Source: Nodosilinea sp. FACHB-141 (GTDB lineage Bacteria > Cyanobacteriota > Cyanobacteriia > Phormidesmidales > Phormidesmidaceae). From it: a DNA stretch of 64,000 nucleotides. The notes under the pieces were generated by a model that saw only the letters and a program-made list of their open reading frames with translations, did not search any database and was not told the DNA's origin. Both the position numbers and the translations under genes were made by a program. Positions 1 through 64,000 of this stretch are shown here, one piece after another (the first letter of the stretch is position 1; every line of letters starts with the position of its first letter). The stretch lies in the NCBI RefSeq assembly GCF_014696135.1, contig NZ_JACJPP010000013.1, positions 62,001 to 126,000 on the forward strand, given 5' to 3'.

Positions 1-309
1 ACGGTAGAAGACCCTGAGTTTGCCGATCGCAGCGACAAAAACGGCGTATTAGCGGGCTACGTGGCCCAAAATATTCGCCTAGGAAACTATCGCGAGGCCT
101 GGCTTTTCATGCTGGCCCACTACGAGCGCACCGACGACTGGGGGCTCGAAACCTACAACGACCAGGGTGAGCTAGCTGGTACCTATCCCGACTTTCCCAC
201 TGCCCTCTACGCCTTTTTGCAAGAGCTGGGCTATTTGGATACTAATGGTAGGCCTCAGCCCACCGTCGATCGCTCTCCGGTGGAGGCCGAGCGGGCAAGT
301 TTTCAGTAG
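1..309 (+). CDS. C-terminal part of an unrecognised protein
   Basis: The reading frame is open from the first base to the TAG at 307-309, so this is the last 102 residues of a gene that begins before the window. A GTG at 61 could be a start, but the frame is open before it and the upstream residues (EDPEFADRSDKNG) look like normal coding, so I read it as a truncated gene. The fragment is soluble, acidic and rich in aromatic residues, with no membrane segment and no motif I can assign. The last 15 or so residues look like a disordered tail. The function is unknown. Confidence 0.6.
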   Translation, partial: TVEDPEFADRSDKNGVLAGYVAQNIRLGNYREAWLFMLAHYERTDDWGLETYNDQGELAGTYPDFPTALYAFLQELGYLDTNGRPQPTVDRSPVEAERASFQ

Positions 310-397
310 TAGCTTTACGGTTTAGCCCAAGATTTGCCGAAGGATTGAAAAGTCAAGACGATAGCGAATTTTTGGGCTTTAGCACCCTAGCTCTTCC

Positions 398-430
398 GCA
401 AAAAAGGGTAGGCCGCAACGGTCTACCCTT
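398..430 (-). terminator. intrinsic terminator of the RRM gene
   Basis: AAGGGTAG at 404-411 pairs with CTACCCTT at 423-430. Read on the minus strand the stem is followed by a run of T. It sits about 40 bases after the stop codon of the RRM gene and fits an intrinsic terminator. Confidence 0.7.
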
Positions 431-466
431 CAAACATTTAGCGCTTATCGAGCTGGCTAAACAGAT

Positions 467-775
467 CTAGAAGCCGGTGCGCCGGTAGTTGCCACCATTG
501 CCGCCGCCAGCGCCACTGCTACTGCGAGCGTCATCGCGGGGGCGAGCTTTGTTCACCCGCAGTTCACGGCCCATCCACTCAGCTCCATCGAGGGATTCGA
601 TGATGGTGTCTTCCTGAGCTTCGGCGGCCATATCCACAAAGGCAAAGCCTCGGGGACGACCGGTTTCGCGATCGGTGGGCAGGCTAACCCGCTTGACTTC
701 GCCATATTCTGCAAACACCCGCTCTAAATCTTCGCGAGTGACATCGTAGGACAAGTTACCAACATAGAGTGACAT
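467..775 (-). CDS. rbp: RRM-type RNA-binding protein (cyanobacterial Rbp family)
   Basis: A 102-residue single-RRM protein. RNP2 (LYVGNL) is at residues 3-8 and RNP1 (RGFAFVDM) at 42-49. A short Gly/Ser/Asn-rich tail runs from about residue 84 to the end (GAGGGNGGNYRRTGF). This architecture, one RRM plus a short Gly-rich tail, is typical of cyanobacterial Rbp proteins, many of which are cold-induced and bind U-rich RNA. The 5' flank up to 942 is AT-rich and has no gene, leaving room for a long leader such as cold-regulated rbp genes often carry; that last point is inference. A terminator follows the gene. The family is certain; which paralogue is not. Confidence 0.92.
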   Translation of the reverse strand: MSLYVGNLSYDVTREDLERVFAEYGEVKRVSLPTDRETGRPRGFAFVDMAAEAQEDTIIESLDGAEWMGRELRVNKARPRDDARSSSGAGGGNGGNYRRTGF

Positions 776-942
776 AGGATGGTCTCCGTACTGTACAAAG
801 TGCAGTGAGTAAACGGAGACAAAGCTGTATCGGAAATCAAAGTGAAATGAAACAAGCGAAATCTACCGAAAACTAACTAAGACAATTTTAACACTCCAAA
901 TCTACCCATGGGAGGGGTGAAGTTGCCTTCTAGAAGTTGCCT

Positions 943-1176
943 TTAATTGTCGTATATCAAGCCTTCGGGCGCTTCAGGATTGTCTTCTAGATATTGGTCA
1001 AAGCCGGTTTTCTTAGGGATCTGATGCTGGTGCGAAACCTCGGCTCGCATCTCTTCCACCACGTCCCAGGCGGCAGCGGCTTCGGCAGAGGTTTCGCCCT
1101 TTTCGGCGGTGATTTGATGGGCGTAGTCGATTGCTTTTTGCAGCTCGTCTTGGAAGTCCTTGCTATCAACGCTCAT
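943..1176 (-). CDS. CP12-family protein without cysteines
   Basis: A 77-residue protein matching CP12 along most of its length. The core AWDVVEEM is at residues 36-43, followed by RAEVSHQ, and the C-terminal block YLEDNPEAPEGLIYDN ends the protein. CP12 is the disordered linker that joins GAPDH and phosphoribulokinase when its cysteine pairs are oxidised. This copy has no cysteine at all: the N-terminal site before the core reads AEAAAAWD, and the C-terminal pair is replaced by Leu and Gly. The start ATG at 1174-1176 is preceded on the minus strand by AGAGGAGAAC, a good ribosome binding site. It is monocistronic. It may still bind one partner through the conserved core or tail, but cannot act as the classical disulphide switch. 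The family call is secure; the role is open. Confidence 0.85.
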   Translation of the reverse strand: MSVDSKDFQDELQKAIDYAHQITAEKGETSAEAAAAWDVVEEMRAEVSHQHQIPKKTGFDQYLEDNPEAPEGLIYDN

Positions 1177-1302
1177 AGTCGTTCTCCTCTGAGATCATCT
1201 TCAAAGTGGATAGGCCTATCTTACCTGTCTCGCGATCGCCGCAGGCATTTCCTAAACAGAGCCGTTGTCGCAGCCTCCCTTAGAGGAAAAAAGGATGGTT
1301 AA

Positions 1303-1929
1303 TCAGTGCTCAAACACCCCCTGGTACAGGAGCAGGTCGAGGGCGACGAAGGTAGGCAAACAGCTAAAACAATCCTGCGCTAACTCCCACCGGCCCTCGC
1401 GCTTGAGCATGGCAGTCAGGGTTTGGTGAATGCTGTGCAGGTAGCGCACGTCATTGGCGGCGTAGCGCAGCTGCTCGTCGGAAAGATTCATAGCATTGCC
1501 CCAGTCAGAGCTTTGGGCGGTTTTGTCGAGTTCGATGCCCTCTAACTCTTTGACCAGCTCTTTAAGGCCGTGGCGAGGGCTATAGGTGCGGCTCAGTTTG
1601 CTAGCGATTTTGCTGCAAAACACCGGGGCCACGGTAATGCCCAGGTTGTGCTTGAGGGTGGCCAAATCGAACCGAGCAAAGTGAAACAGCTTGAGAATGT
1701 CTGGGGCTTCTAGCAGCTCTTTAAGTAGGGGCGCTTCTTTTTGGCCGAGTTCGATGCGCACTACCGATACATAGCCGTCAGCGTCAGAGAGCTGCACTAA
1801 GCAGAGGCGATCGCGCTGGGGCAGTAGACCCATGGTCTCGGTGTCACAGGCGATCGCGCTGGCCTGCCGATAGCGATCCAACAAGTCGGGGGTGAGGTCG
1901 CGATCGCAGATTTCAAAACCGTCGGCCAT
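1303..1929 (-). CDS. rnd: RNase D-like 3'-5' exonuclease
   Basis: A 208-residue protein of the DEDD exonuclease superfamily. Exo I is CDTETMGLL with acidic residues at about 29 and 31. Exo II lies around FHFARFDLATL, and Exo III is YAANDVRYLHSIH near residue 150, giving the DEDDy Tyr. It is about the length of the catalytic domain alone and lacks the HRDC domains of E. coli RNase D, as is usual for short cyanobacterial and plant-type homologues. The likely job is 3' trimming of structured RNA. No operon partner is evident: the next gene upstream is a decayed DUF29 gene. Confidence 0.85.
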   Translation of the reverse strand: MADGFEICDRDLTPDLLDRYRQASAIACDTETMGLLPQRDRLCLVQLSDADGYVSVVRIELGQKEAPLLKELLEAPDILKLFHFARFDLATLKHNLGITVAPVFCSKIASKLSRTYSPRHGLKELVKELEGIELDKTAQSSDWGNAMNLSDEQLRYAANDVRYLHSIHQTLTAMLKREGRWELAQDCFSCLPTFVALDLLLYQGVFEH

Positions 1930-1934
1930 AGAGG

Positions 1935-2441
1935 TTCCTAATTGTTGTCAGATAAACCGGGCTGCCACGGGAAACAATCACTGTCCAGGGCTTGCTCCAG
2001 GGTAAAGCAGGATGTCGTAGGAACACATCCTTCTTGGACACCGCTGAGGATCAAGAATAGCTCGCGTCCGTTGACCATATTGCTTTGGGAACGTTGTATC
2101 GAGGTGTAGATGCAGGCTGGGGCTATCCTCCACAATCAACGGATGTCGTGGCGATTGTGCAGTACTCCCATAATCCAGTCACGACTGTGGCGAGCGTGCT
2201 CAGTCTCCCAAAAATTTAGCCTCAGCAGCCGCTCATAAATCTGCCGAAGCAAGTTGGACAGCGCTCGGCGATCCTGTCGGGCGAGACTTTCGATTTCCTC
2301 AATTAGGTTGGTTAGGTCGAGGGCATCAAAATTGCGCGATCGCAGTTGAGCAGCCGTGGTCTCCAACCAAATGTTGAAGTCAGTGTCGTACAGCGATTTA
2401 GGCCCGCCACTTGTGTCCACGGCAATCCGCTCACGTTCCAA
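1935..2441 (-). pseudogene. decayed DUF29-family gene
   Basis: The first 101 codons read as a normal DUF29 N-terminus (YDTDFNIWLETTAAQLRS, then NLIEEIESLARQDRRAL) and stop at TGA 2136-2138. DUF29 proteins normally run to about 140-150 residues. The next typical segment (IVEDSPSLHLHLDTTFPK) continues in another frame right after the stop. The C-terminal block (FTLEQALDSDCFPWQPG) is back in the first frame and ends at TAG about 1935-1937. This needs one lost base near 2136 and one compensating shift near 2030-2050. The gene is therefore broken, unless the sequence is wrong twice. DUF29 has no assigned function; its genes are common and often decayed in cyanobacteria. Confidence 0.7.
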
Positions 2442-2462
2442 TTGATCTGCGACTTAGACCGC

Positions 2463-3707
2463 CTACTCTAGCCCGCCCAACGCCTTGGCAACGGTATTGA
2501 CATCCTTATCACCTCGGCCCGAGGAGTTGATCACAATACGGGGGTTGCCCGTCAATTGCGGGCACAGGGTTTCGAGATAGGCAAAGGCGTGGGCCGTCTC
2601 CAGCGCGGGGATAATTCCCTCCAGACGCGATACCCGCTGAAACGCGTCTAGCGCCTCTTGGTCGGTAACGCTGTAGTATTCGGCTCGGCCTGCATCCTTC
2701 AAAAAGCTGTGCTCGGGGCCAACACCGGGATAGTCCAGACCAGCACTGATGGAGTGGGCTTCGATCACCTGACCTTCACTGTCTTGAAGGAGATAGCTCA
2801 TCGCTCCGTGGAGCACGCCAACTCGACCCTCCGTCAGGGTGGCCGCATGCTTGCCGGTAGCCACGCCGCTGCCCGCCGCCTCAATGCCGATCATCCGCAC
2901 CGTGGGCTCGTTGACAAACTCGTGGAACAGGCCCATGGCGTTGGAGCCGCCGCCAACGCAGGCCATCAGAATGTCAGGTAGGCCGCCAAACTTCTCTTGG
3001 CACTGGGCGCGAGTTTCTTCTCCGATAATGGCGTGGAAATCGCGCACCATCATCGGGTAAGGGTGCGGGCCGGCGACGGAACCGAGGATGTAGTGAGTGT
3101 TTTCTACATTCGTTACCCAGTCGCGAATCGCTTCAGAGGTAGCGTCTTTGAGGGTGCCGGTGCCCGCCGTGACGCCGCGAACCTCAGCCCCCATCAGCCG
3201 CATGCGAAACACGTTCAGCGACTGGCGCTCCATATCTTGCACGCCCATGTAAATAACGCACTGAAGGCCAAAGCGGGCGCACACCGTGGCGGTGGCGACT
3301 CCATGCTGCCCGGCCCCGGTTTCGGCGATGATGCGCTGCTTGCCCATGCGCTTAGCCAGCAGCACCTGACCCAGAGCATTGTTGATCTTGTGCGCGCCCG
3401 TGTGGTTGAGGTCTTCGCGCTTGAGATAAATATCGGGACCGCTACCGTCGGGACGGCGGTAGTGAGCGGTGAGTCGCTCAGCGAAATAGAGGGGCGTGGC
3501 TCGACCTACGTAATCCTTGAGCAGGCCATTTAGTTCGGCCTGAAAGTCGGCCTCGTCGCGGTATTGGTAAAATGCCTGCTCTAGCTCAAAGAGGGCGGGC
3601 ATGAGGGTTTCGGGCACGTACTTACCGCCAAACTGGCCAAAACGACCCAGGGCATCGGGGCGAGCATCGGTCACAGCAGGGCGAGGCGAAAGCGGCGTCT
3701 GGGTCAC
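2463..3707 (-). CDS. trpB: tryptophan synthase beta chain
   Basis: A 414-residue fold-type II PLP enzyme that joins indole and serine to make tryptophan. The PLP lysine is in HTGAHKINN (K107). The phosphate-binding GGGSNAMG is at about 250 and SGRGDKD lies near the C-terminus. Length and motifs match the canonical TrpB1 form that works with TrpA through an ammonia-free indole tunnel. trpA is not adjacent, which is usual in cyanobacteria where trp genes are scattered. The start is GTG or ATG around 3705; the conserved region begins at about residue 18 ([17 protein letters not shown]). Confidence 0.97.
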
Positions 3708-3776
3708 GGTGGCAGCGGGGTGAAGGGTTGTAAGTAGCCCTCATTATAAGGAATGCTCTGACCCGTTGCTAGCAGG

Positions 3777-4301
3777 TTAAGCCGTGCGGCGCAGCGGAGC
3801 CTCTGTCTGCCGCCGTTGCAGCGAGTGAATGTGATGAAATAGGCTCCAGCAATATTCTTCTGGCAGTCCACAGGTGGCGGCTCCTCGCATGACCACGCTG
3901 GAATACCACTCGTTGGGAGCAATTTCTTCGTGAGTCTTGCTGATTACCGAGTAGGTGCGAGTTTGCGCGTAGGCTTGCCCGTTGGCGATGACGGTGACCA
4001 TTTCGTGGCAGTAGCCTTCTTCGCGCAGGTCGAGGGCGGGGCTGAGCCGCCAGGGCAGGTGGTAAAGCACGCCCTGCACCGTAGAACCAGGGTGCGGGAC
4101 GACATCGAGCACACCGCAGTTGCGAAGGCGCGATCGCCGAAAAAACCCCAGCCGATACCCGGCGAGCGTCGCTGGCCCAACCACATAGTCGTGAGTGCTT
4201 TCGCCCAAGGAGCGTTTTAGATCGACTGGGCACATGCAGGAGCCGTAGGCAAAGTAGTAGAAGCGATCGTCCGGGTTGTGAAGGGGGATAACACTTGTCA
4301 T
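3777..4301 (-). CDS. gamma-glutamylcyclotransferase-like protein
   Basis: Counted from ATG 4299-4301 this is 174 residues. The N-terminal FYYFAYGSCM is the substrate-binding loop of the GGCT/AIG2 fold, and REEGYCHEMV in the middle carries the acidic residue expected at the active site. The family cyclises gamma-glutamyl peptides to 5-oxoproline; the substrate here is not known. The frame stays open upstream to 4403, but the extension consists of a 20-bp perfect hairpin and low-quality coding, so I prefer the internal start. The gene lies alone between trpB and the diguanylate cyclase on the same strand. Confidence 0.75.
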   Translation of the reverse strand: MTSVIPLHNPDDRFYYFAYGSCMCPVDLKRSLGESTHDYVVGPATLAGYRLGFFRRSRLRNCGVLDVVPHPGSTVQGVLYHLPWRLSPALDLREEGYCHEMVTVIANGQAYAQTRTYSVISKTHEEIAPNEWYSSVVMRGAATCGLPEEYCWSLFHHIHSLQRRQTEAPLRRTA

Positions 4302-4336
4302 GGGCGGTCGTTGAGAGCGGAGGGTTGAGAGTAACG

Positions 4337-4378
4337 GTCTTGCTTCCATCCCCTCCTGGGAGGGGATGGAAGCAAGAC
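4337..4378. repeat. perfect 20-bp inverted repeat
   Basis: Bases 4337-4356 are the exact reverse complement of 4359-4378, with only two bases (TG) between them. It lies about 36 bases upstream of the preferred start of the gamma-glutamylcyclotransferase-like gene. There is no following T run in either direction, so it is not a classic terminator. It could be a leader hairpin or a small mobile palindrome. Confidence 0.85.
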
Positions 4379-4604
4379 TAGGGCCAAGAGCAAAGCTCTG
4401 CAATAAAAAAGACTACAAACCCAATCTACGGTTTTCCGATCGGAATGCCGATGATTGGTGCTGTTACTTTCGTTTATATCACTCTATTTCCTAAGGAGAA
4501 AGGTTTCTTGATTAAGCCTTGACAAGTCTTTAAAGTGTCTGATCAAAGCTTTTAAACAAGCTGACAATCCTGCCTCAGATTGTTGATTTGGGGGAATGCA
4601 GGGG

Positions 4605-6419
4605 TCAGGGATTGGCTACGATGCGATCGCGCCCCTGCTGCTTAGCCTGATACAGCAGCCCATCGGCTGTGCGGATCAGATTGATGGGGTTGAGCGTGGC
4701 CGAGGGCAGACAGGTGGCTACCCCCAGGCTAACGGTGACCCAGGGGCCAACGGCAGACTTGGCATGGGGAAGATGCAGCGCCTTCACCGCTTGGCGCAGG
4801 GTTTCGGCTAGGTAGATGGCCCCAGATCTATCGGTGTTGGGCAAGATCACCGCAAACTCTTCGCCGCCGTAGCGGACGGGCAGGTCAGTGGCACGACGGG
4901 GGGGAATCGCGATCGCCTGGGCAATCTGGCACAGGCAAGCATCGCCCGATTGGTGGCCATAGTGGTCGTTGTAGAGTTTGAAATAGTCTACATCGAGCAA
5001 AATTAGCGACAGGGGCAGACGATCGCGCACCGAGCGTCGCCATTCTTGCTCTAGATATTGGTCAAAGTGGCGACGGTTGGCAATGCCCGTCAGCCCGTCC
5101 ACTAAGGTAAGCCGCTGAAGTTCTTGGTTGGCGTTTTGCAGGGCCTGCTCGGTCTGGCTGCGCACCTGAATTTCTTGCTGGAGACGATGGTTGGTCTGGT
5201 TGAGACTGGCGGTGCGGGCGGCGATCTGAGCCTCTAGGTCAGCATTAAACTGCTGAAGCAGAGTAGTCTGCTGGTCGAGGTTGGCAAATAGCTGGCCCAC
5301 CGATCGCGACAGTTGGGCAATCTCGTCCTGCCCCGAAAAAATTGGCATGGGGGCGCGGGTGGTGCCGGTGCGCAGGCCCTCGGCGGTGTGGGCGATCACC
5401 ATGACTGGCTTCACCATTTGCCCAGCGATATACCAGCTAAGAGCACCGCTCAGTAACCCTAGGGCAATGCCCCAGAGACAAATGTTGTGCTTGAGCGATC
5501 GCGCCGGGACAAAAGCCTCCTGGGTGGGCTGATGCACCAGCACCACCCAACCCAGGCCGGGATAGCTGCGATAGCCCTGGGTCTGTGCGTAGCCCGTTAG
5601 GGTCGGCGCGTTGTCTAGCCAGGGCTCTATTATTGCCTCGGTTTCTCCTTGTTGAGCGGCTTGAAAGCTTTTTAAACCACTCAAATTGACTGGTGCGCTG
5701 ACATCGTTAGGGCTGCGGCCCGGCCCTAGCAGCACGTCTCCAGTGCTCGACAAAATCTGAATTTCTACCTGTTTGTAGTCTTTTAGCGGCTGAAGCAGGT
5801 TGTCTCGCAGGGTAGTGGCCCACTGCCAGTAAAGGTGTCCGCCTAGCACTCCTACCAGCGTACCCGTGTTATCGACCACAGGAGCGGTGACATCCACTAG
5901 GCGCAGGGGGTCGGAGCTGGGGTTGGGCACCAGGGCGGCGAGCAACTTGGCCGAGTGCACATCCTGCACGTTGGGACGGGTCCGACCTTCAATGAACCAG
6001 GGCCGCTTGGAGACATTGGCTCCAGTTAACAGCCCGTGGGTGCTGGCCATCACAATGCCCCGCGAGTCAGTGAGGCCAATCCAGGCGAAGTCACTGAAGG
6101 CCTCTTGCATGCGATCGAGCAGCATTTGTTTTTGGGCGGTAGGGCGCTGGGTCGATCGCATCTCCTCCAGCGAGGCCAGGGTTTGAATTTCTTGATAATA
6201 GATAAACATGTCGCGATCGAGCGCCCCCGCTAGCTGGTAGGCCATCTGGGCCATCAGCTCACCACGGTCAGCCTGGATCTGGCGCTGGCTAATGTCACCA
6301 ACAATACAGGCCAGAAGCACGGAAAATATAAGGATAGTGGTAGCGATCGCAGCCCCCAACCGGCGACGAAAGCTGCGGCGTAAATTTAGCTGATTTAGCC
6401 AAAACTGAGCGGTTCTCAA
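4605..6419 (-). CDS. Cache-HAMP-GGDEF diguanylate cyclase
   Basis: A 604-residue membrane sensor. The first membrane segment is at about residues 20-44, then a periplasmic dCache-type domain to about 305, a second membrane segment near 312-335, a HAMP-like linker, a coiled coil (LQQFNADLEAQIAARTASL) and a GGDEF domain from about 440. The active site is VRYGGEEFAVILP, a functional GGEEF variant. RATD five residues before it fits the inhibitory I-site (RxxD). It should make cyclic di-GMP from GTP in response to an external ligand, with product inhibition. The signal is unknown. No partner gene is adjacent. Confidence 0.92.
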   Translation of the reverse strand: MRTAQFWLNQLNLRRSFRRRLGAAIATTILIFSVLLACIVGDISQRQIQADRGELMAQMAYQLAGALDRDMFIYYQEIQTLASLEEMRSTQRPTAQKQMLLDRMQEAFSDFAWIGLTDSRGIVMASTHGLLTGANVSKRPWFIEGRTRPNVQDVHSAKLLAALVPNPSSDPLRLVDVTAPVVDNTGTLVGVLGGHLYWQWATTLRDNLLQPLKDYKQVEIQILSSTGDVLLGPGRSPNDVSAPVNLSGLKSFQAAQQGETEAIIEPWLDNAPTLTGYAQTQGYRSYPGLGWVVLVHQPTQEAFVPARSLKHNICLWGIALGLLSGALSWYIAGQMVKPVMVIAHTAEGLRTGTTRAPMPIFSGQDEIAQLSRSVGQLFANLDQQTTLLQQFNADLEAQIAARTASLNQTNHRLQQEIQVRSQTEQALQNANQELQRLTLVDGLTGIANRRHFDQYLEQEWRRSVRDRLPLSLILLDVDYFKLYNDHYGHQSGDACLCQIAQAIAIPPRRATDLPVRYGGEEFAVILPNTDRSGAIYLAETLRQAVKALHLPHAKSAVGPWVTVSLGVATCLPSATLNPINLIRTADGLLYQAKQQGRDRIVANP

Positions 6420-6487
6420 GGCTGGTAACTGACTCTAGGGGCATTATGCCCATTACCCAATGCGTTGTCGATCCAGACTGGGGGGCG

Positions 6488-8341
6488 CTACAGGTAGCCA
6501 GCCGCCTGCATGGTGAACAGGCGGGCATAGCGACCATCCTGATGCAGCAGCTCCTCGTGGCCGCCCTGCTCAATTAGCCTACCGTTGGCCAGCACAATAA
6601 TGTTATCGGCCCGCCGCACCGTCGAGAAGCGGTGGGAAATTAGGATCGCCATCTGATCCTGGGTGGCTTCGCGAAACTGCTCAAACAGGCGGGTTTCGGC
6701 CTCAGCATCCATCGCGGAAGTCGGCTCATCGAGCACCAAAATATCGGCGTCGGTACGCATAAAGGCACGGGAGAGCGCAATCTTCTGCCACTGACCGCCC
6801 GAAAGCTCTTGCCCACCAAAAAACCATTTCCCCAGCTGAGTGTTGAAGCCCTCCGGCAGGTCTTCGATGAATTCGGTAGCGGTGCCTTTGGCGGCGGCGA
6901 CCTGCCAGCGTTGGGCATCCTCAAAGTCGGTGACATCGCCGACGCCAATGTTTTCGCCTACCTTAAACTGGTAGCGCACAAAGTCTTGAAAAATCACGCC
7001 AATGCGCTGCTGCACCACCTTGGCATCCCACTCTTGCAGGTCGCGGCCATCCAGCAAAATGCGGCCCTGACTGGGGGTGTAGAGCCGGGTGAGCAGCTTG
7101 ATCAGGGTGGTTTTGCCGGAGCCGTTTTCCCCCACGATCGCCATCTTTTCCCCCGGCTTCAGGTGAAACGAGACGTTCTCTAGGGCGAGGCGATCGCTGC
7201 CCGGATAGCTAAAGGACACCTGCTCAAACCGCAGCCCGTCACCGGGGTCAAGGCCTCGGTCGGCTATTCCCATATCCTCCGGCACCGACTGTTCGAGAAA
7301 TTCGTAGAGGTTAGCCAGGTAGAGCCCATCTTCGTACATGCCGCCGATCGATGTCAGGGTGCTAGCAAAGGTGGTCTGCCCCTGGCGAAACACCGTCAGG
7401 TACATGGTCAGCTCGCCGAGAGAAATGCGGCCTGCGATCGCCTCCAGCACAATCCAGCAGTAGGCCAGGTAAAACGATACGGTGCTCAGCAATCCCAGGC
7501 CGTAGCTCCAGCCGCTGCGGCGCACCGTCAAGCTGCGGTCTTCTTTATAGAGGCGCTGAAAAATATCTTGGTAGCGATCGAGCAGCAGCGGCCCCAGGCC
7601 AAACAGCTTCACCTCCTTGGCAAAATCCTCCCGCGCCAGCAGCGCCTCCAGGTAGATTTGCTGGCGGGTTTCGGGCGATCGCCACTTAAACAGGCGAAAG
7701 GCCTCCCCCGCAAACTGGGTCTCAGCGATGAAGGCGGGCAGGGTAGCCACGGCCAGCAGCGCCACCGCCCAGCCCGAAAATTGCAGCAGCAATCCCCCAA
7801 AGGTGAGCAATGACAGCAGGTCCTGCACGACTCCAAAGGTGCGGTTGACCATGCTCAGGGGCCGCGACGATGCCTCGCGCCGGGCCTGGGTCATTTTGTC
7901 GTAAAACTCAGAATCTTCGAAGTAGGTCAGCGGTAGGGTCTGGGCCTTTTCGAGAATCATCACGTTGACCCGCTGCCCCAGCAGCACCCGCAGCAGCGAT
8001 TGGCACAGGGTCAAACCCTGGCGCGCTCCCGCCAAGCCTGCCACCAACACAGCCTCCAGCGCCAGGTACATCAGCGCTGCCTGGCGATCAACCGCCAATC
8101 CTGACTGGGCAGCTTTGACTACGCCATCGACAATCAGCTTGCCGACGTAGGCGATCGCCGCTGGCAGCAAACCGGCCACTAATGTCAGCAACCCCAGCAC
8201 TACCGTCAGCCGCCAGTCGGTCTGCCACACTAGCTGAATGGCGCGCTGCCCGTAGCGATACATGCCCAGCGACTGACCCAGATTGCGCCACGAAGCTTTT
8301 TTTGGGGGAGCCGTAACCCGTTTTACCCTGTATTCACTCAT
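6488..8341 (-). CDS. ABC exporter, fused membrane and ATPase domains
   Basis: A 617-residue half-transporter. The membrane domain occupies about residues 40-340 and the nucleotide-binding domain 370-610. Walker A is GENGSGKTT (404-412), the signature is LSGGQ, Walker B is ILVLDEPTSAMDAE, and the H-loop is ISHRFSTV. It would act as a homodimer. The substrate cannot be told from sequence; lipid, peptide or polysaccharide are all possible in this MsbA/McjD-like group. The next gene downstream of its start on the same strand is a glycosyltransferase, but a gap of about 90 bases with C/G-rich repeats separates them, so a link to envelope glycan export is only inference. Confidence 0.88.
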   Translation of the reverse strand: MSEYRVKRVTAPPKKASWRNLGQSLGMYRYGQRAIQLVWQTDWRLTVVLGLLTLVAGLLPAAIAYVGKLIVDGVVKAAQSGLAVDRQAALMYLALEAVLVAGLAGARQGLTLCQSLLRVLLGQRVNVMILEKAQTLPLTYFEDSEFYDKMTQARREASSRPLSMVNRTFGVVQDLLSLLTFGGLLLQFSGWAVALLAVATLPAFIAETQFAGEAFRLFKWRSPETRQQIYLEALLAREDFAKEVKLFGLGPLLLDRYQDIFQRLYKEDRSLTVRRSGWSYGLGLLSTVSFYLAYCWIVLEAIAGRISLGELTMYLTVFRQGQTTFASTLTSIGGMYEDGLYLANLYEFLEQSVPEDMGIADRGLDPGDGLRFEQVSFSYPGSDRLALENVSFHLKPGEKMAIVGENGSGKTTLIKLLTRLYTPSQGRILLDGRDLQEWDAKVVQQRIGVIFQDFVRYQFKVGENIGVGDVTDFEDAQRWQVAAAKGTATEFIEDLPEGFNTQLGKWFFGGQELSGGQWQKIALSRAFMRTDADILVLDEPTSAMDAEAETRLFEQFREATQDQMAILISHRFSTVRRADNIIVLANGRLIEQGGHEELLHQDGRYARLFTMQAAGYL

Positions 8342-8365
8342 TTTTCTACGATAGCGCCTTGGCCA

Positions 8366-8428
8366 GGGAGGGTGAGTGGGTAGGGGATGAGGGGGACGAG
8401 GAAGATAAGGGGGTAGGGAGTGAGGGGT
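8366..8428. repeat. G-rich intergenic repeat
   Basis: A purine-rich stretch with repeated GGGTAGGGG/GAGTGAGGGG words between the ABC exporter and the GT2 gene. Its reverse complement resembles the C-rich stretch at 26477-26540. It belongs to the family of GGGTGG/GGGTAGG elements also seen at 14511-14690 and 24475-24603. Confidence 0.5.
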
Positions 8429-9351
8429 TATTGCATCGGCGGGACGGCAATGCTGGATGCAACCGAGCCATGCTCTTCTACAGATTGGGAACTGTTTGAA
8501 ACAGTGGTTGGCTCTTCTGGCTGTACGCCGGTTAGGTATTCGGGATGCATCAATTCCCGCGCCTTAAGCACAATCAAATACTCATAAAACGCCTGGAGGG
8601 TGCACCAAGCGAGCCCGGCTCGGCCATCGCGCCAGCCCCCAAGAATAAACATCATGTAGAGCCACCGGGTCAGCGGGCGCAGGGGCAGTCGCAGCGAGAG
8701 ATCCTTCAGCGCTCGCCGGCGCTCGACTTCAGATTTGCCCCAAACCATGGCCCGCCAGTCCACTCTGCCGCTCTGCAGCTGCCGCAGGGTTTCAGCGGCC
8801 TCGTCGGTTGAGTAGCGGTTGTGCTTGTCGATCCAGCGGCTGAGCCCTTTGCTACAGGTGTAGTGGGGGTAGGTGGCCTGCAAAAAGCCGGTGGGGCCAT
8901 CTACAATCTCGCGCTCGGTGTGACCATAGTCGTCGAACCAGACTTTGCCCCGCTGCAGCAGCCGCAGCTGATAGCGCGGAAACTGGGTGCTGCGGCGAAT
9001 CCAGCTACCCATAAACATGACCCGCTCGGCCACGTAGTAGCTAGCTTTATCGCCGTTGGCAATCACATCCAAACATTCGGCAAACAGCTCTGGCGTCATG
9101 CGCTCGTCGGCTTCGAGAATGTAGGCCCAATCGTAGCGGTAGGGTACGTGCTCCAGCATCCAGGTACGCTGCTGGCCGTGGCTAGCGAAGGGATGTTCGA
9201 TGAAGCGCACGGGATATTGGGTGGCAATGGCTTGGGTGCGATCGCTGCTACACGAGTCCACCACAATTACATCGTCGGACAGCAGGGCCGACTCAATACA
9301 AGCGGCAATATCCCGCTCCTCATTGTGGGTCAGTATAAAAATTGAGAACAT
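8428..9351 (-). CDS. family 2 glycosyltransferase
   Basis: Counted from ATG 9349-9351 this has 307 residues. The nucleotide-binding start FSIFILTHNEERDIAACIES and VDSCSSDRTQ are typical of GT2 enzymes of the WaaE/LgtF type. EADERMTPEL holds the DxD-like metal motif (EADE). The C-terminal third has a hydrophobic stretch (LTRWLYMMFILGG) that may touch the membrane. It likely adds a sugar to a lipopolysaccharide core or another surface glycan. The frame is open 29 codons further upstream, but that extension lacks GT features. The last 40 residues are Ser/Thr/Val-rich and not conserved in the family. Confidence 0.85.
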   Translation of the reverse strand: MFSIFILTHNEERDIAACIESALLSDDVIVVDSCSSDRTQAIATQYPVRFIEHPFASHGQQRTWMLEHVPYRYDWAYILEADERMTPELFAECLDVIANGDKASYYVAERVMFMGSWIRRSTQFPRYQLRLLQRGKVWFDDYGHTEREIVDGPTGFLQATYPHYTCSKGLSRWIDKHNRYSTDEAAETLRQLQSGRVDWRAMVWGKSEVERRRALKDLSLRLPLRPLTRWLYMMFILGGWRDGRAGLAWCTLQAFYEYLIVLKARELMHPEYLTGVQPEEPTTVSNSSQSVEEHGSVASSIAVPPMQ

Positions 9352-9494
9352 AGTCGCGGCACATCCCAACGCTAGACAGGAAATCCTCTCTGGTTTAGAG
9401 AACCCATTTTGGCTTCCAAACTGAAATTTACCCGGCAACTATATAGCCAGCCATAGTTCTGAAATATCTTTACTCCCTCGTTATTGCCATCCAA

Positions 9495-9521
9495 CAAAAA
9501 GGGGCAGCCACTGGCTGCCCC
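9495..9521 (-). terminator. intrinsic terminator of the CsbD gene
   Basis: GGGGCAGCC at 9501-9509 pairs perfectly with GGCTGCCCC at 9513-9521. On the minus strand the stem is followed by TTTTTG. It lies 40 bases after the CsbD stop codon. Confidence 0.85.
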
Positions 9522-9561
9522 GGGGGGTCACTAATAGGTTTCAAACAGTAGGCTGTAGCGC

Positions 9562-9744
9562 TTAGTCGATGGCTTTTTTCATCGCATCCTTCACATCTTC
9601 TTTAGCGTGGGTAGCTTGGGCTTCGGCCTGCTTGGCATGCCCCTCGGCCTTGCTCCTGGTATCGCCCGTAATTTCACCCGCAGCCGCCTGCACTTTGCCC
9701 TCAATATTTTGAGCAGTGGCCTTGACGCGATCTTCAATAGACAT
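9562..9744 (-). CDS. CsbD-family stress protein
   Basis: A 60-residue, highly charged and Ala-rich protein with the CsbD pattern (MSIEDRVKATAQNIEGKVQ, then AAGEITGDTRSKAEGHAKQ). CsbD proteins are small, abundant and stress-induced, with no known enzymatic role. It is monocistronic, with its own perfect terminator. Start ATG at 9742-9744 is preceded on the minus strand by AAGGAAATT, a fair ribosome binding site. Confidence 0.9.
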   Translation of the reverse strand: MSIEDRVKATAQNIEGKVQAAAGEITGDTRSKAEGHAKQAEAQATHAKEDVKDAMKKAID

Positions 9745-9939
9745 AGGGTTAATTTCCTTGAACGAAAATCTTCCCCTACTTTAGAGTTAAGCCCAATGGT
9801 ATACATCCCCAGAAAGTAGCAAGCGGGCTCTACATTTCGACAGAGACTTAGGTGGGGATATCCGTCTTAAGGACGGCGTAGAACCCAGCTCAATCCCGCG
9901 TTACACTGTTAAAAACGCGTATTTGGGCGTCTTCGGTCT

Positions 9940-10623
9940 ATGAGTTTAGAGATTAAAGCCGTGCAGGCACCGTATGGCGATGCGACGTACCGTACGCCGC
10001 CCCCAGATCTGCCCTCCTTGCTGCTCAAGGAGCGGATTGTGTATCTGGGCCTGCCCCTGTTTTCAGGGGATGACATCAAACAGCAGGTGGGTATTGACGT
10101 TACTGAGCTGATCATTGCTCAGCTGCTCTTCTTGCAGTTTGATGACCCCGACAAGCCCATCTTTTTCTACATCAACTCTACCGGCACCTCCTGGCACGAC
10201 GGCAACATGATTGGCTACGACACCGAAGCCTTTGCCATCTGCGACACCATGAACTACATCAAGCCCCCAGTGCACACCATCTGCATTGGTCAGGCCATGG
10301 GGTCAGCGGCAGTGATTTTGGCGGCGGGCACTAAGGGCTATCGGGCTAGTCTGCCCCACGCTCGCATTGTGCTCAACCAGCCTCGCAGCGGTGCCCAGGG
10401 CCAAGCTACCGACATCGAAATTCGGGCTAAAGAAGTGCTCGACAACAAGCGCTCCATGATGAGCATTCTGGCTAAGAGCACCGGCAAAACCCTAGAGCAG
10501 GTGCTGCGCGATTCCGATCGCATGTTCTACATGAACCCAGAAGAAGCCAAGGAATACGGCATCATCGACCGGGTGCTGTCTAGCCGCAAAGAATTACCGG
10601 TGCCCGCCGGGGCAGGGCTTTAG
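9940..10623 (+). CDS. clpR: ClpR, non-catalytic ClpP-family subunit
   Basis: A 227-residue ClpP-fold protein. Aligned with ClpP3 next door, the catalytic Ser is replaced by Gly (G121 in GQAMGSAAV) and the catalytic His by Asn (N146 in RIVLNQP). It also has the extra loop of ClpR at about residues 81-98 (TGTSWHDGNMIGYDTEAF). ClpR forms a mixed ring with ClpP3 in cyanobacteria and plastids, and the ClpP3/R core works with ClpC and is essential. clpP3 follows after about 117 bases on the same strand, so the two are likely one operon. Confidence 0.95.
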   Translation: MSLEIKAVQAPYGDATYRTPPPDLPSLLLKERIVYLGLPLFSGDDIKQQVGIDVTELIIAQLLFLQFDDPDKPIFFYINSTGTSWHDGNMIGYDTEAFAICDTMNYIKPPVHTICIGQAMGSAAVILAAGTKGYRASLPHARIVLNQPRSGAQGQATDIEIRAKEVLDNKRSMMSILAKSTGKTLEQVLRDSDRMFYMNPEEAKEYGIIDRVLSSRKELPVPAGAGL

Positions 10624-10740
10624 GTCTAGGTATCAGGTTTGAGAGGCGATGGCGCAGCCTCCCCGGAGGAGAATCGTCCCTCAAGGTCGGTCTTTAACCA
10701 TCCCACGTCCGTTGTTTTATTTTTAGGTTGAAAGAGCACT

Positions 10741-11376
10741 ATGCCCATCGGCACTCCCAAAGTTCCCTATCGTTTGCCCGGTAGCCAGTACTCCCAGTGG
10801 GTCGACATCTACACCCGCCTAAACCAGGAGCGGATTATTTTTCTCGGCCAAGAGGTCACTGACACCCTGGCTAACTCCATCGTGGCAGCCATGCTGTACC
10901 TCGACTCCGACGACAACACCAAGCCCATTTATCTCTACATCAACTCCCCCGGGGGGTCGGTGACGGCGGGCATGGCCATCTACGACACCATGCAGTACAT
11001 CAAGTCTGACGTGGTCACGATCTGTTTGGGTCTAGCTGCTTCCATGGGGGCGTTTTTGCTGGCGGCGGGCAGCAACGGCAAGCGGGTTGCTCTACCCCAC
11101 TCGCGCATCATGATTCACCAGCCCATGGGCGGCACCGGGCGGCAGCGTCTCCAGGCCAGCGACATTGCCATTGAGGCCAAAGAAATTCTGCGAGTTCGTC
11201 AAGAACTCAACGAAATGATGGCCCGCCACACCGGTCGCTCCATTGAGCAAATTCAAAAGGACACCGATCGCGACTACTTCATGTCGGCAGAAGAGGCCGT
11301 TGCCTACGGCCTGATCGACCGAGTGATTGAAGACCGCTCTCAGGAACTTGTCTCTCCTGCCACTGCTGCGGTGTAA
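10741..11376 (+). CDS. clpP3: ATP-dependent Clp protease proteolytic subunit ClpP3
   Basis: A 211-residue active ClpP. The nucleophile is S101 in [11 protein letters not shown], the general base H126 in [10 protein letters not shown], and the Asp of the triad lies near 175 in [11 protein letters not shown]. It follows clpR, the standard cyanobacterial clpR-clpP3 arrangement. The product should be the active half of the ClpP3/R core. The intergenic stretch 10624-10740 has no gene. Confidence 0.95.
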
Positions 11377-11452
11377 TTGGCTGCGCCATTTCTGCCGACA
11401 GTTGGCAGAATAGGGCCAGCACACGTACCTCATTCTATTGAGTTAGCGAACC

Positions 11453-12124
11453 ATGGCGCTGGCGCACTACTACCGCATACTGGGGCTTAGAACCGGGGCC
11501 AGCTTTGGCGATGTCAAGCTGGCCTATCGCAATCTAGCCAGGCTATATCACCCTGACATCAACCCCGGCGATCAGTTAGCAAAAGAGAAATTCATTCAGG
11601 TGACCCAGGCCTATCAGGCTCTGGTGAACGCCCTGCCCGTGGAAGCCGTAGCGGCTCAGCGCAAAGCCGCTCCCAGTCAGGTCACCAAAGCACCTGCCCA
11701 AACAACCCCATCCGCTGCGGCTCCCCGCCCCTCAGTACCCATCACCTCTCCACCTGCCAAAGAGGTCGAATTCACTGTCAGCCCTACCCCTGGGGGTTCA
11801 GAAGCCGATCAACAGCTAAAGGTAAATAGCTTTAAGCAGCTGCGAGAGCTGTTTCAGGGACAGCGTTTCCCCCGAGCGGTAGCCCTGGTAGAAGGGCTGG
11901 TGCAGCGCTTCCCAGAAGATCCAGAAATTCGCCAGTGGCACGCCATCACCTATTACCGCTGGGGGCACGACTTGCTCAACCACGGCAACCTTCAAAAAGC
12001 AGAAGCCTGCCTGAAAAAGGCCCGCCGCGTCGATCCCCAAAATCGCTCTTTGCGCCAAGCCCTGCACCACGACTTTCAGCGTCTAGAGCAGATGCGCCAA
12101 GCCCCTGTACCTCAGGCCCAGTAG
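11453..12124 (+). CDS. J-domain protein with C-terminal TPR-like repeats
   Basis: A 223-residue protein. Residues 1-60 are a J-domain with the HPD tripeptide at 33-35 (LYHPDINPGD), so it should stimulate a DnaK ATPase. Residues 65-120 are a Pro/Ala/Ser-rich linker. From about 125 on, helical TPR-like repeats follow (FPRAVALVEGLVQRFPEDPE, then NHGNLQKAEACLKKARRVDP). It lacks the Gly/Phe and zinc-finger regions of DnaJ itself. It probably brings DnaK to a particular client or complex held by the TPR part. It starts 76 bases after clpP3 and could be transcribed with the protease genes, though that is inference. Confidence 0.85.
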   Translation: MALAHYYRILGLRTGASFGDVKLAYRNLARLYHPDINPGDQLAKEKFIQVTQAYQALVNALPVEAVAAQRKAAPSQVTKAPAQTTPSAAAPRPSVPITSPPAKEVEFTVSPTPGGSEADQQLKVNSFKQLRELFQGQRFPRAVALVEGLVQRFPEDPEIRQWHAITYYRWGHDLLNHGNLQKAEACLKKARRVDPQNRSLRQALHHDFQRLEQMRQAPVPQAQ

Positions 12125-12146
12125 CAGCGACTTGCGTTAAGTCTTT

Positions 12147-13220
12147 CTACTGGTTCGCAATCAGGGTTTCAAACCATCGCTCAAAGCGAACGGCTAGGGC
12201 ACCTAGGGAATATTCGGTTTCGGCCTGGCGACGGCAGGCGTAGCGATCGAGCTGGTCGATTTTGGCGATCGCACTCACCAACCCCTGTACATCATCTGGC
12301 GGCACCAGCCAGCCTGTTTCGCCTGGCCGCACAATTTCGGCGGGGCCACCACGGGCGTAGGCAATCACCGGCACACCGCAGGCCAGAGCCTCAATCGCCA
12401 CATTGCCAAACGCTTCGACCCAGCGTGGGGTCATCACCAGGGCACGGCATTGGCGCAGCACCTGCTGTAGTTCGTGGGTGGGCAAAAACCCCAGGTAGCA
12501 GTCGGCCGCTCGGGGAAAGCGATCGCAAAGGCTCTGCCAGTAGTCGGTGTCTTCCAGCTTGCCCAAAATCTTCAGGGGAGCCTGGGCAATTTCGGCCGCC
12601 TCTAGGGCATCCTCTAGCCCTTTCTCTGGGGAAATGCGCCCCAGCCAGGCCAGGGCATCGCCGGGGGTTAAGCAAAATTCGTATAGCTCCAAATCAATGG
12701 CGCTGCTGAGCAGCTCAAAGGCATTGGCTACCCCAAACGTTTCAGCCTGGGTGCGCGTGTAGGCCCCCAAACGCCGAGGAAACTGCTGGGCAACCTGGCA
12801 GATGGCCTCATCCATTGCATCGTTGAGGGAGCCCATGGTGACGAAGTGGGCTACCGGAGTGACAAAAAACTCTGTGAGGTAAAAGGGCATCCAGTCGTAG
12901 GCCAGGTTGACGATCAGGTCAAACTCGGCCTGGTGCTGCCGAGCGTAGCGCCACATCGCGCCCAGCGCACTGTCCGCGGGAAGGACGACCGGCGCGCTGC
13001 GTCCCTGGGTATGGGCCGTGGGCTGCAACTGCCCCGGCACCGTCACGATGGCAGCATCGCCCAGGCTTGACCCCTCGGGGGCCAGCACCGTCACTTGATG
13101 CCCGCGATCGCGCATGCCCTGAGTCAAGTTGAGCAGAGTGAGCTCAACCCCGCCCCCCAAACCAGACCCTAGCGGCCCTACAGGAGTTGAGACAAACAAC
13201 AGGCGAAGGGAAAGAGTCAT
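12147..13220 (-). CDS. family 4 glycosyltransferase, possibly pterin glucosyltransferase
   Basis: A 357-residue GT-B fold enzyme. The N-terminus (RLLFVSTPVGPLGSGLGGGV) has the acceptor-domain Gly-rich loop. The GT4 donor motif is in VEAFGNVAIEALACGVPVIA, with the two Glu residues of the EX7E motif. AWLGRISPEKGLEDAL is the usual linker to the donor domain. The whole protein, especially its start, looks like the cyanobacterial UDP-glucose:tetrahydrobiopterin glucosyltransferase described in Synechococcus PCC 7942. I recall this likeness from memory and cannot align it. GT4 is certain; the pterin acceptor is a proposal. It converges on the J-domain gene with 22 bases between the ends. Confidence 0.8.
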   Translation of the reverse strand: MTLSLRLLFVSTPVGPLGSGLGGGVELTLLNLTQGMRDRGHQVTVLAPEGSSLGDAAIVTVPGQLQPTAHTQGRSAPVVLPADSALGAMWRYARQHQAEFDLIVNLAYDWMPFYLTEFFVTPVAHFVTMGSLNDAMDEAICQVAQQFPRRLGAYTRTQAETFGVANAFELLSSAIDLELYEFCLTPGDALAWLGRISPEKGLEDALEAAEIAQAPLKILGKLEDTDYWQSLCDRFPRAADCYLGFLPTHELQQVLRQCRALVMTPRWVEAFGNVAIEALACGVPVIAYARGGPAEIVRPGETGWLVPPDDVQGLVSAIAKIDQLDRYACRRQAETEYSLGALAVRFERWFETLIANQ

Positions 13221-13272
13221 GAGGAGAGATGGAAAGATCGGGGGATAAGGAGGTCAGGAGATCGGGCGCTAG

Positions 13273-14430
13273 TTAGCCGGGGGGAAGACGATGGCCCTCT
13301 GGAGTCAGTCTTTGGCTATCGCTGTCGTAGGGTGAGTCCAAGGAAGCCGTCTCAGGGGGCAGCGCCGCTGAATAGGTTGCCGCAGGGATGCGGTTGAGCT
13401 GGCTGAGCGCCCACTGGGCAGTCTCCTGCACGCCAGCATCAGGGTCTTGGGTCGCGTGGGCCAACATATGGCTGAGCTGCACCACCGTGTCGTAAATCCG
13501 GCTCAGATCGCGAATGGCATTTTTGCGCACCTCGGGGCTAGGATCTTGCAGGCCTAGGGCCAAAGCTCGGTGCATGGGCTTGAGACTACGGCTACTAATT
13601 TCGGCCAGGGCGGCGAGAATAAGGCTTTTTTCCTGGGAATCGGCATCGAGCAGGCTGTTGATCAGTGGCTGAATAGCTTCAGAATGGCCGAGCTGACCTA
13701 GCTCCCAAATGGCGTGGCGACGTATCGCCCCATCGCGGTTATCCAACTCATGGATCAATGAATCCACAATATCCCCCGAGGTGAGACGGGTGGTGGCGTC
13801 TAGAGTCAGGTCGGTGGCCGTAGCAGCCGGGGTAGCCAGACCGAGGGCCGGGGAGACTAACGCCTCTGTTTGCCCCACGGTGCCCAGGGGAGCAGTGGAA
13901 TCGTCTGGGGTCAGGGTAGGCTCAGCACCACTCTTGGCCTGGGGGGCTGTGCTGGGTACTCGCTCTAAGTTAGCTGTGGAACGCTTTGTCGATCGCCCCT
14001 GCCCCAAGAACCGCCAGCCCCCCAAACAACCCGCCAGCGCCAGCCCCCCCAACACTAACCATGTCCAGCGGCGACCAGACTCAGCAGCCTCAACCGGTGT
14101 GCCATTTTCAACCGCAGAAGCTTCAGCCGCTTCCTGGTCTTCGCCCGCAGGGGGCTCAGCCGGTACCCCCGTCTCATTGGGCTTGACATCGTCGTCTTGA
14201 GTCCCCGACCGTAGCAGTTCGGAGTTAGCAGCAGGAGCCTCTAATTGAGCAATCTGTCTGGCATCTGACTGGGCAGACTCTGGGGCAGTGGTTGCTTTGG
14301 CGATCGCAGACTCTAACACCGGCAGGTCAGTTATAGTCAAACCCGCAACCAGGGTTAAGACAGCAAACCTCACCCCAGAAGCACTGCGGCAGCCCAGACC
14401 TCTCCCTGGCGTTGGCATTCTAAGTCTCAT
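13273..14430 (-). CDS. membrane-anchored HEAT-repeat protein
   Basis: A 385-residue protein. A hydrophobic N-terminal segment (about 20-34) may be a signal or anchor. Residues 60-120 are acidic and disordered. A strong membrane segment (WTWLVLGGLALAGCLGGWRF) is at 122-141. After another Thr/Pro-rich linker, HEAT repeats run from about 225 to 350 (ELDNRDGAIRRHAIWELGQL, then DPDAGVQETAQWALSQL). HEAT repeats bind proteins; in cyanobacteria some related ones are phycobilin lyases, but the lyase residues are not evident here. The repeats would face the cytoplasm or the lumen depending on topology. Function unknown. Confidence 0.7.
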   Translation of the reverse strand: MRLRMPTPGRGLGCRSASGVRFAVLTLVAGLTITDLPVLESAIAKATTAPESAQSDARQIAQLEAPAANSELLRSGTQDDDVKPNETGVPAEPPAGEDQEAAEASAVENGTPVEAAESGRRWTWLVLGGLALAGCLGGWRFLGQGRSTKRSTANLERVPSTAPQAKSGAEPTLTPDDSTAPLGTVGQTEALVSPALGLATPAATATDLTLDATTRLTSGDIVDSLIHELDNRDGAIRRHAIWELGQLGHSEAIQPLINSLLDADSQEKSLILAALAEISSRSLKPMHRALALGLQDPSPEVRKNAIRDLSRIYDTVVQLSHMLAHATQDPDAGVQETAQWALSQLNRIPAATYSAALPPETASLDSPYDSDSQRLTPEGHRLPPG

Positions 14431-14510
14431 ATCGGCCCATAGCTGGCGGCGACGGTTACCCAGTGTCGATGCCCCTAAGGTAACTTAACCTGCTGAGGGC
14501 AGCGTGATCT

Positions 14511-14690
14511 AGGGTGGATGGGTAGGGAGTGGATGGGTGGATGGGTGGGGAGTTGCGACTGAACGACTCCACTAGACGTACTCATTTGCAAGAATACCTG
14601 TCTCTTCCACCTACCCTTTCTTCTCAGCAAGGCTACGGCAGCGATTAGCTCAAAACTCTGCCCTACCCATCCACCCATCCACTCCTCACC
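14511..14690. repeat. G-rich element with 20-bp terminal inverted repeats
   Basis: Bases 14527-14546 (GAGTGGATGGGTGGATGGGT) recur exactly inverted at 14665-14684. The 118 bases between them hold no gene. A similar element is at 24475-24603. The pair has the layout of a small non-autonomous (MITE-like) element, but no target duplication was established. Confidence 0.6.
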
Positions 14691-15710
14691 CTAATCCGGC
14701 TCCACTGGGGTACTCTCCCCCGAGGTCGCGGTCTCGTAGGCCAAGGTTAACTGCCGCAGTTTCTGAGTCAGGACGTCGCGCTGGTTAATCAGGTAAATGC
14801 TGACCAGGGTAAAGCTGACTCCCAACCACTGCAACAAACTTAAGGTTTCACCCAAAAACAGGTTGCCAAACAGCAGGGCAAATACTGGGGTCAAAAAGGT
14901 TAGGGCGCTGAGACTGGTGAGGTTGCCCTGGGCTGCCAAGAAGAAGAAAATGCCGTAGGCTAGGGCACTGCCAAAGATGGTTGCATAGGCGATCGCCCCC
15001 CAATCCAATCCCGTCAACCCCTGCCAAGGCTGCACTTCCCCTAGGGATGACAGCACAAATAAAGGCATGCCCCCCAGCACCATATGCCAGCCTGTGGCCA
15101 CAACAGGGTCGACATGGCGGCAAACGTAGCGAATCAGAATAGTACCAGTGGCCATCGACAGGGCGGCCAACAGCATCAGCCATTCGCCTCCTTGCGAGAG
15201 GGTGGTGAGGGCCGTGCCATCGGTCAGCCAGGCGGTGTCGCCGTGGAAGAGCGAAAAAATCCATTCGTCGGGCAGGCCCAGCAGACTGATACCCGCAATG
15301 CCCCACAGCAGGCCAATCCAGCCGAGGGCACCAATGTACTCACCAAATAGGCCTCGCGCCATGATCGCTACCGCTAGAGGTTGTGAGTCAATCATCACCG
15401 AGCCGAGGCCTGCCCCAGTGCGCTGCAGGCCCGCCGCCAAAAATCCTTGAAACAGCGCACCATCTACCAAAGCAAAGAGCGCTATCCAAAGCCAGCCCTG
15501 GCGGCTAATGGCTTGGGGACGGCCCAACAACAACCCCACCAACAGTACGAGCATGCCCGCGGGCACCAGCCGTATACCCGCCATAAAGAACGGTGTGGTG
15601 TGGGGCATGGCTCCCTTCATCGCCACCATAGCTGTGCCCCACAAAAAGAAGGGCGCAATCAGCACAATGGGGTTGCGAGTGGCCGATTGGGGAACGGAGA
15701 CTGAGTCCAT
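14691..15710 (-). CDS. EamA/DMT-family transporter
   Basis: A 339-residue integral membrane protein with about ten hydrophobic segments in two EamA halves. The first half begins PIVLIAPFFLWGTAMVAMKG, a typical EamA start with a Trp-Gly pair. It belongs to the drug/metabolite transporter superfamily; substrates in this group range from amino acids to nucleotide-like molecules and cannot be read from sequence. The last 30 residues are hydrophilic. The stop codon lies at the edge of the G-rich inverted-repeat element, so that element could serve as its 3' end. Confidence 0.88.
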   Translation of the reverse strand: MDSVSVPQSATRNPIVLIAPFFLWGTAMVAMKGAMPHTTPFFMAGIRLVPAGMLVLLVGLLLGRPQAISRQGWLWIALFALVDGALFQGFLAAGLQRTGAGLGSVMIDSQPLAVAIMARGLFGEYIGALGWIGLLWGIAGISLLGLPDEWIFSLFHGDTAWLTDGTALTTLSQGGEWLMLLAALSMATGTILIRYVCRHVDPVVATGWHMVLGGMPLFVLSSLGEVQPWQGLTGLDWGAIAYATIFGSALAYGIFFFLAAQGNLTSLSALTFLTPVFALLFGNLFLGETLSLLQWLGVSFTLVSIYLINQRDVLTQKLRQLTLAYETATSGESTPVEPD

Positions 15711-15964
15711 GGTAGGGAAATGAAGGGAGATAGTTTAAAGACCCGCAAGGGCGAGCGCAGTGGCCAAAAAGGCTTTCTTTAAGGAATGTTAACGCAGTTC
15801 GGGGTAGGGTGCTGTCCTGCCCCGAATCACTCACCCCCTAACGGGCTGAGGCGCTAACGCCCCGCCATAGTGTTGTTTTGGCTACAATAGACCCTGGCCC
15901 TAGCACGCTCAGTGCCAGGGCTATCTACTATTCACCCTTGTCCGCCTACAGTTTTAATACCCCT

Positions 15965-16819
15965 ATGATTTGGCCGTTTTCTCGCCGTTCTCGCAAGTCC
16001 ATTGCCCGCATCGAAGTGACCGGCGTGATCGGGGCCGCCACCCGTAAGCGGATGCTAGAGGCCCTCAAAGAGATTGAGGAAAGGCGCTTCCCGGCTCTGC
16101 TGCTGCGCATTGACAGCCCTGGCGGCACCGTAGGCGATTCCCAAGAAATTTACATCGCCCTCAAACGGCTCAAAGACAAGCTCAAAATCGTGGCCAGCTT
16201 TGGCAATATCTCTGCCTCGGGTGGGGTCTACATCGGCATGGGAGCCAACCACATTGTGGCCAATCCCGGCACGATCACCGGCAGCATCGGCGTCATTTTG
16301 CGGGGCAATAATCTAGAGCGCCTGCTCGACAAGGTGGGCGTGTCATTCAAGGTAATTAAGTCTGGCCCCTATAAAGATATTCTCGCCTTCGATCGCGAAC
16401 TCACCGACCCCGAAAAAGGCATTCTGCAAGAGCTAATCGACGTCAGCTATAGCCAGTTTGTCAAAACCGTCGCCGAGGCCCGCCATCTGAGCGAAGAGAC
16501 GGTGCGTAGCTTTGCCGATGGGCGCATTTTTACCGGCGAGCAAGCCCTCCAGCTTGGTGTTGTAGACCGGCTCGGCAGCGAGGAAGACGCCCGCCGCTGG
16601 GCCGCCGAACTAGCCGGCCTCGACCCTGACAAGGCCGAGTGCATCACCTTTGATGAGAAAAAGCCTCTCCTGCGGCGGCTAGTGCCCGGCAACAGCAATG
16701 TCGCTGCCTCTGGCCTAGCCTATCCTGGGCTGGCGGTACCGGCCCTCAATGCGACCCTAGAGTGGCTGGAGTTCGAACGCTCTACCAGCGGCATGCCCCT
16801 ATGGCTGTATCGGCCCTAA
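15965..16819 (+). CDS. sppA: signal peptide peptidase SppA, short form
   Basis: Counted from ATG 15965 this has 284 residues. It is a serine-lysine protease of family S49: nucleophile S85 in NISASGGVYIG and base K137 in KSGPYKDILAF. It is the short one-domain form (as in SppA of Bacillus), which needs an oligomer to complete each active site. There is no clear N-terminal membrane segment (MIWPFSRRSRK), so it may be cytoplasmic or bound on the surface of a membrane. The frame is open to 15878, but the ATG at 15965 starts the conserved part. It may degrade signal peptides; cyanobacterial SppA has also been linked to phycobilisome turnover under light stress. Confidence 0.9.
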   Translation: MIWPFSRRSRKSIARIEVTGVIGAATRKRMLEALKEIEERRFPALLLRIDSPGGTVGDSQEIYIALKRLKDKLKIVASFGNISASGGVYIGMGANHIVANPGTITGSIGVILRGNNLERLLDKVGVSFKVIKSGPYKDILAFDRELTDPEKGILQELIDVSYSQFVKTVAEARHLSEETVRSFADGRIFTGEQALQLGVVDRLGSEEDARRWAAELAGLDPDKAECITFDEKKPLLRRLVPGNSNVAASGLAYPGLAVPALNATLEWLEFERSTSGMPLWLYRP

Positions 16820-16939
16820 GGACCAGCACAGACCAGTGCCCTGGTAGGATTAAAGCAGTAAAATGCAGTCAACTCTCTGCCCCAATTGTTGCCGTCGGTG
16901 CCTTTGAGGCTTTGAAGAATGACCTTTGGAGGCTAACGC

Positions 16940-17317
16940 GTGGACTGGCGAGTGTGGGCAATTCGGGGAGCGGTAACGGTACCAGAAAATACTGAGGGGG
17001 CCATTCAGGAGGCCGTCACAGAGCTGATGGATGCCCTCGAAGAGAGCAACCACCTCGACCCGGCCTGCATTATTAGCGCCACCTTCTCCGTCACTCGCGA
17101 CTTGGATGCGGTGTTTCCGGCGGCGATCGCCCGCCAGCGACCCCAATGGGACAACGTTGCTCTCCTCGACGTGCAGCACATGCATGTCGAGGGCAGCCTA
17201 CCCTGCTGCATCCGCATTTTGATGCACGTGCAGCTCCCAGCCCCCCACGACAAAATTCAGCACGTCTACCTGCGCGGCGCCCGCGACCTGCGTCCCGACT
17301 TGGTAGTTACGGGTTAG
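16940..17317 (+). CDS. aroH: chorismate mutase, AroH class
   Basis: A 125-residue protein of the Bacillus-type AroH fold. It begins MDWRVWAIRGAVTVPENTEG, in which the Arg after Ile is the conserved active-site residue (RGA). ISATFSVTRDLDAVFPAAIAR and HVYLRGARDLRPDL carry the other conserved positions. It converts chorismate to prephenate for phenylalanine and tyrosine synthesis. It starts with GTG 120 bases after sppA and ends at a bidirectional terminator. Confidence 0.92.
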   Translation: MDWRVWAIRGAVTVPENTEGAIQEAVTELMDALEESNHLDPACIISATFSVTRDLDAVFPAAIARQRPQWDNVALLDVQHMHVEGSLPCCIRILMHVQLPAPHDKIQHVYLRGARDLRPDLVVTG

Positions 17318-17346
17318 AAGGAAGGTTTTGACGAATTTTGCACTGC

Positions 17347-17400
17347 AAAAACGACCTCAGAATTATGGCTTTGTGGGCCTAAATCTGGGGTCGTTTCTTT
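17347..17400. terminator. bidirectional terminator between aroH and crtR
   Basis: AACGACCTCAG (17350-17360) pairs with CTGGGGTCGTT (17385-17395) with one G-U pair. A-rich sequence precedes and TTTCTTTT follows, so it can end transcripts from both converging genes. Confidence 0.7.
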
Positions 17401-17413
17401 TGAGCGATCGCCT

Positions 17414-18301
17414 CTAATGTCGCTTTAGCCGAATGCCCAGAAATAGGTCGTACAGAAAGCCAAAGAAGTCTTTCATTTTCAGCAGCCCAAGGGACTGGGG
17501 CGACCCTTTTTCATCCAGCAGGGGCTGCATTACCTCGTAGGTGGGTTTGTACTTATACCAGGGCACTGAGGGCCACAGGTGGTGTACCAGGTGATAGTTC
17601 TGACCCATGATCAGCAGGTTGAGAATGGGACTGGGGTAGACCCGGGCGTTCTTCCAGCGATCGCGATCTTCAAACGGTCGGTGGGGCAAATAGTCAAAAA
17701 ACAGGCCTAGGGCAATGCCCACCACTAGGGCAGGCGAGAACCAGTAGTTAAAGAGGTAGCCCACAAAGTCGAACCGACAGGCGATGAACACCAGCAGCCC
17801 CACTGCAAAGCGACCTAAAAACCACTCCAGCAGCTCCCAGTTGCGCCAGAGGCGGCGCTTAAAAAAGTAGATCTCGTGGTAGAAAAAGCGCGCCGCAATT
17901 AACCACAGCGGCCCGCCCGTCGAGACAAAATGATCGGGGTCGTTCTTAGGATCGTTAACGTGGGCATGGTGCTGCAGGTGCACCCGCGTAAACACCGGAA
18001 ACGAGAACCCTAAGATCAGGGCGCTACCGTGGCCCAGTAGGGCATTCACCACGCGGTTGCGGTGAGCCGAGTTGTGGCTAGCATCGTGAATAACCGTCCC
18101 CGCCAGGTGTAGGGACAGCACATTCATTAGAAACACACACCAGTTTGTCCAATGCCAGCAAAAATAGCCCACCGTAGACAGACTAATCAGCCCGACGGAA
18201 GCTATAAACATGAGAGAGTTGAGGCTCAATCCGCCTTCGGTTTTGAGTAACTCAGGGGGAACCGTCTTTCGAACCGTCAGGGCTTCAGCTGCCACCGACA
18301 T
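17414..18301 (-). CDS. crtR: beta-carotene hydroxylase CrtR
   Basis: A 295-residue membrane di-iron enzyme. The histidine boxes are HDASHNSAH (72-80), HLQHHAHVND (108-117) and NYHLVHHLWP near the C-terminus, with several membrane spans between. The pattern and length fit cyanobacterial CrtR, a desaturase-family enzyme that hydroxylates beta-ionone rings to make zeaxanthin and related xanthophylls, not a fatty acid desaturase proper. The upstream 328 bases to pyk carry the two divergent promoters. Some close relatives act on other carotenoids, so the exact substrate range is not settled. Confidence 0.88.
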   Translation of the reverse strand: MSVAAEALTVRKTVPPELLKTEGGLSLNSLMFIASVGLISLSTVGYFCWHWTNWCVFLMNVLSLHLAGTVIHDASHNSAHRNRVVNALLGHGSALILGFSFPVFTRVHLQHHAHVNDPKNDPDHFVSTGGPLWLIAARFFYHEIYFFKRRLWRNWELLEWFLGRFAVGLLVFIACRFDFVGYLFNYWFSPALVVGIALGLFFDYLPHRPFEDRDRWKNARVYPSPILNLLIMGQNYHLVHHLWPSVPWYKYKPTYEVMQPLLDEKGSPQSLGLLKMKDFFGFLYDLFLGIRLKRH

Positions 18302-18629
18302 GATGCATCGCTCCTACACCAGTGCCTTCGGTAGTATACGTTACGATGCTTTATTAATAAACTTTTGTGACATAGCCTAAAGATAAACGCTGTCTCCGGC
18401 AGCTCACCGTCAGTAGCGCGCCATAGAAGGTGCCAGACGAGCGCTACCTGCCTCACCTCCTTACTCCATGCCCATCGTCGGTGAAAACGCTGAAATTCTT
18501 GCTGGTTTTGGGGTGACGCGTAAAGCCCATCGGCATTCGTGCTACTATCCCTGTGCTTTATGGCTGCTAGTCTACGGGCTTGATTGAAGGTCCGATGCAG
18601 TAGCGTTTTACTCTCAGTAGAGGTCGTTT
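18302..18629. other. divergent intergenic region crtR / pyk
   Basis: No gene is seen in these 328 bases. The crtR side is AT-rich (TTATTAATAAA). No clear regulator site was recognised. Confidence 0.5.
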
Positions 18630-20420
18630 ATGCCCCTGCGCAACTCTGTCCGCCGCACCAAAATTGTTGCCACCATCGGCCCTGCCACCCAAAATGCCGA
18701 TGTGCTGCGGGAGCTGATCGAGGCTGGGGCCACCACCCTGCGGCTCAACTTCTCCCACGGCAGCCACGACGATCACCAGCGCAGCATTCGCCTGATTCGG
18801 CAGATCTCCTTCGAGCTCAACCAGCCGGTGGGCATTCTGCAAGACCTCCAGGGGCCAAAAATTCGCCTGGGCAAGTTTGAGCACGGCTCCATTCAGCTGG
18901 CTAAGGGCGACCCCTTTGTGCTCACCAGCGAGATTATTTTGGGCACCCAGGAGCGAGCCTGCGTCACCTACGACAAGCTGGCCCAGGAAGTACCCGCCGG
19001 CTCCACGATTTTGCTGGATGACGGCAAAGTTGAAATGCAGGTGGAGTCGGTCGATCTGGTGGCCCAGGAGCTTCACTGCCGTGTGGTGGTAGGCGGCACC
19101 CTGTCGAACAATAAGGGGGTCAACTTCCCTGGGGTGTATCTCTCGGTCAAGGCGCTCACCGACAAGGACCGCGAAGACCTGCTGTTTGGTCTCAACCAAG
19201 GCGTTGACTGGGTAGCCCTCAGCTTCGTGCGCAACCCCCAAGACGTGCTGGAAATCAAGGAGATTATCCACGCCGCCGGCAAGAACGTGCCGGTGATCGT
19301 CAAGATTGAAAAGCACGAGGCCATTGAGCAGATGGAGGCCATTCTCTCCCTCTCAGACGGGGTAATGGTGGCCCGGGGCGATCTGGGGGTAGAGCTACCC
19401 GCCGAGGAGGTGCCAATTCTGCAAAAGCGGTTGATCGCGATGTCCAACGCCCTGGGCATTCCGGTGATTACCGCCACCCAGATGCTCGACAGCATGGTGT
19501 CAAACCCCCGCCCTACCCGGGCTGAGGTGTCTGACATTGCCAACGCTATTCTCGACGGCACCGATGCGGTCATGCTCTCCAACGAAACTGCCGTGGGCAA
19601 GTTTCCGGTGGAGGCGGTGGCGACGATGGCGAAGGTGGCCGTGTGTACCGAGCAGGAGGGGCTTTCCCTGAGCGATCGCAAGGACAGTAGCGGGGCTCGC
19701 TCGATTCCCAACGCCATTAGCCAGGCGGTGGGCCGCATTGCGACACAGCTCAACGCGGCGGCCATCATGACCCTGACCAAGTCTGGGGCTACCGCTCGCA
19801 ACGTGTCGAAATACCGTCCCCAGACGCCAATTTTGGCGGTGACGCCCCATGTTCATGTGGCGCGGCAGCTCCAGCTAGTATGGGGGGTGCGGCCACTGCT
19901 GGTGCTCGACCTGCCTTCTAGCACCCAGACCTTTCAGGCGGCCATGAGCGTCGCTCAGGAAAAGGCCCTGCTTAACGACGGCGATCTGGTGGTGCTAACA
20001 GCGGGGACGCTGCAAGGGATATCGGGTTCTACCGATTTGATCAAGGTCGACGTGGTGACAGCGGTGCTAGGGCGAGGTTTGGGTATTGGCGAAGCCTCGG
20101 TGAGCGGCCGAGCCCGAGTTGCCCACACCAGCTTGGAGGTCAACGACTTTAACGACGGCGAAATTTTGGTGGTGCCCCACACCAGCGCCGACTTTGTCGA
20201 GGCCATTCGTCGGGCGGGCGGTATTGTCACAGAAGATGACAGCCCCACCAGCCACGCAGCGGTGATTGGCCTGCGGCTGGGGGTGCCGGTGATTGTGGGG
20301 GTCAAAAACGCCACCGAGATCATCCGCGACGGCAGCATTCTTACCCTCGATACCCGGCGGGGGCTGATCTACTCTGGGGCCTTAGGGCCAGTTAAGAATG
20401 AGCCCGCCATGAGCTTTTAG
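18630..20420 (+). CDS. pyk: pyruvate kinase with C-terminal PEP-utiliser domain
   Basis: A 596-residue enzyme that makes pyruvate and ATP from phosphoenolpyruvate and ADP. The substrate-binding KIVATIGPATQN is at the N-terminus, VARGDLGVELP and the ITATQMLDSMV catalytic segment are in the barrel, and the last 90 residues form the extra mobile domain (TSADFVEAIRRAGGIVTEDD, then SHAAVIGLRLGVPVIVG) found in long bacterial forms. That domain resembles the phospho-His swivel of PEP synthase and has the SHA motif. The gene is preceded by AGTAGAGGTCG and stands alone. Confidence 0.96.
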   Translation: MPLRNSVRRTKIVATIGPATQNADVLRELIEAGATTLRLNFSHGSHDDHQRSIRLIRQISFELNQPVGILQDLQGPKIRLGKFEHGSIQLAKGDPFVLTSEIILGTQERACVTYDKLAQEVPAGSTILLDDGKVEMQVESVDLVAQELHCRVVVGGTLSNNKGVNFPGVYLSVKALTDKDREDLLFGLNQGVDWVALSFVRNPQDVLEIKEIIHAAGKNVPVIVKIEKHEAIEQMEAILSLSDGVMVARGDLGVELPAEEVPILQKRLIAMSNALGIPVITATQMLDSMVSNPRPTRAEVSDIANAILDGTDAVMLSNETAVGKFPVEAVATMAKVAVCTEQEGLSLSDRKDSSGARSIPNAISQAVGRIATQLNAAAIMTLTKSGATARNVSKYRPQTPILAVTPHVHVARQLQLVWGVRPLLVLDLPSSTQTFQAAMSVAQEKALLNDGDLVVLTAGTLQGISGSTDLIKVDVVTAVLGRGLGIGEASVSGRARVAHTSLEVNDFNDGEILVVPHTSADFVEAIRRAGGIVTEDDSPTSHAAVIGLRLGVPVIVGVKNATEIIRDGSILTLDTRRGLIYSGALGPVKNEPAMSF

Positions 20421-20450
20421 CGCGTCTTGGCCAGCCTAACTGTCAGTCGG

Positions 20451-20498
20451 TCAAAACAAAAGACTTCGGCACCCGGGTGCCGAAGTCTTTTGTTTTGG
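20451..20498. terminator. 23-bp perfect palindromic terminator between pyk and psaM
   Basis: Bases 20452-20474 are the exact reverse complement of 20475-20497 with no spacer. Runs of A and T in the arms place a U-rich end on either strand, so it ends both the pyk and the psaM transcript. Confidence 0.9.
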
Positions 20499-20541
20499 TG
20501 AACTATGCCTTTGGGACGTTAAAATAATGCCCCGGCTTAAC

Positions 20542-20637
20542 CTATTTATAAAGCTCGGTGGATAGGCGAACTGCCAAAATACCAGGCAATAGAGCTACGG
20601 CTAGGGCAATAAAGACTTGGGTATCTGAAAGAGGCAT
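20542..20637 (-). CDS. psaM: photosystem I reaction centre subunit XII, PsaM
   Basis: A 31-residue protein on the minus strand from ATG 20635-20637 to TAG 20542-20544. The sequence begins [19 protein letters not shown] and ends RLSTELYK. The DTQ start, single membrane helix and RLSTELYK tail identify PsaM, a one-helix subunit that lies at the trimer interface of photosystem I. A strong ribosome binding site (GAGGAG) lies about nine bases before the ATG. The palindromic terminator follows the stop after 44 bases. A TTGCTTAAGCAA palindrome lies about 30 bases upstream of the start and may be part of its control region, which is inference. Confidence 0.95.
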
Positions 20638-20873
20638 AAAAAATACTCCTCAAGCTGAGTGAATAACGCTTGCTTAAGCAAAGACGCTGGGTCTAGACAG
20701 ATTGTTAACTAAGATGGGAGCTTTCGCGAGGCCAGCCAGCCTAACTGTTACAGAGCTTAACGGGAACCTCCCTAGGCAGCGCTAGGGTTTCTGTTTGGGG
20801 TTAGCCCGGGTGGGCTGCTAGGCTGAAGAGCCACAATCGCTGCGGTCTTCCTTTTTACTCGGTGTGCTTCGCG

Positions 20874-21539
20874 ATGCTTGATATGGATACAACTCAACCC
20901 GTGCGTGGTGACTTTGATCGGCAGCTGCTGCGGGTGCAGCGCGATCTGCTACGCATGGGGGCACTGGTTGAAAACTCCTGTGTGCTGGCTCGGGAAGCCC
21001 TGTGCGATCGCAATCTCGATTCTGCCCAGCGGCTCCACCGTCACGATAAGCAGATCGACAAGTTCTACCGCCAAATCGAGATGGACTGCATGCACCTGTT
21101 TACGCTCCAGGCACAGCCAGAGGCCAAAGACCTACGGCGCATTGGGGCCTTTATGCAGCTAGTGCGCGACCTAGAACGCATCGGCGACTACGCCGAAGAT
21201 CTGGGGGAAGTAGCGCTTAAACTCTTCCCTTACCCCGTACACCCTCTGATGGGGCGGGTGCAGACCATGCTCGATCGCTGCCGTTCGATGGTCGCGATGT
21301 GCCTGCTGGCCCTCTCTGACCTCGACGCTAAAAGCGGCCTAGAGATTAAGCAAAAAGACGACGCCATCGACGCCGACTACGAAGAGCTGTACGCCCTGCT
21401 AGCCCACCAGACTAACCTGGTCGGCTCGGTCGAGCCGACAGTACTGCTGGTGTTGGCCATTCGCTACATGGAGCGGATTGCCGACCATGCCACCAACATT
21501 GGCAAGCGGGTGGCCTATATTGTCACGGGCGAGCGGTGA
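20874..21539 (+). CDS. phoU: PhoU-family phosphate regulator
   Basis: Counted from ATG 20874 this has 221 residues. It is all-helical, with two PhoU repeats carrying the acidic metal-binding motifs: DLERIGDYAEDLGEVAL in the first and RYMERIADHATNIGKRVAY in the second. PhoU links the Pst transporter to the PhoR-type sensor and represses the phosphate regulon when phosphate is plentiful. No pst or pho gene is adjacent. Translation may also begin at GTG 20862 or ATG 20883; the conserved part starts after both. Confidence 0.93.
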   Translation: MLDMDTTQPVRGDFDRQLLRVQRDLLRMGALVENSCVLAREALCDRNLDSAQRLHRHDKQIDKFYRQIEMDCMHLFTLQAQPEAKDLRRIGAFMQLVRDLERIGDYAEDLGEVALKLFPYPVHPLMGRVQTMLDRCRSMVAMCLLALSDLDAKSGLEIKQKDDAIDADYEELYALLAHQTNLVGSVEPTVLLVLAIRYMERIADHATNIGKRVAYIVTGER

Positions 21540-21540
21540 A

Positions 21541-21592
21541 CTAGGGTATACGGTTTAAGGTCTAGGGATAGCTTTGAACCTTGTACCCCATA
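21541..21592. repeat. short dispersed intergenic repeat (AAGGT...CCTTGTACC)
   Basis: GGTTTAAGGTCTAGGG followed by GAACCTTGTACCCC. Similar imperfectly palindromic stretches lie at 28153-28189, 32023-32085, 53005-53072 and 58610-58672, always between genes. Confidence 0.45.
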
Positions 21593-21639
21593 GCCCACAC
21601 TCCTTTACAAAACGTTGCCTTCCATTGACAAAAAGATTT

Positions 21640-21980
21640 GACAGCGGTCCATTTCCTGAGAAACTGTAGGGTGTAACCGACTCCCCATCGTTTGAGGGGT
21701 TTAGCCTCCCTGAGAGGCTGGGCCTGAGGTGAGGGTTACTTTCTCCTGCCGGGTTCATCCACGGCTGTAGCAGTTACACTTGGGCGTTGGCTACCCCAGT
21801 CTGTCGGTTGTCCTCTCAGCCATAGCTAGAGGAGGGAGCCAAAGCGCTTGTCTGCAACCTTGCCTTGAGGAAGACGAATCGAGGCCAGTTGCCGCTACGG
21901 CTCACCCCCAGCACTGGTTTCGGCGTCGCCTCGTTGCCACAGGCAGCGTACTGAGACCGCATCCCTGGTGCTCATACGGG
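21640..21980. ncRNA. candidate structured RNA, family unknown
   Basis: No convincing gene lies in the 503 bases between phoU and the RNB gene, but helices are dense. GTAACC 21673-21678 pairs with GGTTAC 21734-21739 and encloses a CCCC/GGGG hairpin (21683-21699) and AGCCTC/GAGGCT (21703-21719). GCGTTGGCT 21784-21792 pairs with 21837-21847 and encloses TCCTCTCAGC/GCTAGAGGA (21811-21833). CGAGGC 21880-21885 pairs with GCCTCG 21928-21933, with CCAGT/ACTGG just inside. The strand is not settled. I do not see the signature blocks of RNase P RNA, tmRNA, SRP RNA or a cobalamin riboswitch. The nested stems recall domain I of a group II intron, but no domain V or reverse transcriptase is present. Confidence 0.45.
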
Positions 21981-22042
21981 TTGATGACCTGTCGTAGCCC
22001 GGGGCACCCCAGTCATGAATAGTTTTAGGAATCAGTCGCTAC

Positions 22043-24451
22043 ATGGAACTCTCGATCGCGGCCTTACTGGCAAGCTTTGCCAAAGATAAAACCCACACCC
22101 TCAAGGGTCTAGAGAAAAAGCTGCACTGCAACGACGATACTAGCCAGCGCGACCTGCAGATTGCTGTTGATGCTCTAGAGCGGATTGGGGTGCTAGTCAA
22201 AGAGCGGGGCAAGTATCGCCGCGAGTTGGGGGAGAATGTGATTGAGGGCAAGCTGCGCTGCTCCAGCAAGGGCTTTTGCTTTGCCATTCAGGACGAAGAG
22301 GGTGCCGACGATATCTACGTGCGTGAGAGTCAGCTAAATACGGCCTGGAACGGCGATCGCGTGCTGGTCAAAGTCACCAAAGAGGGCAGCCGCCGCCGCA
22401 GTCCCGAAGGCGAAGTGCAGCTCATTCTTGAGCGGGCCAATGCCTCAGTGCTGGCCCGCGTCAAGCAAGAGGCCGACGACTACCGCGCCGTACCCCTCGA
22501 CGATCGCCTGCTGTTTGAGCTGGCCCTGGTGGCTAACGGCGGCAACTTGGCCGACGCCGTCGATCAGCTAGCCCATGTCGAAATCGTGCGCTATCCCCTG
22601 GGGCAGCACCCGCCCCAGGGCCGGGTTGCCCAAATTCTCGGCAGCGACGCCGAGGCCGCCGCCGACATCGACATCGTCTACTGCAAGCACGACCTGCCCC
22701 GCAAGTTTTCTGACACGGTGCTCACCGCCGCCCAGGCTCTGCCCACCCGCGTACTTAAAGCCGACATCAAAGACCGCATCGACCTGCGTGATGCCCTCAC
22801 CGTAGCCATTGATGGTCCCAACGCCCAGGTGGTTGACGACGCCCTCAGCCTGGAGCGTACTGCCGCTGGCCAGTGGCGACTGGGCATTCACATTGCCGAT
22901 ATTTCTCACTACGTCCCGGCTCATTCTGCCATTGACCAGGAGGCCTGCAAGCGCGGCACCTCGGTCTATCTAGGCGATGAGGTTATTCCCATGCTGCCGC
23001 CGCCCCTGTCGGGTCCGCTGGGGTCGCTGCTGGCGGGCAAAGACCGACTGGCGATCTCGGTGCTGGTCACCCTCGACGACACAGGTGCCGTGAAGGAGTA
23101 CGAGGTACAGCCCACGGTGGTGGCCGTAGACCACCAAATTTCCTACCAAGAAGCCCAGGGAATATTGGAGCGCGATAACTCCGATGTCCTCGAGAGCCTA
23201 GGCATCAAGCCAAAGGCCCTCAAGGCCCTAGAGCCGGTCTACGACCTGATGGATAATCTGCTTTACCTGAGCCAGGCGATCAAGCGGCAGCGCCTTCACC
23301 GTGGTTCCTTTGAGTTAAATTTGCCGGAGTACGACTTTCCTGCTGATGCGGGTGAGCCACTTGCCCATTACCGATCGCCCAAATTTCAGTACGACGATGA
23401 AGGACTGCTCGGGGTGATGGTGACGGCCACTAGCCTGCCCTCTCGGCAAATTGTGACGGAGTGCATGCTGCTGGGCAATCAGCTAATTGCTCAGCAGCTC
23501 AAGGCTCTGGGAGTGCCCGCTATCTACCGGCTGCACCGCGCTCCCGATGCCAGTGACGTTCAAGAGCTGGTGAAACTGGCTGAGAACATGGAGATCCAGC
23601 TCACTCTCAATGACGAGGCTACTCCCCAGCCAAAAGACTACCAGCGGTTTGTAGAACAGTTTGCCGCCTCCGGGGCGGAGAAAATTCTCACCTACCTATT
23701 GCTAGAGACCATTCAGCCCGCTTTTTACAGCACCCACGCTGACCTGCACTTTGGGCTGGCTCTTACCGAGGGCTATACCCACTTCACCTCGCCCTCCCGC
23801 CGCTACGCGGATTTGCTGATCCACCGCATTCTCCATGCGGTGTTTGAGTCGGGCCGCGATCGCCGCTCCACCCGCTCCAAAGACCCAGCCAACCTACGCC
23901 ACAGCTCCTGCCACGGTCAAGTCAACTGGAATGTGCTGCCCCCCGAGATTCAGCACGAGCTAGAGGACGATCTGCCCCGCATCGCCATTCACTTGACCGA
24001 GCGCGAGCGCCTAGCCCAGGAGGCCGAATCAGACCTAGAAGGGCTGAAGAAAGCGGAGTTTATGCGATCGCACACCGGTGAGGTCTTCCATGGCCTGATT
24101 ACCGGGGTGCAGTCCTACGGCTTCTTCGTTGAAATCGAAGAATTGCTGGTAGAAGGGCTCGTTCACGTCAGCTCACTCAAAGACGACTGGTACGAATATC
24201 GCGCCCGCCAGCAGAAGCTTGTCGGCCGCAAAAACCGCCAGCAATACCGTCTCGGCGACAAAGTTGACGTGCAGGTCAAGAGCGTCGACTACTACCGTCA
24301 GCAGATCGACCTCGTCGCCGTCGGCGGCGGCAGCCAAGCCCCCGAAGACGAAGACAACAACTACAGCGAAGACGACAACGGCGAACTTATTGAGGAGCGC
24401 GAGGAAGGGCGCGACGATGGACGCAACGGTGGACAGGATGAGAGTGAGTAG
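22043..24451 (+). CDS. rnr: RNB-domain exoribonuclease (RNase R/II or Zam type)
   Basis: An 802-residue protein. Residues 1-65 look like a winged helix, followed by cold-shock-like domains, the RNB domain from about 240 to 570, a C-terminal S1 domain (HTGEVFHGLITGVQSYGFFV) and an acidic tail of 40 residues. RNase R/II degrade RNA 3' to 5'. In the metal-binding motif, AIDGPNAQVVDDAL (first D at 257), the Asp corresponding to E. coli RNase R D278 is Val263, while D257, D265 and D266 are kept. TSPSRRYADLLIHR is intact. The altered site and helix-turn-helix start fit the cyanobacterial Zam-like group as well as Rnr, so the symbol is provisional and activity uncertain. Confidence 0.88.
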   Translation: MELSIAALLASFAKDKTHTLKGLEKKLHCNDDTSQRDLQIAVDALERIGVLVKERGKYRRELGENVIEGKLRCSSKGFCFAIQDEEGADDIYVRESQLNTAWNGDRVLVKVTKEGSRRRSPEGEVQLILERANASVLARVKQEADDYRAVPLDDRLLFELALVANGGNLADAVDQLAHVEIVRYPLGQHPPQGRVAQILGSDAEAAADIDIVYCKHDLPRKFSDTVLTAAQALPTRVLKADIKDRIDLRDALTVAIDGPNAQVVDDALSLERTAAGQWRLGIHIADISHYVPAHSAIDQEACKRGTSVYLGDEVIPMLPPPLSGPLGSLLAGKDRLAISVLVTLDDTGAVKEYEVQPTVVAVDHQISYQEAQGILERDNSDVLESLGIKPKALKALEPVYDLMDNLLYLSQAIKRQRLHRGSFELNLPEYDFPADAGEPLAHYRSPKFQYDDEGLLGVMVTATSLPSRQIVTECMLLGNQLIAQQLKALGVPAIYRLHRAPDASDVQELVKLAENMEIQLTLNDEATPQPKDYQRFVEQFAASGAEKILTYLLLETIQPAFYSTHADLHFGLALTEGYTHFTSPSRRYADLLIHRILHAVFESGRDRRSTRSKDPANLRHSSCHGQVNWNVLPPEIQHELEDDLPRIAIHLTERERLAQEAESDLEGLKKAEFMRSHTGEVFHGLITGVQSYGFFVEIEELLVEGLVHVSSLKDDWYEYRARQQKLVGRKNRQQYRLGDKVDVQVKSVDYYRQQIDLVAVGGGSQAPEDEDNNYSEDDNGELIEEREEGRDDGRNGGQDESE

Positions 24452-24474
24452 AGGGTGATTCAGGTTAGGGGTGC

Positions 24475-24603
24475 ATGGGTGGATGAGTGAGGGATGGGGT
24501 GATGAATTAGCTCCAATTCTCCTAGCTCGTTAGGATGAAGAGGGCAAAAGCGTTAGCAGCGATCAAACAGAGCGATCGCCCTTTAATTCACCCATCCACC
24601 CAT
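24475..24603. repeat. G-rich element with terminal inverted repeats
   Basis: ATGGGTGGATGAGTGA (24475-24490) recurs inverted at 24588-24603 with one mismatch. The inside contains a TAGCAGCGAT word that resembles GGCAGCGAT in the 14511-14690 element. It fills the space between the RNB gene and ubiX. Confidence 0.5.
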
Positions 24604-24619
24604 TTACCCGTCCACCTAA

Positions 24620-25264
24620 ATGCCCTCCACCGACTCACCTACCTTCACCCGTCCCCTCATCGTGGGAGTCACCGGGGCATCGGGTCTGATCTACGCCGTG
24701 CGCACCCTCAGACATGTGCTCAACGCCGATGGGGTAGTCGACTTAGTCGCCTCCAAGGCATCGCAGATGGTGTGGCAGGCGGAGTCGAGCATTCACATGC
24801 CCCTCGACCCTGAGAAGCAGGAGCAGTTTTGGCGCGACCAGGCGGGGGTGCCCACCGCAGGCAAGCTGCGCTGCCATCCCTGGGGAGATGTGGGGGCTAC
24901 CATTGCCAGCGGCTCGTACCGCACAGCGGGGATGGTGGTGATACCGTGCAGCATGAGCACCGTGGGACGATTAGCAGCGGGCCTGAGTTCCGACTTGCTA
25001 GAGCGAGCCGCCGACGTCCAACTCAAGGAAGGCCGCAAGCTGGTAGTGGTGCCGCGCGAAACTCCCTTTAGCCTGATTCACCTGCGCAACCTGACCACCC
25101 TAGCCGAGGCCGGCGCGCGCATTGTGCCTGCCATTCCGGCCTGGTACCACCAGCCCCAGACCATCGACGACCTGGTGGATTTTGTGGTGGCCCGCGCCCT
25201 CGATCAGCTCGACATCGACTGTGTGCCCCTCAACCGCTGGCAGGGGCACCTGTCTAACGTCTAA
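24620..25264 (+). CDS. ubiX: flavin prenyltransferase UbiX
   Basis: A 214-residue flavoprotein of the UbiX/Pad1 family. It opens with FIVGVTGASGLIYAVRTL-type sequence (IVGVTGASGLIYAVRTL) and has the conserved VIPCSMSTVGRLAAG and VVPRETPFSLIHLRNL segments that bind FMN and the dimethylallyl phosphate. It prenylates FMN to make the cofactor used by UbiD-type decarboxylases; in cyanobacteria this serves plastoquinone synthesis. ubiD is not adjacent. A 50-base gap separates it from the next gene on the same strand. Confidence 0.95.
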   Translation: MPSTDSPTFTRPLIVGVTGASGLIYAVRTLRHVLNADGVVDLVASKASQMVWQAESSIHMPLDPEKQEQFWRDQAGVPTAGKLRCHPWGDVGATIASGSYRTAGMVVIPCSMSTVGRLAAGLSSDLLERAADVQLKEGRKLVVVPRETPFSLIHLRNLTTLAEAGARIVPAIPAWYHQPQTIDDLVDFVVARALDQLDIDCVPLNRWQGHLSNV

Positions 25265-25313
25265 CCTCCGCGAGTCACGATAGGATGGGCAGGACGACGC
25301 TATAGGGCTAACC

Positions 25314-26471
25314 ATGGCTACCATACGTCTAATTGTGGTCTTGCTGGTTTTGGGGGCAGTGCTGCTGCTTGGGGTGCAAAACTTGGCCCCGGCTCTACCC
25401 CTGGTCTTTTTTGGCGGCACAACCCAGGCTTTGCCCCTTGGCATTTGGCTAACCGGGGCCGTGGGTCTAGGGGCGTTAACCACTCTGGCATTGACCGCCC
25501 TGCTAGGGTCGATTGGCCCTAGCGGTGGCAATCGCTCCACAGCCTACAAATATCGGCCTCAGTCCTTCTACGAACCCACCAGTTCACCTTCTGGGACGGC
25601 CTCGACGGGCCAGACCGGACGCAACTACACCACACCAGGATCGAGGAGTGGCGGAGCGGGGCGATCGCCTGCCTCCCCAGGCACCAGCAGCAATAATCCC
25701 GCTGACGATGACCCCAGCTGGCGAGCCTGGACAAATTTGAAATCGCCCGCCCAGTGGAGCGATTGGGAATCGCTTAGCCAAGCCCCTAAACCCGAGACCA
25801 TCCCGTCATCCTCCCCAGCTTCAGGGATAGTCGATAGCGTCACTACATGGTTCAGCAGCAGCAAACAACAGGCCAAGCAGCAGCAGCGGGTCAACGAGTC
25901 GCTGCGGGAGCTCGACACCGACTGGGACGAGCTAGAAAATCGCCCCTACCGAGCATCTGGCGTTAGCCCCGTAGAAGACCACCTGGATGACATCACCCAG
26001 GGCTGGGAATCTACTAGCGATCGCGGCCTCGACCCCAATCGTAATTTTGAAGCCTCCCAGGCCCCGCGCCGATTGTATCGAGACGGATCGCTGTACTCCT
26101 ACAGCTATCGCGACGAAAACGACCCGGCCCCCCAGAGTGGCCAGGTTGACAACATCTACGCCCCCCCTGATGACGTCATCTACGGCAATGACCCAGACCC
26201 TCGGTATGTTGACACTGCCTACGCCAGAGGCTCGGTATATGCCGCCGACAACAGTGCCTACAACAGAGATGAGGAAGAAGGTGACGACCTAGGTGAACCC
26301 GAAATCGCTGAAGATGGCGTCGTCGATGCCGACTATCGAGTGATTGTGCCTCCCTACACCGCCGCCGAAGCCACCACAACCACCACAACCTGGACCGATC
26401 GCAGCGAATCTACCCCCACCCGCCCGCCCAACGACGAATGGGACGACACCGACGAGGCCCTCACCCCCTAA
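25314..26471 (+). CDS. LapA-domain membrane protein with long disordered tail
   Basis: A 385-residue protein. Residues 1-70 hold two hydrophobic helices (IRLIVVLLVLGAVLLLGVQN and LPLGIWLTGAVGLGALTTLA) with the pattern of LapA (DUF1049) proteins. The rest is low-complexity, rich in Ser, Pro, Asp and Tyr, with acidic DDxY-like patches and a Thr run (AEATTTTTTWTDR) near the end. It would be a membrane-anchored protein with a large disordered cytoplasmic part. The role is unknown; similar proteins are found in many cyanobacteria. Confidence 0.7.
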   Translation: MATIRLIVVLLVLGAVLLLGVQNLAPALPLVFFGGTTQALPLGIWLTGAVGLGALTTLALTALLGSIGPSGGNRSTAYKYRPQSFYEPTSSPSGTASTGQTGRNYTTPGSRSGGAGRSPASPGTSSNNPADDDPSWRAWTNLKSPAQWSDWESLSQAPKPETIPSSSPASGIVDSVTTWFSSSKQQAKQQQRVNESLRELDTDWDELENRPYRASGVSPVEDHLDDITQGWESTSDRGLDPNRNFEASQAPRRLYRDGSLYSYSYRDENDPAPQSGQVDNIYAPPDDVIYGNDPDPRYVDTAYARGSVYAADNSAYNRDEEEGDDLGEPEIAEDGVVDADYRVIVPPYTAAEATTTTTTWTDRSESTPTRPPNDEWDDTDEALTP

Positions 26472-26476
26472 CTCTC

Positions 26477-26540
26477 CTACCTTCCTCATCCCCTCATCTT
26501 CCCCACCCCCTACCCGCCCACTCCCTCACCCCTTCCCTCC
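26477..26540. repeat. C-rich intergenic repeat
   Basis: A pyrimidine-rich stretch (CTTCCTCATCCCCTCATC and similar words) ending at the ATG of aroK. It is the reverse-complement counterpart of the G-rich stretch at 8366-8428. It leaves no ordinary ribosome binding site for aroK. Confidence 0.5.
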
Positions 26541-27116
26541 ATGACCCTGACCGATCGCCTCAACGGCATTAACCTCTACCTCATCGGCATGATGGGCGCT
26601 GGCAAAAGCAGCACGGGCGCGGCCCTAGCCCAAACGCTCGGCTACCAGTTTTTTGATACCGATGCCGTAGTAGTAGAAGCAGCGGGGCAGTCCATTCCCG
26701 ACCTCTTTGCCAGCCAGGGAGAAACCGCCTTTCGTCAGCTTGAAACCGAGGTACTGGCCGAGCTTTCGGCCTACCGGCGTCTGGTGATCGCCACAGGCGG
26801 CGGTATTGTCACCCAGCAGAAAAACTGGAGCTATCTGCACCACGGCATTGTGGTGTGGCTGGATGTGCCAACCGCGGTGCTGCAAGGGCGCCTGGCAGGG
26901 GAGACGGGCCGGCCATTGTTGCAGGGGCAGGATTGGGAAACTCAGCTGACCACCCTTTTAGCGCAGCGGCAGCACCTCTACGCCCAGGCCGATGTGCAGG
27001 TGACAGTGGGGGCTGGGGAAGCGGTGGAGGCGATCGCCGCCCGCATTCTCGATCTGGTTGCCGAAAGAATTCGTTCTGAGGCTAATTCTGGTACCGATTC
27101 TGCCGTGCTCAATTGA
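26541..27116 (+). CDS. aroK: shikimate kinase
   Basis: A 191-residue P-loop kinase. Walker A is GMMGAGKSS (16-24), the shikimate-binding region follows (FFDTDAVVVEAAGQSIPDLF, with the metal-binding Asp of the DTD motif), and VIATGGGIV is the conserved GGG segment. It phosphorylates shikimate in the aromatic pathway, two steps ahead of chorismate. It lies in a + strand run of ubiX, the LapA-like gene, aroK and argB with short gaps. Confidence 0.94.
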   Translation: MTLTDRLNGINLYLIGMMGAGKSSTGAALAQTLGYQFFDTDAVVVEAAGQSIPDLFASQGETAFRQLETEVLAELSAYRRLVIATGGGIVTQQKNWSYLHHGIVVWLDVPTAVLQGRLAGETGRPLLQGQDWETQLTTLLAQRQHLYAQADVQVTVGAGEAVEAIAARILDLVAERIRSEANSGTDSAVLN

Positions 27117-27161
27117 TACACTACTGGCAGCTTAATTTCCGCCAACCCTATCGGTAGCGCC

Positions 27162-28067
27162 ATGGTTCAGTCTCCTTCTTCACAAACGGACAGCATCCAC
27201 GAGGCCGAGGCCGCCCGAGTTCGTATTCTCAGCGAGGCGTTGCCCTACATTCAGCAGTTTCGGGGTCGCACAGTGGTAGTGAAGTACGGCGGCGCGGCGA
27301 TGAAAGACGGCAGCCTGAAAGCGGGCGTAATTCGCGACATTGTGTTTATGTCCTGCGTGGGCATTCGCCCAGTGGTGGTGCACGGCGGCGGCCCCGAAAT
27401 CAACATTTGGCTGGGCAAGCTGGGCATTGAGCCCCAGTTCAAAGACGGCCTGCGGGTCACCGACGCCCCTACGATGGACGTGGTGGAAATGGTGCTGGTG
27501 GGCCGGGTCAACAAGGAGCTGGTGTCGCTGATCAACCAGGAGGGGGGCAAGGCCGTAGGCCTCTGCGGCAAAGACGGCAGCCTGATCACCGCTCGGCCCC
27601 AGGGCTCGGCTGATGTGGGTTTTGTCGGCGAGGTGAGCAACATTAACTCGGGCATTATCAAAACGCTGGTGGAGGCGGGCTACATTCCCATCGTGTCGAG
27701 CGTGGCCAGCGACGAAACGGGCCAGGCCTACAATATCAACGCCGACACCGTAGCGGGGGAAATTGCCGCCGCTCTGGGGGCCGAAAAGCTGATTTTGCTC
27801 ACCGACACCAAAGGCATTTTAGAGGACTACCACGACCCCTCCACCCTGCTGCCCAAGCTCGATATTCAGCAGGCGCGGCAGCTGATTGAAAGCGGGGTGG
27901 TGTCGGGGGGGATGATTCCGAAGGTGAACTGCTGCGTGCGATCGCTCGCCCAGGGGGTCGGTGCCGCCCACATTCTCGATGGCCGCGTGCCCCACGCCCT
28001 GCTGCTGGAGATCTTTAGCGATCTGGGCATTGGCTCGATGATTGTAGCTTCAGAGTTCCGGGGGTAG
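27162..28067 (+). CDS. argB: acetylglutamate kinase
   Basis: A 301-residue amino-acid kinase. [20 protein letters not shown] carries the catalytic Lys, [10 protein letters not shown] the glycine-rich phosphate site, and [12 protein letters not shown] the adenosine-side motif. It catalyses the second step of arginine synthesis. Cyanobacterial ArgB is of the arginine-inhibited hexameric type and is relieved by the PII protein; the long N-terminal helix ([20 protein letters not shown]) of that type is present. Its arginine pathway partner argJ lies at 55485 in the same window. Confidence 0.96.
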
Positions 28068-28200
28068 AGGGAGATTATTGCTCGAGAGAGTAATTTCTGA
28101 TCTCAGCTTTTAAGCGATCCCTGAACGTCAGGCACCTTTGAGTCTTCTGAATCGGTTTAAAGGTTCAAGTTGAGCCTTGTACAGGGGCACTTTGCAAACA

Positions 28201-29042
28201 ATGAGAGTTCTAGTCACCGGTAGTCGTGGATTAGTTGGCTCGCAGGTTGTATCAGATCTAACGAGTCTTGACTATGAGGTCGTGGAGTACGATCTGGCCC
28301 AGGGTCAAGACATCCTCGATCCTGATTCACTGTTTCATTCAGCCAAAGAATGCGACGCCATTATTCACGCAGCAGCTCTGCTTGGGCTTCCTGAGCAAAG
28401 TGATACCGACATTATGGCGGTGAATCTACAGGGAACTTGGAATGTTTTGTCTGTAGCGAAAAAACTAAGCATCCCAAGAGTTGTCTTTTTGAGTAGCGTT
28501 GATGCATTGGGAGTTTTCAAGGGTGAGCGATCGCCAGACTACTTGCCTCTTGATGATTCTCATCCCTGCTATGCAGCCACACCCTATGCGATATCCAAGT
28601 ATCTTGCAGAAGTGATGTGTCGTCAGTTCTCTGCATCTACCGATGTTTCAGTTGTCTGTTTTCGACCACCCGGCGTGTGGACGGAGGAAACATATAGCTG
28701 GATTCAATTAGAACGGGCAAAACATGCTCAGTTTGAATGGCACCCTTTTTGGAGTACGGCGCATTTATTGATGTTCGCGATCTATCGCAGGCCTGCATTT
28801 GCGCACTAACGTGCAATATTGATCGGTTCACATGTCTATTGGTTTCTTCTGCCGACGTTACCACCTCAGGCAGGACAAGCCGTCAGCTTGTAGAATTCGT
28901 ACTGCCAGATGTTGAATGGCGAGGCGGGATTGATTATGAAACAGCCCCTTTTCGTTCACTGTTAGACATTGAAAATGCCAAGCGTATCCTTGGGTGGACA
29001 CCAAAATACTTGTGGCAATCCTACGTCGAAAGGTGTGGCTAA
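28201..29042 (+). pseudogene. NAD-dependent epimerase/dehydratase with frameshift
   Basis: The first part starts MRVLVTGSRGLVGSQVVSDL, the Rossmann Gly motif of extended SDR sugar epimerases, and has the catalytic YAISKYLAEV (YxxxK). At the CCCTTTTT run (28743-28750) the frame breaks. The proper continuation EYGAFIDVRDLSQACICAL and RILGWTPKY follows in the next frame until 29042. One missing base explains the split. Codon use and base composition are more AT-rich than neighbouring genes, which suggests transfer. It is either a recent pseudogene or an indel in the sequence. The expected product would act on a nucleotide sugar. Confidence 0.75.
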
Positions 29043-29191
29043 TAACGGTGAGGATGCGTTGTTGACAACTTCAACGCATCCCAATATTTAAGAAGCCTAG
29101 TGACACTCTGCAACGGCAACAACCTCGCCCAGTCTGTTGAGGCGAAAACCTTTGTGTATCTAGACCCTTTCCATCCTTCTGCTTTGTAGCT

Positions 29192-29818
29192 CTAGGCAAT
29201 CACCTCTAAAAAGCTGGGGCGATGACTGACCTCAGCCCACCAAGAGTTCAGCTTGGGGATTTGGCCGGTGACGGCGGCAAATTCTGGCGTCTTAGACAGA
29301 TACAGCATCACCGGCATCAGATAGAAGTCGGCCAGAGTAATAGTGGGGCCGAGCAGGTAAGGGCTACAGGAGGCGATCGCCTCAATTGCCTCCAGTGCAG
29401 TCTTCGCCTTAGGGGTAGCTTCGGCCACAGCAGCCTCGTCGGGTTGCCCGCCTTGACTGGGCACAATCAGTCGCTGAATGGTGATTGTGCTAATGGCCGG
29501 GGTGTAGAGATAGCTATCGACGATTCCCATGATCTGGCGCATGCGGGCCTGGCCCATGGGGTCGGCGGGGGTAAAGGTGCGATTGCCCACCACCGTGTCA
29601 AGATATTCCACAATGGCGCAGGTTTCGTAGAGCGCTTCCCCATCTACCTCCAGGGTGGGCACCTTCCCAAAGGGATGCTTGGCTAGGTATTCAGGGTCGC
29701 GATCGCTAAAGATATCAACCTCTTTGAAATCGTACGGCGTGTTGGTCTCCGCTAAAATTATGCGGACGGTGCGCACGTAGGTGCTGATGGTCGGTCCGTA
29801 GAGCGTATATTGGGTCAT
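29192..29818 (-). CDS. glutathione S-transferase family protein
   Basis: A 208-residue protein. The N-terminal thioredoxin-like domain begins MTQYTLYGPTISTYVRTVRI and has the cis-Pro segment KVPTLEVDGEALYETCAIVE, in which the ETC/S pair contacts the glutathione gamma-glutamyl group. An all-helical C-terminal domain follows. The active Ser/Thr region (PTISTYVR) fits the theta/beta-like bacterial class. The substrate is unknown. Flanks have no obvious partner. Confidence 0.9.
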   Translation of the reverse strand: MTQYTLYGPTISTYVRTVRIILAETNTPYDFKEVDIFSDRDPEYLAKHPFGKVPTLEVDGEALYETCAIVEYLDTVVGNRTFTPADPMGQARMRQIMGIVDSYLYTPAISTITIQRLIVPSQGGQPDEAAVAEATPKAKTALEAIEAIASCSPYLLGPTITLADFYLMPVMLYLSKTPEFAAVTGQIPKLNSWWAEVSHRPSFLEVIA

Positions 29819-30092
29819 CTCGGTTAGAAGGTAAGTTTCAGTGCCACAAGCGGCTTCTTCAAGCTACCGCGAGATATCGTCCTATGCCGGTATTGCAGCT
29901 TCTTGCCCCTAATACCGTCATCTGCAGTGGCGCAGCTCGCCCTAGCGCAGGCAATCTTGCTATGTTGTGATCGTGACTTTTCAAAGGCTAACCCTCAGGG
30001 TGCTTAAGGCCACTATTAGCAAAGTTCAATCTCAGGTGGAACCATTCCATGTCTCGCCAGCTGAAGCCTTCGATTCGCCCAAGGCCGAACCA

Positions 30093-30845
30093 TCAGCAAA
30101 AGAAATCGGCGTAGGAGGCGATCGCCCCGCTGGGTTCTGGTCCCTGGCCGTAGGCCCGCTGAATGTTGTCAAAGGTCATCACCGCTTGAGGGGTGTCATC
30201 GGCTAGCAGGCAGCGGTTGAGCAGCAGCAGGCGATCGTAGCGGTGTAGGGCGTCGCCCCACTCGTGGCTGCACACCACCAAGGTTTTGCCCTCGGCTTGG
30301 AGTTCGGCAAAGATCGTCAGCATTAGAGCTTCGGTCTTTTTATCAATGCCGGTGAAGGGTTCATCGAGCAGCAGCAGATCGGCATCCTGGGCCAGAGCGC
30401 GGGCGAGGAACACGCGCTGCTGCTGGCCACCAGAGAGCTGACCGATGGGGCGATCGCACAAATGCAGCATATCCACCCTTTCTAAAGCCACCGTGACCCG
30501 CTGCTTCGCCCGCTGACTGGGCCGCCGAAACCATCCCGCCAGAGCTGATTGGGCCATCATCGCCACCTGCCCGGCCGTGATCGGGTAATCCCAGTCGATG
30601 CGCGATCGCTGGGGCACATAGGCCACCGACCGCCGCCGTCGCCGCAGCGGTGCGCCCTGAAAGAGCACCTGCCCCCGACAGGGCACCAGCCCCAACAGCG
30701 CTTGAATTAGGGTGCTTTTGCCCGCGCCGTTAGGGCCGATCAATCCCACCAGTTCTCCCGTCCCTAGGGAGAGAGAAACGTTCTCTAGGGCCGGCATTCC
30801 CCGGTAGTTGACAGACAGGTTTTGAACCTCTAGCATGGCACCCAT
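30093..30845 (-). CDS. znuC: metal ABC transporter ATPase, ZnuC/MntB-like
   Basis: A 250-residue ATPase. Walker A is GPNGAGKST, the Q-loop is VAYVPQRSRIDWDYPITAGQ (typical of the metal-uptake group), the signature is LSGGQQQR and Walker B DADLLLLDEPFTG. It pairs with the divergent binding-protein gene at 30908, with a Zur-like box between them, so it likely energises zinc uptake. The membrane partner (ZnuB) is not here; the next gene is a glutathione transferase. ATG at 30834-30836 is an alternative start. Mn or Zn cannot be separated by the ATPase alone; the box favours Zn. Confidence 0.85.
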   Translation of the reverse strand: MGAMLEVQNLSVNYRGMPALENVSLSLGTGELVGLIGPNGAGKSTLIQALLGLVPCRGQVLFQGAPLRRRRRSVAYVPQRSRIDWDYPITAGQVAMMAQSALAGWFRRPSQRAKQRVTVALERVDMLHLCDRPIGQLSGGQQQRVFLARALAQDADLLLLDEPFTGIDKKTEALMLTIFAELQAEGKTLVVCSHEWGDALHRYDRLLLLNRCLLADDTPQAVMTFDNIQRAYGQGPEPSGAIASYADFFC

Positions 30846-30849
30846 GAAA

Positions 30850-30864
30850 TGATAACCATTATCA
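30850..30864. promoter_or_regulatory. Zur-like operator
   Basis: TGATAACCATTATCA is a 7-1-7 inverted repeat with one mismatch, close to the Zur consensus of cyanobacteria. It lies between the divergent metal ATPase (5 bases before its start) and znuA (44 bases before its start), so one operator could silence both when zinc is plentiful. A second AT-rich half-site (ACTATCATATTA) follows directly. Confidence 0.75.
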
Positions 30865-30907
30865 CTATCATATTAAAGCAGTTATCTGTTTCTGGGAGAA
30901 GTAGGCC

Positions 30908-32014
30908 ATGTTTTTACACCGGGTTAACCCGCTAGCGCCTCTACCTCTAATAGTGAAGCGGTGGGGCAGCGCGATCGCCCTGACAGTAGGGCTAGTCGGG
31001 TGCAGCGGCAACAGCGGCCCGGTGGCAGAATCCGGAGCCGAAGCCCCGGTGGCAGCGGACAGTCCAGTGGTCGTCGCCACGACCAGCGTGCTCTGCGACC
31101 TCACCCAGCAGATCGCCGAAACCACCGTCGCCCTCACCTGCTTGCTCGACCCCGGCACCGACCCCCACACTTACCAAGTCAAACCCTCCGATCGCCAGGC
31201 TATAGAGGAGGCTGACCTGATTTTCTACGACGGCTACGGCTCAGCCCCCACCCTAATCGAGATGGTGGAAGGCAGCACCACTGAGGCACCGCGAGTGGCG
31301 GTGTACGAACAAGCGGTACCGAAGCCTCTGATGAGCGCTCACGACCACGAAACCGACCACGCTGAAACCGATGATCATAACCACGAACCTAGCGCTGAGG
31401 CAGCCCAGGAGCGTAGCGATGAGTCTGCCAACTACACCGACGAGCCAGATCTAGCGCCCGATCCGCACATCTGGCACAGTGCTACCCACAACGCCGCCAT
31501 GGCATCGGTGATTGCCGATCGCCTAGCTGAAACGAACCCTGACCAAGCCGATCTCTACGCTGAGAACGCCAGCCGCCTAGTCTCACAGTTCGAAGAAATC
31601 GATCGCTGGATTCAAATGCAGGTGGCTACCGTACCCGCTGACCAGCGCCAACTAGTAACAACCCACGATTCCTTTGGCTACTTTGCCGATGCCTACGGAT
31701 TTGAGGTCAAAGGGGCGCTCAGCGGCCTCAGCACCGACCAAAAGCCGACACCCGGTGCGCTGACGGCACTAGTGGAACAGGTCAAGGCTGCCCAGGTACC
31801 CGCCATTTTCGCCGAAACCACCACCAACCCCCAGCTAATTGAAACCGTCGCTAAGGATGCGGGCGTTACCGTAGCGGATCAGCCTCTCTTTGTGGAAGGG
31901 CCAGGTGGTCCCGGCAGTGCCGCCGAAACTATGCAGGATGTGCTGGTGGTGAATACCTGTGTGGTGGTCGAGGCGCTGGGGGGAAGCTGCGATCGTGACA
32001 GTGCGCCGCTTTAA
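30908..32014 (+). CDS. znuA: zinc ABC transporter substrate-binding protein
   Basis: A 368-residue cluster A-I binding protein. A hydrophobic signal (about residues 18-32, IALTVGLVGCSG) contains a lipobox-like LVGC, so it is probably a lipoprotein. The central part carries a His/Asp-rich charged loop (about 138-160: HDHETDHAE, DDHNHEPS) that is typical of zinc binders; DPHIWHSAT supplies a metal-binding His. Later HDSFGYFADAYGFEV supplies another. The start is ATG 30908. It is divergent from the ATPase gene and shares the Zur-like operator. Confidence 0.92.
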   Translation: MFLHRVNPLAPLPLIVKRWGSAIALTVGLVGCSGNSGPVAESGAEAPVAADSPVVVATTSVLCDLTQQIAETTVALTCLLDPGTDPHTYQVKPSDRQAIEEADLIFYDGYGSAPTLIEMVEGSTTEAPRVAVYEQAVPKPLMSAHDHETDHAETDDHNHEPSAEAAQERSDESANYTDEPDLAPDPHIWHSATHNAAMASVIADRLAETNPDQADLYAENASRLVSQFEEIDRWIQMQVATVPADQRQLVTTHDSFGYFADAYGFEVKGALSGLSTDQKPTPGALTALVEQVKAAQVPAIFAETTTNPQLIETVAKDAGVTVADQPLFVEGPGGPGSAAETMQDVLVVNTCVVVEALGGSCDRDSAPL

Positions 32015-32022
32015 AGGGAATA

Positions 32023-32085
32023 AGGTGCAAGGCATAGGGTTTAAGGGAAGACCTTGGATCCTGTACCTTATACCCTCAACCCTTC
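32023..32085. repeat. short dispersed intergenic repeat
   Basis: AAGGTGCAAGGCATAGGGTT followed by CCTTGGATCCTGTACCTTAT, imperfectly palindromic. It lies between the converging znuA and debranching-enzyme genes and is related to copies at 21541, 28153, 53005 and 58610. Confidence 0.45.
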
Positions 32086-32087
32086 TC

Positions 32088-34262
32088 CTACTCCTTCATC
32101 AACGGCCTGAGTAAAGCGCTCACCCGCAACACCTCGGCCACTGACCAGGCTTGGGCAAACGTGCCGCGCGGCTCCATAGGGGCGTCGCCGTCAAAAATTT
32201 CGCTGATGCTGCCCAGGCAGCCCCCGCCGTGCAGATGGTGAATCAGCGGGTCGAGAAAGCTGTGGGCCAGATCGGCATCTTGGTAGACCCGCCAGTGGGC
32301 CTGCACAAAGGGACCAATCAGCCAGCTCCAGACAGTGCCCTGGTGGTAGGCTCCGTCGCGCTTCACCAGGTCGCCGCCGTAGTGGCCACGATAGTCAGGA
32401 TGGGCCGGATCGAGCGATCGCAACCCGTGGGAGGTCAGCAGTCGCTGGGCCACCACATTCATCACCGCCCGCTGCTGCTCAGTACTCAGGCAGGGTTCTC
32501 CCAGGGTGGCATCGGGGAGGGAGACGGCAAAAATTTGGTTGGGCCGCAGGGCCGCATCTGCGCCGTCAGGGCCATCCAGCAGATCGTAGCAGTAGCCCAA
32601 ATCGTCGCTCCAAAAGCGCTGAAACCCTTGGCGGGTTTGGGAAGCTAACTCCTGAAACAGGCCGACGGGCTGGCCCAAAATTCCGGCAAAATCTGCCATT
32701 ACCAGCAGGGCGTTGTACCACAGGGCGTTGACCTCCACCGGCTTGCCAATGCGAGGGGTGACTACCCAGTCGCCCACTTTGGCATCCATCCAGGTGAGCT
32801 GCACCCCCGGCTCTCCGGCAGAGAGCAGCCCATCAGTAGCATCGACCTGAATACCATGGCGGGTGCCTTTGCAGTGCCAGGTAATCACCTCCTGCAGCTG
32901 AGGAAAGAGTTCTTCGATTAGCGCCGTGTCAGCGGTGGCCTGGTGGTAGGCGCGCAGGGCCTCAAAATACCAGAGGGTGGCGTCTACGGTGTTGTAGTGG
33001 GGAGCTTGGCCATTCTCAGGAAAGGCGTTGGGCAGCATGCCCCGATCGAGAAAGCGGGCAAAGGTTTGCAAAATCAGCCGGGCCAGGGCAGGGCGTCCGG
33101 TGGTTAGGGTCAACCCAGACAGGGCGATCATGGTGTCGCGGCCCCAGTCGCCAAACCAGGGGTAGCCCGCAATTACGGTTTTGCCTGGGCTGGCAAAGGT
33201 GAGGTCAGACCATTCTGCCGCCTCATCTGCTGGTTGGGAAGCAGTGGGGATCTCCTGTTTCACCTCATCCTGCAGACTGGCGACAGGCGCAAAGTTCCCC
33301 AATGGGAGGGGGGTAGGGGTGCCTTCGAAATCCCTGGCCCCAGTGGAGTCGTTAGCTTCAAGCGCTGTAATGGGACGGCTGACAATAAACTGATCAGCAG
33401 CCAAGACTAGCTGGCTTACCCAGGCGGGCGGCGAGTCGTCGGGTTGAGCCGTCTTGCCCTGGGTCGTCAAATGTTGCTCGTGGGCCAGGCGGCGGAGTAG
33501 GGCACTTTGCCCCGAGCGATCGGCATCAGCCTCAGTGGTGGCCACTAGGGTAAACGACTGACCCTGGCCCAGAGTGGGGGCAAAGGTGGCCGCGTGCAGG
33601 TGGTCGTCGTAGGGGTGAATGCCCCGGTAGGTTTCTACGGCGAGGCTGTAGCCATTGTTCCAGGTGTGGGCGGGTATAGCTGGAGCGGTTTCGCTGAGCA
33701 AATAGAAGGGCTCAACGTTTCCTTTCGCCTGAATGCGTAGGCCCTGGGGACAGTCGGCGATCGCCATTTGCCAACCCTTGCCCTGGGTGCTGTGGTGGTG
33801 ATGGCGGTGGTTGACCAGCACCTTTAGGGTGAGGTCCACGGGGGCGCTGGCGCGACTGACGGTGTAGCGCACGTAGGTAGTGTTGGCCCCCGGCTCCATC
33901 CAAACGCGCTTTTCGAGGCGGGCATCGGCGATCGCATAGACCCAGATTGGGATGGTGCCCTCCAGCCGAAACGATTCTAGGTATAGAAAACCCTCGGGTT
34001 GCAGCGTGCCATCGGTCCAACGATCGCAGTACAGCGCGTGGGACTGGCCTAAATAAGTCGCAGTTTCATCGACCTTAGTCACCAGCAAGGTGCGCTCCAG
34101 CGGCGGCTTGAGCGCTGCCACCAGCAGCCCGTGGTAGTGACGCGTCAGCACCCCGGCCACCGTGCCAGAGCCGTAGCCACCGACACCGTTAGTGACCAAC
34201 CATTCCTGCTGGGTAGCGATCGCCGCATTACCGCACAGGTGACGCCCCAAGGAAATAGTCAT
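32088..34262 (-). CDS. glycogen debranching enzyme, archaeal/GDE type
   Basis: A 724-residue protein. The N-terminal beta-rich domain (EWLVTNGVGGYGSGTVAGVL) and the C-terminal (alpha/alpha)6 barrel are those of the archaeal-type amylo-alpha-1,6-glucosidase family (GH133). The catalytic barrel includes GDWGRDTMIAL and DATLWYFEALRAYHQATAD, and a late block HQGTVWSWLIGPFVQAHWRV. It should cleave alpha-1,6 branches of glycogen. An internal insert (about 275-345) is low in conservation. It is different from the bacterial GlgX type. It stands alone on the minus strand. Confidence 0.9.
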   Translation of the reverse strand: MTISLGRHLCGNAAIATQQEWLVTNGVGGYGSGTVAGVLTRHYHGLLVAALKPPLERTLLVTKVDETATYLGQSHALYCDRWTDGTLQPEGFLYLESFRLEGTIPIWVYAIADARLEKRVWMEPGANTTYVRYTVSRASAPVDLTLKVLVNHRHHHHSTQGKGWQMAIADCPQGLRIQAKGNVEPFYLLSETAPAIPAHTWNNGYSLAVETYRGIHPYDDHLHAATFAPTLGQGQSFTLVATTEADADRSGQSALLRRLAHEQHLTTQGKTAQPDDSPPAWVSQLVLAADQFIVSRPITALEANDSTGARDFEGTPTPLPLGNFAPVASLQDEVKQEIPTASQPADEAAEWSDLTFASPGKTVIAGYPWFGDWGRDTMIALSGLTLTTGRPALARLILQTFARFLDRGMLPNAFPENGQAPHYNTVDATLWYFEALRAYHQATADTALIEELFPQLQEVITWHCKGTRHGIQVDATDGLLSAGEPGVQLTWMDAKVGDWVVTPRIGKPVEVNALWYNALLVMADFAGILGQPVGLFQELASQTRQGFQRFWSDDLGYCYDLLDGPDGADAALRPNQIFAVSLPDATLGEPCLSTEQQRAVMNVVAQRLLTSHGLRSLDPAHPDYRGHYGGDLVKRDGAYHQGTVWSWLIGPFVQAHWRVYQDADLAHSFLDPLIHHLHGGGCLGSISEIFDGDAPMEPRGTFAQAWSVAEVLRVSALLRPLMKE

Positions 34263-34427
34263 ACGTTATCCACCCATGTTTTGCCAGCGAGGATATTTAC
34301 TCGCCGCTACTATAGCCAAACTGCGGCAAGTCGCACTGCTACCTAAAGGGCGATTACGTCATCCACTGCAAAGCTTTACAGAGATTTCTTCGAATTCTTT
34401 GAACCCAGCCACCTATCCATCCACTCC

Positions 34428-35813
34428 CTAGAACTGCCCCTGCCAAGAAATCGACTGCTCAGCGCTGTTAGTCCCCAGCGATCGCACCGCCGTAATCTCA
34501 ATCTGGGCATACTTTCCCCGGGTCAACGGGCCGCGATCGATGGGCAGGCGACCCAGGGCTAGCTCAAAGCGGTTGCCCATCAGGCTTACCAGTTCTGCTG
34601 GCACCACATCGTCGTAAACGGTGACGTAGCGCAGGCGACGATCGTCCCTGGGGTCGCCGTCGGTGGTTTTCAGCGTCAGACGAAACTGGGTAGTTAGGTA
34701 GGCCGACTCACCGGCCAAGTCGAGCACTACGGCTTTGAGGTTGGCACCGCTGCCCTGCACCCCTCCCGAGGCGAGGCGGGTGACATCGCTGGCCCGCACC
34801 GCATTGGTGACAGTGATGGTGAGCTGGTCAGCTTGGCGACTGGTGGTGTAGTCGGCCCAGAGGCTGTCAGGGAAGGTGGCGGTCAGTGCCCCATCGGGCT
34901 GAATCTCGGTGCGCACGTCGCCCCCCGCGAAACTTCCTAGGGGTCGGGGGGCTTGCCAGTTGAGGCTGACATCTCCTTCCACTCGCCCGGTATATTCGCG
35001 GTAAACATCGTTGACCCGTGACCCTGGGGCCAGCAGGGCGTTGGCTCCCGATTTCTCAGCCCATAGGTTGCGAGAGAGACGCACGGGTTGGTCAACTAAA
35101 GTTTGCAGCCCCACCGCGATCGCCGGGGTTTCGCTCAGCAGCGGCTCTAGCTGGTTGACAATCCACAGCTGGCCGTCGGCACCGGCAGTTCCATCGCGGC
35201 CAAAGGAACCGTTGGTACCGCTGCTGCCGTCGTAGCAGCGGTAGCGGTTTGCCCGGCATTGATAGTCAGCCTGGCCAGGGGTGCCGGTGCAGGTTTGAAG
35301 CTCCCACTCGTGCACAGCACAGCGACAGCCCACGGTGCCATTGCCGCCGCGGCCGCCACGCCCCGATCGCCCGCCGCGAGCATCTATCGAGAGCCGTTGC
35401 AGAGCCGCGCGATCGCCATAGTAAACCGTCAGATTGCCGCCGCTGCCGCCGCTGCCACCGCTGCCGCCGTCGCCACCAGAGCCACCGTCGGGGGCGCGCA
35501 GATTGTAGTTAACGTTGCGGGGCTGACCACTACAGGAGGGGCGATAGCCGTTTTCGCCATTCTCACCGTCTTCGCCATCACTGCCAGCGAGGGTAAAGCT
35601 GGCAGAGGTGCCATCGGCTACGGTAGTTTGGCTCTGCCCAGCCGTGCCATCGCGCCCCGATCGCCCACTGCTGCCATCGCTGCCATCGCTGCCGTAGATG
35701 CGGGTTTCTTGCGCCCAGGCCAACATCGAGCAGCCGTTTAATGTCGGCAGCGGCAGGGTGGTTGCAAGGCCTAGACAAAGCGGAGCCAGAGCAAAGGCAA
35801 GGGCGCGTTTCAT
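34428..35813 (-). CDS. secreted Gly-rich protein with collagen-like repeats
   Basis: Counted from ATG 35811-35813, 461 residues. A signal peptide (MKRALAFALAPLCLGLATTL, cleavage near AWAQ) starts it. Residues about 38-220 are packed with Gly-x-x repeats (GSDGSDGSSGRSGRDGTAG, GGSGGDGGSGGSGGSGG, GRSGRGGRGGNG), interrupted by a Cys-rich insert with GCRC and three more cysteines. The last 230 residues are a non-repetitive, beta-rich domain (TGRVEGDVSLNWQAP, DVTRLASGGVQGSG). The repeats may form collagen-like helices or a flexible linker; a surface or matrix role is inference. No sortase or type I secretion signal was identified. Confidence 0.75.
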   Translation of the reverse strand: MKRALAFALAPLCLGLATTLPLPTLNGCSMLAWAQETRIYGSDGSDGSSGRSGRDGTAGQSQTTVADGTSASFTLAGSDGEDGENGENGYRPSCSGQPRNVNYNLRAPDGGSGGDGGSGGSGGSGGNLTVYYGDRAALQRLSIDARGGRSGRGGRGGNGTVGCRCAVHEWELQTCTGTPGQADYQCRANRYRCYDGSSGTNGSFGRDGTAGADGQLWIVNQLEPLLSETPAIAVGLQTLVDQPVRLSRNLWAEKSGANALLAPGSRVNDVYREYTGRVEGDVSLNWQAPRPLGSFAGGDVRTEIQPDGALTATFPDSLWADYTTSRQADQLTITVTNAVRASDVTRLASGGVQGSGANLKAVVLDLAGESAYLTTQFRLTLKTTDGDPRDDRRLRYVTVYDDVVPAELVSLMGNRFELALGRLPIDRGPLTRGKYAQIEITAVRSLGTNSAEQSISWQGQF

Positions 35814-36420
35814 GGCGGGTTTTTTCGGCGTGCAAAGCACCCCTAGGGTAGTCATGGGCGCGTCTGGATGGCGCGATCGGTGTGCCAGAATTTACAGTGA
35901 GTTGCCTTGCATTCAGCAACAACAAACCACATAGCCTATTGAACCTTAGATCGATTGTTTAAGCTGCAATATATCGAACCACTCTATGACAATGGCATTG
36001 TCAATTGATGACATTGAATATCAAGCTGCTACATTAGCGTTGCAAGGCAATGCATTAATAGTGCGAGGGTGTGTATTAGCATTGCGGGGCAATGCATTGA
36101 CATTGCAAGGTGATGCATTCATAAATCACGTTCCCCCATTAACGAATCGCGGCCTTGCAATCAAATGTCATGCCGTCATACAAGCATTGTTAATGGATGC
36201 ATCAAAGAAACCACCGACAGCAATACAGAGTCGCGAACTCACTGATTGGTTAAGCCGTGGGTGCGGCCTAGAGCAGAGTTCATCTTTGCCACGCAGCAGT
36301 ATAGCCATCAGTTCTAAAGCGATTGCGTTTGGTCAAAATCACACCATCAAAATTCATCACAGCCTCTGGCTGGGCTGGGCACGCCCCTACAATGGGTTGC
36401 AACTGTATAAGAAGGCGAGC
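35814..36420. other. non-coding region upstream of the CDF gene
   Basis: About 600 bases without a convincing gene. The frame 35986-36420 is open but reads as an extension made of the repeat translation (LALQGNA heptads), so I do not call it. It holds the palindromes and 21-bp tandem repeat listed separately, and is AT-richer than the neighbours. Confidence 0.5.
35987..36137. repeat. 21-bp palindromic tandem repeat array
   Basis: TGACAATGGCATTGTCA (35987-36003) is a perfect palindrome around one G. Four 21-bp units follow at 36033-36053, 36054-36074, 36075-36095 and 36096-36116, with a degenerate fifth to 36137. The unit pattern is ATTAGCATTGCGGGGCAATGC. GCATTGC (36079-36085) pairs exactly with GCAATGC (36089-36095), so the third unit folds on itself; the first nearly does. 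Confidence 0.75.
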
Positions 36421-37357
36421 ATGGCTGGTGGTGAATCCAAAGTTTCAATCTATGCCGCATTAGGAGCCAATATCGCCATTGGCGTTGCCAAGTTTGTCGG
36501 TGCTGCAATCAGCGGCAGCTCGGCCATGCTGTCAGAGGGCATTCACTCCGTGGTCGATTCTGTCAATGAGCTGCTGCTACTCTACGGTCTCAAGCAAAGC
36601 GAAGCTCCACCAAGCGATCAATTTCCCCTGGGTCATGGGCAAGAACTGTATTTTTGGTTGCTGATGGTTGCGGTGCTGATTTTTTCTTTGGGGGTGGCGT
36701 GTCGATGTATGAGGGGTGGCATAGCTTTCAACACCCTGAGGTCGGCGACCATGCCTTAGTTAGCTATATCGTGCTGGCCACCGCTGCCGTGTTTGAAGGC
36801 TTAGCCCTAGCCGTGTCTATCCGGCAGTTCAACAAAAGCTATCCCCGCAAAGTTGAGGTTAGTTTGTGGCAGGCCATTCGCGACAGTAAAGATCCCGGCT
36901 CATTTATTGTCATTGTGGAAGATGCCGCTGCGCTGGTCGCCTTTCCATTGCCTTTGGCGGAATTGTGCTCACCCAGATGTTCGACAACGCTATCTATGAC
37001 GGCGCTGCTTCCATCATGATTGGGCTATTGCTCATCGTAGTCGCCATTCTGTTGGTCATCGAAACTAAGAGTCTACTGATGGGGGAAAGCGCCTCGGTAA
37101 CGGTGCGAGACAGCATCAAAACCCTCGTCAAAGCTGACCAGGCCGTCTCTGACATGGGGCCACCGATTACCCTGCACCTAGGCCCGAGGGATATCATGCT
37201 GGCGATGAATATTGAGTTCTGCAATCATCTCTCTGCTGATGAGATCGAAGCGGCGGTGCGCCGTATCGAGCAGAGCATTCGCACCACCCATCAAGATGTG
37301 ACCCGCATCTTTATTGAAGCGGCCTCTCTTGATGGATCTGAAACATTCAGAGCTTGA
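36421..37357 (+). pseudogene. cation diffusion facilitator (CDF) transporter, two frame breaks
   Basis: The protein starts MAGGESKVSIYAALGANIAI at ATG 36421 and has the CDF helix with SGSSAMLSEGIHSVVDSVNE and HGQELYFW. The frame breaks at a G5 run (36690-36694): with six G it would read IFSLGGGVSMYEGWHSFQHP. A second break near 36942, where one G is missing in GGTCGCC, would restore LSIAFGGIVLTQMFDN. The third part continues to 37357 with the cytoplasmic domain. Each break is one missing base. CDF proteins export Zn, Fe or Mn. It is broken as written; a sequence error is possible because the protein is well conserved on both sides. Confidence 0.8.
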
Positions 37358-37402
37358 GAGCTATCCCACGAGGCATGAGCGCTAAAGTTCCCAACAATTG
37401 TT

Positions 37403-39337
37403 CTAAGCTACCGAGGCTCGATCGCGCTGCAACTCCTGAATGCGATCGAGGCTGCCTATGGGAATGGCGTTGATCAGCGCTTGGGTGTAGGGGGTTTGGG
37501 GCTGGCGGTAGACCTGCTCGGCGGGGCCAATTTCTTCGACCCGGCCCTGGTTCATCACCATAATGCGATCGCTCATAAACTTCACCACCGCCAGGTCGTG
37601 GGAAATAAAGATATAGGTGAGGTCAAACTCCGCCTGGAGTTCTTTGAGCAGGTTGAGCACCTGAGCCTGCACTGACACATCCAGGGCCGACACCGACTCG
37701 TCGCAGATGATGAACTTGGGGTTGAGGGCCAGGGCGCGGGCAATGCATACCCGCTGGCGCTGCCCACCCGAAAACTCGTGGGGGTAGCGGTTCATGGCGC
37801 TGGCGGGCAAACCGACGCGATCGAGCAGGTAAGACACCCGCTCCTGCTGGTTGCGCCTGCTCTTGATCACGCCGTGAATTTTGAGCGGTTCGGCGATTGC
37901 CGCCCCAATGCTCATGCGCGGGTCCAACGAACTGTAGGGATCCTGGAAGACAATCTGCATGTCTCGGCGAAGCTGCCGCAGCGGCGACGAGCCCAGCGCC
38001 AGCACGTCGCGCCCCTCAAACCAAATCTTGCCGCCCATGGCGGGCACCAGCCGCAGCAGGGCGCGGCCCAGGGTGGTTTTGCCGCAACCCGACTCGCCTA
38101 CCAGGCCAAAGGTTTCGCCTTTTTGAATTTGAAACGACACATCCTGCACCGCCATGATGTGGCTGCGGGTCTTGCCAAAGATACCCCGCACCGGGTAGCC
38201 CACCTGAAGATTTTCGACCGCCAGCAGGGGGCCGTTGGCCGCTAGGGCTGCGGCTCGTGCCGTCAGTTCTTCCTCTGTCAGGGGTGCAAAGCGGGCCTGG
38301 GCCTCGGCGTCGAGCACCCGCTCGCGAATGATGGGGGCTGCACCCTCCACCGGCAGGCCACCGTTGGCTGCCGCGGCGTTGATCTCGGTACCCGCCAGTT
38401 CCACCGACATAAAGTCGGCCACTGTGGGCAGCAGCCGCAGCCGCTGGTTGGGCTGGGGGCGACAGGCCAGCAGCCCCTTGGTGTAGGGGTGCTGGGGCTG
38501 AGCAAAAATGTCCCACACTGGGCCGGCTTCAACGATTTTGCCCTGGTACATCACCGCCACTTGGTCGGCGATCTCAGCAATAATGCCCAAGTCGTGGGTA
38601 ATGAAAATCAGCGACATGCCGCGGCGATCGCGCAGTTCGCGCAGCAGGTCGAGAATTGTCGCCTGCACCGTCACATCCAGCGCCGTGGTGGGCTCGTCGG
38701 CAATCAGCAGAGCCGGGTTGCAGGAGATCGCTATGGCAATCATCACCCGCTGAATCTGGCCCCCCGACAGCTCGTGGGGGTAGCGATCGAGAATGGCCTG
38801 CTGACGGCGATCGACCTCTTCCTTCAAAGATTCGTCATCAATGCGCGGCTTTTCGGTTTTGATGGTAGCCGCTAGGGCAGCGTCGGCAGGCAGCAGTTTG
38901 ACCTCTTGCAGCCGGGCGATCGCCTGCTGACGGGCCGCTTCCTTTGAAATATTCTGGTGCTGACGAATCGCCTCCACCATCTGAAATCCAACCGTATAGA
39001 CCGGGTTTAGCGAGCTCATCGGCTCCTGAAAAATCATTGATATCTGACCACCCCGGTAGCCCTGCAGCTGAGTCTCACTCAGCGCAGCGAGATCCACTGG
39101 GGCGCCGGTGCCCGAATTAAACCAGATTTCACCATTGACAACCTTGCCCGGCGGATTGGGCACCAGCCCCATCACCGCTAGCGATGTCACCGATTTCCCC
39201 GACCCCGACTCGCCCACAATGCCTAGGGTTTGCCCCCGCTGCACCTGAAACGAAATGTCATTCACGGCCTGGATGAGCTGGCCGTCGACCTCAAAGTGAA
39301 CGGTGAGGTGCTTAACGTTGAGAATGGTATCGCTCAT
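37403..39337 (-). CDS. fused peptide ABC transporter ATPase (DppD-DppF type)
   Basis: A 644-residue protein with two complete ATPase domains. The first (about 5-300) has [17 protein letters not shown] and [10 protein letters not shown]; the second (about 370-640) has [17 protein letters not shown] and [10 protein letters not shown]. Both carry the Dpp/Opp-type C-terminal zinc-finger-like segment ([12 protein letters not shown]). This is the fused form of the two ATPases of a peptide/nickel importer, as in GsiA. Membrane subunits and the binding protein are not adjacent. A family 5 binding protein lies at 59627 and may be its partner, which is inference. Confidence 0.9.
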
Positions 39338-39533
39338 GAGGTTGCTTGCAGACAGACGATTCAGAACAGGGCAGCCCGCGGCGCAGGCTATTCAGAGTTA
39401 ACCCGGAGCAAATCTCCAGTGCAATGCTGAATAGCTGCGTGCGAGAGAATTTTAATTAATCTCGGCAATGGACCATAGTAGATGAATCATAACAGCGTCC
39501 CTCCTGCGGATTTCGTTCGCCCCTAACTCACCC

Positions 39534-40586
39534 ATGCTGACCCTCGCGATCGCCATTGTGACCATGTTGATTGGTTCTGCCCTGTGCTCCTGCAGCGAGG
39601 CGGCACTGCTATCGGTGCCAGTTCTTAAAGCCCAGCAGCTAGCCGAGTCTAAAAAACCTGCTGCCATAACCCTTTTAGCCATCCGCCGCAAGATCAACCG
39701 GCCCATTGCCACCATTGTGATCCTCAACAACCTGTTCAACATTGTGGGCAGCGTTTTAGCTGGGGGCATTGCCGCCACGGTTTTTAACGATGCCCTGCTG
39801 GGGCTGTTCACCGGCGTATTGACCCTACTCGTCATCTTGTTTGGGGAAATCTTCCCCAAGGTTTTGGGTGAGCGCTATGCCATTCCCGTCGCCCTTGCCG
39901 TGGCTATACCGGTGCGGTGGATAACCTGGCTGTTTACTCCAGTAGTACTACTGCTTGAGAAGGTTACAGCGCCCCTCGTGGGCGATGGCAATCGGCCTAG
40001 CACCAACGAGGCTGAGATTAAGCTGTTGGCCACCATCGGCCACCAAGAAGGCATTATTGAAGCCGACGAAGCCGAAATGATTCTGCGGGTGTTTCGCCTC
40101 AACGATATGAAATCGGTCAACATCATGACGCCCCGGGTAGCCGTCACCCACCTGCCGGGCGACCTCACTATTGCCGAAGCCGAGGCCCAGATTCTCAACT
40201 CTCAGCACAGCCGCATCTTAATTAGCGAAAACGACATTGATCGGCTTGTGGGGCTAGTGCTCAAAAATGAGCTGCTCACCGCCTTAATTCGCGGTCAGGG
40301 AGACCAGTTGCTCAGCCAGGTAGCCCGCCCGGTGCGTTTTGTGGCCGAGTCTGAACGGGCCGACAAGCTGCTGCAAGACTTTCAAACCGCTCGCGAACAC
40401 CTAGCCGTAGTCGTCGATGAGTACGGCGGCGTGTCGGGGGTCGTCACCCTCGAAGACGTGCTAGAGGTGCTGACTGGCGAAATTGTTGATGAGACCGATC
40501 GCAGCATCGACCTACAAATACTGGCCCGCCAGCGCGGTCGGCAAATCTTAAGCAGCCGTGGCTTCAACGATCCTTCAGAGAATTAG
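39534..40586 (+). CDS. CNNM/CorC-like membrane protein with CBS pair
   Basis: A 350-residue protein. Residues 1-150 are the CNNM (DUF21) membrane domain, with three or four helices (VTMLIGSALCSCSEAALLS and LNNLFNIVGSVLAGGIAATV). A CBS pair is at about 200-320 (MTPRVAVTHLPGDLTIAEAE; VVDEYGGVSGVVTLEDVLE). It lacks the C-terminal CorC_HlyC domain of the longer forms. Related proteins take part in magnesium efflux or homeostasis; older 'hemolysin' names are misleading. The gene ends before a strong hairpin. Confidence 0.85.
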   Translation: MLTLAIAIVTMLIGSALCSCSEAALLSVPVLKAQQLAESKKPAAITLLAIRRKINRPIATIVILNNLFNIVGSVLAGGIAATVFNDALLGLFTGVLTLLVILFGEIFPKVLGERYAIPVALAVAIPVRWITWLFTPVVLLLEKVTAPLVGDGNRPSTNEAEIKLLATIGHQEGIIEADEAEMILRVFRLNDMKSVNIMTPRVAVTHLPGDLTIAEAEAQILNSQHSRILISENDIDRLVGLVLKNELLTALIRGQGDQLLSQVARPVRFVAESERADKLLQDFQTAREHLAVVVDEYGGVSGVVTLEDVLEVLTGEIVDETDRSIDLQILARQRGRQILSSRGFNDPSEN

Positions 40587-41179
40587 GCTCACTCAGCCCT
40601 CTAGATTAGTGCCTGTTTCTACGCAATTTGCGTCAGAGTGCGCTCGTCTATATTTTTTGAGCAGACTAAAAAGACTGCTTCAGCTCATTAACAAACAATG
40701 ACCTTATCAAGGTCATTGTTTGTTAAAAATATTGGCATTCAGCTCACTGTTAACTATCGTTTCAGCAGCAGGGATTAGCAGGTTCTGGGGCTATATTGAA
40801 TGTGGAGCTGACGAGGCTCCCCTGGCAGATAAAACAGCCAAAAGTCAACCCAGAAAAAGGAGTGAAACGCTGTTAGCTATACATCTGTCTCGTTCAAACG
40901 GCAACACCCAACGCTCAAACCAACCCTTCCTTCAGTAGCAAATGGGAGTTCTAAGCGCGATAAACTCACCTTCTTTTGAAGTGTAAGTTTTGTCCCGTAT
41001 CTCCACGAAAGCTCAACCATAAACGGGAAGTTCTTTGGTCAAGAGAATGGGTGTTGTTGCTTTAAAGGAAATTAGTTTCAAAAAGGTTTGATAGACGTTT
41101 TCTGTAGCCTTGTCACAGTACTGCTCGGTCAACGGTTTGCTACAGTCGGGAAGGCAACTCTCTCCCCATTTCCTTCCCT
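40587..41179. other. 593-base intergenic region with a hairpin
   Basis: It contains the hairpin at 40688-40726. I see no convincing gene: the frame 40720-40938 starts inside the hairpin and reads as a non-conserved peptide. Confidence 0.5.
40688..40730 (+). terminator. 18-bp perfect hairpin after the CNNM gene
   Basis: TTAACAAACAATGACCTT (40688-40705) pairs exactly with 40709-40726, loop ATC. It lies 100 bases after the CNNM stop. No clear T run follows on the + strand (AAAATATT), so it could be a terminator or a 3' stabilising hairpin. Confidence 0.6.
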
Positions 41180-42082
41180 ATGGAGCATTTCCCCGAGGTC
41201 GAGCTAGCGCCCGGTGCCCTCTGGAGCAAAATTCAGCAGCAGACGCGCCATGCCCAAAGCTGTGGTGCCCTTCAGCCCATCGACACCCGCTACGAGTTTC
41301 TAGAGCAGGGAGGCATGCGGTTTTTAGTCAGAATTTTGGCCAACCTGGCCCGCAAGGAAAAGGCCGATCTGGCCCAGCAGAGCCAGCAGCGCATGGGCAA
41401 GCCCGTCAATCCTTTTTTGCCCTACGACCCAGACCTATTTGTGGCCAACCTGTCAGCCACCCACCTGTGCCTTTTAAATAAGTACAATGTGGTCGACCAC
41501 CATATTTTGATCGTCACCCGCGCCTACGAAGATCAAGATAGCTGGCTGACCCTGGCCGACTTTGAAGCCCTAGCCACCTGTATGGCCGACATTGACGGGC
41601 TAGCATTCTACAACGGCGGTCGTTTGGCCGGGGCAAGCCAGCGCCACAAACACCTTCAGCTGGTGCCACCGCCCCTCTGCCCCGATCGCGGCCCTCTGCC
41701 CCTAGCCACGGTGGTGGCCGACCTGGCCCTTAAGCCCACCTCGGCTCCAGTAGCCTCCCCCCGATTGCCCTTTCACCACGCCATTGCTGCCCTCCAAGAG
41801 GGGGCTTTTCCAAAGGGCAAAACGCTGCTGGAGACCTACCTCGCCCTGCTGACTCACCTAGGAGTTGATTGGAGTCAGCCCCCCCAAGCATTTCCCTACA
41901 ACCTATTGATTACCCGCGAGTGGATGATGGCGGTGGCTCGCCGGCAGGATCACTACCAATCGATTCCGGTAAATTCGCTGGGGTTTGCGGGGTCGCTGCT
42001 GGTCAAAAACCCGGAGCAGCTTGACCTGCTCAAAGCCTTTGGCCCGATGACGGTGCTACAGCAGGTGGCCTGTTCGAGATAG
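41180..42082 (+). CDS. ATP adenylyltransferase (Ap4A phosphorylase) family protein
   Basis: A 300-residue HIT-superfamily protein. The signature SQRHKHLQLVPPPL carries the HxHxx-type active site and NKYNVVDHHILIVTRAYEDQ the preceding segment, as in fungal Apa1/Apa2 and cyanobacterial homologues. It would split Ap4A into ADP and ATP using phosphate. Length matches the family. The start ATG 41180 has no strong ribosome binding site. Confidence 0.85.
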   Translation: MEHFPEVELAPGALWSKIQQQTRHAQSCGALQPIDTRYEFLEQGGMRFLVRILANLARKEKADLAQQSQQRMGKPVNPFLPYDPDLFVANLSATHLCLLNKYNVVDHHILIVTRAYEDQDSWLTLADFEALATCMADIDGLAFYNGGRLAGASQRHKHLQLVPPPLCPDRGPLPLATVVADLALKPTSAPVASPRLPFHHAIAALQEGAFPKGKTLLETYLALLTHLGVDWSQPPQAFPYNLLITREWMMAVARRQDHYQSIPVNSLGFAGSLLVKNPEQLDLLKAFGPMTVLQQVACSR

Positions 42083-42218
42083 CAAGGAGTAATGCGGTCA
42101 AACCTTAGACCCCAAACCGTGAACCCGCTTGGCCGAGCAAATGGCTCACTTTAGCGAGAAATCAGTACACTGGTCAGTAGAACAGGCTTACTCGACTCTT
42201 TAGCTCCGGGAGCTGGCC

Positions 42219-43067
42219 GTGCCGTCAATCATCGGGATTCTGGCATTAATCATTATTGGCTACACCGTTGGCTCGGTGCGCATCATCAATCAAGGTACCG
42301 AAGCTCTGGTAGAACGGCTGGGGCGCTACAACCGCAAACTCAAGCCAGGGTTAAACTTCATCGTGCCGGTGCTCGACTATATTGTGCTGCGCGACAGCGT
42401 ACGTGAGCAGATTCTCGACGTGGCCAAACAGGGGGCGATCACCAGAGACAACGTGTCGCTGGAAGTTGACGCGGTGGTGTACTGGCGCATTCTGGAACTA
42501 GAGCTAACCTACTACGCGATCGAGAACGTTGAACAGGCCATTCAAGAACTGGTCACAACGACCCTGCGATCGGAAATCGGCAAAATGGAGTTTGAAAAGA
42601 CCTTTTCCTCTCGGGATGAGCTAAACCGGGCGTTGCTCTCCCAGCTGGATGAAGCGACCGAGCCCTGGGGAGTGAAGGTGACGCGGGTCGAAGTACAAGA
42701 AATTATTCCCCCTGAAGAGGTGAGGCGCTCGATGCAGTTGCAGCAGGCAGCAGAGCTAAAAAGCCGGGCCATGGTGCTCGAAGCCCAGGGCGAACAGGAG
42801 GCCGCCATTAAGCGGGCTGAGGCTACGGTGCGATCGATTCAAATGCTCTCCCAGGCGCTGCAAAACCAGGGTGACACTTCCGAGATTTTGAATTATCTGC
42901 TAGCTCAGCGCTATGTTGAGGCCAACCAAAGACTCGGGGAGAGCGAAAACTCCAAAGTGGTCTTTATGGATCCTAAAATGTTGACAGAGGGTATAGTCGA
43001 GCTGATGCACACGGACACGGCATCCCCCAAGAAAGACTCTGATGACTTTCCCAGTCGCCGTCGGTAG
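42219..43067 (+). CDS. SPFH/band 7 protein, stomatin-like
   Basis: A 282-residue protein. A single N-terminal membrane segment (SIIGILALIIIGYTVGSVRI) is followed by the SPFH domain (QGTEALVERLGRYNRKLKPG; QVTSLEVDAV-like region) and a coiled coil (ELKSRAMVLEAQGEQEAA) with the slipin QALQNQGDT pattern. Proteins of this type oligomerise on membranes and organise microdomains or regulate membrane proteases. It starts with GTG 42219. rlmN follows after 54 bases on the same strand, but the pairing is not known to be functional. Confidence 0.88.
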   Translation: MPSIIGILALIIIGYTVGSVRIINQGTEALVERLGRYNRKLKPGLNFIVPVLDYIVLRDSVREQILDVAKQGAITRDNVSLEVDAVVYWRILELELTYYAIENVEQAIQELVTTTLRSEIGKMEFEKTFSSRDELNRALLSQLDEATEPWGVKVTRVEVQEIIPPEEVRRSMQLQQAAELKSRAMVLEAQGEQEAAIKRAEATVRSIQMLSQALQNQGDTSEILNYLLAQRYVEANQRLGESENSKVVFMDPKMLTEGIVELMHTDTASPKKDSDDFPSRRR

Positions 43068-43121
43068 CACCCTTACGGTTCAAACATCGCTACCATAGAG
43101 GATTGTGCATTCCCTGTGGCC

Positions 43122-44213
43122 ATGGCTTCTCCCCTGTCTTCCACTGACTCACCTCTCGCAGACGCTGTTGCCCAGCCAACCCCTACAGCTGGGGAAATCT
43201 TGCCAGCGCCCTTGCTAGGGAAATCTTTGGAGGAGCTGACCGAGTGGATACAAGCCCAGGGGCAGCCGAGCTATCGGGGCAAGCAGCTTTACCAGTGGAT
43301 CTATCAGCAGGGAGCGCGATCGCTCCAAGACATCACAGTCTTCTCTAAGGCCTGGCGTCAAACCGTGGCCCACATTGACCTGGGCCGATCCACCCTGCAT
43401 CACCGGGTGGTAGCCAGCGATGGCACCGTCAAGTATTTGCTCAAACTGGCCGACGGCCAAATCATTGAAACCGTGGGCATTCCTTCGGCCAAGCGGCTGA
43501 CGGTGTGCGTGTCGTCGCAGGTGGGCTGCCCCATGGCCTGCGACTTTTGCGCTACGGGCAAGGGCGGCTTTATGCGCAACCTGGCCACCCACGAAATTGT
43601 TGACCAGGTGCTTACGGTTCAGGAAGACTTTGGCCAGCGAGTCAGCCATATTGTGTTTATGGGCATGGGCGAGCCGCTGCTGAATGCTGCTAACACGGTA
43701 GCTGCCATCCGCTGCCTCAATCGGGATGTGGGTATTGGCCAGCGCGCTATGACCTTATCTACGGTGGGGGTGCCGGGCCGCATTCGCGCCCTGGCGGCGG
43801 AGCAGCTTCAAGTCACCTTAGCCGTGAGCCTGCACGCCTCAAACCAGGCTCAGCGATTGCAGCTGATCCCCAGCGCTGGGGCCTATCCCCTAGAAGTGCT
43901 GCTCGACGAGTGCCGAGAGTATGTGCAGCTGACGGGTCGCCGGGTGACCTTTGAGTACATTCTGCTGGCGGGGCTCAACGACCAGCCTGCCAACGCCGCT
44001 GAGCTGGCTCAGCACCTGCGCGGCTTTCAGAGTCACGTCAACCTAATTCCTTACAACCCCATTGATGAGGCCGACTATCAACGCCCCAGCGAAGCTAGCA
44101 TTCGCAACTTTGTTGCCGAGCTAGAGAAGCGTAGGGTTGCTGTCACCGTTCGCTACTCGCGCGGGCTAGAGGAAAATGCTGCTTGTGGGCAGCTGCGTGC
44201 CTCTAAGCGATAG
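43122..44213 (+). CDS. rlmN: 23S rRNA (adenine-2503-C2) methyltransferase RlmN
   Basis: Counted from ATG 43122, 363 residues. The radical SAM cluster motif is [11 protein letters not shown] (CxxxCxxC). The methyl-accepting cysteine near the C-terminus is in [10 protein letters not shown]. The first 60 residues are the RlmN helical start ([20 protein letters not shown]). It methylates A2503 of 23S rRNA and in some bacteria tRNA A37. A GTG at 43116 is a possible alternative start. Confidence 0.95.
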
Positions 44214-44355
44214 AGCTATACCGGTGGGGAGATCTCGCTTAAATCAACGGGTTTATACACTTCTGAACGCTGAATAGTTTGTTAAGTTGTGAGTTATAAG
44301 GTTTTGCTACCTCCTGCTAAAGGTGGCTGAGTTCTCTTCGTCTTTGTAGGTTTGC

Positions 44356-45108
44356 ATGACCCTAGCTCCTGTACCGCCGCTAACATCTCTAACGGCTAAC
44401 CCCCTAGACGTGTCCAACTGGCTGCTGACCCTATCGCAGGTGCGGATGTCAGTTCACGGACAAGACCGCTTGCCGCCTCACCAGCCCATGGTGGTAGTGA
44501 GCAACCACCGTAGCATTATGGATGCGCCGCTGGTAATGAGCGCCCTAGGGCGTCCGGTGCGATTTGCCTGCCACCACTACATGAGTCAGGTGCCCGTCCT
44601 CCGCACGGTGATCAACGCCTTGGGCTGTCTACCGCTGGATGCCCCCGACAAGGGTCAAACTGCTTTCTTTCGTCGGGCCATGAAAGCGCTCAAAGAAGGG
44701 GAAGCGGTAGGCATTTTCCCAGAGGGGGCGGCCCCCATGGTGAACAAAACCACCCCCGACAATCTCAACTCTTTTCATCGAGGGTTTGCCCAACTGGCCC
44801 TGCGAGCACCGGTGGATGAACTGGCGATTGTGCCCGTGGCGATCGCCGCTCATCGCGAGACCAACAACTCGGTGTTGCCCCTGCGGTTGCTTAGCCTATT
44901 TGACTCCTCTGAACCGCTGTTTCAGCAGCCGGGCTGGCATCCAGCGGTGTTTTACCACGAGGTAGATATTATGGTTGGTCGCCCGGTGCGGGTAGATACC
45001 CGACTGCGATCGCACCGCCGCAGCAAAGGCAATGGCGCTCTAGCCTCAGAGCTAACCCAGTGCTGCCAAGATGAAGTAGCTATGCTGCTTAAGCAAGGGT
45101 TTTACTAG
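44356..45108 (+). CDS. plsC: 1-acyl-sn-glycerol-3-phosphate acyltransferase-like protein
   Basis: A 250-residue PlsC-family acyltransferase. The NHRSIMD motif (HX4D) is near residue 52 and the acyl-binding FPEGA near 118. It transfers an acyl chain to lysophosphatidate in membrane lipid synthesis. Cyanobacteria carry several PlsC paralogues, so the symbol is provisional and some may use other acceptors. It ends 76 bases before the next gene on the same strand. Confidence 0.85.
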   Translation: MTLAPVPPLTSLTANPLDVSNWLLTLSQVRMSVHGQDRLPPHQPMVVVSNHRSIMDAPLVMSALGRPVRFACHHYMSQVPVLRTVINALGCLPLDAPDKGQTAFFRRAMKALKEGEAVGIFPEGAAPMVNKTTPDNLNSFHRGFAQLALRAPVDELAIVPVAIAAHRETNNSVLPLRLLSLFDSSEPLFQQPGWHPAVFYHEVDIMVGRPVRVDTRLRSHRRSKGNGALASELTQCCQDEVAMLLKQGFY

Positions 45109-45184
45109 GGTGCTTTTGATGCCCCAGTGGGTATAACTGTATTGGTTGGCCTATCCGAGCGCCCGTCGTCACCCCTACTTCTCC

Positions 45185-46015
45185 ATGCCTGAACCTGCCA
45201 TTCTTAAGCTCTATGCCCCCTTTGGTAAGAATCCCCAGCATCCCCTATTTATTTATTTCCCCGGCATGGATGGCAGTGGCGAGTTATTTGGGCTTCAAAG
45301 CGCCGAACTAAAATCTCACTTTGACATTCGCTGCCTAGTGATTCCGGGCAATGACATGTCTTCCTGGGAAGGCCTGGCCCACCAAGCAGTGCAGTTAATT
45401 CGCCAAGAAGCCAGAACGGCCCCGATCTATCTCTGCGGTGAGTCGTTTGGAGCTTGCTTGGCCCTGCGAACGATCGCCCTGGCCCCAGCCCTAGCCAGCC
45501 ACCTGATCTTGATTAACTCTGCCTCGGCATTCCACCGCTTCCCATGGATGCAGTGGGTAGCCAGCATCACCCCCTGGGTCGCCCCGCCCCTATACCAAAG
45601 CTCCACATTAACCAGCCTGCCAGTACTAGCCAACCTCAGCCGCATTGGGGAGGTCAACCGCCAGGCGCTGATGCGCGCCATGGCTGCAGTCACCCAGGCC
45701 AGCACTGCCTGGCGGCTGTCACTGCTGTCACAGTTTCGCCTAGAGCCGCTGCGCCTGCACCGGGTGACCGCACAAACTCTGCTAGTGGCATCCTTGGGCG
45801 ATCGCCTCCTGCCCTCCCTCGAAGAAGCCCAGCGCCTCGCCACCTTACTGCCCAATTCCCGCATCTATCCCTTGCCCCACAGCGGTCACGTCAGCCTGCT
45901 CGAAGACGGCGTTAATCTGGGGGCAATCATGAAAGCGGTAGGGTTTTTGCCCCAGGTCGCGATCGCCAAGGAACCGACAGCCGAAAAGATTGAGCGCGAG
46001 CCGATTGCGTCCTAG
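45185..46015 (+). CDS. alpha/beta hydrolase
   Basis: Counted from ATG 45185, 276 residues. The oxyanion region is FIYFPGMDGSGELFGLQ, the nucleophile elbow is LCGESFGACLALR with Ser in GESFG, and the His is in SGHVSLLED. No lid or membrane segment is clear. The family is broad and includes acyltransferases and esterases; the downstream lipid-synthesis neighbour plsC suggests a role in lipids, which is inference. The TTG at 45146 is an alternative start. Confidence 0.82.
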   Translation: MPEPAILKLYAPFGKNPQHPLFIYFPGMDGSGELFGLQSAELKSHFDIRCLVIPGNDMSSWEGLAHQAVQLIRQEARTAPIYLCGESFGACLALRTIALAPALASHLILINSASAFHRFPWMQWVASITPWVAPPLYQSSTLTSLPVLANLSRIGEVNRQALMRAMAAVTQASTAWRLSLLSQFRLEPLRLHRVTAQTLLVASLGDRLLPSLEEAQRLATLLPNSRIYPLPHSGHVSLLEDGVNLGAIMKAVGFLPQVAIAKEPTAEKIEREPIAS

Positions 46016-46069
46016 CAAGTGCCTAGGGTTAAGCGAGTCTCTAAACCTATTACCTGCATAGCGTCTTCC

Positions 46070-46909
46070 TCATCCCCTCACCAACTTCAACACCGTCACC
46101 TCCGGCGGACACCCCAACCGCCCTGGCGCATAGCTGCCGAGACCTCGGTTGACGTAGAGCTGGTTTTGGCCCACGGCGTGCAGTCCTGAAACCCATTCCC
46201 AATGACGCACGATTTTGGCGCGGTTGCGTTTGCGCTTGAGAAACGGCAGGTCGAAGGGCAACTTCGGCAGCACCGACAGTTGCAGAGACTGAAGGAGAGC
46301 AGACATAGGGCCGATACCAGGTAGCACCACCTGCCCGCCGTGGGTATGGCCAGAGAGTTGCAAATCGACCCGCCAGGCAGCCAAAAGCTCTGCTGAGTCA
46401 GGGTTGTGGGAGAGCACCAGCCGGGGCTGAGTCGGGGGCAGCGAGTCGAGCAGCGGTGCTGGTTGAAACTCCTTAGACCAAAAATCGGCCAGGCCCACCA
46501 CCGGCAGATCGTCGCCCAGGGGATAGGCGATCTCGTTCCACAGGACGCAAATACCAGCCTGCTGGAGCGATCGCAGAATTGTCTTGCGCCCCTTCTTGGT
46601 AACGTTGTCGTGGTTGCCGAGCACCGCCACCGTGCCAAAGCGGCTTTTGAGCTGGCTGAGATAAGTCACCAGGTCAAAAATAGGGGCGGGGTTGCGGGTG
46701 ACATAGTCGCCCGTCAGAGCAATCAGATCGGGGGCTAGCTCATTGACGCGATCGATCGCCTGCTGCAACAACCCAGTTGAGAGGCGCTGCCCATCGTAGT
46801 GAAAGTCAGAGAGCTGCACAATGCGGCAGCCCTCTAGCCGCTGGGGCAGATCGCGGATGGGGACAGTCACCGTTTCAACGGTTAGGGGGCCGGTCCGAAG
46901 AGGTCGCAT
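46070..46909 (-). CDS. calcineurin-like metallophosphoesterase
   Basis: A 279-residue protein. The metal motifs appear in order: VQLSDFHYDG (D/H), ALTGDYVTRN (GDYV), AVLGNHDN (GNHD), then SGHTHGGQV (GHTHGG). It fits the YaeI-like phosphodiesterase group, some of which cleave lipid A precursors such as UDP-diacylglucosamine. There is no N-terminal membrane segment. It converges on the hydrolase gene. Confidence 0.88.
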   Translation of the reverse strand: MRPLRTGPLTVETVTVPIRDLPQRLEGCRIVQLSDFHYDGQRLSTGLLQQAIDRVNELAPDLIALTGDYVTRNPAPIFDLVTYLSQLKSRFGTVAVLGNHDNVTKKGRKTILRSLQQAGICVLWNEIAYPLGDDLPVVGLADFWSKEFQPAPLLDSLPPTQPRLVLSHNPDSAELLAAWRVDLQLSGHTHGGQVVLPGIGPMSALLQSLQLSVLPKLPFDLPFLKRKRNRAKIVRHWEWVSGLHAVGQNQLYVNRGLGSYAPGRLGCPPEVTVLKLVRG

Positions 46910-47038
46910 GGGCAGTGAGAACGCATTATACGCACGCTAGCCCGTTTATTCGCCGGTTGCCATGAGCCTGGAATATTCTTCAGCGAGCTTTGCTCAATCT
47001 GCTTAACACCGCACCACTAGCTTCGCGCTTTGGTTAGC

Positions 47039-47851
47039 TTAGGCAGGGAAGCCGTTGTAGCTGACCCAGGCTTTGAAGAAGAAGTATCCAGACAGCAGCG
47101 CTAGCAGCGCGCGAAACATTATATTTACCGTCTGGTCGGGTAGGCGGGGCAGGTAGCGGGTGCTTACCTGCACCCCAATCGCCCCTGCCGCCCCCAAAAT
47201 CAAGCCGGTAACCAGCAGCACGTTGCCCGCCTGGGCATGCCACAGACAGGCCCACAGCCCGGTAATCACGATCGCCCCCAGACTGGTCTGCACCGCTACC
47301 TTAATCGGCTCTTGCAGCAGCAAAATTTGCAGCGGCACCATCACCACGCCGCCGCCAACGCCAAACAGCCCAGCTAAAAATCCCGCCAGCCCACCAATAC
47401 CCAAGCGAAACACCGTAGGTGATACTGACTGCGATCGCGCCTTGGGTAGCACAGCACCACCGCTCGTTTCGGCCTGCTGCGCCTGACGGATAACCTGTTT
47501 TTTGATACCGATCAAGTAGATGTTGAGCAGCAGAAACAGGCCAAAAATTCCCAGTAGGGCATACTCAGGCAGGGCCGTAGCCAGCTTTTGACCCAGGTAG
47601 GCAGTGATCAGGGCGGGCAGGCCCAGCATGGCGACATTGCTGAGGTTGAGAAAGCCCATGCGCCAGTTTTGCACGCTACCAACCAGGGAAATCAGGGCGA
47701 TCGCCAGGGTGCTCGTCCCCACTGCCTGCACCCCTGACAGCCCCAGGGCAACCATCACTGGCACCATCACCGTGCCGCCGCCAATGCCCAAAAACCCCGC
47801 CAGCACCCCGGCCAACAGCCCGGCCAGCGCCAATACCAATCCACTCCCCAC
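47039..47851 (-). CDS. TauE/SafE-family sulfite exporter-like protein
   Basis: A 270-residue integral membrane protein with about eight hydrophobic segments. The opening LALAGLLAGVLAGFLGIGGG is the family GIGGG motif and GFLAGLFGVGGGVVMVP its repeat. Members move sulfur-containing organic anions or similar solutes; no assignment beyond the family is possible. It starts with GTG 47849-47851. Confidence 0.9.
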   Translation of the reverse strand: MGSGLVLALAGLLAGVLAGFLGIGGGTVMVPVMVALGLSGVQAVGTSTLAIALISLVGSVQNWRMGFLNLSNVAMLGLPALITAYLGQKLATALPEYALLGIFGLFLLLNIYLIGIKKQVIRQAQQAETSGGAVLPKARSQSVSPTVFRLGIGGLAGFLAGLFGVGGGVVMVPLQILLLQEPIKVAVQTSLGAIVITGLWACLWHAQAGNVLLVTGLILGAAGAIGVQVSTRYLPRLPDQTVNIMFRALLALLSGYFFFKAWVSYNGFPA

Positions 47852-47926
47852 CGCATTCTCCCTGGCTGCTCAGCAGCGTCTATCAATCAGGCGATCGCCT
47901 CATCTTACCCGCTGGCGAGCCTGTAG

Positions 47927-48784
47927 ATGGTAGCTGTTTGGGGCACTATTGACCTATGTATGCCGATCGAGCTGCTTCAGAGTCTACCTATGCTCAACAT
48001 CCGCGATGCCGACGGGAATATCCGCACTGACTTTGAAAAGGCGTTTCGAGACGGCTATCAATTTCAGTACAACTTGCCCTACGACGGGCCGCAAACGGTC
48101 GAATTTACCACCCATTCCATTGGGGAGTTAGTACTGCCCTCAGGCCAGTTGATAGCCTGTGATCCGCTCTTACCCCCTGATCTCAGGTACTGCTTTACAC
48201 AAACTGTAGAGCCAGGACGCTATCCTGTGGTGCTGAGTCTTGCGGGCTTCAAACCTAGACAAGATAGAAGAATCGCTTGTGCCATGCTACAGGTGAGCCA
48301 ACAGATGCCAGTTCGATGGGAGCTGGCGATTCTTAATTCTGACAGGCCCGCTAATTATCAAAACTACGGCGTAGATTCAGGCACTGGCAGCTTCATGGAT
48401 GCCGAGGTTGCCCAAATCTTGAAGCAGATGGATGAACCTGATCCTGACGAGTACGCTGCCGCATGGCAAGAAAGTGGAGAAGCGGCGTGGGCATTGCAAA
48501 AGGCGGCTTCCGACAGATTTGAAAATGAATACTGCCAACCCGTAGTTGATGAAATGGAGAGCAATGGAGAAGCAGCCGTCAGCGCTGAATATCCTTATGA
48601 CAGAAAAGGGGATTGGGCCAATTTTTGCATTAATGAGAGCACCGGGGCCAACGTGATGGCCTTTGGTTCAGGCTGGGGAGACGGTGGCTATGCCTCTTAC
48701 TGGGGATACGACGACAATGGCCAAATTGTCTGCATCGTCACTGACTTTAGGCTCTTTGGTTTTGGTAAAAATGAGGATGACTAA
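47927..48784 (+). CDS. DUF4241-family protein
   Basis: A 285-residue soluble, acidic protein. The C-terminal GSGWGDGGYASYWGYDDNG and DFRLFGF segments are typical of DUF4241. Its function is not established; some members are found beside toxin or immunity genes, but nothing here suggests that. Its codons are more AT-rich than the neighbours, compatible with transfer. ATG 47960 is another start. Confidence 0.78.
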   Translation: MVAVWGTIDLCMPIELLQSLPMLNIRDADGNIRTDFEKAFRDGYQFQYNLPYDGPQTVEFTTHSIGELVLPSGQLIACDPLLPPDLRYCFTQTVEPGRYPVVLSLAGFKPRQDRRIACAMLQVSQQMPVRWELAILNSDRPANYQNYGVDSGTGSFMDAEVAQILKQMDEPDPDEYAAAWQESGEAAWALQKAASDRFENEYCQPVVDEMESNGEAAVSAEYPYDRKGDWANFCINESTGANVMAFGSGWGDGGYASYWGYDDNGQIVCIVTDFRLFGFGKNEDD

Positions 48785-48862
48785 TCGCACTAATCTCTAG
48801 CGTCAAGCCTTCAGCATCATGTAACCAATTTCCATGGCCATAGAAATAATCTAGAATTTGGC

Positions 48863-50146
48863 TTAAGCCTGGGCGGCAGCCAATGGAGCGACAAATTCCT
48901 CTGGCCCCAGCAGCGAAATGCAGGGGGTGTGGAAAAATTCTTGGGCGACGGCTTCGGCGTCGAGCACTGTCACCGCCGCCACCATGTCTTGAAACTGCTG
49001 GTCATACTCGACTCCCAGCCCTAAAATTTCATACCAGCCTAGCAGCTGGGCGATCTGGGCGTTGGTTTGCTTGCCCAGGGCGTACTGGCCCAGCAGCTTG
49101 TTTTTGGCCGACTGTAGCTCATCGTCAGAGAGCACCGTCTCTTGCAGCCGTTCCACCTCAAAGCGCAGACCCTCTAGGGCCGTGGCAGCATTCTCTGGGG
49201 CGGTGCCAATATAGGCAACAAACTGCGACAGCCCCAGGCGAGTGGGGTAAAAGGCCGATACATCGTAGGCCAGACCCCGCTTTTCGCGCAGTTCGACAAA
49301 TAGGCGGCTAGAGAGCCCGTTGCCCAGGTAGGTGTTGATTAGCTTGAGGGCGGCGTAGGCAGGGTGCTTCACCGGGGCCGCTGGGTAGCCCACCATGACG
49401 ATCGCCTGGTTGGTTTCCTGAGCCACCATTGAGCAGGTGGCAGCGGGAGCCACCGCAGGCAGGGTTAGCACCGGAGGCGGCGTTGCCGGAGCCTGCCAGT
49501 CGCCCAGGGTTTGCTCGACCTGGGCTTGGGCTGCCTCAGGGCTAATGCGACCCACAATGGTCACCACTACGTTGTCGGGACGCATGTGCTGGCGATGAAA
49601 GTCGGTTAGGGCCTGCTGGGTAATGGCCGCAACCGAGGCCTCGGTACCAATGCCGGGCAGGGCATAGGGGTGCTCGCCGTACATATCTTGGCGCAGCTGG
49701 TTGAAGGCAATGGTGAAGGGCTGCTCCTGCATCGAGCGAATCTGCTGCAGAGTGAGCCGCCGCTCTAGGTCAATTTCGTCGAGGGGAAAACTGGGCTGCC
49801 GCAGCAGGGTAGCGGCCAGGGCAAAAATTTCGGGAAAGTCAGCGGAGACGGTTTTGAGGCTGATAAGGCTGTAGTCGGCGGCGGCATCGGTGCCCAGGCT
49901 GGCCCCCACCGACTCGACGGTTTCTGCGATCGCCATCGATGAAAGCGTCTCGGTGCCCTTGGTCAGCAGCCCCATCAAAAAGCTTACCAGCCCCGCCTGG
50001 TGCGGAGCCTCAAAGGCGCTTCCAGCTCGAATAAACAGACGAGCGGAGACAATATCAGCAACGGGGTTTTCTAAAACAATCACCGTCAGGCCATTGGCTA
50101 AAACGGTGCGGTGCAGGCGTGGCGCTTGAAGAAGAGAAGCTGTCAC
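48863..50146 (-). CDS. M16-family peptidase-like protein, R/Y subunit without HxxEH
   Basis: A 427-residue M16 fold protein. The zinc motif position reads VSFLMG instead of HxxEH, so this chain cannot bind zinc in the usual way. The substrate-binding LREKRGLAYDV (R and Y) is kept. The gene follows an HxxEH-bearing M16 gene on the same strand after 115 bases. In M16B complexes the HxxEH chain and the R/Y chain form one active enzyme, so the two genes probably encode such a heterodimer. Confidence 0.88.
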   Translation of the reverse strand: MTASLLQAPRLHRTVLANGLTVIVLENPVADIVSARLFIRAGSAFEAPHQAGLVSFLMGLLTKGTETLSSMAIAETVESVGASLGTDAAADYSLISLKTVSADFPEIFALAATLLRQPSFPLDEIDLERRLTLQQIRSMQEQPFTIAFNQLRQDMYGEHPYALPGIGTEASVAAITQQALTDFHRQHMRPDNVVVTIVGRISPEAAQAQVEQTLGDWQAPATPPPVLTLPAVAPAATCSMVAQETNQAIVMVGYPAAPVKHPAYAALKLINTYLGNGLSSRLFVELREKRGLAYDVSAFYPTRLGLSQFVAYIGTAPENAATALEGLRFEVERLQETVLSDDELQSAKNKLLGQYALGKQTNAQIAQLLGWYEILGLGVEYDQQFQDMVAAVTVLDAEAVAQEFFHTPCISLLGPEEFVAPLAAAQA

Positions 50147-50261
50147 AGGGCAAAAAGTAGGTTAACGAAACGAACAGGGAATGGTTTTGAAATGATTTGG
50201 ATTTGTTAGGCTTTGGCGATCGCGGCGCTGGCCAGTCTAACTATAGTCTGCCCAGGCGGCA

Positions 50262-51548
50262 TTAGGCTGGACGCAAAATAGTGGACACATAGCGCAGGGG
50301 TGTAAGGTACTGGGCGGCTAGCTGACGCAGGCGCTCCTCGGTGTAGCGCTTTAGGGTGGGGACATAGCTGAGACAGCGGTCGGCGTTGGTAACGGTGCCG
50401 TAGTAGCCATAGAGACCCGCCAGTTGCCCCGGAGCTTCGGTCGAAAAGGCGTAATCGTTGCACAGCAGGCGCTTAGCGCGGGCCAGTTCGGCATCGGTAA
50501 TCGGTTTAGCTGCCAGCTCGCTGATGCGATCGCACACAATCGCCTCGACCCGGTCCACATCCTTGCCGTCGAGCCAGGCCTGAATAGTGAACAAGCTGCA
50601 ATCGCGCTGAAGCGAAAATCCGGCGCTGATGTCCTGCACCAGCTGGCGGTCTTCCCGCAGCTCGCGCACTAGGCGAGACGAGCGCCCTTCTGCCAGAATG
50701 GCCGCCAGCAGGTCTAAGCCGTAGGCGGTTTCGAGCTGGGCAATGCCCGGAGCCAGCCAGGCGATGCACAGGCGCGACTGCTCAAGGCGCGGCAGGTGAA
50801 GGGTTTCGCGGCGCACCCCCGGTAGGGAGGGAATGGACGCGATCGCCGCCGCTGGACAGGGCGGTGGGGAAGCAAAACCGCGAAAGGCATGCTTGACCAT
50901 CGCCACCGTGGGCTCTAGGGGAATGCCGCCTGTAATCACCACTGTCATGTTGTCGGGCTGATAGTGGGCCTGGTGAAAGCAGCGCATCTCTTCGGGCGAT
51001 CGCTGCTGCAAAATTTCCGCTGTGCCCAGCACCGGGCGACCGTAGGGATGGTCTTGGTACACCAGCTCCGACATCGCCTGGTAGCCTAACCAGTCGGGGT
51101 CATCCTGAGCCTGGCGGATTTCTTCGAGCACCACCTGCCGCTCACGGCCAAACTCATCGGCGGGGATTGCCGCGTGCAGCAGCAGATCGGCCAGGTAGGG
51201 CAGGGTCTGCGCCAGCATGTCGGCCGCAATGGTGATGTAAAAGTGAGCGTAGTCGTGGCTGGTGGCGGCGTTAGTCATGCCCCCCTGGGTTTCGATCGCG
51301 TAATCAAAAACCCCAGGCGGCAGTTGATCGGTGCCCTTAAAAATCATGTGCTCTAGAAAGTGGGCCATGCCTGCCCACTCCGCCGGTTCAGTAATGGCCC
51401 CAGCCTTCACCCACACGTCGGCCACCACTACGGGCGTTGCCGCAATCTCCTGGTGGATCAGGGTCAGCCCATTCTCCAAGCGAATTACACTGGCGGGAAA
51501 ATCAACCGAATTCAACGGTGCGGGCCCTACAAGAAACCACCAAGCCAC
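50262..51548 (-). CDS. M16-family zinc peptidase, catalytic HxxEH subunit
   Basis: A 428-residue M16 fold protein. The inverted zinc motif HFLEH is at residues 63-67 (GMAHFLEHMIFKGTD). At the R/Y position it reads LREDRQLVQDI, so the Tyr is missing. It thus complements the neighbour, which lacks HxxEH but keeps R/Y. It is probably soluble, with no signal peptide in the conserved part. The start is not fixed: GTG 51546-51548 gives 15 extra residues ahead of the domain. Substrates of cyanobacterial M16 enzymes are not settled. Confidence 0.9.
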   Translation of the reverse strand: MAWWFLVGPAPLNSVDFPASVIRLENGLTLIHQEIAATPVVVADVWVKAGAITEPAEWAGMAHFLEHMIFKGTDQLPPGVFDYAIETQGGMTNAATSHDYAHFYITIAADMLAQTLPYLADLLLHAAIPADEFGRERQVVLEEIRQAQDDPDWLGYQAMSELVYQDHPYGRPVLGTAEILQQRSPEEMRCFHQAHYQPDNMTVVITGGIPLEPTVAMVKHAFRGFASPPPCPAAAIASIPSLPGVRRETLHLPRLEQSRLCIAWLAPGIAQLETAYGLDLLAAILAEGRSSRLVRELREDRQLVQDISAGFSLQRDCSLFTIQAWLDGKDVDRVEAIVCDRISELAAKPITDAELARAKRLLCNDYAFSTEAPGQLAGLYGYYGTVTNADRCLSYVPTLKRYTEERLRQLAAQYLTPLRYVSTILRPA

Positions 51549-51674
51549 CTTGAAGCCGACCTGCTAAGCGATCGCAGTATCTGAATTCGAGGCTAGCTAT
51601 GCTGTCAATACTAGCGCTCAAGTAAGCTAAATCACATTTCAAAAGCAATTCCCCCATCTGCGAGAGACAGGGGA

Positions 51675-51833
51675 ATGCCAAAAATCTTGAAGGCCTCACC
51701 GCAACGCCGTCTTACCTCAGTTTCCGACCTGGGAAAACCAGGGGGGTGCCATGGCATTTGGCTTAAAGTTTCCGAGTACAAGCTCGGTTTACTGCCGCCG
51801 GTGCAACTTGGCTCCCGTTCGGAACAAACATAG
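51675..51833 (+). CDS. possible 52-residue protein upstream of minC
   Basis: ATG 51675-51677 to TAG 51831-51833. A purine run (CAGGGGA) lies just before the ATG but is too close for an ideal ribosome binding site. The protein has KPGGCHGIWLKVSEYKLGLL in the middle and no motif I recognise. It is a candidate only. The remaining bases of the 415-base gap hold a short ATTCCCC/GGGGAAT hairpin (51647-51676), and no other gene. Confidence 0.25.
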   Translation: MPKILKASPQRRLTSVSDLGKPGGCHGIWLKVSEYKLGLLPPVQLGSRSEQT

Positions 51834-51963
51834 ATCGACAAACATTGTTGGTAGTCACCAACGCCGTAGTGAGACCTCCTCTACTATAACCAACAGCCCG
51901 GGACAAACCGCAAGAGGAAAACCGACCTTAACTGACCGGCTATCTCTGCCACCGTGATCTAAT

Positions 51964-52965
51964 ATGGCAGCACCGGGCTTGGCCCAGTGTTTTCAACCTC
52001 CGCAAACCCCTATGGTTCCTGACGACTCTGCTTTCTTGGCTGTAACCGAGGCCGCCACCGACCCAGATTTGACCTCGGCCAATGCCTCTACTCCAGCGTT
52101 TTCGGATAGTCCCGAGGCCGCTGCCCCAACTAATTCAGAAGTCTCGGACAGCCCCGAGGTTGAGGCGGACGCTGCCCCCGTGCCCGCCCCCCCCATCGAC
52201 CCCCGCACCCAGCTGCGGCTGCGCAACGACGGCGATCACCTGGTGCTTCTAATGCCCAACGGCCCCCAGGTCGAGGCCGAAGGCGGTGCCCTGTCGTGGG
52301 GAGAGCTGTTGCAGCACTTCAAACAGCGGCTAAATGGCAGCGAGCCATTTTGGCAGCCCAATACGGTGGTGCACCTAGCCGCCCGCGATCGCCTGCTTGA
52401 TGCCCGCCAGCTCCAGACTTTAGAAGAAATTCTCACCGCTGCCCAGCTCACCCTCAAGCGAGTCGCCACCAGCCGTCGCCAGACCGCCATGGCCGCCGTG
52501 GCCGCCGGCTACTCCGTCGATCAGCTGGCCGCGGAAGACACCCTGGTGCAGTCGCCCCCGGCCCCCGGCCAGCCCCTAGCCGAACCGCTGTACCTACAAA
52601 CCACCCTGCGGGGCGGGGTCGAAATTCGCCATCCCGGCACCATCGTTGTGCTAGGGGATGTCAACCCCGGCAGCTCGCTGGTGGCGGAGGGCGACATTTT
52701 GGTGTGGGGGAGGCTGCGGGGGATGGCTCACGCGGGGTCGGGGGGCGATCGCAGTCGCTGCATCATGGCCCTGCAAATGCACCCCACCCAGCTGCGCCTG
52801 GCCGATCTGGTAGCCCGCGCCCCCGATGGCCCTATCGGAGACTACTTACCCGAAGTGGCCTACGTGGGCAACAACGGCATCCGCATTGCCCAGGCCCAAG
52901 CCTTTGCCCGCCAAAACTTCAACGCCACTCTAGAGCAGGGCGCACAGCCAACCGATGGGTTTTAG
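51964..52965 (+). CDS. minC: septum site-determining protein MinC
   Basis: A 333-residue protein. The C-terminal beta-helix domain (EIRHPGTIVVLGDVNPGSSL, ILVWGRLRGMAHAG) that binds MinD and FtsZ is at about 215-310. The N-terminal domain is at about 80-170. Before it lies an unusual Ala/Pro/Glu/Asp-rich start of about 75 residues. MinC blocks FtsZ polymerisation away from mid-cell. minD follows after 207 bases and minE after another 53. Confidence 0.93.
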   Translation: MAAPGLAQCFQPPQTPMVPDDSAFLAVTEAATDPDLTSANASTPAFSDSPEAAAPTNSEVSDSPEVEADAAPVPAPPIDPRTQLRLRNDGDHLVLLMPNGPQVEAEGGALSWGELLQHFKQRLNGSEPFWQPNTVVHLAARDRLLDARQLQTLEEILTAAQLTLKRVATSRRQTAMAAVAAGYSVDQLAAEDTLVQSPPAPGQPLAEPLYLQTTLRGGVEIRHPGTIVVLGDVNPGSSLVAEGDILVWGRLRGMAHAGSGGDRSRCIMALQMHPTQLRLADLVARAPDGPIGDYLPEVAYVGNNGIRIAQAQAFARQNFNATLEQGAQPTDGF

Positions 52966-53172
52966 ATTTAGTAGTCTGCCCAGCCAAAGGTGACAGGTTA
53001 ATCGGGTTCAAGGTTTACGGCATATGGTTCACGGCAGTCCTTTAGCCATATACCCTAAACCCTGCACCTTATAGATCGACTAAATTCGCAGTTCTCAGCC
53101 TGCACCCATAGCGTATTATTAACGGTTGTTTTCGTCGGGTAGTTGGTTCTTTAAGGAAAGTTGGGTTCGTCC

Positions 53173-53970
53173 ATGACTCGCATTATCGTAATGACCTCGG
53201 GCAAAGGGGGCGTTGGCAAGAGCACCTGCACCGCCAACCTGGGCATGGCCCTGGCCCAGCGGAACCAGCGGGTCGCCGTCGTCGATGCCGACTTTGGCCT
53301 GCGCAACCTCGACCTGCTGTTGGGTCTCGAGAACCGCATCGTCTACACCGCCCTCGACGTGCTGGCGGGCGACTGCACGGTCGAGAAAGCCCTGGTCAAA
53401 GACAAGCGCCAGCCCACCCTCGGCCTGCTAGCTGCCGCCCAAAACCGCAACAAAGAAGCCATCACTCCCGACCAGATGAAGCAGCTGGTGGCAGGGTTAG
53501 CCCCCAGCAACGACTTCATTTTAATCGACTGTCCGGCGGGCATCGAGATGGGCTTTCAGAATGCGATCGCCCCGGCAAAAGAGGCGATCGTCGTCACCAC
53601 CCCCGAAATTTCTGCCGTGCGCGACGCCGACCGGGTAATCGGTCTACTCGAAGCCAACGATGTGAAATTTACCAAGCTGCTGATCAACCGCATCAAGCCC
53701 AAGATGGTGCAAGAAGACCAAATGATGTCGGTGCGCGACGTGCTCGATATTCTCGCTGTGCCCCTGCTGGGCGTGGTGCCCGATGACGAGCGGGTGATTG
53801 TCTCATCGAACCGGGGCGAGCCCCTGGTGCTCGACAAAGAGCTCTCCATGGCCGGGGTCGCCTTTAACAACGTGGCCCGCCGCCTGCTGGGTGAAGAGGT
53901 GCCCCTCATTGACCTCAACGCCACCCATGACGATTTGTTCAGCCGCCTGCGCCGCTTCTTTAGGGGCTAG
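53173..53970 (+). CDS. minD: septum site-determining ATPase MinD
   Basis: Counted from ATG 53173, 265 residues. It starts MTRIIVMTSGKGGVGKST, the deviant Walker A of ParA/MinD ATPases, and ends in the amphipathic helix (DDLFSRLRRFFRG) that binds membranes. The switch and dimer segments DADFGLRNLD and DCPAGIE are present. It recruits MinC and oscillates with MinE. It is the middle gene of minCDE. Confidence 0.97.
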   Translation: MTRIIVMTSGKGGVGKSTCTANLGMALAQRNQRVAVVDADFGLRNLDLLLGLENRIVYTALDVLAGDCTVEKALVKDKRQPTLGLLAAAQNRNKEAITPDQMKQLVAGLAPSNDFILIDCPAGIEMGFQNAIAPAKEAIVVTTPEISAVRDADRVIGLLEANDVKFTKLLINRIKPKMVQEDQMMSVRDVLDILAVPLLGVVPDDERVIVSSNRGEPLVLDKELSMAGVAFNNVARRLLGEEVPLIDLNATHDDLFSRLRRFFRG

Positions 53971-54023
53971 GGCCGTTTATTGCCACGGTGTTTGATGTTT
54001 TCTCTACCTAGCCGCCAGTGCCG

Positions 54024-54509
54024 ATGCTAAGTGAACTTCTCGATAAGCTGTTTAACCGCAGCCGCACCATCACCCCCCGGGCTGAGGTCAAGCAGCGGCT
54101 ACAGTTTGTGCTGGCCCACGATCGCGCCGACCTCACCCCCGAGATGGTCGAAAAAATGCGCCAGGAGATTCTTGCCGTAGTCTCCCGCTACGTCGAGCTT
54201 GACCAAGAGCATTTGGAATTCACCCTCGAAAGCGACCAGCGAATGACGGCGCTGATCGCCAATCTGCCCATTCGCCGGGTGCGCCCCGAGCTGCCTCCGG
54301 TTGAGGAATTGCCTCCCCCTAAACCTGCCGCCATACCTGAGCCGGCATCCGAGGCCATTGCCACCAGCCTTGAGTCCTCTGGAACCGAGTCTGCTGCACC
54401 TGAGCCCGCCAAGGCTGTAGAGCCTGCGGCATCCCCTGAAACCACAGCATTGACCGAATCTCCAGCGGCCACTGACCCCACAAAACCTGCGATCGCCCCT
54501 GATGAGTAG
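54024..54509 (+). CDS. minE: cell division topological specificity factor MinE, extended
   Basis: Counted from ATG 54024, 161 residues. The N-terminal membrane/MinD-contact helix ([14 protein letters not shown]) and the beta/alpha dimer domain ([31 protein letters not shown]) make up about 90 residues, the usual full length. A 70-residue Pro/Ala/Thr/Glu-rich tail follows. The ferredoxin-like gene overlaps its end by eight bases, so all four genes are likely one transcript. Confidence 0.93.
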
Positions 54510-54909
54510 CGCCCCCGACACCTGTGATTCTCTAGCCGCCTGTGTAGAGGCCTTAGCGCTCAACACAATTCAGCACCATGTGTTGATTTGTGCCGACCAG
54601 ACCAAACCGAAGTGCTGCGACAAAGCCAAGAGCATCGTCGCCTGGGACTATCTCAAAAACCGCCTTAAGGAGCTGGGGTTAGATCGGCCTACAGCAGAGC
54701 GCCCAACCTCTGTTTTTCGCACCAAGGCCAACTGCCTGCGGGTTTGCCACAAAGGCCCCATCCTGCTCGTCTATCCCGACGGCGTCTGGTACCACAGCGC
54801 CACCCCAGCGGTGATTGAGCGAATCATTCAAGAGCACTTAATTGGCGGTCAGGTTGTCGCTGAGTTTGCTTTCCTGGAACATCCTCTCGCCTCCACAGTG
54901 GAGACCTGA
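54502..54909 (+). CDS. thioredoxin-like 2Fe-2S ferredoxin
   Basis: A 135-residue protein of the thioredoxin-fold [2Fe-2S] group. The cluster cysteines are the [11 protein letters not shown] pair and the [10 protein letters not shown] pair. [20 protein letters not shown] is the conserved family segment. The start ATG overlaps the end of minE by eight bases. The electron partner is not known. The neighbourhood after minE may be chance. Confidence 0.9.
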
Positions 54910-54922
54910 AGGCGCGATCGCA

Positions 54923-55405
54923 TTAGCTGATAACCCCAGGTTGATAATCGCCACCATCCCCGAGCTGTAGATGATGGGTAGTGTGGGTCCAGCGCGGCTC
55001 AGTTTTGAAACCTAGGGTTTGATAAAACGCATCGGCAGCAGCAGTATCCGTGCGCAGGGTCAAAAGCTGGTAGTGCGGCTGGGCTGCATCTATGAGGGCA
55101 GTAACTAAAACCCTCCCTACCCCCCGCCTGCGCCAGGCAGCTTCAACGTACACACGACGCAATCGCCCCACGTTTGGGTGATGGAAATAGGGGTCGCGAT
55201 TGAGTCCGCCAATGCCGACAATTGCCCCCTCCACAATGGCTGTGAGCAATGCCTCACCAGGCTGGTCGAAGCGATTTACGCCGCTGTCATACTCCTCAAC
55301 CAGTCGCTTCATAAACCGAAAGCCCTCCCGCTGGCTCTCTGCAACGAGGTGATCGATGGCTTGCTGCTGAAGCTCTGCACAGTTGACGATGGCGATCGCG
55401 GGCAT
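54923..55405 (-). CDS. GNAT-family N-acetyltransferase
   Basis: Counted from ATG 55403-55405, 160 residues. RVYVEAAWRRRGVGRVLVTA is the acetyl-CoA loop (RxxGxG) and QLLTLRTDTAAADAFYQTLGF the final motif B. The acceptor is unknown. It is divergent from argJ; argJ itself transfers acetyl groups, so a functional pair is possible but unproven. The frame is open upstream to 55564, across the argJ start, but that part is not GNAT-like. Confidence 0.9.
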   Translation of the reverse strand: MPAIAIVNCAELQQQAIDHLVAESQREGFRFMKRLVEEYDSGVNRFDQPGEALLTAIVEGAIVGIGGLNRDPYFHHPNVGRLRRVYVEAAWRRRGVGRVLVTALIDAAQPHYQLLTLRTDTAAADAFYQTLGFKTEPRWTHTTHHLQLGDGGDYQPGVIS

Positions 55406-55484
55406 GATTTGGTGTTTGAACGTCCAGCAGCATCCCCACAGAAGCTTGGTATAATCCCCGGCAGACCTATGGGGTAACAACAGC

Positions 55485-56726
55485 ATGGCAGACTGGCGGG
55501 TGGTTGAAGGGGGCATTACGGCACCCAAAGGATTCCAGGCAGCGGGAATTACCGCAGGGCTCAAACCTTCTGGTGCGCCCGACCTGGCGCTAATCTATTC
55601 AGATTGCGAGGCGATCGCAGCGGGGGTCTTTACCACCAGCCACGTGCGCGCTGCCTGCGTTGACTACTGCCGCCAGCGCCTCGAAGCTCGCCCCAGCGCC
55701 CGCGCCATTCTGATCAACGCCGGTCAGGCCAACGCCTGCACCGGCAACCAGGGCTGGGTTGATACGATCGAAAGTGCCGCCTCCCTCGGCTTAGCCCTCA
55801 ACCTTCCTCCCGAGGCCGTGCTGATTGCCTCAACTGGGGTAATTGGCCAACGCATCAAAATGGACCAGCTCAAGGCGGGCATTCCTAAGCTGGTCGAAAG
55901 TCTGTCGTTTGAAGGCTCCGATGCCGCCGCTGGGGCGATTATCACCACCGACCTGGTAACCAAATCGGTGGCGATGGAAACCACCATCCACGATCGCCCC
56001 GTACGCATTGGCGGCATCGCTAAGGGGTCGGGCATGATTCACCCCAACATGGCCACTATGCTAGCCTTTGTCACCTGCGATGCCACCGTATCGCCCACAC
56101 TGTGGCAAGATATGCTGCGCCGCGCCGCTGATCGCAGCTTTAACCAGATCACTGTCGATGGCGACAGCAGCACCAACGACACCCTAATTGCCCTGGCCAA
56201 CGGCGAGTCGCGCACTCCGGCCATCACCGACGAAGGGGCCGAGGCCGACCAGCTAGAGGCCATGCTCACCGCCGTCTGCCAATATCTAGCCAAGTGCGTC
56301 GCCCGCGACGGCGAAGGGGCCACCTGTTTGATCGAGGTCACCGTCACCGGGGCCGTTACCGCCGCCGCTGCGGGTCAGGTAGCCAAGACCATTGCCGGGT
56401 CATCCCTAGTCAAGGCAGCCATCTTTGGCCACGACCCCAACTGGGGCCGCATCGCCGCCGCCGCGGGCCGAGCCGGCGTCACCTTCGACCAGAGCGACCT
56501 GCGGGTGCAGCTGGGCGACTTTTTGCTGATGGAGCACGGCCAGCCCCTAGATTTCGATCGCCCCGCCGCCAGCGCCTACCTGACGGCGGCCACCCAGGGC
56601 GAATACCTTAAGACCGATACCGTTGCCATTCAGGTCAGCATTGGCGATGGCCCCGGCAGCGGCCAGGCCTGGGGCTGCGATCTGAGCTACGACTACGTCA
56701 AGATCAACGCCGAATATACGACATAG
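55485..56726 (+). CDS. argJ: bifunctional ornithine acetyltransferase/N-acetylglutamate synthase
   Basis: A 413-residue Ntn-hydrolase. The self-cleavage site is KGSGMIHPNMATMLAFVTCD, where Thr after Ala-Met becomes the new N-terminus of the beta chain. INAGQANACTGNQGW in the alpha chain is conserved. It recycles the acetyl group of N-acetylornithine to glutamate in arginine synthesis. The arginine gene argB is at 27162. Start ATG 55485 follows AACAGC and is divergent from the GNAT gene. Confidence 0.96.
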   Translation: MADWRVVEGGITAPKGFQAAGITAGLKPSGAPDLALIYSDCEAIAAGVFTTSHVRAACVDYCRQRLEARPSARAILINAGQANACTGNQGWVDTIESAASLGLALNLPPEAVLIASTGVIGQRIKMDQLKAGIPKLVESLSFEGSDAAAGAIITTDLVTKSVAMETTIHDRPVRIGGIAKGSGMIHPNMATMLAFVTCDATVSPTLWQDMLRRAADRSFNQITVDGDSSTNDTLIALANGESRTPAITDEGAEADQLEAMLTAVCQYLAKCVARDGEGATCLIEVTVTGAVTAAAAGQVAKTIAGSSLVKAAIFGHDPNWGRIAAAAGRAGVTFDQSDLRVQLGDFLLMEHGQPLDFDRPAASAYLTAATQGEYLKTDTVAIQVSIGDGPGSGQAWGCDLSYDYVKINAEYTT

Positions 56727-56771
56727 CCGCCTAGGGTTGCTAGGTTCGCTGAAAATGCCTATGTCGTTATC

Positions 56772-58006
56772 CTAGGGCTGCCGCGCCCCCTGTCCCAGCT
56801 GCTGGCGGCGGCGGGCCAGACGCGAGTAGGCCTGCCAGTTTTGGGCTTTACCCTGAAGTCGAGCCTTAAGCTGCTGGGCGGCCAGGGCGTAGCCGCCATC
56901 GGCTCCATCAATCAGGTGAAAGTGGCGATCGCGCCGATCCATAATCAGACAGGTCATTAGCGCTCGGTCTGACACATGCACCCCATAGACTAAATGGCCC
57001 TGAGCCAGCCGGCTCTCCAGATAGGCAACAATTTGGTCGGTCTGGGCAGGGCTGCCGGCAATCACCATGCGCAGCATATCGTCAATTTTTTGATAGTCTG
57101 AGGCGGCCCGCACCGAGGCTTTGTAGCGGCCCCAGTCAACGCCGCCCGCTTCCACATCAAACCGCATCAGGCCTAGACCTAAAAGGCTTTCCAGATAGGC
57201 ACGAGCGGTGTAGGCGACGCGATCGCCCCATCTAGCACTTTTGGCTTTAGCTTTTGCCTCGGCCCGCAGCCGCCTTGGGTTGATTGATAGGTTGAGGGCC
57301 GATGGAGCCACAGGGTGGTAGCTTTCCCCCTCGCCGTAGATGTCGCCGATGGTTTCCAGAATTTCTCGATACAGATATTTGTTGACGTAGCCACCGCTGG
57401 GCAGCGCCGCCACTATCAAGCTCAGGGTATGGCCCCGCGGGCTAGGGATATCTTGCCAGCGGCACTCCAACCCAGCCAGGTTGGTAGTTGACCGATCGCC
57501 CGACGCATCTAGCCGATAAGTCGAATCGGTTTTAATCAATTCAGTGGCGTAGGTGAGGCCACCGCCGATAAAACTGGCCTGGTAATAGCTGGGGCTAAGG
57601 CGAATTTTTGCCACTCGCACCGGGTGCTGGGGGCGACCGCCGCCAGCGGCACAATGCCCACCCGCAGATCTAGCCCAAACGACCCATGGGCCAGCGCCCG
57701 AACGCCTAGCAGCGCCTCCCGAGCCGCCTGCACTGCCCCAGGGGGCACCAGCAACAGCGCCCCGTCGCCCCCAAACACAAAGGGAATCTCCAGGGGGGCC
57801 GTGGCGTTGAGCACCGCCATAATCGAGCTGGCCCCCAGCACGTTGACCTCTTTGTACTGTCCTCGCGCGATCGCCTGGGTCGAATCGACCACATCGGTAA
57901 TCAACACGTACCAATCGTTTGGAGCCTCAACGTAGTTTTGAGGGTTAGCTAATTCTAAAAATTGCTTGAGGGGCGGTAGGTCGGCGTAGAACGTGTCACA
58001 AGACAT
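56772..58006 (-). pseudogene. DUF3095 adenylate cyclase-like gene with frameshift
   Basis: The N-terminal part starts MSCDTFYADLPPLKQFLELA at ATG 58004-58006 and has a cyclase-like domain (DWYVLITDVVDSTQAIARG, FVFGGDGALLLVPPG). The frame breaks at the five-C run (five G on the + strand at 57629-57633). With one more C it would read AVAPQHPVRVAKIRL and continue through SPSYYQASFIGGGLTYATEL to the natural end at 56772. DUF3095 proteins are about 390 residues with a cyclase-like core; nucleotide product unknown. As written the gene is broken by one missing base. A sequencing indel is likely enough to keep in mind. Confidence 0.8.
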
Positions 58007-58268
58007 GGAGAGCAAGCCCAACTGGCAGTAACGATGCGCTAAAAGACCCGAGGTAAACTACCTGTTTCTACATATTGTGAAGCCCAAATTGCCGGCTCTC
58101 AGGATGCCGGACGTGAGCTACACCATATCTTTGTATACTGTGCTCATGCCTCGATCCTAGAAAGGACTGACACGTCGCTCTAAAGAGAGGGCAGGTTCTG
58201 GCTCCAAGTTTTCAAGTAATGTTGACAGTAGCGCCACGCAACCTGCTATATTATCAAAGCGAAAGCAA

Positions 58269-58340
58269 TGGGGTGTCGCCAAGTGGTAAGGCACCGGGTT
58301 TTGGTCCCGGCATTCCTAGGTTCGAATCCTAGCACCCCAG
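58269..58340 (+). tRNA. trnQ: tRNA-Gln (TTG)
   Basis: A full cloverleaf of 72 bases. Acceptor TGGGGTG pairs with CACCCCA, the anticodon stem CCGGG (58294-58298) pairs with CCCGG (58306-58310) around loop TTTTGGT, so the anticodon is TTG. The T arm is CCTAGGTTCGAATCCTAG. No CCA is encoded. In cyanobacteria Gln-tRNA is made by GatCAB amidation. Confidence 0.97.
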
Positions 58341-58347
58341 TTTTAGG

Positions 58348-58593
58348 TCACTCATCTTCGTCTTCCTCATCTTCAATGGCTTGGATGGCGAGGAGAATTT
58401 CCTCCTCCTGAATTTCGAAGTCTGCCTCAGCCACCTCTCCCATGTCGAAGGCAAGCTGGAGGGCGAGCAGTTGCTTTTGCAGGCTTTCGAGGTCGTTGGT
58501 GGCTACGTCGGCCTGCTCTAGCAGTTTGTTAGCGACCCAGCTGACGCCCTCAATGGGGCCGAGCACGGGGGCAAAGAGAAGTTTAAACAGCAT
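58348..58593 (-). CDS. gvpG: gas vesicle protein GvpG
   Basis: Counted from ATG 58591-58593, 81 residues. The start MLFKLLFAPVLGPIEGVSWV and SLQKQLLALQLAFDMGEVAE are typical of GvpG, a small helical protein needed for gas vesicle assembly. It ends with an acidic tail (EDEEDEDE). It follows gvpF/L on the same strand after 75 bases, which contain a dispersed repeat. A tRNA lies 8 bases beyond its stop. Confidence 0.92.
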   Translation of the reverse strand: MLFKLLFAPVLGPIEGVSWVANKLLEQADVATNDLESLQKQLLALQLAFDMGEVAEADFEIQEEEILLAIQAIEDEEDEDE

Positions 58594-58667
58594 GGAAAAA
58601 ATTATTAGGGTGCAAGGTGCAGGGTCTAGGGCGCAAGGATTGCCTTGCACTCCTAAACCTTAAACCC

Positions 58668-59402
58668 CTACTTGAGCTGGGCAAAGTTGTAGGGAGCGGT
58701 GAAATTGTTATAGCGAATGCGCAGACGATCGCCAAAGGTGCTGTCTATGGCTTCCACCGCCTGGCTAAACTCGGCCTCGCTCTCCCAGGGAATCAAGAAA
58801 GCAGCGTTGTAAATCATCACATCGGTTTGGGGCGCGTTTTCAAGCACGTCCTTCGCCAGGGGGGACAGCGCTTGGCGAAACTGGTCAACAATTCCCTGCT
58901 TGCGCTCCTCTAGGGCCGCTTCAATCTGCTGACCAATGAAGATCACCTGCTCCATACCCAGCTGCGTACCCTCTAGCTGGTCGCGCTGGGCCCGTAGGTC
59001 AGCATTTTCGGCCATCATCAACTCCAGCTCGGTGGAGGGTTCCCACTGCACCTTAACGCTCACCTCCCGGCAGCCGTTGAGCCGCCCAAACAACTGGGTC
59101 AGGTCCTCAGCATAGGGAGTCACCAAATCTTCCTGCACCTGGTCCCAGCTCTCGACAATCAGACCAAACTGAAGCGGCAGCAGCGTGCGGTGGCCCTGCT
59201 CCATAGCAGCTTCTAGCACCTTCTCGTGGCCCAGCAGGTTTTTGCGGCTCGACAGGTAGCGCTTCTGGCAAGCCAGGGAATAAAGAAAGGTAAAGTCGCC
59301 CAGCTGTTGAGCCTGCACCACCTGCTCGTCTAAACCCATCAGGGGTAGCTCAGCGGGGCCAGGGGCCGGGAAAATACCGTAAAGATAGTAGCGATCAGCC
59401 AT
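58668..59402 (-). CDS. gvpF: gas vesicle protein GvpF/GvpL
   Basis: Counted from ATG 59400-59402, 244 residues. The start RYYLYGIFPAPGP, then FLYSLACQKRYLSSRKNLLGHE and TLLPLQFGLI, are the GvpF/GvpL signature. The second half has a coiled coil and ends in FGDRLRIRYNNFTAPYNFAQL. The family is needed for gas vesicle formation and includes the GvpA-binding chaperone GvpF. Which of F or L this is cannot be decided alone. It is the upstream member of the gvpF/L-gvpG pair. Confidence 0.92.
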   Translation of the reverse strand: MADRYYLYGIFPAPGPAELPLMGLDEQVVQAQQLGDFTFLYSLACQKRYLSSRKNLLGHEKVLEAAMEQGHRTLLPLQFGLIVESWDQVQEDLVTPYAEDLTQLFGRLNGCREVSVKVQWEPSTELELMMAENADLRAQRDQLEGTQLGMEQVIFIGQQIEAALEERKQGIVDQFRQALSPLAKDVLENAPQTDVMIYNAAFLIPWESEAEFSQAVEAIDSTFGDRLRIRYNNFTAPYNFAQLK

Positions 59403-59626
59403 AGGACAGTCTCTTGGGGGATGCACCTAGAATGCCCAAACCCTCAAAGCCTTCGACAGGATAATCAGAGCTGCTGAGTAGTTGGGCCACCGCTCCTACA
59501 ATCCAACGCCTGGAGAATGGCTGCGCTTAGGGCGATCGCAACTCAAACCGCTGCGAGTGAAAATCTCTAGGGGTAACTCGCTATAGTGTGTGAGGCATTG
59601 TCTTGGCGGGTTAGGAGGTCACAACC

Positions 59627-61432
59627 ATGACAACGGCATCGCATACAACCCCAGGTTGGCTCAGTCTGATTACCTGGCGCAGTCAGATCAAGCGACTTGT
59701 AGCCCTGATGCTGGTAATTTTGGTTGGTATAGCCAGTGCCGGCTGCGACCCGACTCGGTTTGCCCGAGCCAGCGCCGATGTGCCCCGCCTGGTGCTGAGC
59801 GCCCTGAGCGACCCAAAAACCTTCAACCCCATTCTCAGTCAGGAGTCGCCCAACATTTTTGGGTTGACCTTTGAGGGGCTAACCACCACCGACGGGATTA
59901 GCGGTGAAACCGTACCCGCCCTGGCCGAAAGCTGGGAGATCTCCGACGACGGCACCATCCTGGTATTTACCCTGCGCGATGGGCTGCGCTGGTCTGACGG
60001 CGAACCCCTGACCGTAGACGACGTGGTCTTTACCTACGATGTGCTGTTCAATCCAGCCATTCCAACCAACAGCCGCGACGGGTTTCGCATTGGCACCGAA
60101 GGGCGCTTTCCGCAGGTCAGCAAGGTGGACGAGCGCCGGGTGCAGTTTACGCTGCCCGAGCCCTTTGCCCCCATGCTGCAAAACACGTCTTTAGAAATTA
60201 TCCCCGCCCATATCTTGCGGCCTACAGTAGAGGGCACCGATGGCCAAGGCAATCCTCTGTTTTTATCCACCTGGGGCACCGACACGGCCCCCAAGAAAAT
60301 CGTGGGCAATGGCCCCTACCGCTTAGCCCAATATATTTCTGGGGAGCGGCTGGTCTTTGAGCGCAACCCCTACTATTGGCGAAAAGACGACCAGGGCAAC
60401 CAGCAGCCCTACATTGAGCAGATTGTCTGGCAAATTGTCGGCTCTACCGATACGGCTTTCTTCCAGTTTCGCTCGGGCGGGTTAGACCTAGAGAGCGTGC
60501 AACCCGACTTTTTCTCGCTGCTAAAGCGCGAAGAAGAGCGCGGCGATTTCACCATCTACAATGGCGGCCCTGGTCTGGGCACCAACTTTTTTGCCTTTAA
60601 CCTCAACCGTGCTAGCCGCAACGGCAAGCCTTTGGTTAACCCGGTCAAGTCAGCCTGGTTCAATAGCGTGGCGTTTCGCCAGGCGGTCTCCTACGCTATC
60701 GATCGCCAGACTATGGTAAACAATATTTTCCAAGGCTTGGGGCAACCCCAAACCTCGCCAATGTCAGTGCCTAGTCCCTTCTTTGCCCCGCCCGAGATGG
60801 GCATTCGCACTTATGACTACGACCTTAAGAAGGCAAAGCAGCTGCTGTTGGCCGATGGGTTTCAGTACAACGCTGCCGATGACCTGCTCGATGCCGAGGG
60901 CAATCGGGTGCGCTTCACGCTAATCACAAACTCCGGCAACAAAATTCGCGAATCGATTGGGGCGCAAATTAAGAATGACCTAGCTAAGTTGGGCATTCAG
61001 GTTGATTTTCAACCACTGGCCTTTAACTCTCTAGTCGATCGCCTCACCGATAGCCTGGAGTGGGAGGCGCTGGTGCTGGGCCTAACGGGAGGCACAGAGC
61101 CCAACGGTGGTGCTAACGTGTGGCTTCTCGACGGTGCCCTCCACGCCTTTAACCAGAATGCTGGCCCTGGTCAAGACCCCCTAGAGGGCTGGCAGGCCGC
61201 CGAATGGGAGCGCCGCATTGCCGATCTCTACATCCAGGCCGCCCAGGTAATCGACGAAGACGAGCGCTTTGAGCTGTACAAAGAAACCCAGCAGCTCACC
61301 CAGGAATACCTGCCGTTTATGTACTTGATCAACAACCTATCGCTCACCGCGGTGCGCAACCGGGTGCAGGGGGTGAAATTTACAGCCCTGGGCGGTGCGC
61401 TCTGGAATATCCACGAACTAACAGTCGAGTAG
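59627..61432 (+). CDS. peptide ABC transporter substrate-binding lipoprotein
   Basis: A 601-residue family 5 solute-binding protein. The signal (LVALMLVILVGIASAGC) has a lipobox-like end with C40. ALAESWEISDDGTILVFTLR, then DGLRWSDGEPLTVDDVVFTY are the family signature for peptide and nickel binders. AVSYAIDRQTMVNNIF and YDLKKAKQLL appear later. AGGAGGT about eight bases before ATG 59627 is a strong ribosome binding site. It stands alone; the fused ATPase at 37403 is a plausible partner. It converges on the glutamine synthetase-like gene with 26 bases between ends. Confidence 0.93.
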   Translation: MTTASHTTPGWLSLITWRSQIKRLVALMLVILVGIASAGCDPTRFARASADVPRLVLSALSDPKTFNPILSQESPNIFGLTFEGLTTTDGISGETVPALAESWEISDDGTILVFTLRDGLRWSDGEPLTVDDVVFTYDVLFNPAIPTNSRDGFRIGTEGRFPQVSKVDERRVQFTLPEPFAPMLQNTSLEIIPAHILRPTVEGTDGQGNPLFLSTWGTDTAPKKIVGNGPYRLAQYISGERLVFERNPYYWRKDDQGNQQPYIEQIVWQIVGSTDTAFFQFRSGGLDLESVQPDFFSLLKREEERGDFTIYNGGPGLGTNFFAFNLNRASRNGKPLVNPVKSAWFNSVAFRQAVSYAIDRQTMVNNIFQGLGQPQTSPMSVPSPFFAPPEMGIRTYDYDLKKAKQLLLADGFQYNAADDLLDAEGNRVRFTLITNSGNKIRESIGAQIKNDLAKLGIQVDFQPLAFNSLVDRLTDSLEWEALVLGLTGGTEPNGGANVWLLDGALHAFNQNAGPGQDPLEGWQAAEWERRIADLYIQAAQVIDEDERFELYKETQQLTQEYLPFMYLINNLSLTAVRNRVQGVKFTALGGALWNIHELTVE

Positions 61433-61458
61433 ATTGTCCATCAAGTTCATTGAGCCAA

Positions 61459-62823
61459 CTAATAGCGATCGCGCAGCAATTCCACTTCAGCCTCCAGGGT
61501 CATGTCGGCCATGGCGGCTAGCTCGGCCCGCCGTACCGCCAGGTAGGTTTTGGCTAGGGGTTCGCCCAGAGCGTCTAACAAGAGAGAATTGGTCTCTAAC
61601 GCGGCAAGGGATTCCGCTAGAGACTGAGGCAGCAGGGCAATGCCGCGATCGCCCCTTTCCTCCTCCGACAAACTCCCCGGGTCTTGCTGCACCGGCTCCG
61701 GCAGCGAATAGCCCTGGGCAATGCCGTCGAGACCGGCGGCGATCGCCCCCCCCAACGCCAAATATGGGTTTGCCGCCCCATCCACCGTCTTCAGCTCCAG
61801 ATGGGTGGGGCTGGGCAGCGAAAAATTGCTCGGCACCCGCAGCGCCGCCTCCCGATTGTCCATACCCCAAGCGGCGTAGGCGCCGCTCCAGCTGTGGGGT
61901 TGCAGCCGCCGATAAGAGTTGGGGCTGGGGGTGGTGATCGCCATCAGAGCGGGTAGGTGATGCAGTAGCCCAGCGGTAAAGGATCGGGCAGTCTCGGAGA
62001 GCCCACCAGCCCCATCAGGCATCAGATTTTGCTCTCCCTCCCACAGACTCAGGTGCAGGTGGCACCCGCTGCCTGCACAGGACTCAAACAGCTTGGGCAC
62101 AAAGGAAGCAACTAGACCGTGCTGGTGGGCGATCGCCTTTACCGTCTCGCGATAGACCACCTGCTGATCGGCGGCAGCTAAGGCATCGGTGTAGCGCACC
62201 GAAATTTCCTGCTGCCCCGGCCCCGACTCGGGGTAATACTGCTCTACGGCCATGCCTTGTGCGCTTAGGGCATCTGCGATCGCCATCACCACCTCCTGGT
62301 GCAGGTCCATCGCCAAACTAGCGGCAAAGGGCATATTGTCAGCAGGGAAAATGTCTTGGTCGCGCTGCTTGAGCAAGTAAAATTCCGGCTCAAAGGCCGC
62401 TTTGATCGTCAACCCGCGATCGCCCGCCCGCTGCACCATGCGCTTGAGAAACTGCCTTGAACACCAGGGCCAGGGCTGGCCATCCTTCACCATCTCTCCC
62501 AGCGCCCGCGCCTGGCCAGGGGCGTAGGGAAGCATTTGCAGCGTCTTCCAGTCGGGCACCAGCCAGACCTCTCCTACTGGCCCCAGCCCGCTGCCGGGGG
62601 CCACTGCGTCAGCCACCACCGGAATTGCCTGCTGCGCTGCCGATAGACCCACGGCAACAGTTTCTCCCCCTTCCAATTGCCGCGTCAGCGCATCAATGTG
62701 GATGGCCTTGCCACGAATGACGTTGCCGTTGTCACACCACACCACCCGCACAAAACGAACCTTGCCCTCCCGCAACCGAGTCAAAATCGTCGAGGCATTC
62801 TCTGGCATAGACCTGTCTGGCAT
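61459..62823 (-). CDS. glutamine synthetase-family protein
   Basis: Counted from ATG 62821-62823, 454 residues. It has AAFEPEFYLLKQRD (metal Glu), GSGCHLHLSLW (HxH near the ATP site) and TTPSPNSYRRLQPHSWSGAY with later ALRVPSN. The HLH region and the absence of the adenylylation Tyr pattern NLYDLPP of GSI point to the GlnT/PuuA-like group rather than GlnA. These ligate glutamate to ammonia or amines. Substrate unknown. Alternative starts are ATG 62806-62808 and a further 27 codons upstream. Confidence 0.83.
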   Translation of the reverse strand: MPDRSMPENASTILTRLREGKVRFVRVVWCDNGNVIRGKAIHIDALTRQLEGGETVAVGLSAAQQAIPVVADAVAPGSGLGPVGEVWLVPDWKTLQMLPYAPGQARALGEMVKDGQPWPWCSRQFLKRMVQRAGDRGLTIKAAFEPEFYLLKQRDQDIFPADNMPFAASLAMDLHQEVVMAIADALSAQGMAVEQYYPESGPGQQEISVRYTDALAAADQQVVYRETVKAIAHQHGLVASFVPKLFESCAGSGCHLHLSLWEGEQNLMPDGAGGLSETARSFTAGLLHHLPALMAITTPSPNSYRRLQPHSWSGAYAAWGMDNREAALRVPSNFSLPSPTHLELKTVDGAANPYLALGGAIAAGLDGIAQGYSLPEPVQQDPGSLSEEERGDRGIALLPQSLAESLAALETNSLLLDALGEPLAKTYLAVRRAELAAMADMTLEAEVELLRDRY

Positions 62824-63005
62824 AAAAGCATCGTCTGGACCCTGAAGACCTTGGCCCTTAGCAACCCAATCATAGTAGGCCGCTCCAAATCCCTCACTTT
62901 GCAAAACGGGAACTGCATGGGTTGCTCAGGTTAATCCTGATTTCTGTAGTCTGTTGATGCAGTGCCGCCATGCCCAACCAGGCGTCAACCAGCAATCCCA
63001 GCCTC

Positions 63006-63476
63006 CTAGCTCAACTGTGCTGTACATTCTAAAATCAGTCGCTGGTTGACCAGCGCGTAGGGTTGCACCACCAACGCCCGACGAAACGACTGAATTGCCT
63101 CCTCGTACTGTCCTAAGGCCGCATAGCACAGCCCCAGCCCATGGAGCGCTCCAAAGTGGTAGGGCACCAGCTCAATCACCTGCTCACAGTCAGCCAAGGC
63201 CTCCGCGTAGCGTTTCTGAACAAAGTAGAGCACCGCCCGGCGATTCCAGGCTTCAGCAAAATCCGGCAGTTCGCCCACCAAGGTTGAAAGCAGGTCCTCT
63301 GCCGCATCCATCTGGCCGCTATCCACTAAAGCCTGAGCGTCTTGCAGACGCTGATTGCCCCCTTCACCCTTTTGGTAAAACCAACGCTGCCAGAGAGCAG
63401 CGGTTGCCAACTCGCGCTGATACTCATCGGCCTGCTTCAAGCTCTGCAGCAGCACTTCTAGGGTCGAGTCATCCAT
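63006..63476 (-). CDS. TPR-repeat protein
   Basis: Counted from ATG 63474-63476, 156 residues. TPR motifs from about 50 to 145 include FAEAWNRRAVLYFVQKRYAE and HFGALHGLGLCYAALGQYEE with the canonical W/G/Y/A spacing. The first 45 residues form an uncertain helical lead. It likely acts in protein assembly. It lies between gvpA (opposite strand) and the glutamine synthetase-like gene; a role in gas vesicles is possible but unsupported. Confidence 0.78.
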   Translation of the reverse strand: MDDSTLEVLLQSLKQADEYQRELATAALWQRWFYQKGEGGNQRLQDAQALVDSGQMDAAEDLLSTLVGELPDFAEAWNRRAVLYFVQKRYAEALADCEQVIELVPYHFGALHGLGLCYAALGQYEEAIQSFRRALVVQPYALVNQRLILECTAQLS

Positions 63477-63780
63477 GCTTCCTTTGCCTAACCGTTGTGT
63501 TGCGCCTTTGATTATCAAGTATTTGGCTGAGATTGGCTGTCTAAAAGCGTTTTGGCCTTTGGTTCCTAGAGCTCAAAGCGTTGCAAGTAACAATAAGTGA
63601 ACTGATTTTTTCAAAGTTGTGAGCAGTTCTAAGCAGATGGGCAGACTACAAATGTGCAAGGAATAAGCCCTACGCACTAAGTCTGTTTCTACCGCTTCTT
63701 TGCAGTAGCAGTCAGGTGCATCCAAAGGCATTCTTCTTGCAATTTCATTGAACACATTAATCGTTTAGGGATTCAAAACC
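63477..63780. promoter_or_regulatory. gvpA leader and divergent promoter region
   Basis: About 300 AT-rich bases without a gene, between the TPR gene and gvpA. The last bases read TTTAGGGATTCAAAACC before the ATG, with only a weak ribosome binding site. No specific promoter box was recognised. Confidence 0.5.
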
Positions 63781-63999
63781 ATGGCTGTCGAAAAAGTAAA
63801 CTCTTCCTCTAGCTTGGCTGAAGTTGTTGACCGCATTTTGGATAAAGGCATCGTTATTGATGCTTGGGTTCGTGTTTCTCTGGTAGGGATTGAGTTGCTG
63901 GCGATCGAAGCCCGCGTTGTAATCGCTTCCGTTGACACCTATCTAAAGTATGCCGAAGCCGTTGGCCTGACTGCTCAAGCCGCTGTACCTGCTGCCTAA
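63781..63999 (+). CDS. gvpA: major gas vesicle structural protein GvpA
   Basis: A 72-residue protein that forms the gas vesicle wall. It starts [20 protein letters not shown] and has the invariant [20 protein letters not shown] and [20 protein letters not shown]. The length and the tail (TAQAAVPAA) are typical of cyanobacterial GvpA. The stop TAA is at 63997-63999, so it is complete. The rest of its operon (gvpC, N, J, K) should lie beyond the window end. Confidence 0.97.
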
Positions 64000-64000
64000 G

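Follow-up and report, generated by a model that had tools for sequence, protein, structure and literature searches.

What is left for CP12 to do once it has lost every one of its cysteines? Textbooks present CP12 as the disulphide switch of the Calvin cycle, which brakes carbon fixation in the dark, and the question is raised by a protein encoded in the window, by which we mean the whole 64,000-nucleotide stretch of Nodosilinea sp. FACHB-141 DNA analysed here. Its reading frame (Table 1) opens with ATG and runs for 77 residues with no cysteine codon. There is little doubt about the family, since Pfam PF02672 is matched at 80.6 bits against a cut-off of 22.7 (E 1.4e-22), over residues 9-76 of the protein and positions 2-70 of the 70 in the profile; this is the sole Pfam match, CBS domains are absent, and no NCBIfam family was matched. 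The AWD_VEE core that serves as a criterion of the CP12 family reads AWDVVEEM here, with residue 39 alone varying among 18 members of its clade, and both the N- and C-terminal cysteine pairs of the canonical protein are missing (Thr23 and Ala33; Leu63 and Gly72). The initial annotation had called this a CP12 with an intact core and both disulphide pairs lost, and it was right on each of these points; a cysteine-free CP12 is indeed what we observe.

Table 1. Features of the cysteine-free CP12 locus, in window coordinates
Feature	Position	Strand	Basis
Cysteine-free CP12 paralogue, 77 aa	943..1176	(-)	ORF and Pfam match; conserved in 25/26 genomes of the genus (among the matches listed)
AWDVVEEM core, residues 36-43	1048..1071	(-)	W37, D38, V40, E41, E42 and M43 invariant in the 18-row clade alignment
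Cys1 site, Thr23 (ACC)	1108..1110	(-)	Alignment to T. elongatus CP12
Cys2 site, Ala33 (GCC)	1078..1080	(-)	Alignment to T. elongatus CP12
Cys3 site, Leu63 (CTA)	988..990	(-)	Alignment to T. elongatus CP12
Cys4 site, Gly72 (GGC), derived from Ala	961..963	(-)	Alignment to T. elongatus CP12
Gene for an RNase D-like 3'-5' exonuclease, adjoining CP12 on its upstream side	1303..1929	(-)	PF01612; same order in 18/25 cysteine-free loci
RRM RNA-binding protein gene, downstream of CP12	467..775	(-)	PF00076; follows CP12 in 16 of these 18

Is the fold still there? AlphaFold2 models of 18 clade members suggest that it is, with helices predicted at residues 6-26 and 31-50 in a block of pLDDT 85-90 and a C-terminal part at 55-69, and the genome's canonical CP12, modelled in the same manner, gives the same hairpin at pLDDT 86-91 and a tail at 61-79. 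The best Foldseek matches in the PDB are to T. elongatus CP12 (E 1.2e-3, TM 0.56-0.59, with a poor overall rmsd), none reaching an E value of 0.001 or better, and against CBS-CP12 the hairpin superposes at 0.8-1.4 Å over 40-46 columns. As predicted, the hairpin needs no cysteines, AlphaFold being blind to redox state and formation in solution being a separate matter. On the GAPDH side, residues Y62, E64, P67, A69, E71 and Y75 are invariant in the same 18 members.

How old, then, is the loss, and did it happen all at once? CP12 was found in all 63 genomes of the order that were searched, and the analysis covered 80 stretches around the listed CP12 matches of the order, together with 20 more from the class. 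An orthologue of the window gene is present, among the matches listed, in 25 of the 26 genomes of the genus, the one without being G040 (87% complete), and not one of these 25 copies contains a cysteine. Orthologues of the CP12-N form, in which the N-terminal pair is present and the C-terminal pair absent, occur in 9 of the family's 37 other genomes and, in a different family, in the single genome G213. A profile of the clade gave 34 matches at 144-160 bits across 388 genomes of the class before scores dropped to 110 (among the matches listed), the 35th member (G030) lying outside that sample; CP12 copy numbers per genome are lower bounds, again among the matches listed, and the class may hold further cysteine-free CP12s. 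Named records at 19 clade loci belong to Nodosilinea, Leptolyngbya, Phormidium, Tildeniella and unclassified filamentous cyanobacteria.

Site by site, the cysteines went in steps. Both C-terminal cysteines are missing in 35/35 clade members, with Leu or Val throughout at the Cys3 site and, at Cys4, Ala (9) or Ser (1) in the CP12-N sequences and Gly (24) or Ala (1) in the cysteine-free ones. The Cys1 and Cys2 sites are both cysteine in 10/10 CP12-N sequences; in the cysteine-free copies the former is Thr (24) or Ser (1) and the latter Ala (25/25). Because the CP12-N sisters retain only the N-terminal pair, the C-terminal pair was the first to be lost. The cysteine-free sequences form one clade (SH-aLRT 87 for its 24 different rows, 100 for all 34 clade rows; 98/86 in a more careful tree of 74 columns with 4 cysteine-free rows), which fits a single loss, so that the N-terminal pair seems, from these sequences, to have disappeared once, at the base of that clade. 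Non-overlapping differences between the cysteine-free and CP12-N forms fall at positions 13, 16, 21, 23, 33, 76 and 77, five of the seven being in the N-terminal half, the part seen in solved complexes as the PRK-binding hairpin (PMC10253348). The same comparison corrects a detail: the initial annotation remarked that the GGC codon of Gly72 is one base from TGC, which is true but misleading, since the sister sites are Ala or Ser and the first-branching cysteine-free sequence (L031) also has Ala, so that Gly came from Ala.

Selection on the protein is strong. Pooled dN/dS for the cysteine-free copies is 0.054, with 0.068 for the N-terminal part, 0.035 for the core and 0.057 for the C-terminal part, these being pairwise Nei-Gojobori values for related pairs at which synonymous differences are near 0.6 and partly saturated; the protein is under strong purifying selection along its full length, the tail not excepted. 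Every one of the 35 members is 77 codons long and free of stops. A pseudogene is thus rejected by dN/dS, and sequencing error, chance or recent loss by the agreement of 25/26 genus genomes (among the matches listed). A phage origin was also considered; none of the 30 pattern matches obtained in one scan of viral contigs was confirmed as a relative. A cysteine codon in close relatives, or a Ka/Ks near one, would have spoken against the initial annotation, and we found instead 25/25 copies in the genus without cysteine and the low ratio just given. A conserved cysteine-free clade with its AWD core, and a canonical CP12 elsewhere in the genome, both of which it had thought worth looking for, do exist. 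Its interpretation therefore stands in part: family, core, lost pairs and clade hold good, whereas the loss is old and stepwise and the class already had a name, CP12-0.

The window gene is not the only one of its family in the genome, which has three CP12 genes: a four-cysteine copy on contig C11 (C11:85058-85267), the window copy on C13 and a third on C20. That third copy (L003:1495-1866, (-)) is of the CP12-C type minus Cys4, its four sites reading S-V-C-A with Cys3 alone kept, and with Cys4 gone its C-terminal disulphide is likewise impossible. A single domain cysteine at Cys3, in an ending like YC.ENP.A.EAR.YDV, also marks the CP12-C-like copies L040, L042, L049, L054, L057, L058, L061 and L066 of the family, in which loss of Cys4 only is a recurrent event. 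For the enzymes that CP12 binds, the genome gave three matches to GAPDH and two to the PRK family, one of the latter being strong. Around the window gene itself, the order RNase D-like, CP12, RRM (467-1929, (-)) is kept in 16/25 cysteine-free loci, and these neighbours pointed to no mechanism.

A less expected context emerges in the relatives. In 12 of the 35 genomes (7/25 cysteine-free and 5/10 CP12-N loci) the paralogue lies within the operon of the bidirectional [NiFe]-hydrogenase (hox), where hoxU, hoxY, CP12 and hoxH follow one another in this order on the same strand (at L030 the contig stops short of hoxH). Between the stop codon of hoxY and the start of CP12 there are 20-24 nt in 10 of the 12 loci, 50 in L031 and 157 in L005. 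The CP12-N gene of G213 (L103) is among those inside a hox operon; it is the nearest tree relative of the cysteine-free clade, its HoxH matches at 87-88%, and perhaps the operon was transferred. A HoxH query from one such locus found matches in 26/63 genomes of the order. Of the genomes that carry the paralogue, 35 in all, 15 gave a HoxH match of at least 81% (with CP12 in the operon in 12), three gave only a second HoxH type (69-71%) and 17 gave none. The window's gene is not between hoxY and hoxH and stands outside any hox operon; indeed, its genome yielded no NiFe large subunit, whether by family or by HoxH protein search, and no HoxY with a query that finds HoxY in 3/4 other genomes. The gene has outlived the hydrogenase.

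Is CP12 found in hox loci at large? HoxH matches occur in 127/388 genomes of the class, and we surveyed 80 of the 128 matches, each read over some 7 kb if the contig was long enough, 10 further matches being already covered. Our own CP12 profile matched something on the hoxH strand in 30/80 loci, and in 24 of these the CP12 domain is above the Pfam cut-off, 21 with two CBS stretches and three stand-alone. Twenty-one of the 24 lie between hoxY and hoxH, spanning 10 families by group code, with 10 of them in one family (f32), and the other three (L129, L149, L169) lie downstream of hoxH; with a few CP12 genes in 5-6 Mb, we estimate that chance would give well under one such case among 80. Six loci (L189, L198, L199, L203, L204, L205) encode CBS proteins whose CP12 match is below the cut-off or absent and are not counted in the 24. 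In five of them (all but L199) the protein is 185-190 aa long, is encoded upstream of hoxH and has an end similar to the first half of CP12 alone, perhaps a CBS-CP12 in the course of losing its CP12 domain. The remaining 50/80 loci have no CP12 domain, and the Nodularia hox cluster is likewise described as free of additional ORFs (PMC3610870).

What the hox-locus proteins share is the state of their C-terminal pair, which is intact in 0/36 (0/21 CBS-CP12, 0/3 stand-alone and 0/12 of the window clade). The loss is not special to hox, however, since CBS-CP12 elsewhere keeps this pair in just 5/22. The tabulation behind these counts omits the six loci named above and a second weak match in L206, and its 18 canonical and 7 CP12-C rows were hand-picked, the canonical ones being known beforehand to have four cysteines. 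A thioredoxin-like motif lies near 7/22 of the non-hox CBS loci; the original CBS-CP12 paper reportedly placed these genes in several neighbourhoods, thioredoxin A most often. The tree sets the window clade apart from the hox CBS clade, and the three stand-alone hox CP12s have their place elsewhere, scattered positions that make more than one recruitment into hox likely, with the caution that 74 columns impose. Given the shared slot and a CAEKG stretch, we had considered that the window clade might descend from a hox CBS-CP12 that shed its CBS domains where it stood, and rejected this on the same tree, in which the clade is closer to canonical and TrxA-neighbour CP12 (91/77), 74 columns again not being decisive. 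One further CBS-CP12 in the hox slot, upstream of hoxH (L207, genome G116), has no cysteine in its CP12 domain, and there have thus been at least two cysteine losses among hox-locus CP12s.

Our search of the literature on CP12 with hox or hydrogenase, with fermentation and with gene neighbourhood brought up no account of CP12 in a hox operon save a single entry in a table, 'CBS domain; CP12 (24)', from a paper about the gene neighbourhoods of succinate dehydrogenase and [NiFe]-hydrogenase (PMC12727194), so that the link between CBS-CP12 and hydrogenase is probably already published. The same search found no mention of a stand-alone CP12-N or cysteine-free CP12 in the hox slot.

What might such a protein do? 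We lean, at somewhat short of even confidence, towards a thiol-independent CP12 that acts on phosphoribulokinase (PRK), once tied to the expression of the hydrogenase and freed from it afterwards. Published work assigns PRK binding to the two N-terminal helices of CP12 and GAPDH binding to the C-terminal part (PMC10253348), so the intact core and hairpin would let the window protein act on PRK, and oxidation would no longer produce the other half, which a disulphide folds on GAPDH in the canonical protein. With no thiols it would have no disulphides of its own through which thioredoxin could release it, and would hold or protect PRK; control would be left to expression, to the redox state of PRK itself or to metabolites. 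A plausible setting is a cell that needs carbon fixation switched off although its thiols are still reduced, as in the dark micro-oxic state in which hox is used, and Hox is reported to be active in dark fermentative or micro-oxic cells (PMC9195167, PMC11368403). When the N-terminal pair alone is lost the ternary complex still forms in Synechococcus 7942 and Galdieria, and CBS-CP12, to which most CP12s in the hox slot belong, reportedly acts on PRK with no such complex (both PMC9406205). From the changes in the hairpin relative to CP12-N, the lack of a GAPDH-side pair in the hox set and the action of CBS-CP12 on PRK, we infer a PRK-directed function, whether inhibition or protection. In Synechocystis, deletions of hoxH and of cp12 are both reported to fail on glucose, in conditions that differ (PMC9514657, PMC9623430). 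Against this reading, a Synechocystis CP12 in which serine replaces all four cysteines gives much the same glucose use and NAD(P)H re-oxidation as the deletion (PMC9623430), so that absence of cysteines alone gives no constitutive GAPDH brake; reduced algal CP12 is reported to be without stable structure (PMC9406205); and 23/35 clade members stand outside the hox operon, as the 50/80 other hox loci stand without CP12.

There are, of course, other ways to read the same facts. The window protein might be a thiol-independent partner or competitor of canonical CP12, binding PRK or GAPDH weakly and either protecting the enzymes or keeping the disulphide-forming CP12 off them in a dominant-negative manner, an idea which we think unlikely, even though every genus genome checked has at least one further CP12 gene, PRK is reportedly stabilised by reduced CP12 (PMC9406205) and the six GAPDH-side residues are invariant; in the work described in PMC9623430 the Cys-to-Ser CP12 was tested only in the absence of wild-type CP12. 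The conserved tail could also mean that GAPDH is still bound, by a C-terminal part shaped through packing in place of a disulphide. That is improbable in our estimation, given that the tail is predicted less well than the canonical one, that both C-terminal cysteines are missing throughout the clade, and that Cys-to-Ser changes in the C-terminal pair are reported to abolish GAPDH-linked phenotypes in Synechocystis (PMC9623430).

The neighbourhood invites a different thought, that the CP12 fold was newly used for an accessory protein of the bidirectional hydrogenase, with a role in assembly, HoxEFU-HoxYH coupling or nickel handling, and was kept for another partner once the hydrogenase was gone. 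The close spacing after hoxY, the 21/80 other hox loci with a different CP12 type in the same slot, the extra histidines (His51 in 34/35 members, His20 in 25/25 cysteine-free copies) and the copper and nickel affinities cited in connection with algal CP12 (PMC7281370) are all in keeping with this. We nevertheless hold it to be unlikely, because His51 occurs in 0/18 of the hox CBS-CP12s matched by pattern, most other hox loci do without a CP12 domain, and selection is still strong with 17/35 carriers lacking HoxH and three having the other type only; the survival of the gene without the hydrogenase suggests that its main target is another. The loss of HoxH in about half of the carriers, and the absence of the gene itself from the incomplete genome G040 (among the matches listed), might even suggest a relic on its way out, which the dN/dS near 0.05 and the constant, uninterrupted reading frame make barely credible.

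Returning to a PRK-directed, thiol-independent protein, a broader idea can be framed, if one rather unlikely as a whole. CP12 would have been recruited to the hox operon more than once (CBS-fused, stand-alone with one cysteine and stand-alone CP12-N), always without the disulphide that grips GAPDH, and would act as a second, thiol-blind brake on the Calvin cycle that is made alongside the hydrogenase and shuts PRK in dark, reduced cells, in which the CP12 governed by thioredoxin releases its hold; Nodosilinea would have dropped the remaining cysteines and kept the brake after the hydrogenase was gone. Whatever the mechanism, a selected lineage without cysteines means that the CP12 fold has a use independent of the switch, and nature has furnished a series (four cysteines, the N-terminal pair only, none) that makes a direct test possible. 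Through the several CP12 types that occur within the hox operon, control of the Calvin cycle is tied to hydrogen metabolism, and the role of the bidirectional hydrogenase is itself called unclear (PMC4517062).

How, finally, does the window protein compare with the CP12 types already known? Canonical CP12 (T. elongatus, 6GFO) has the same fold, length and core, with 43-44% identity in the structural match, and differs in its four redox cysteines and thioredoxin switch, both missing here. CBS-CP12 (Microcystis 5NMU and the hox-locus members) resembles it in bringing a CP12 domain into the hox operon, in having lost the C-terminal pair (in 21/21 hox-locus members) and in the closely superposing hairpin, but carries CBS domains, and the window protein lies outside the hox CBS-CP12 clade. 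The CP12-N class is matched exactly by the 10 sister sequences, from which the window protein differs by lacking the N-terminal pair too. That one or both pairs may be absent from CP12 is on record (PMC10253348), and the eight cyanobacterial classes given in PMC3906501, after Stanley et al. 2013, include CP12-0 and CP12-0-CBS, so the cysteine-free class as such is already published. Stand-alone, with the core and neither pair, the window protein has the features of CP12-0, a class defined by features and not by descent, and the account of the class in PMC3906501 mentions no history, selection or hox context of the kind described here. The printed example of CP12-0 comes from Leptolyngbya, a name borne by several Nodosilinea records, and may even be an orthologue of the window protein.
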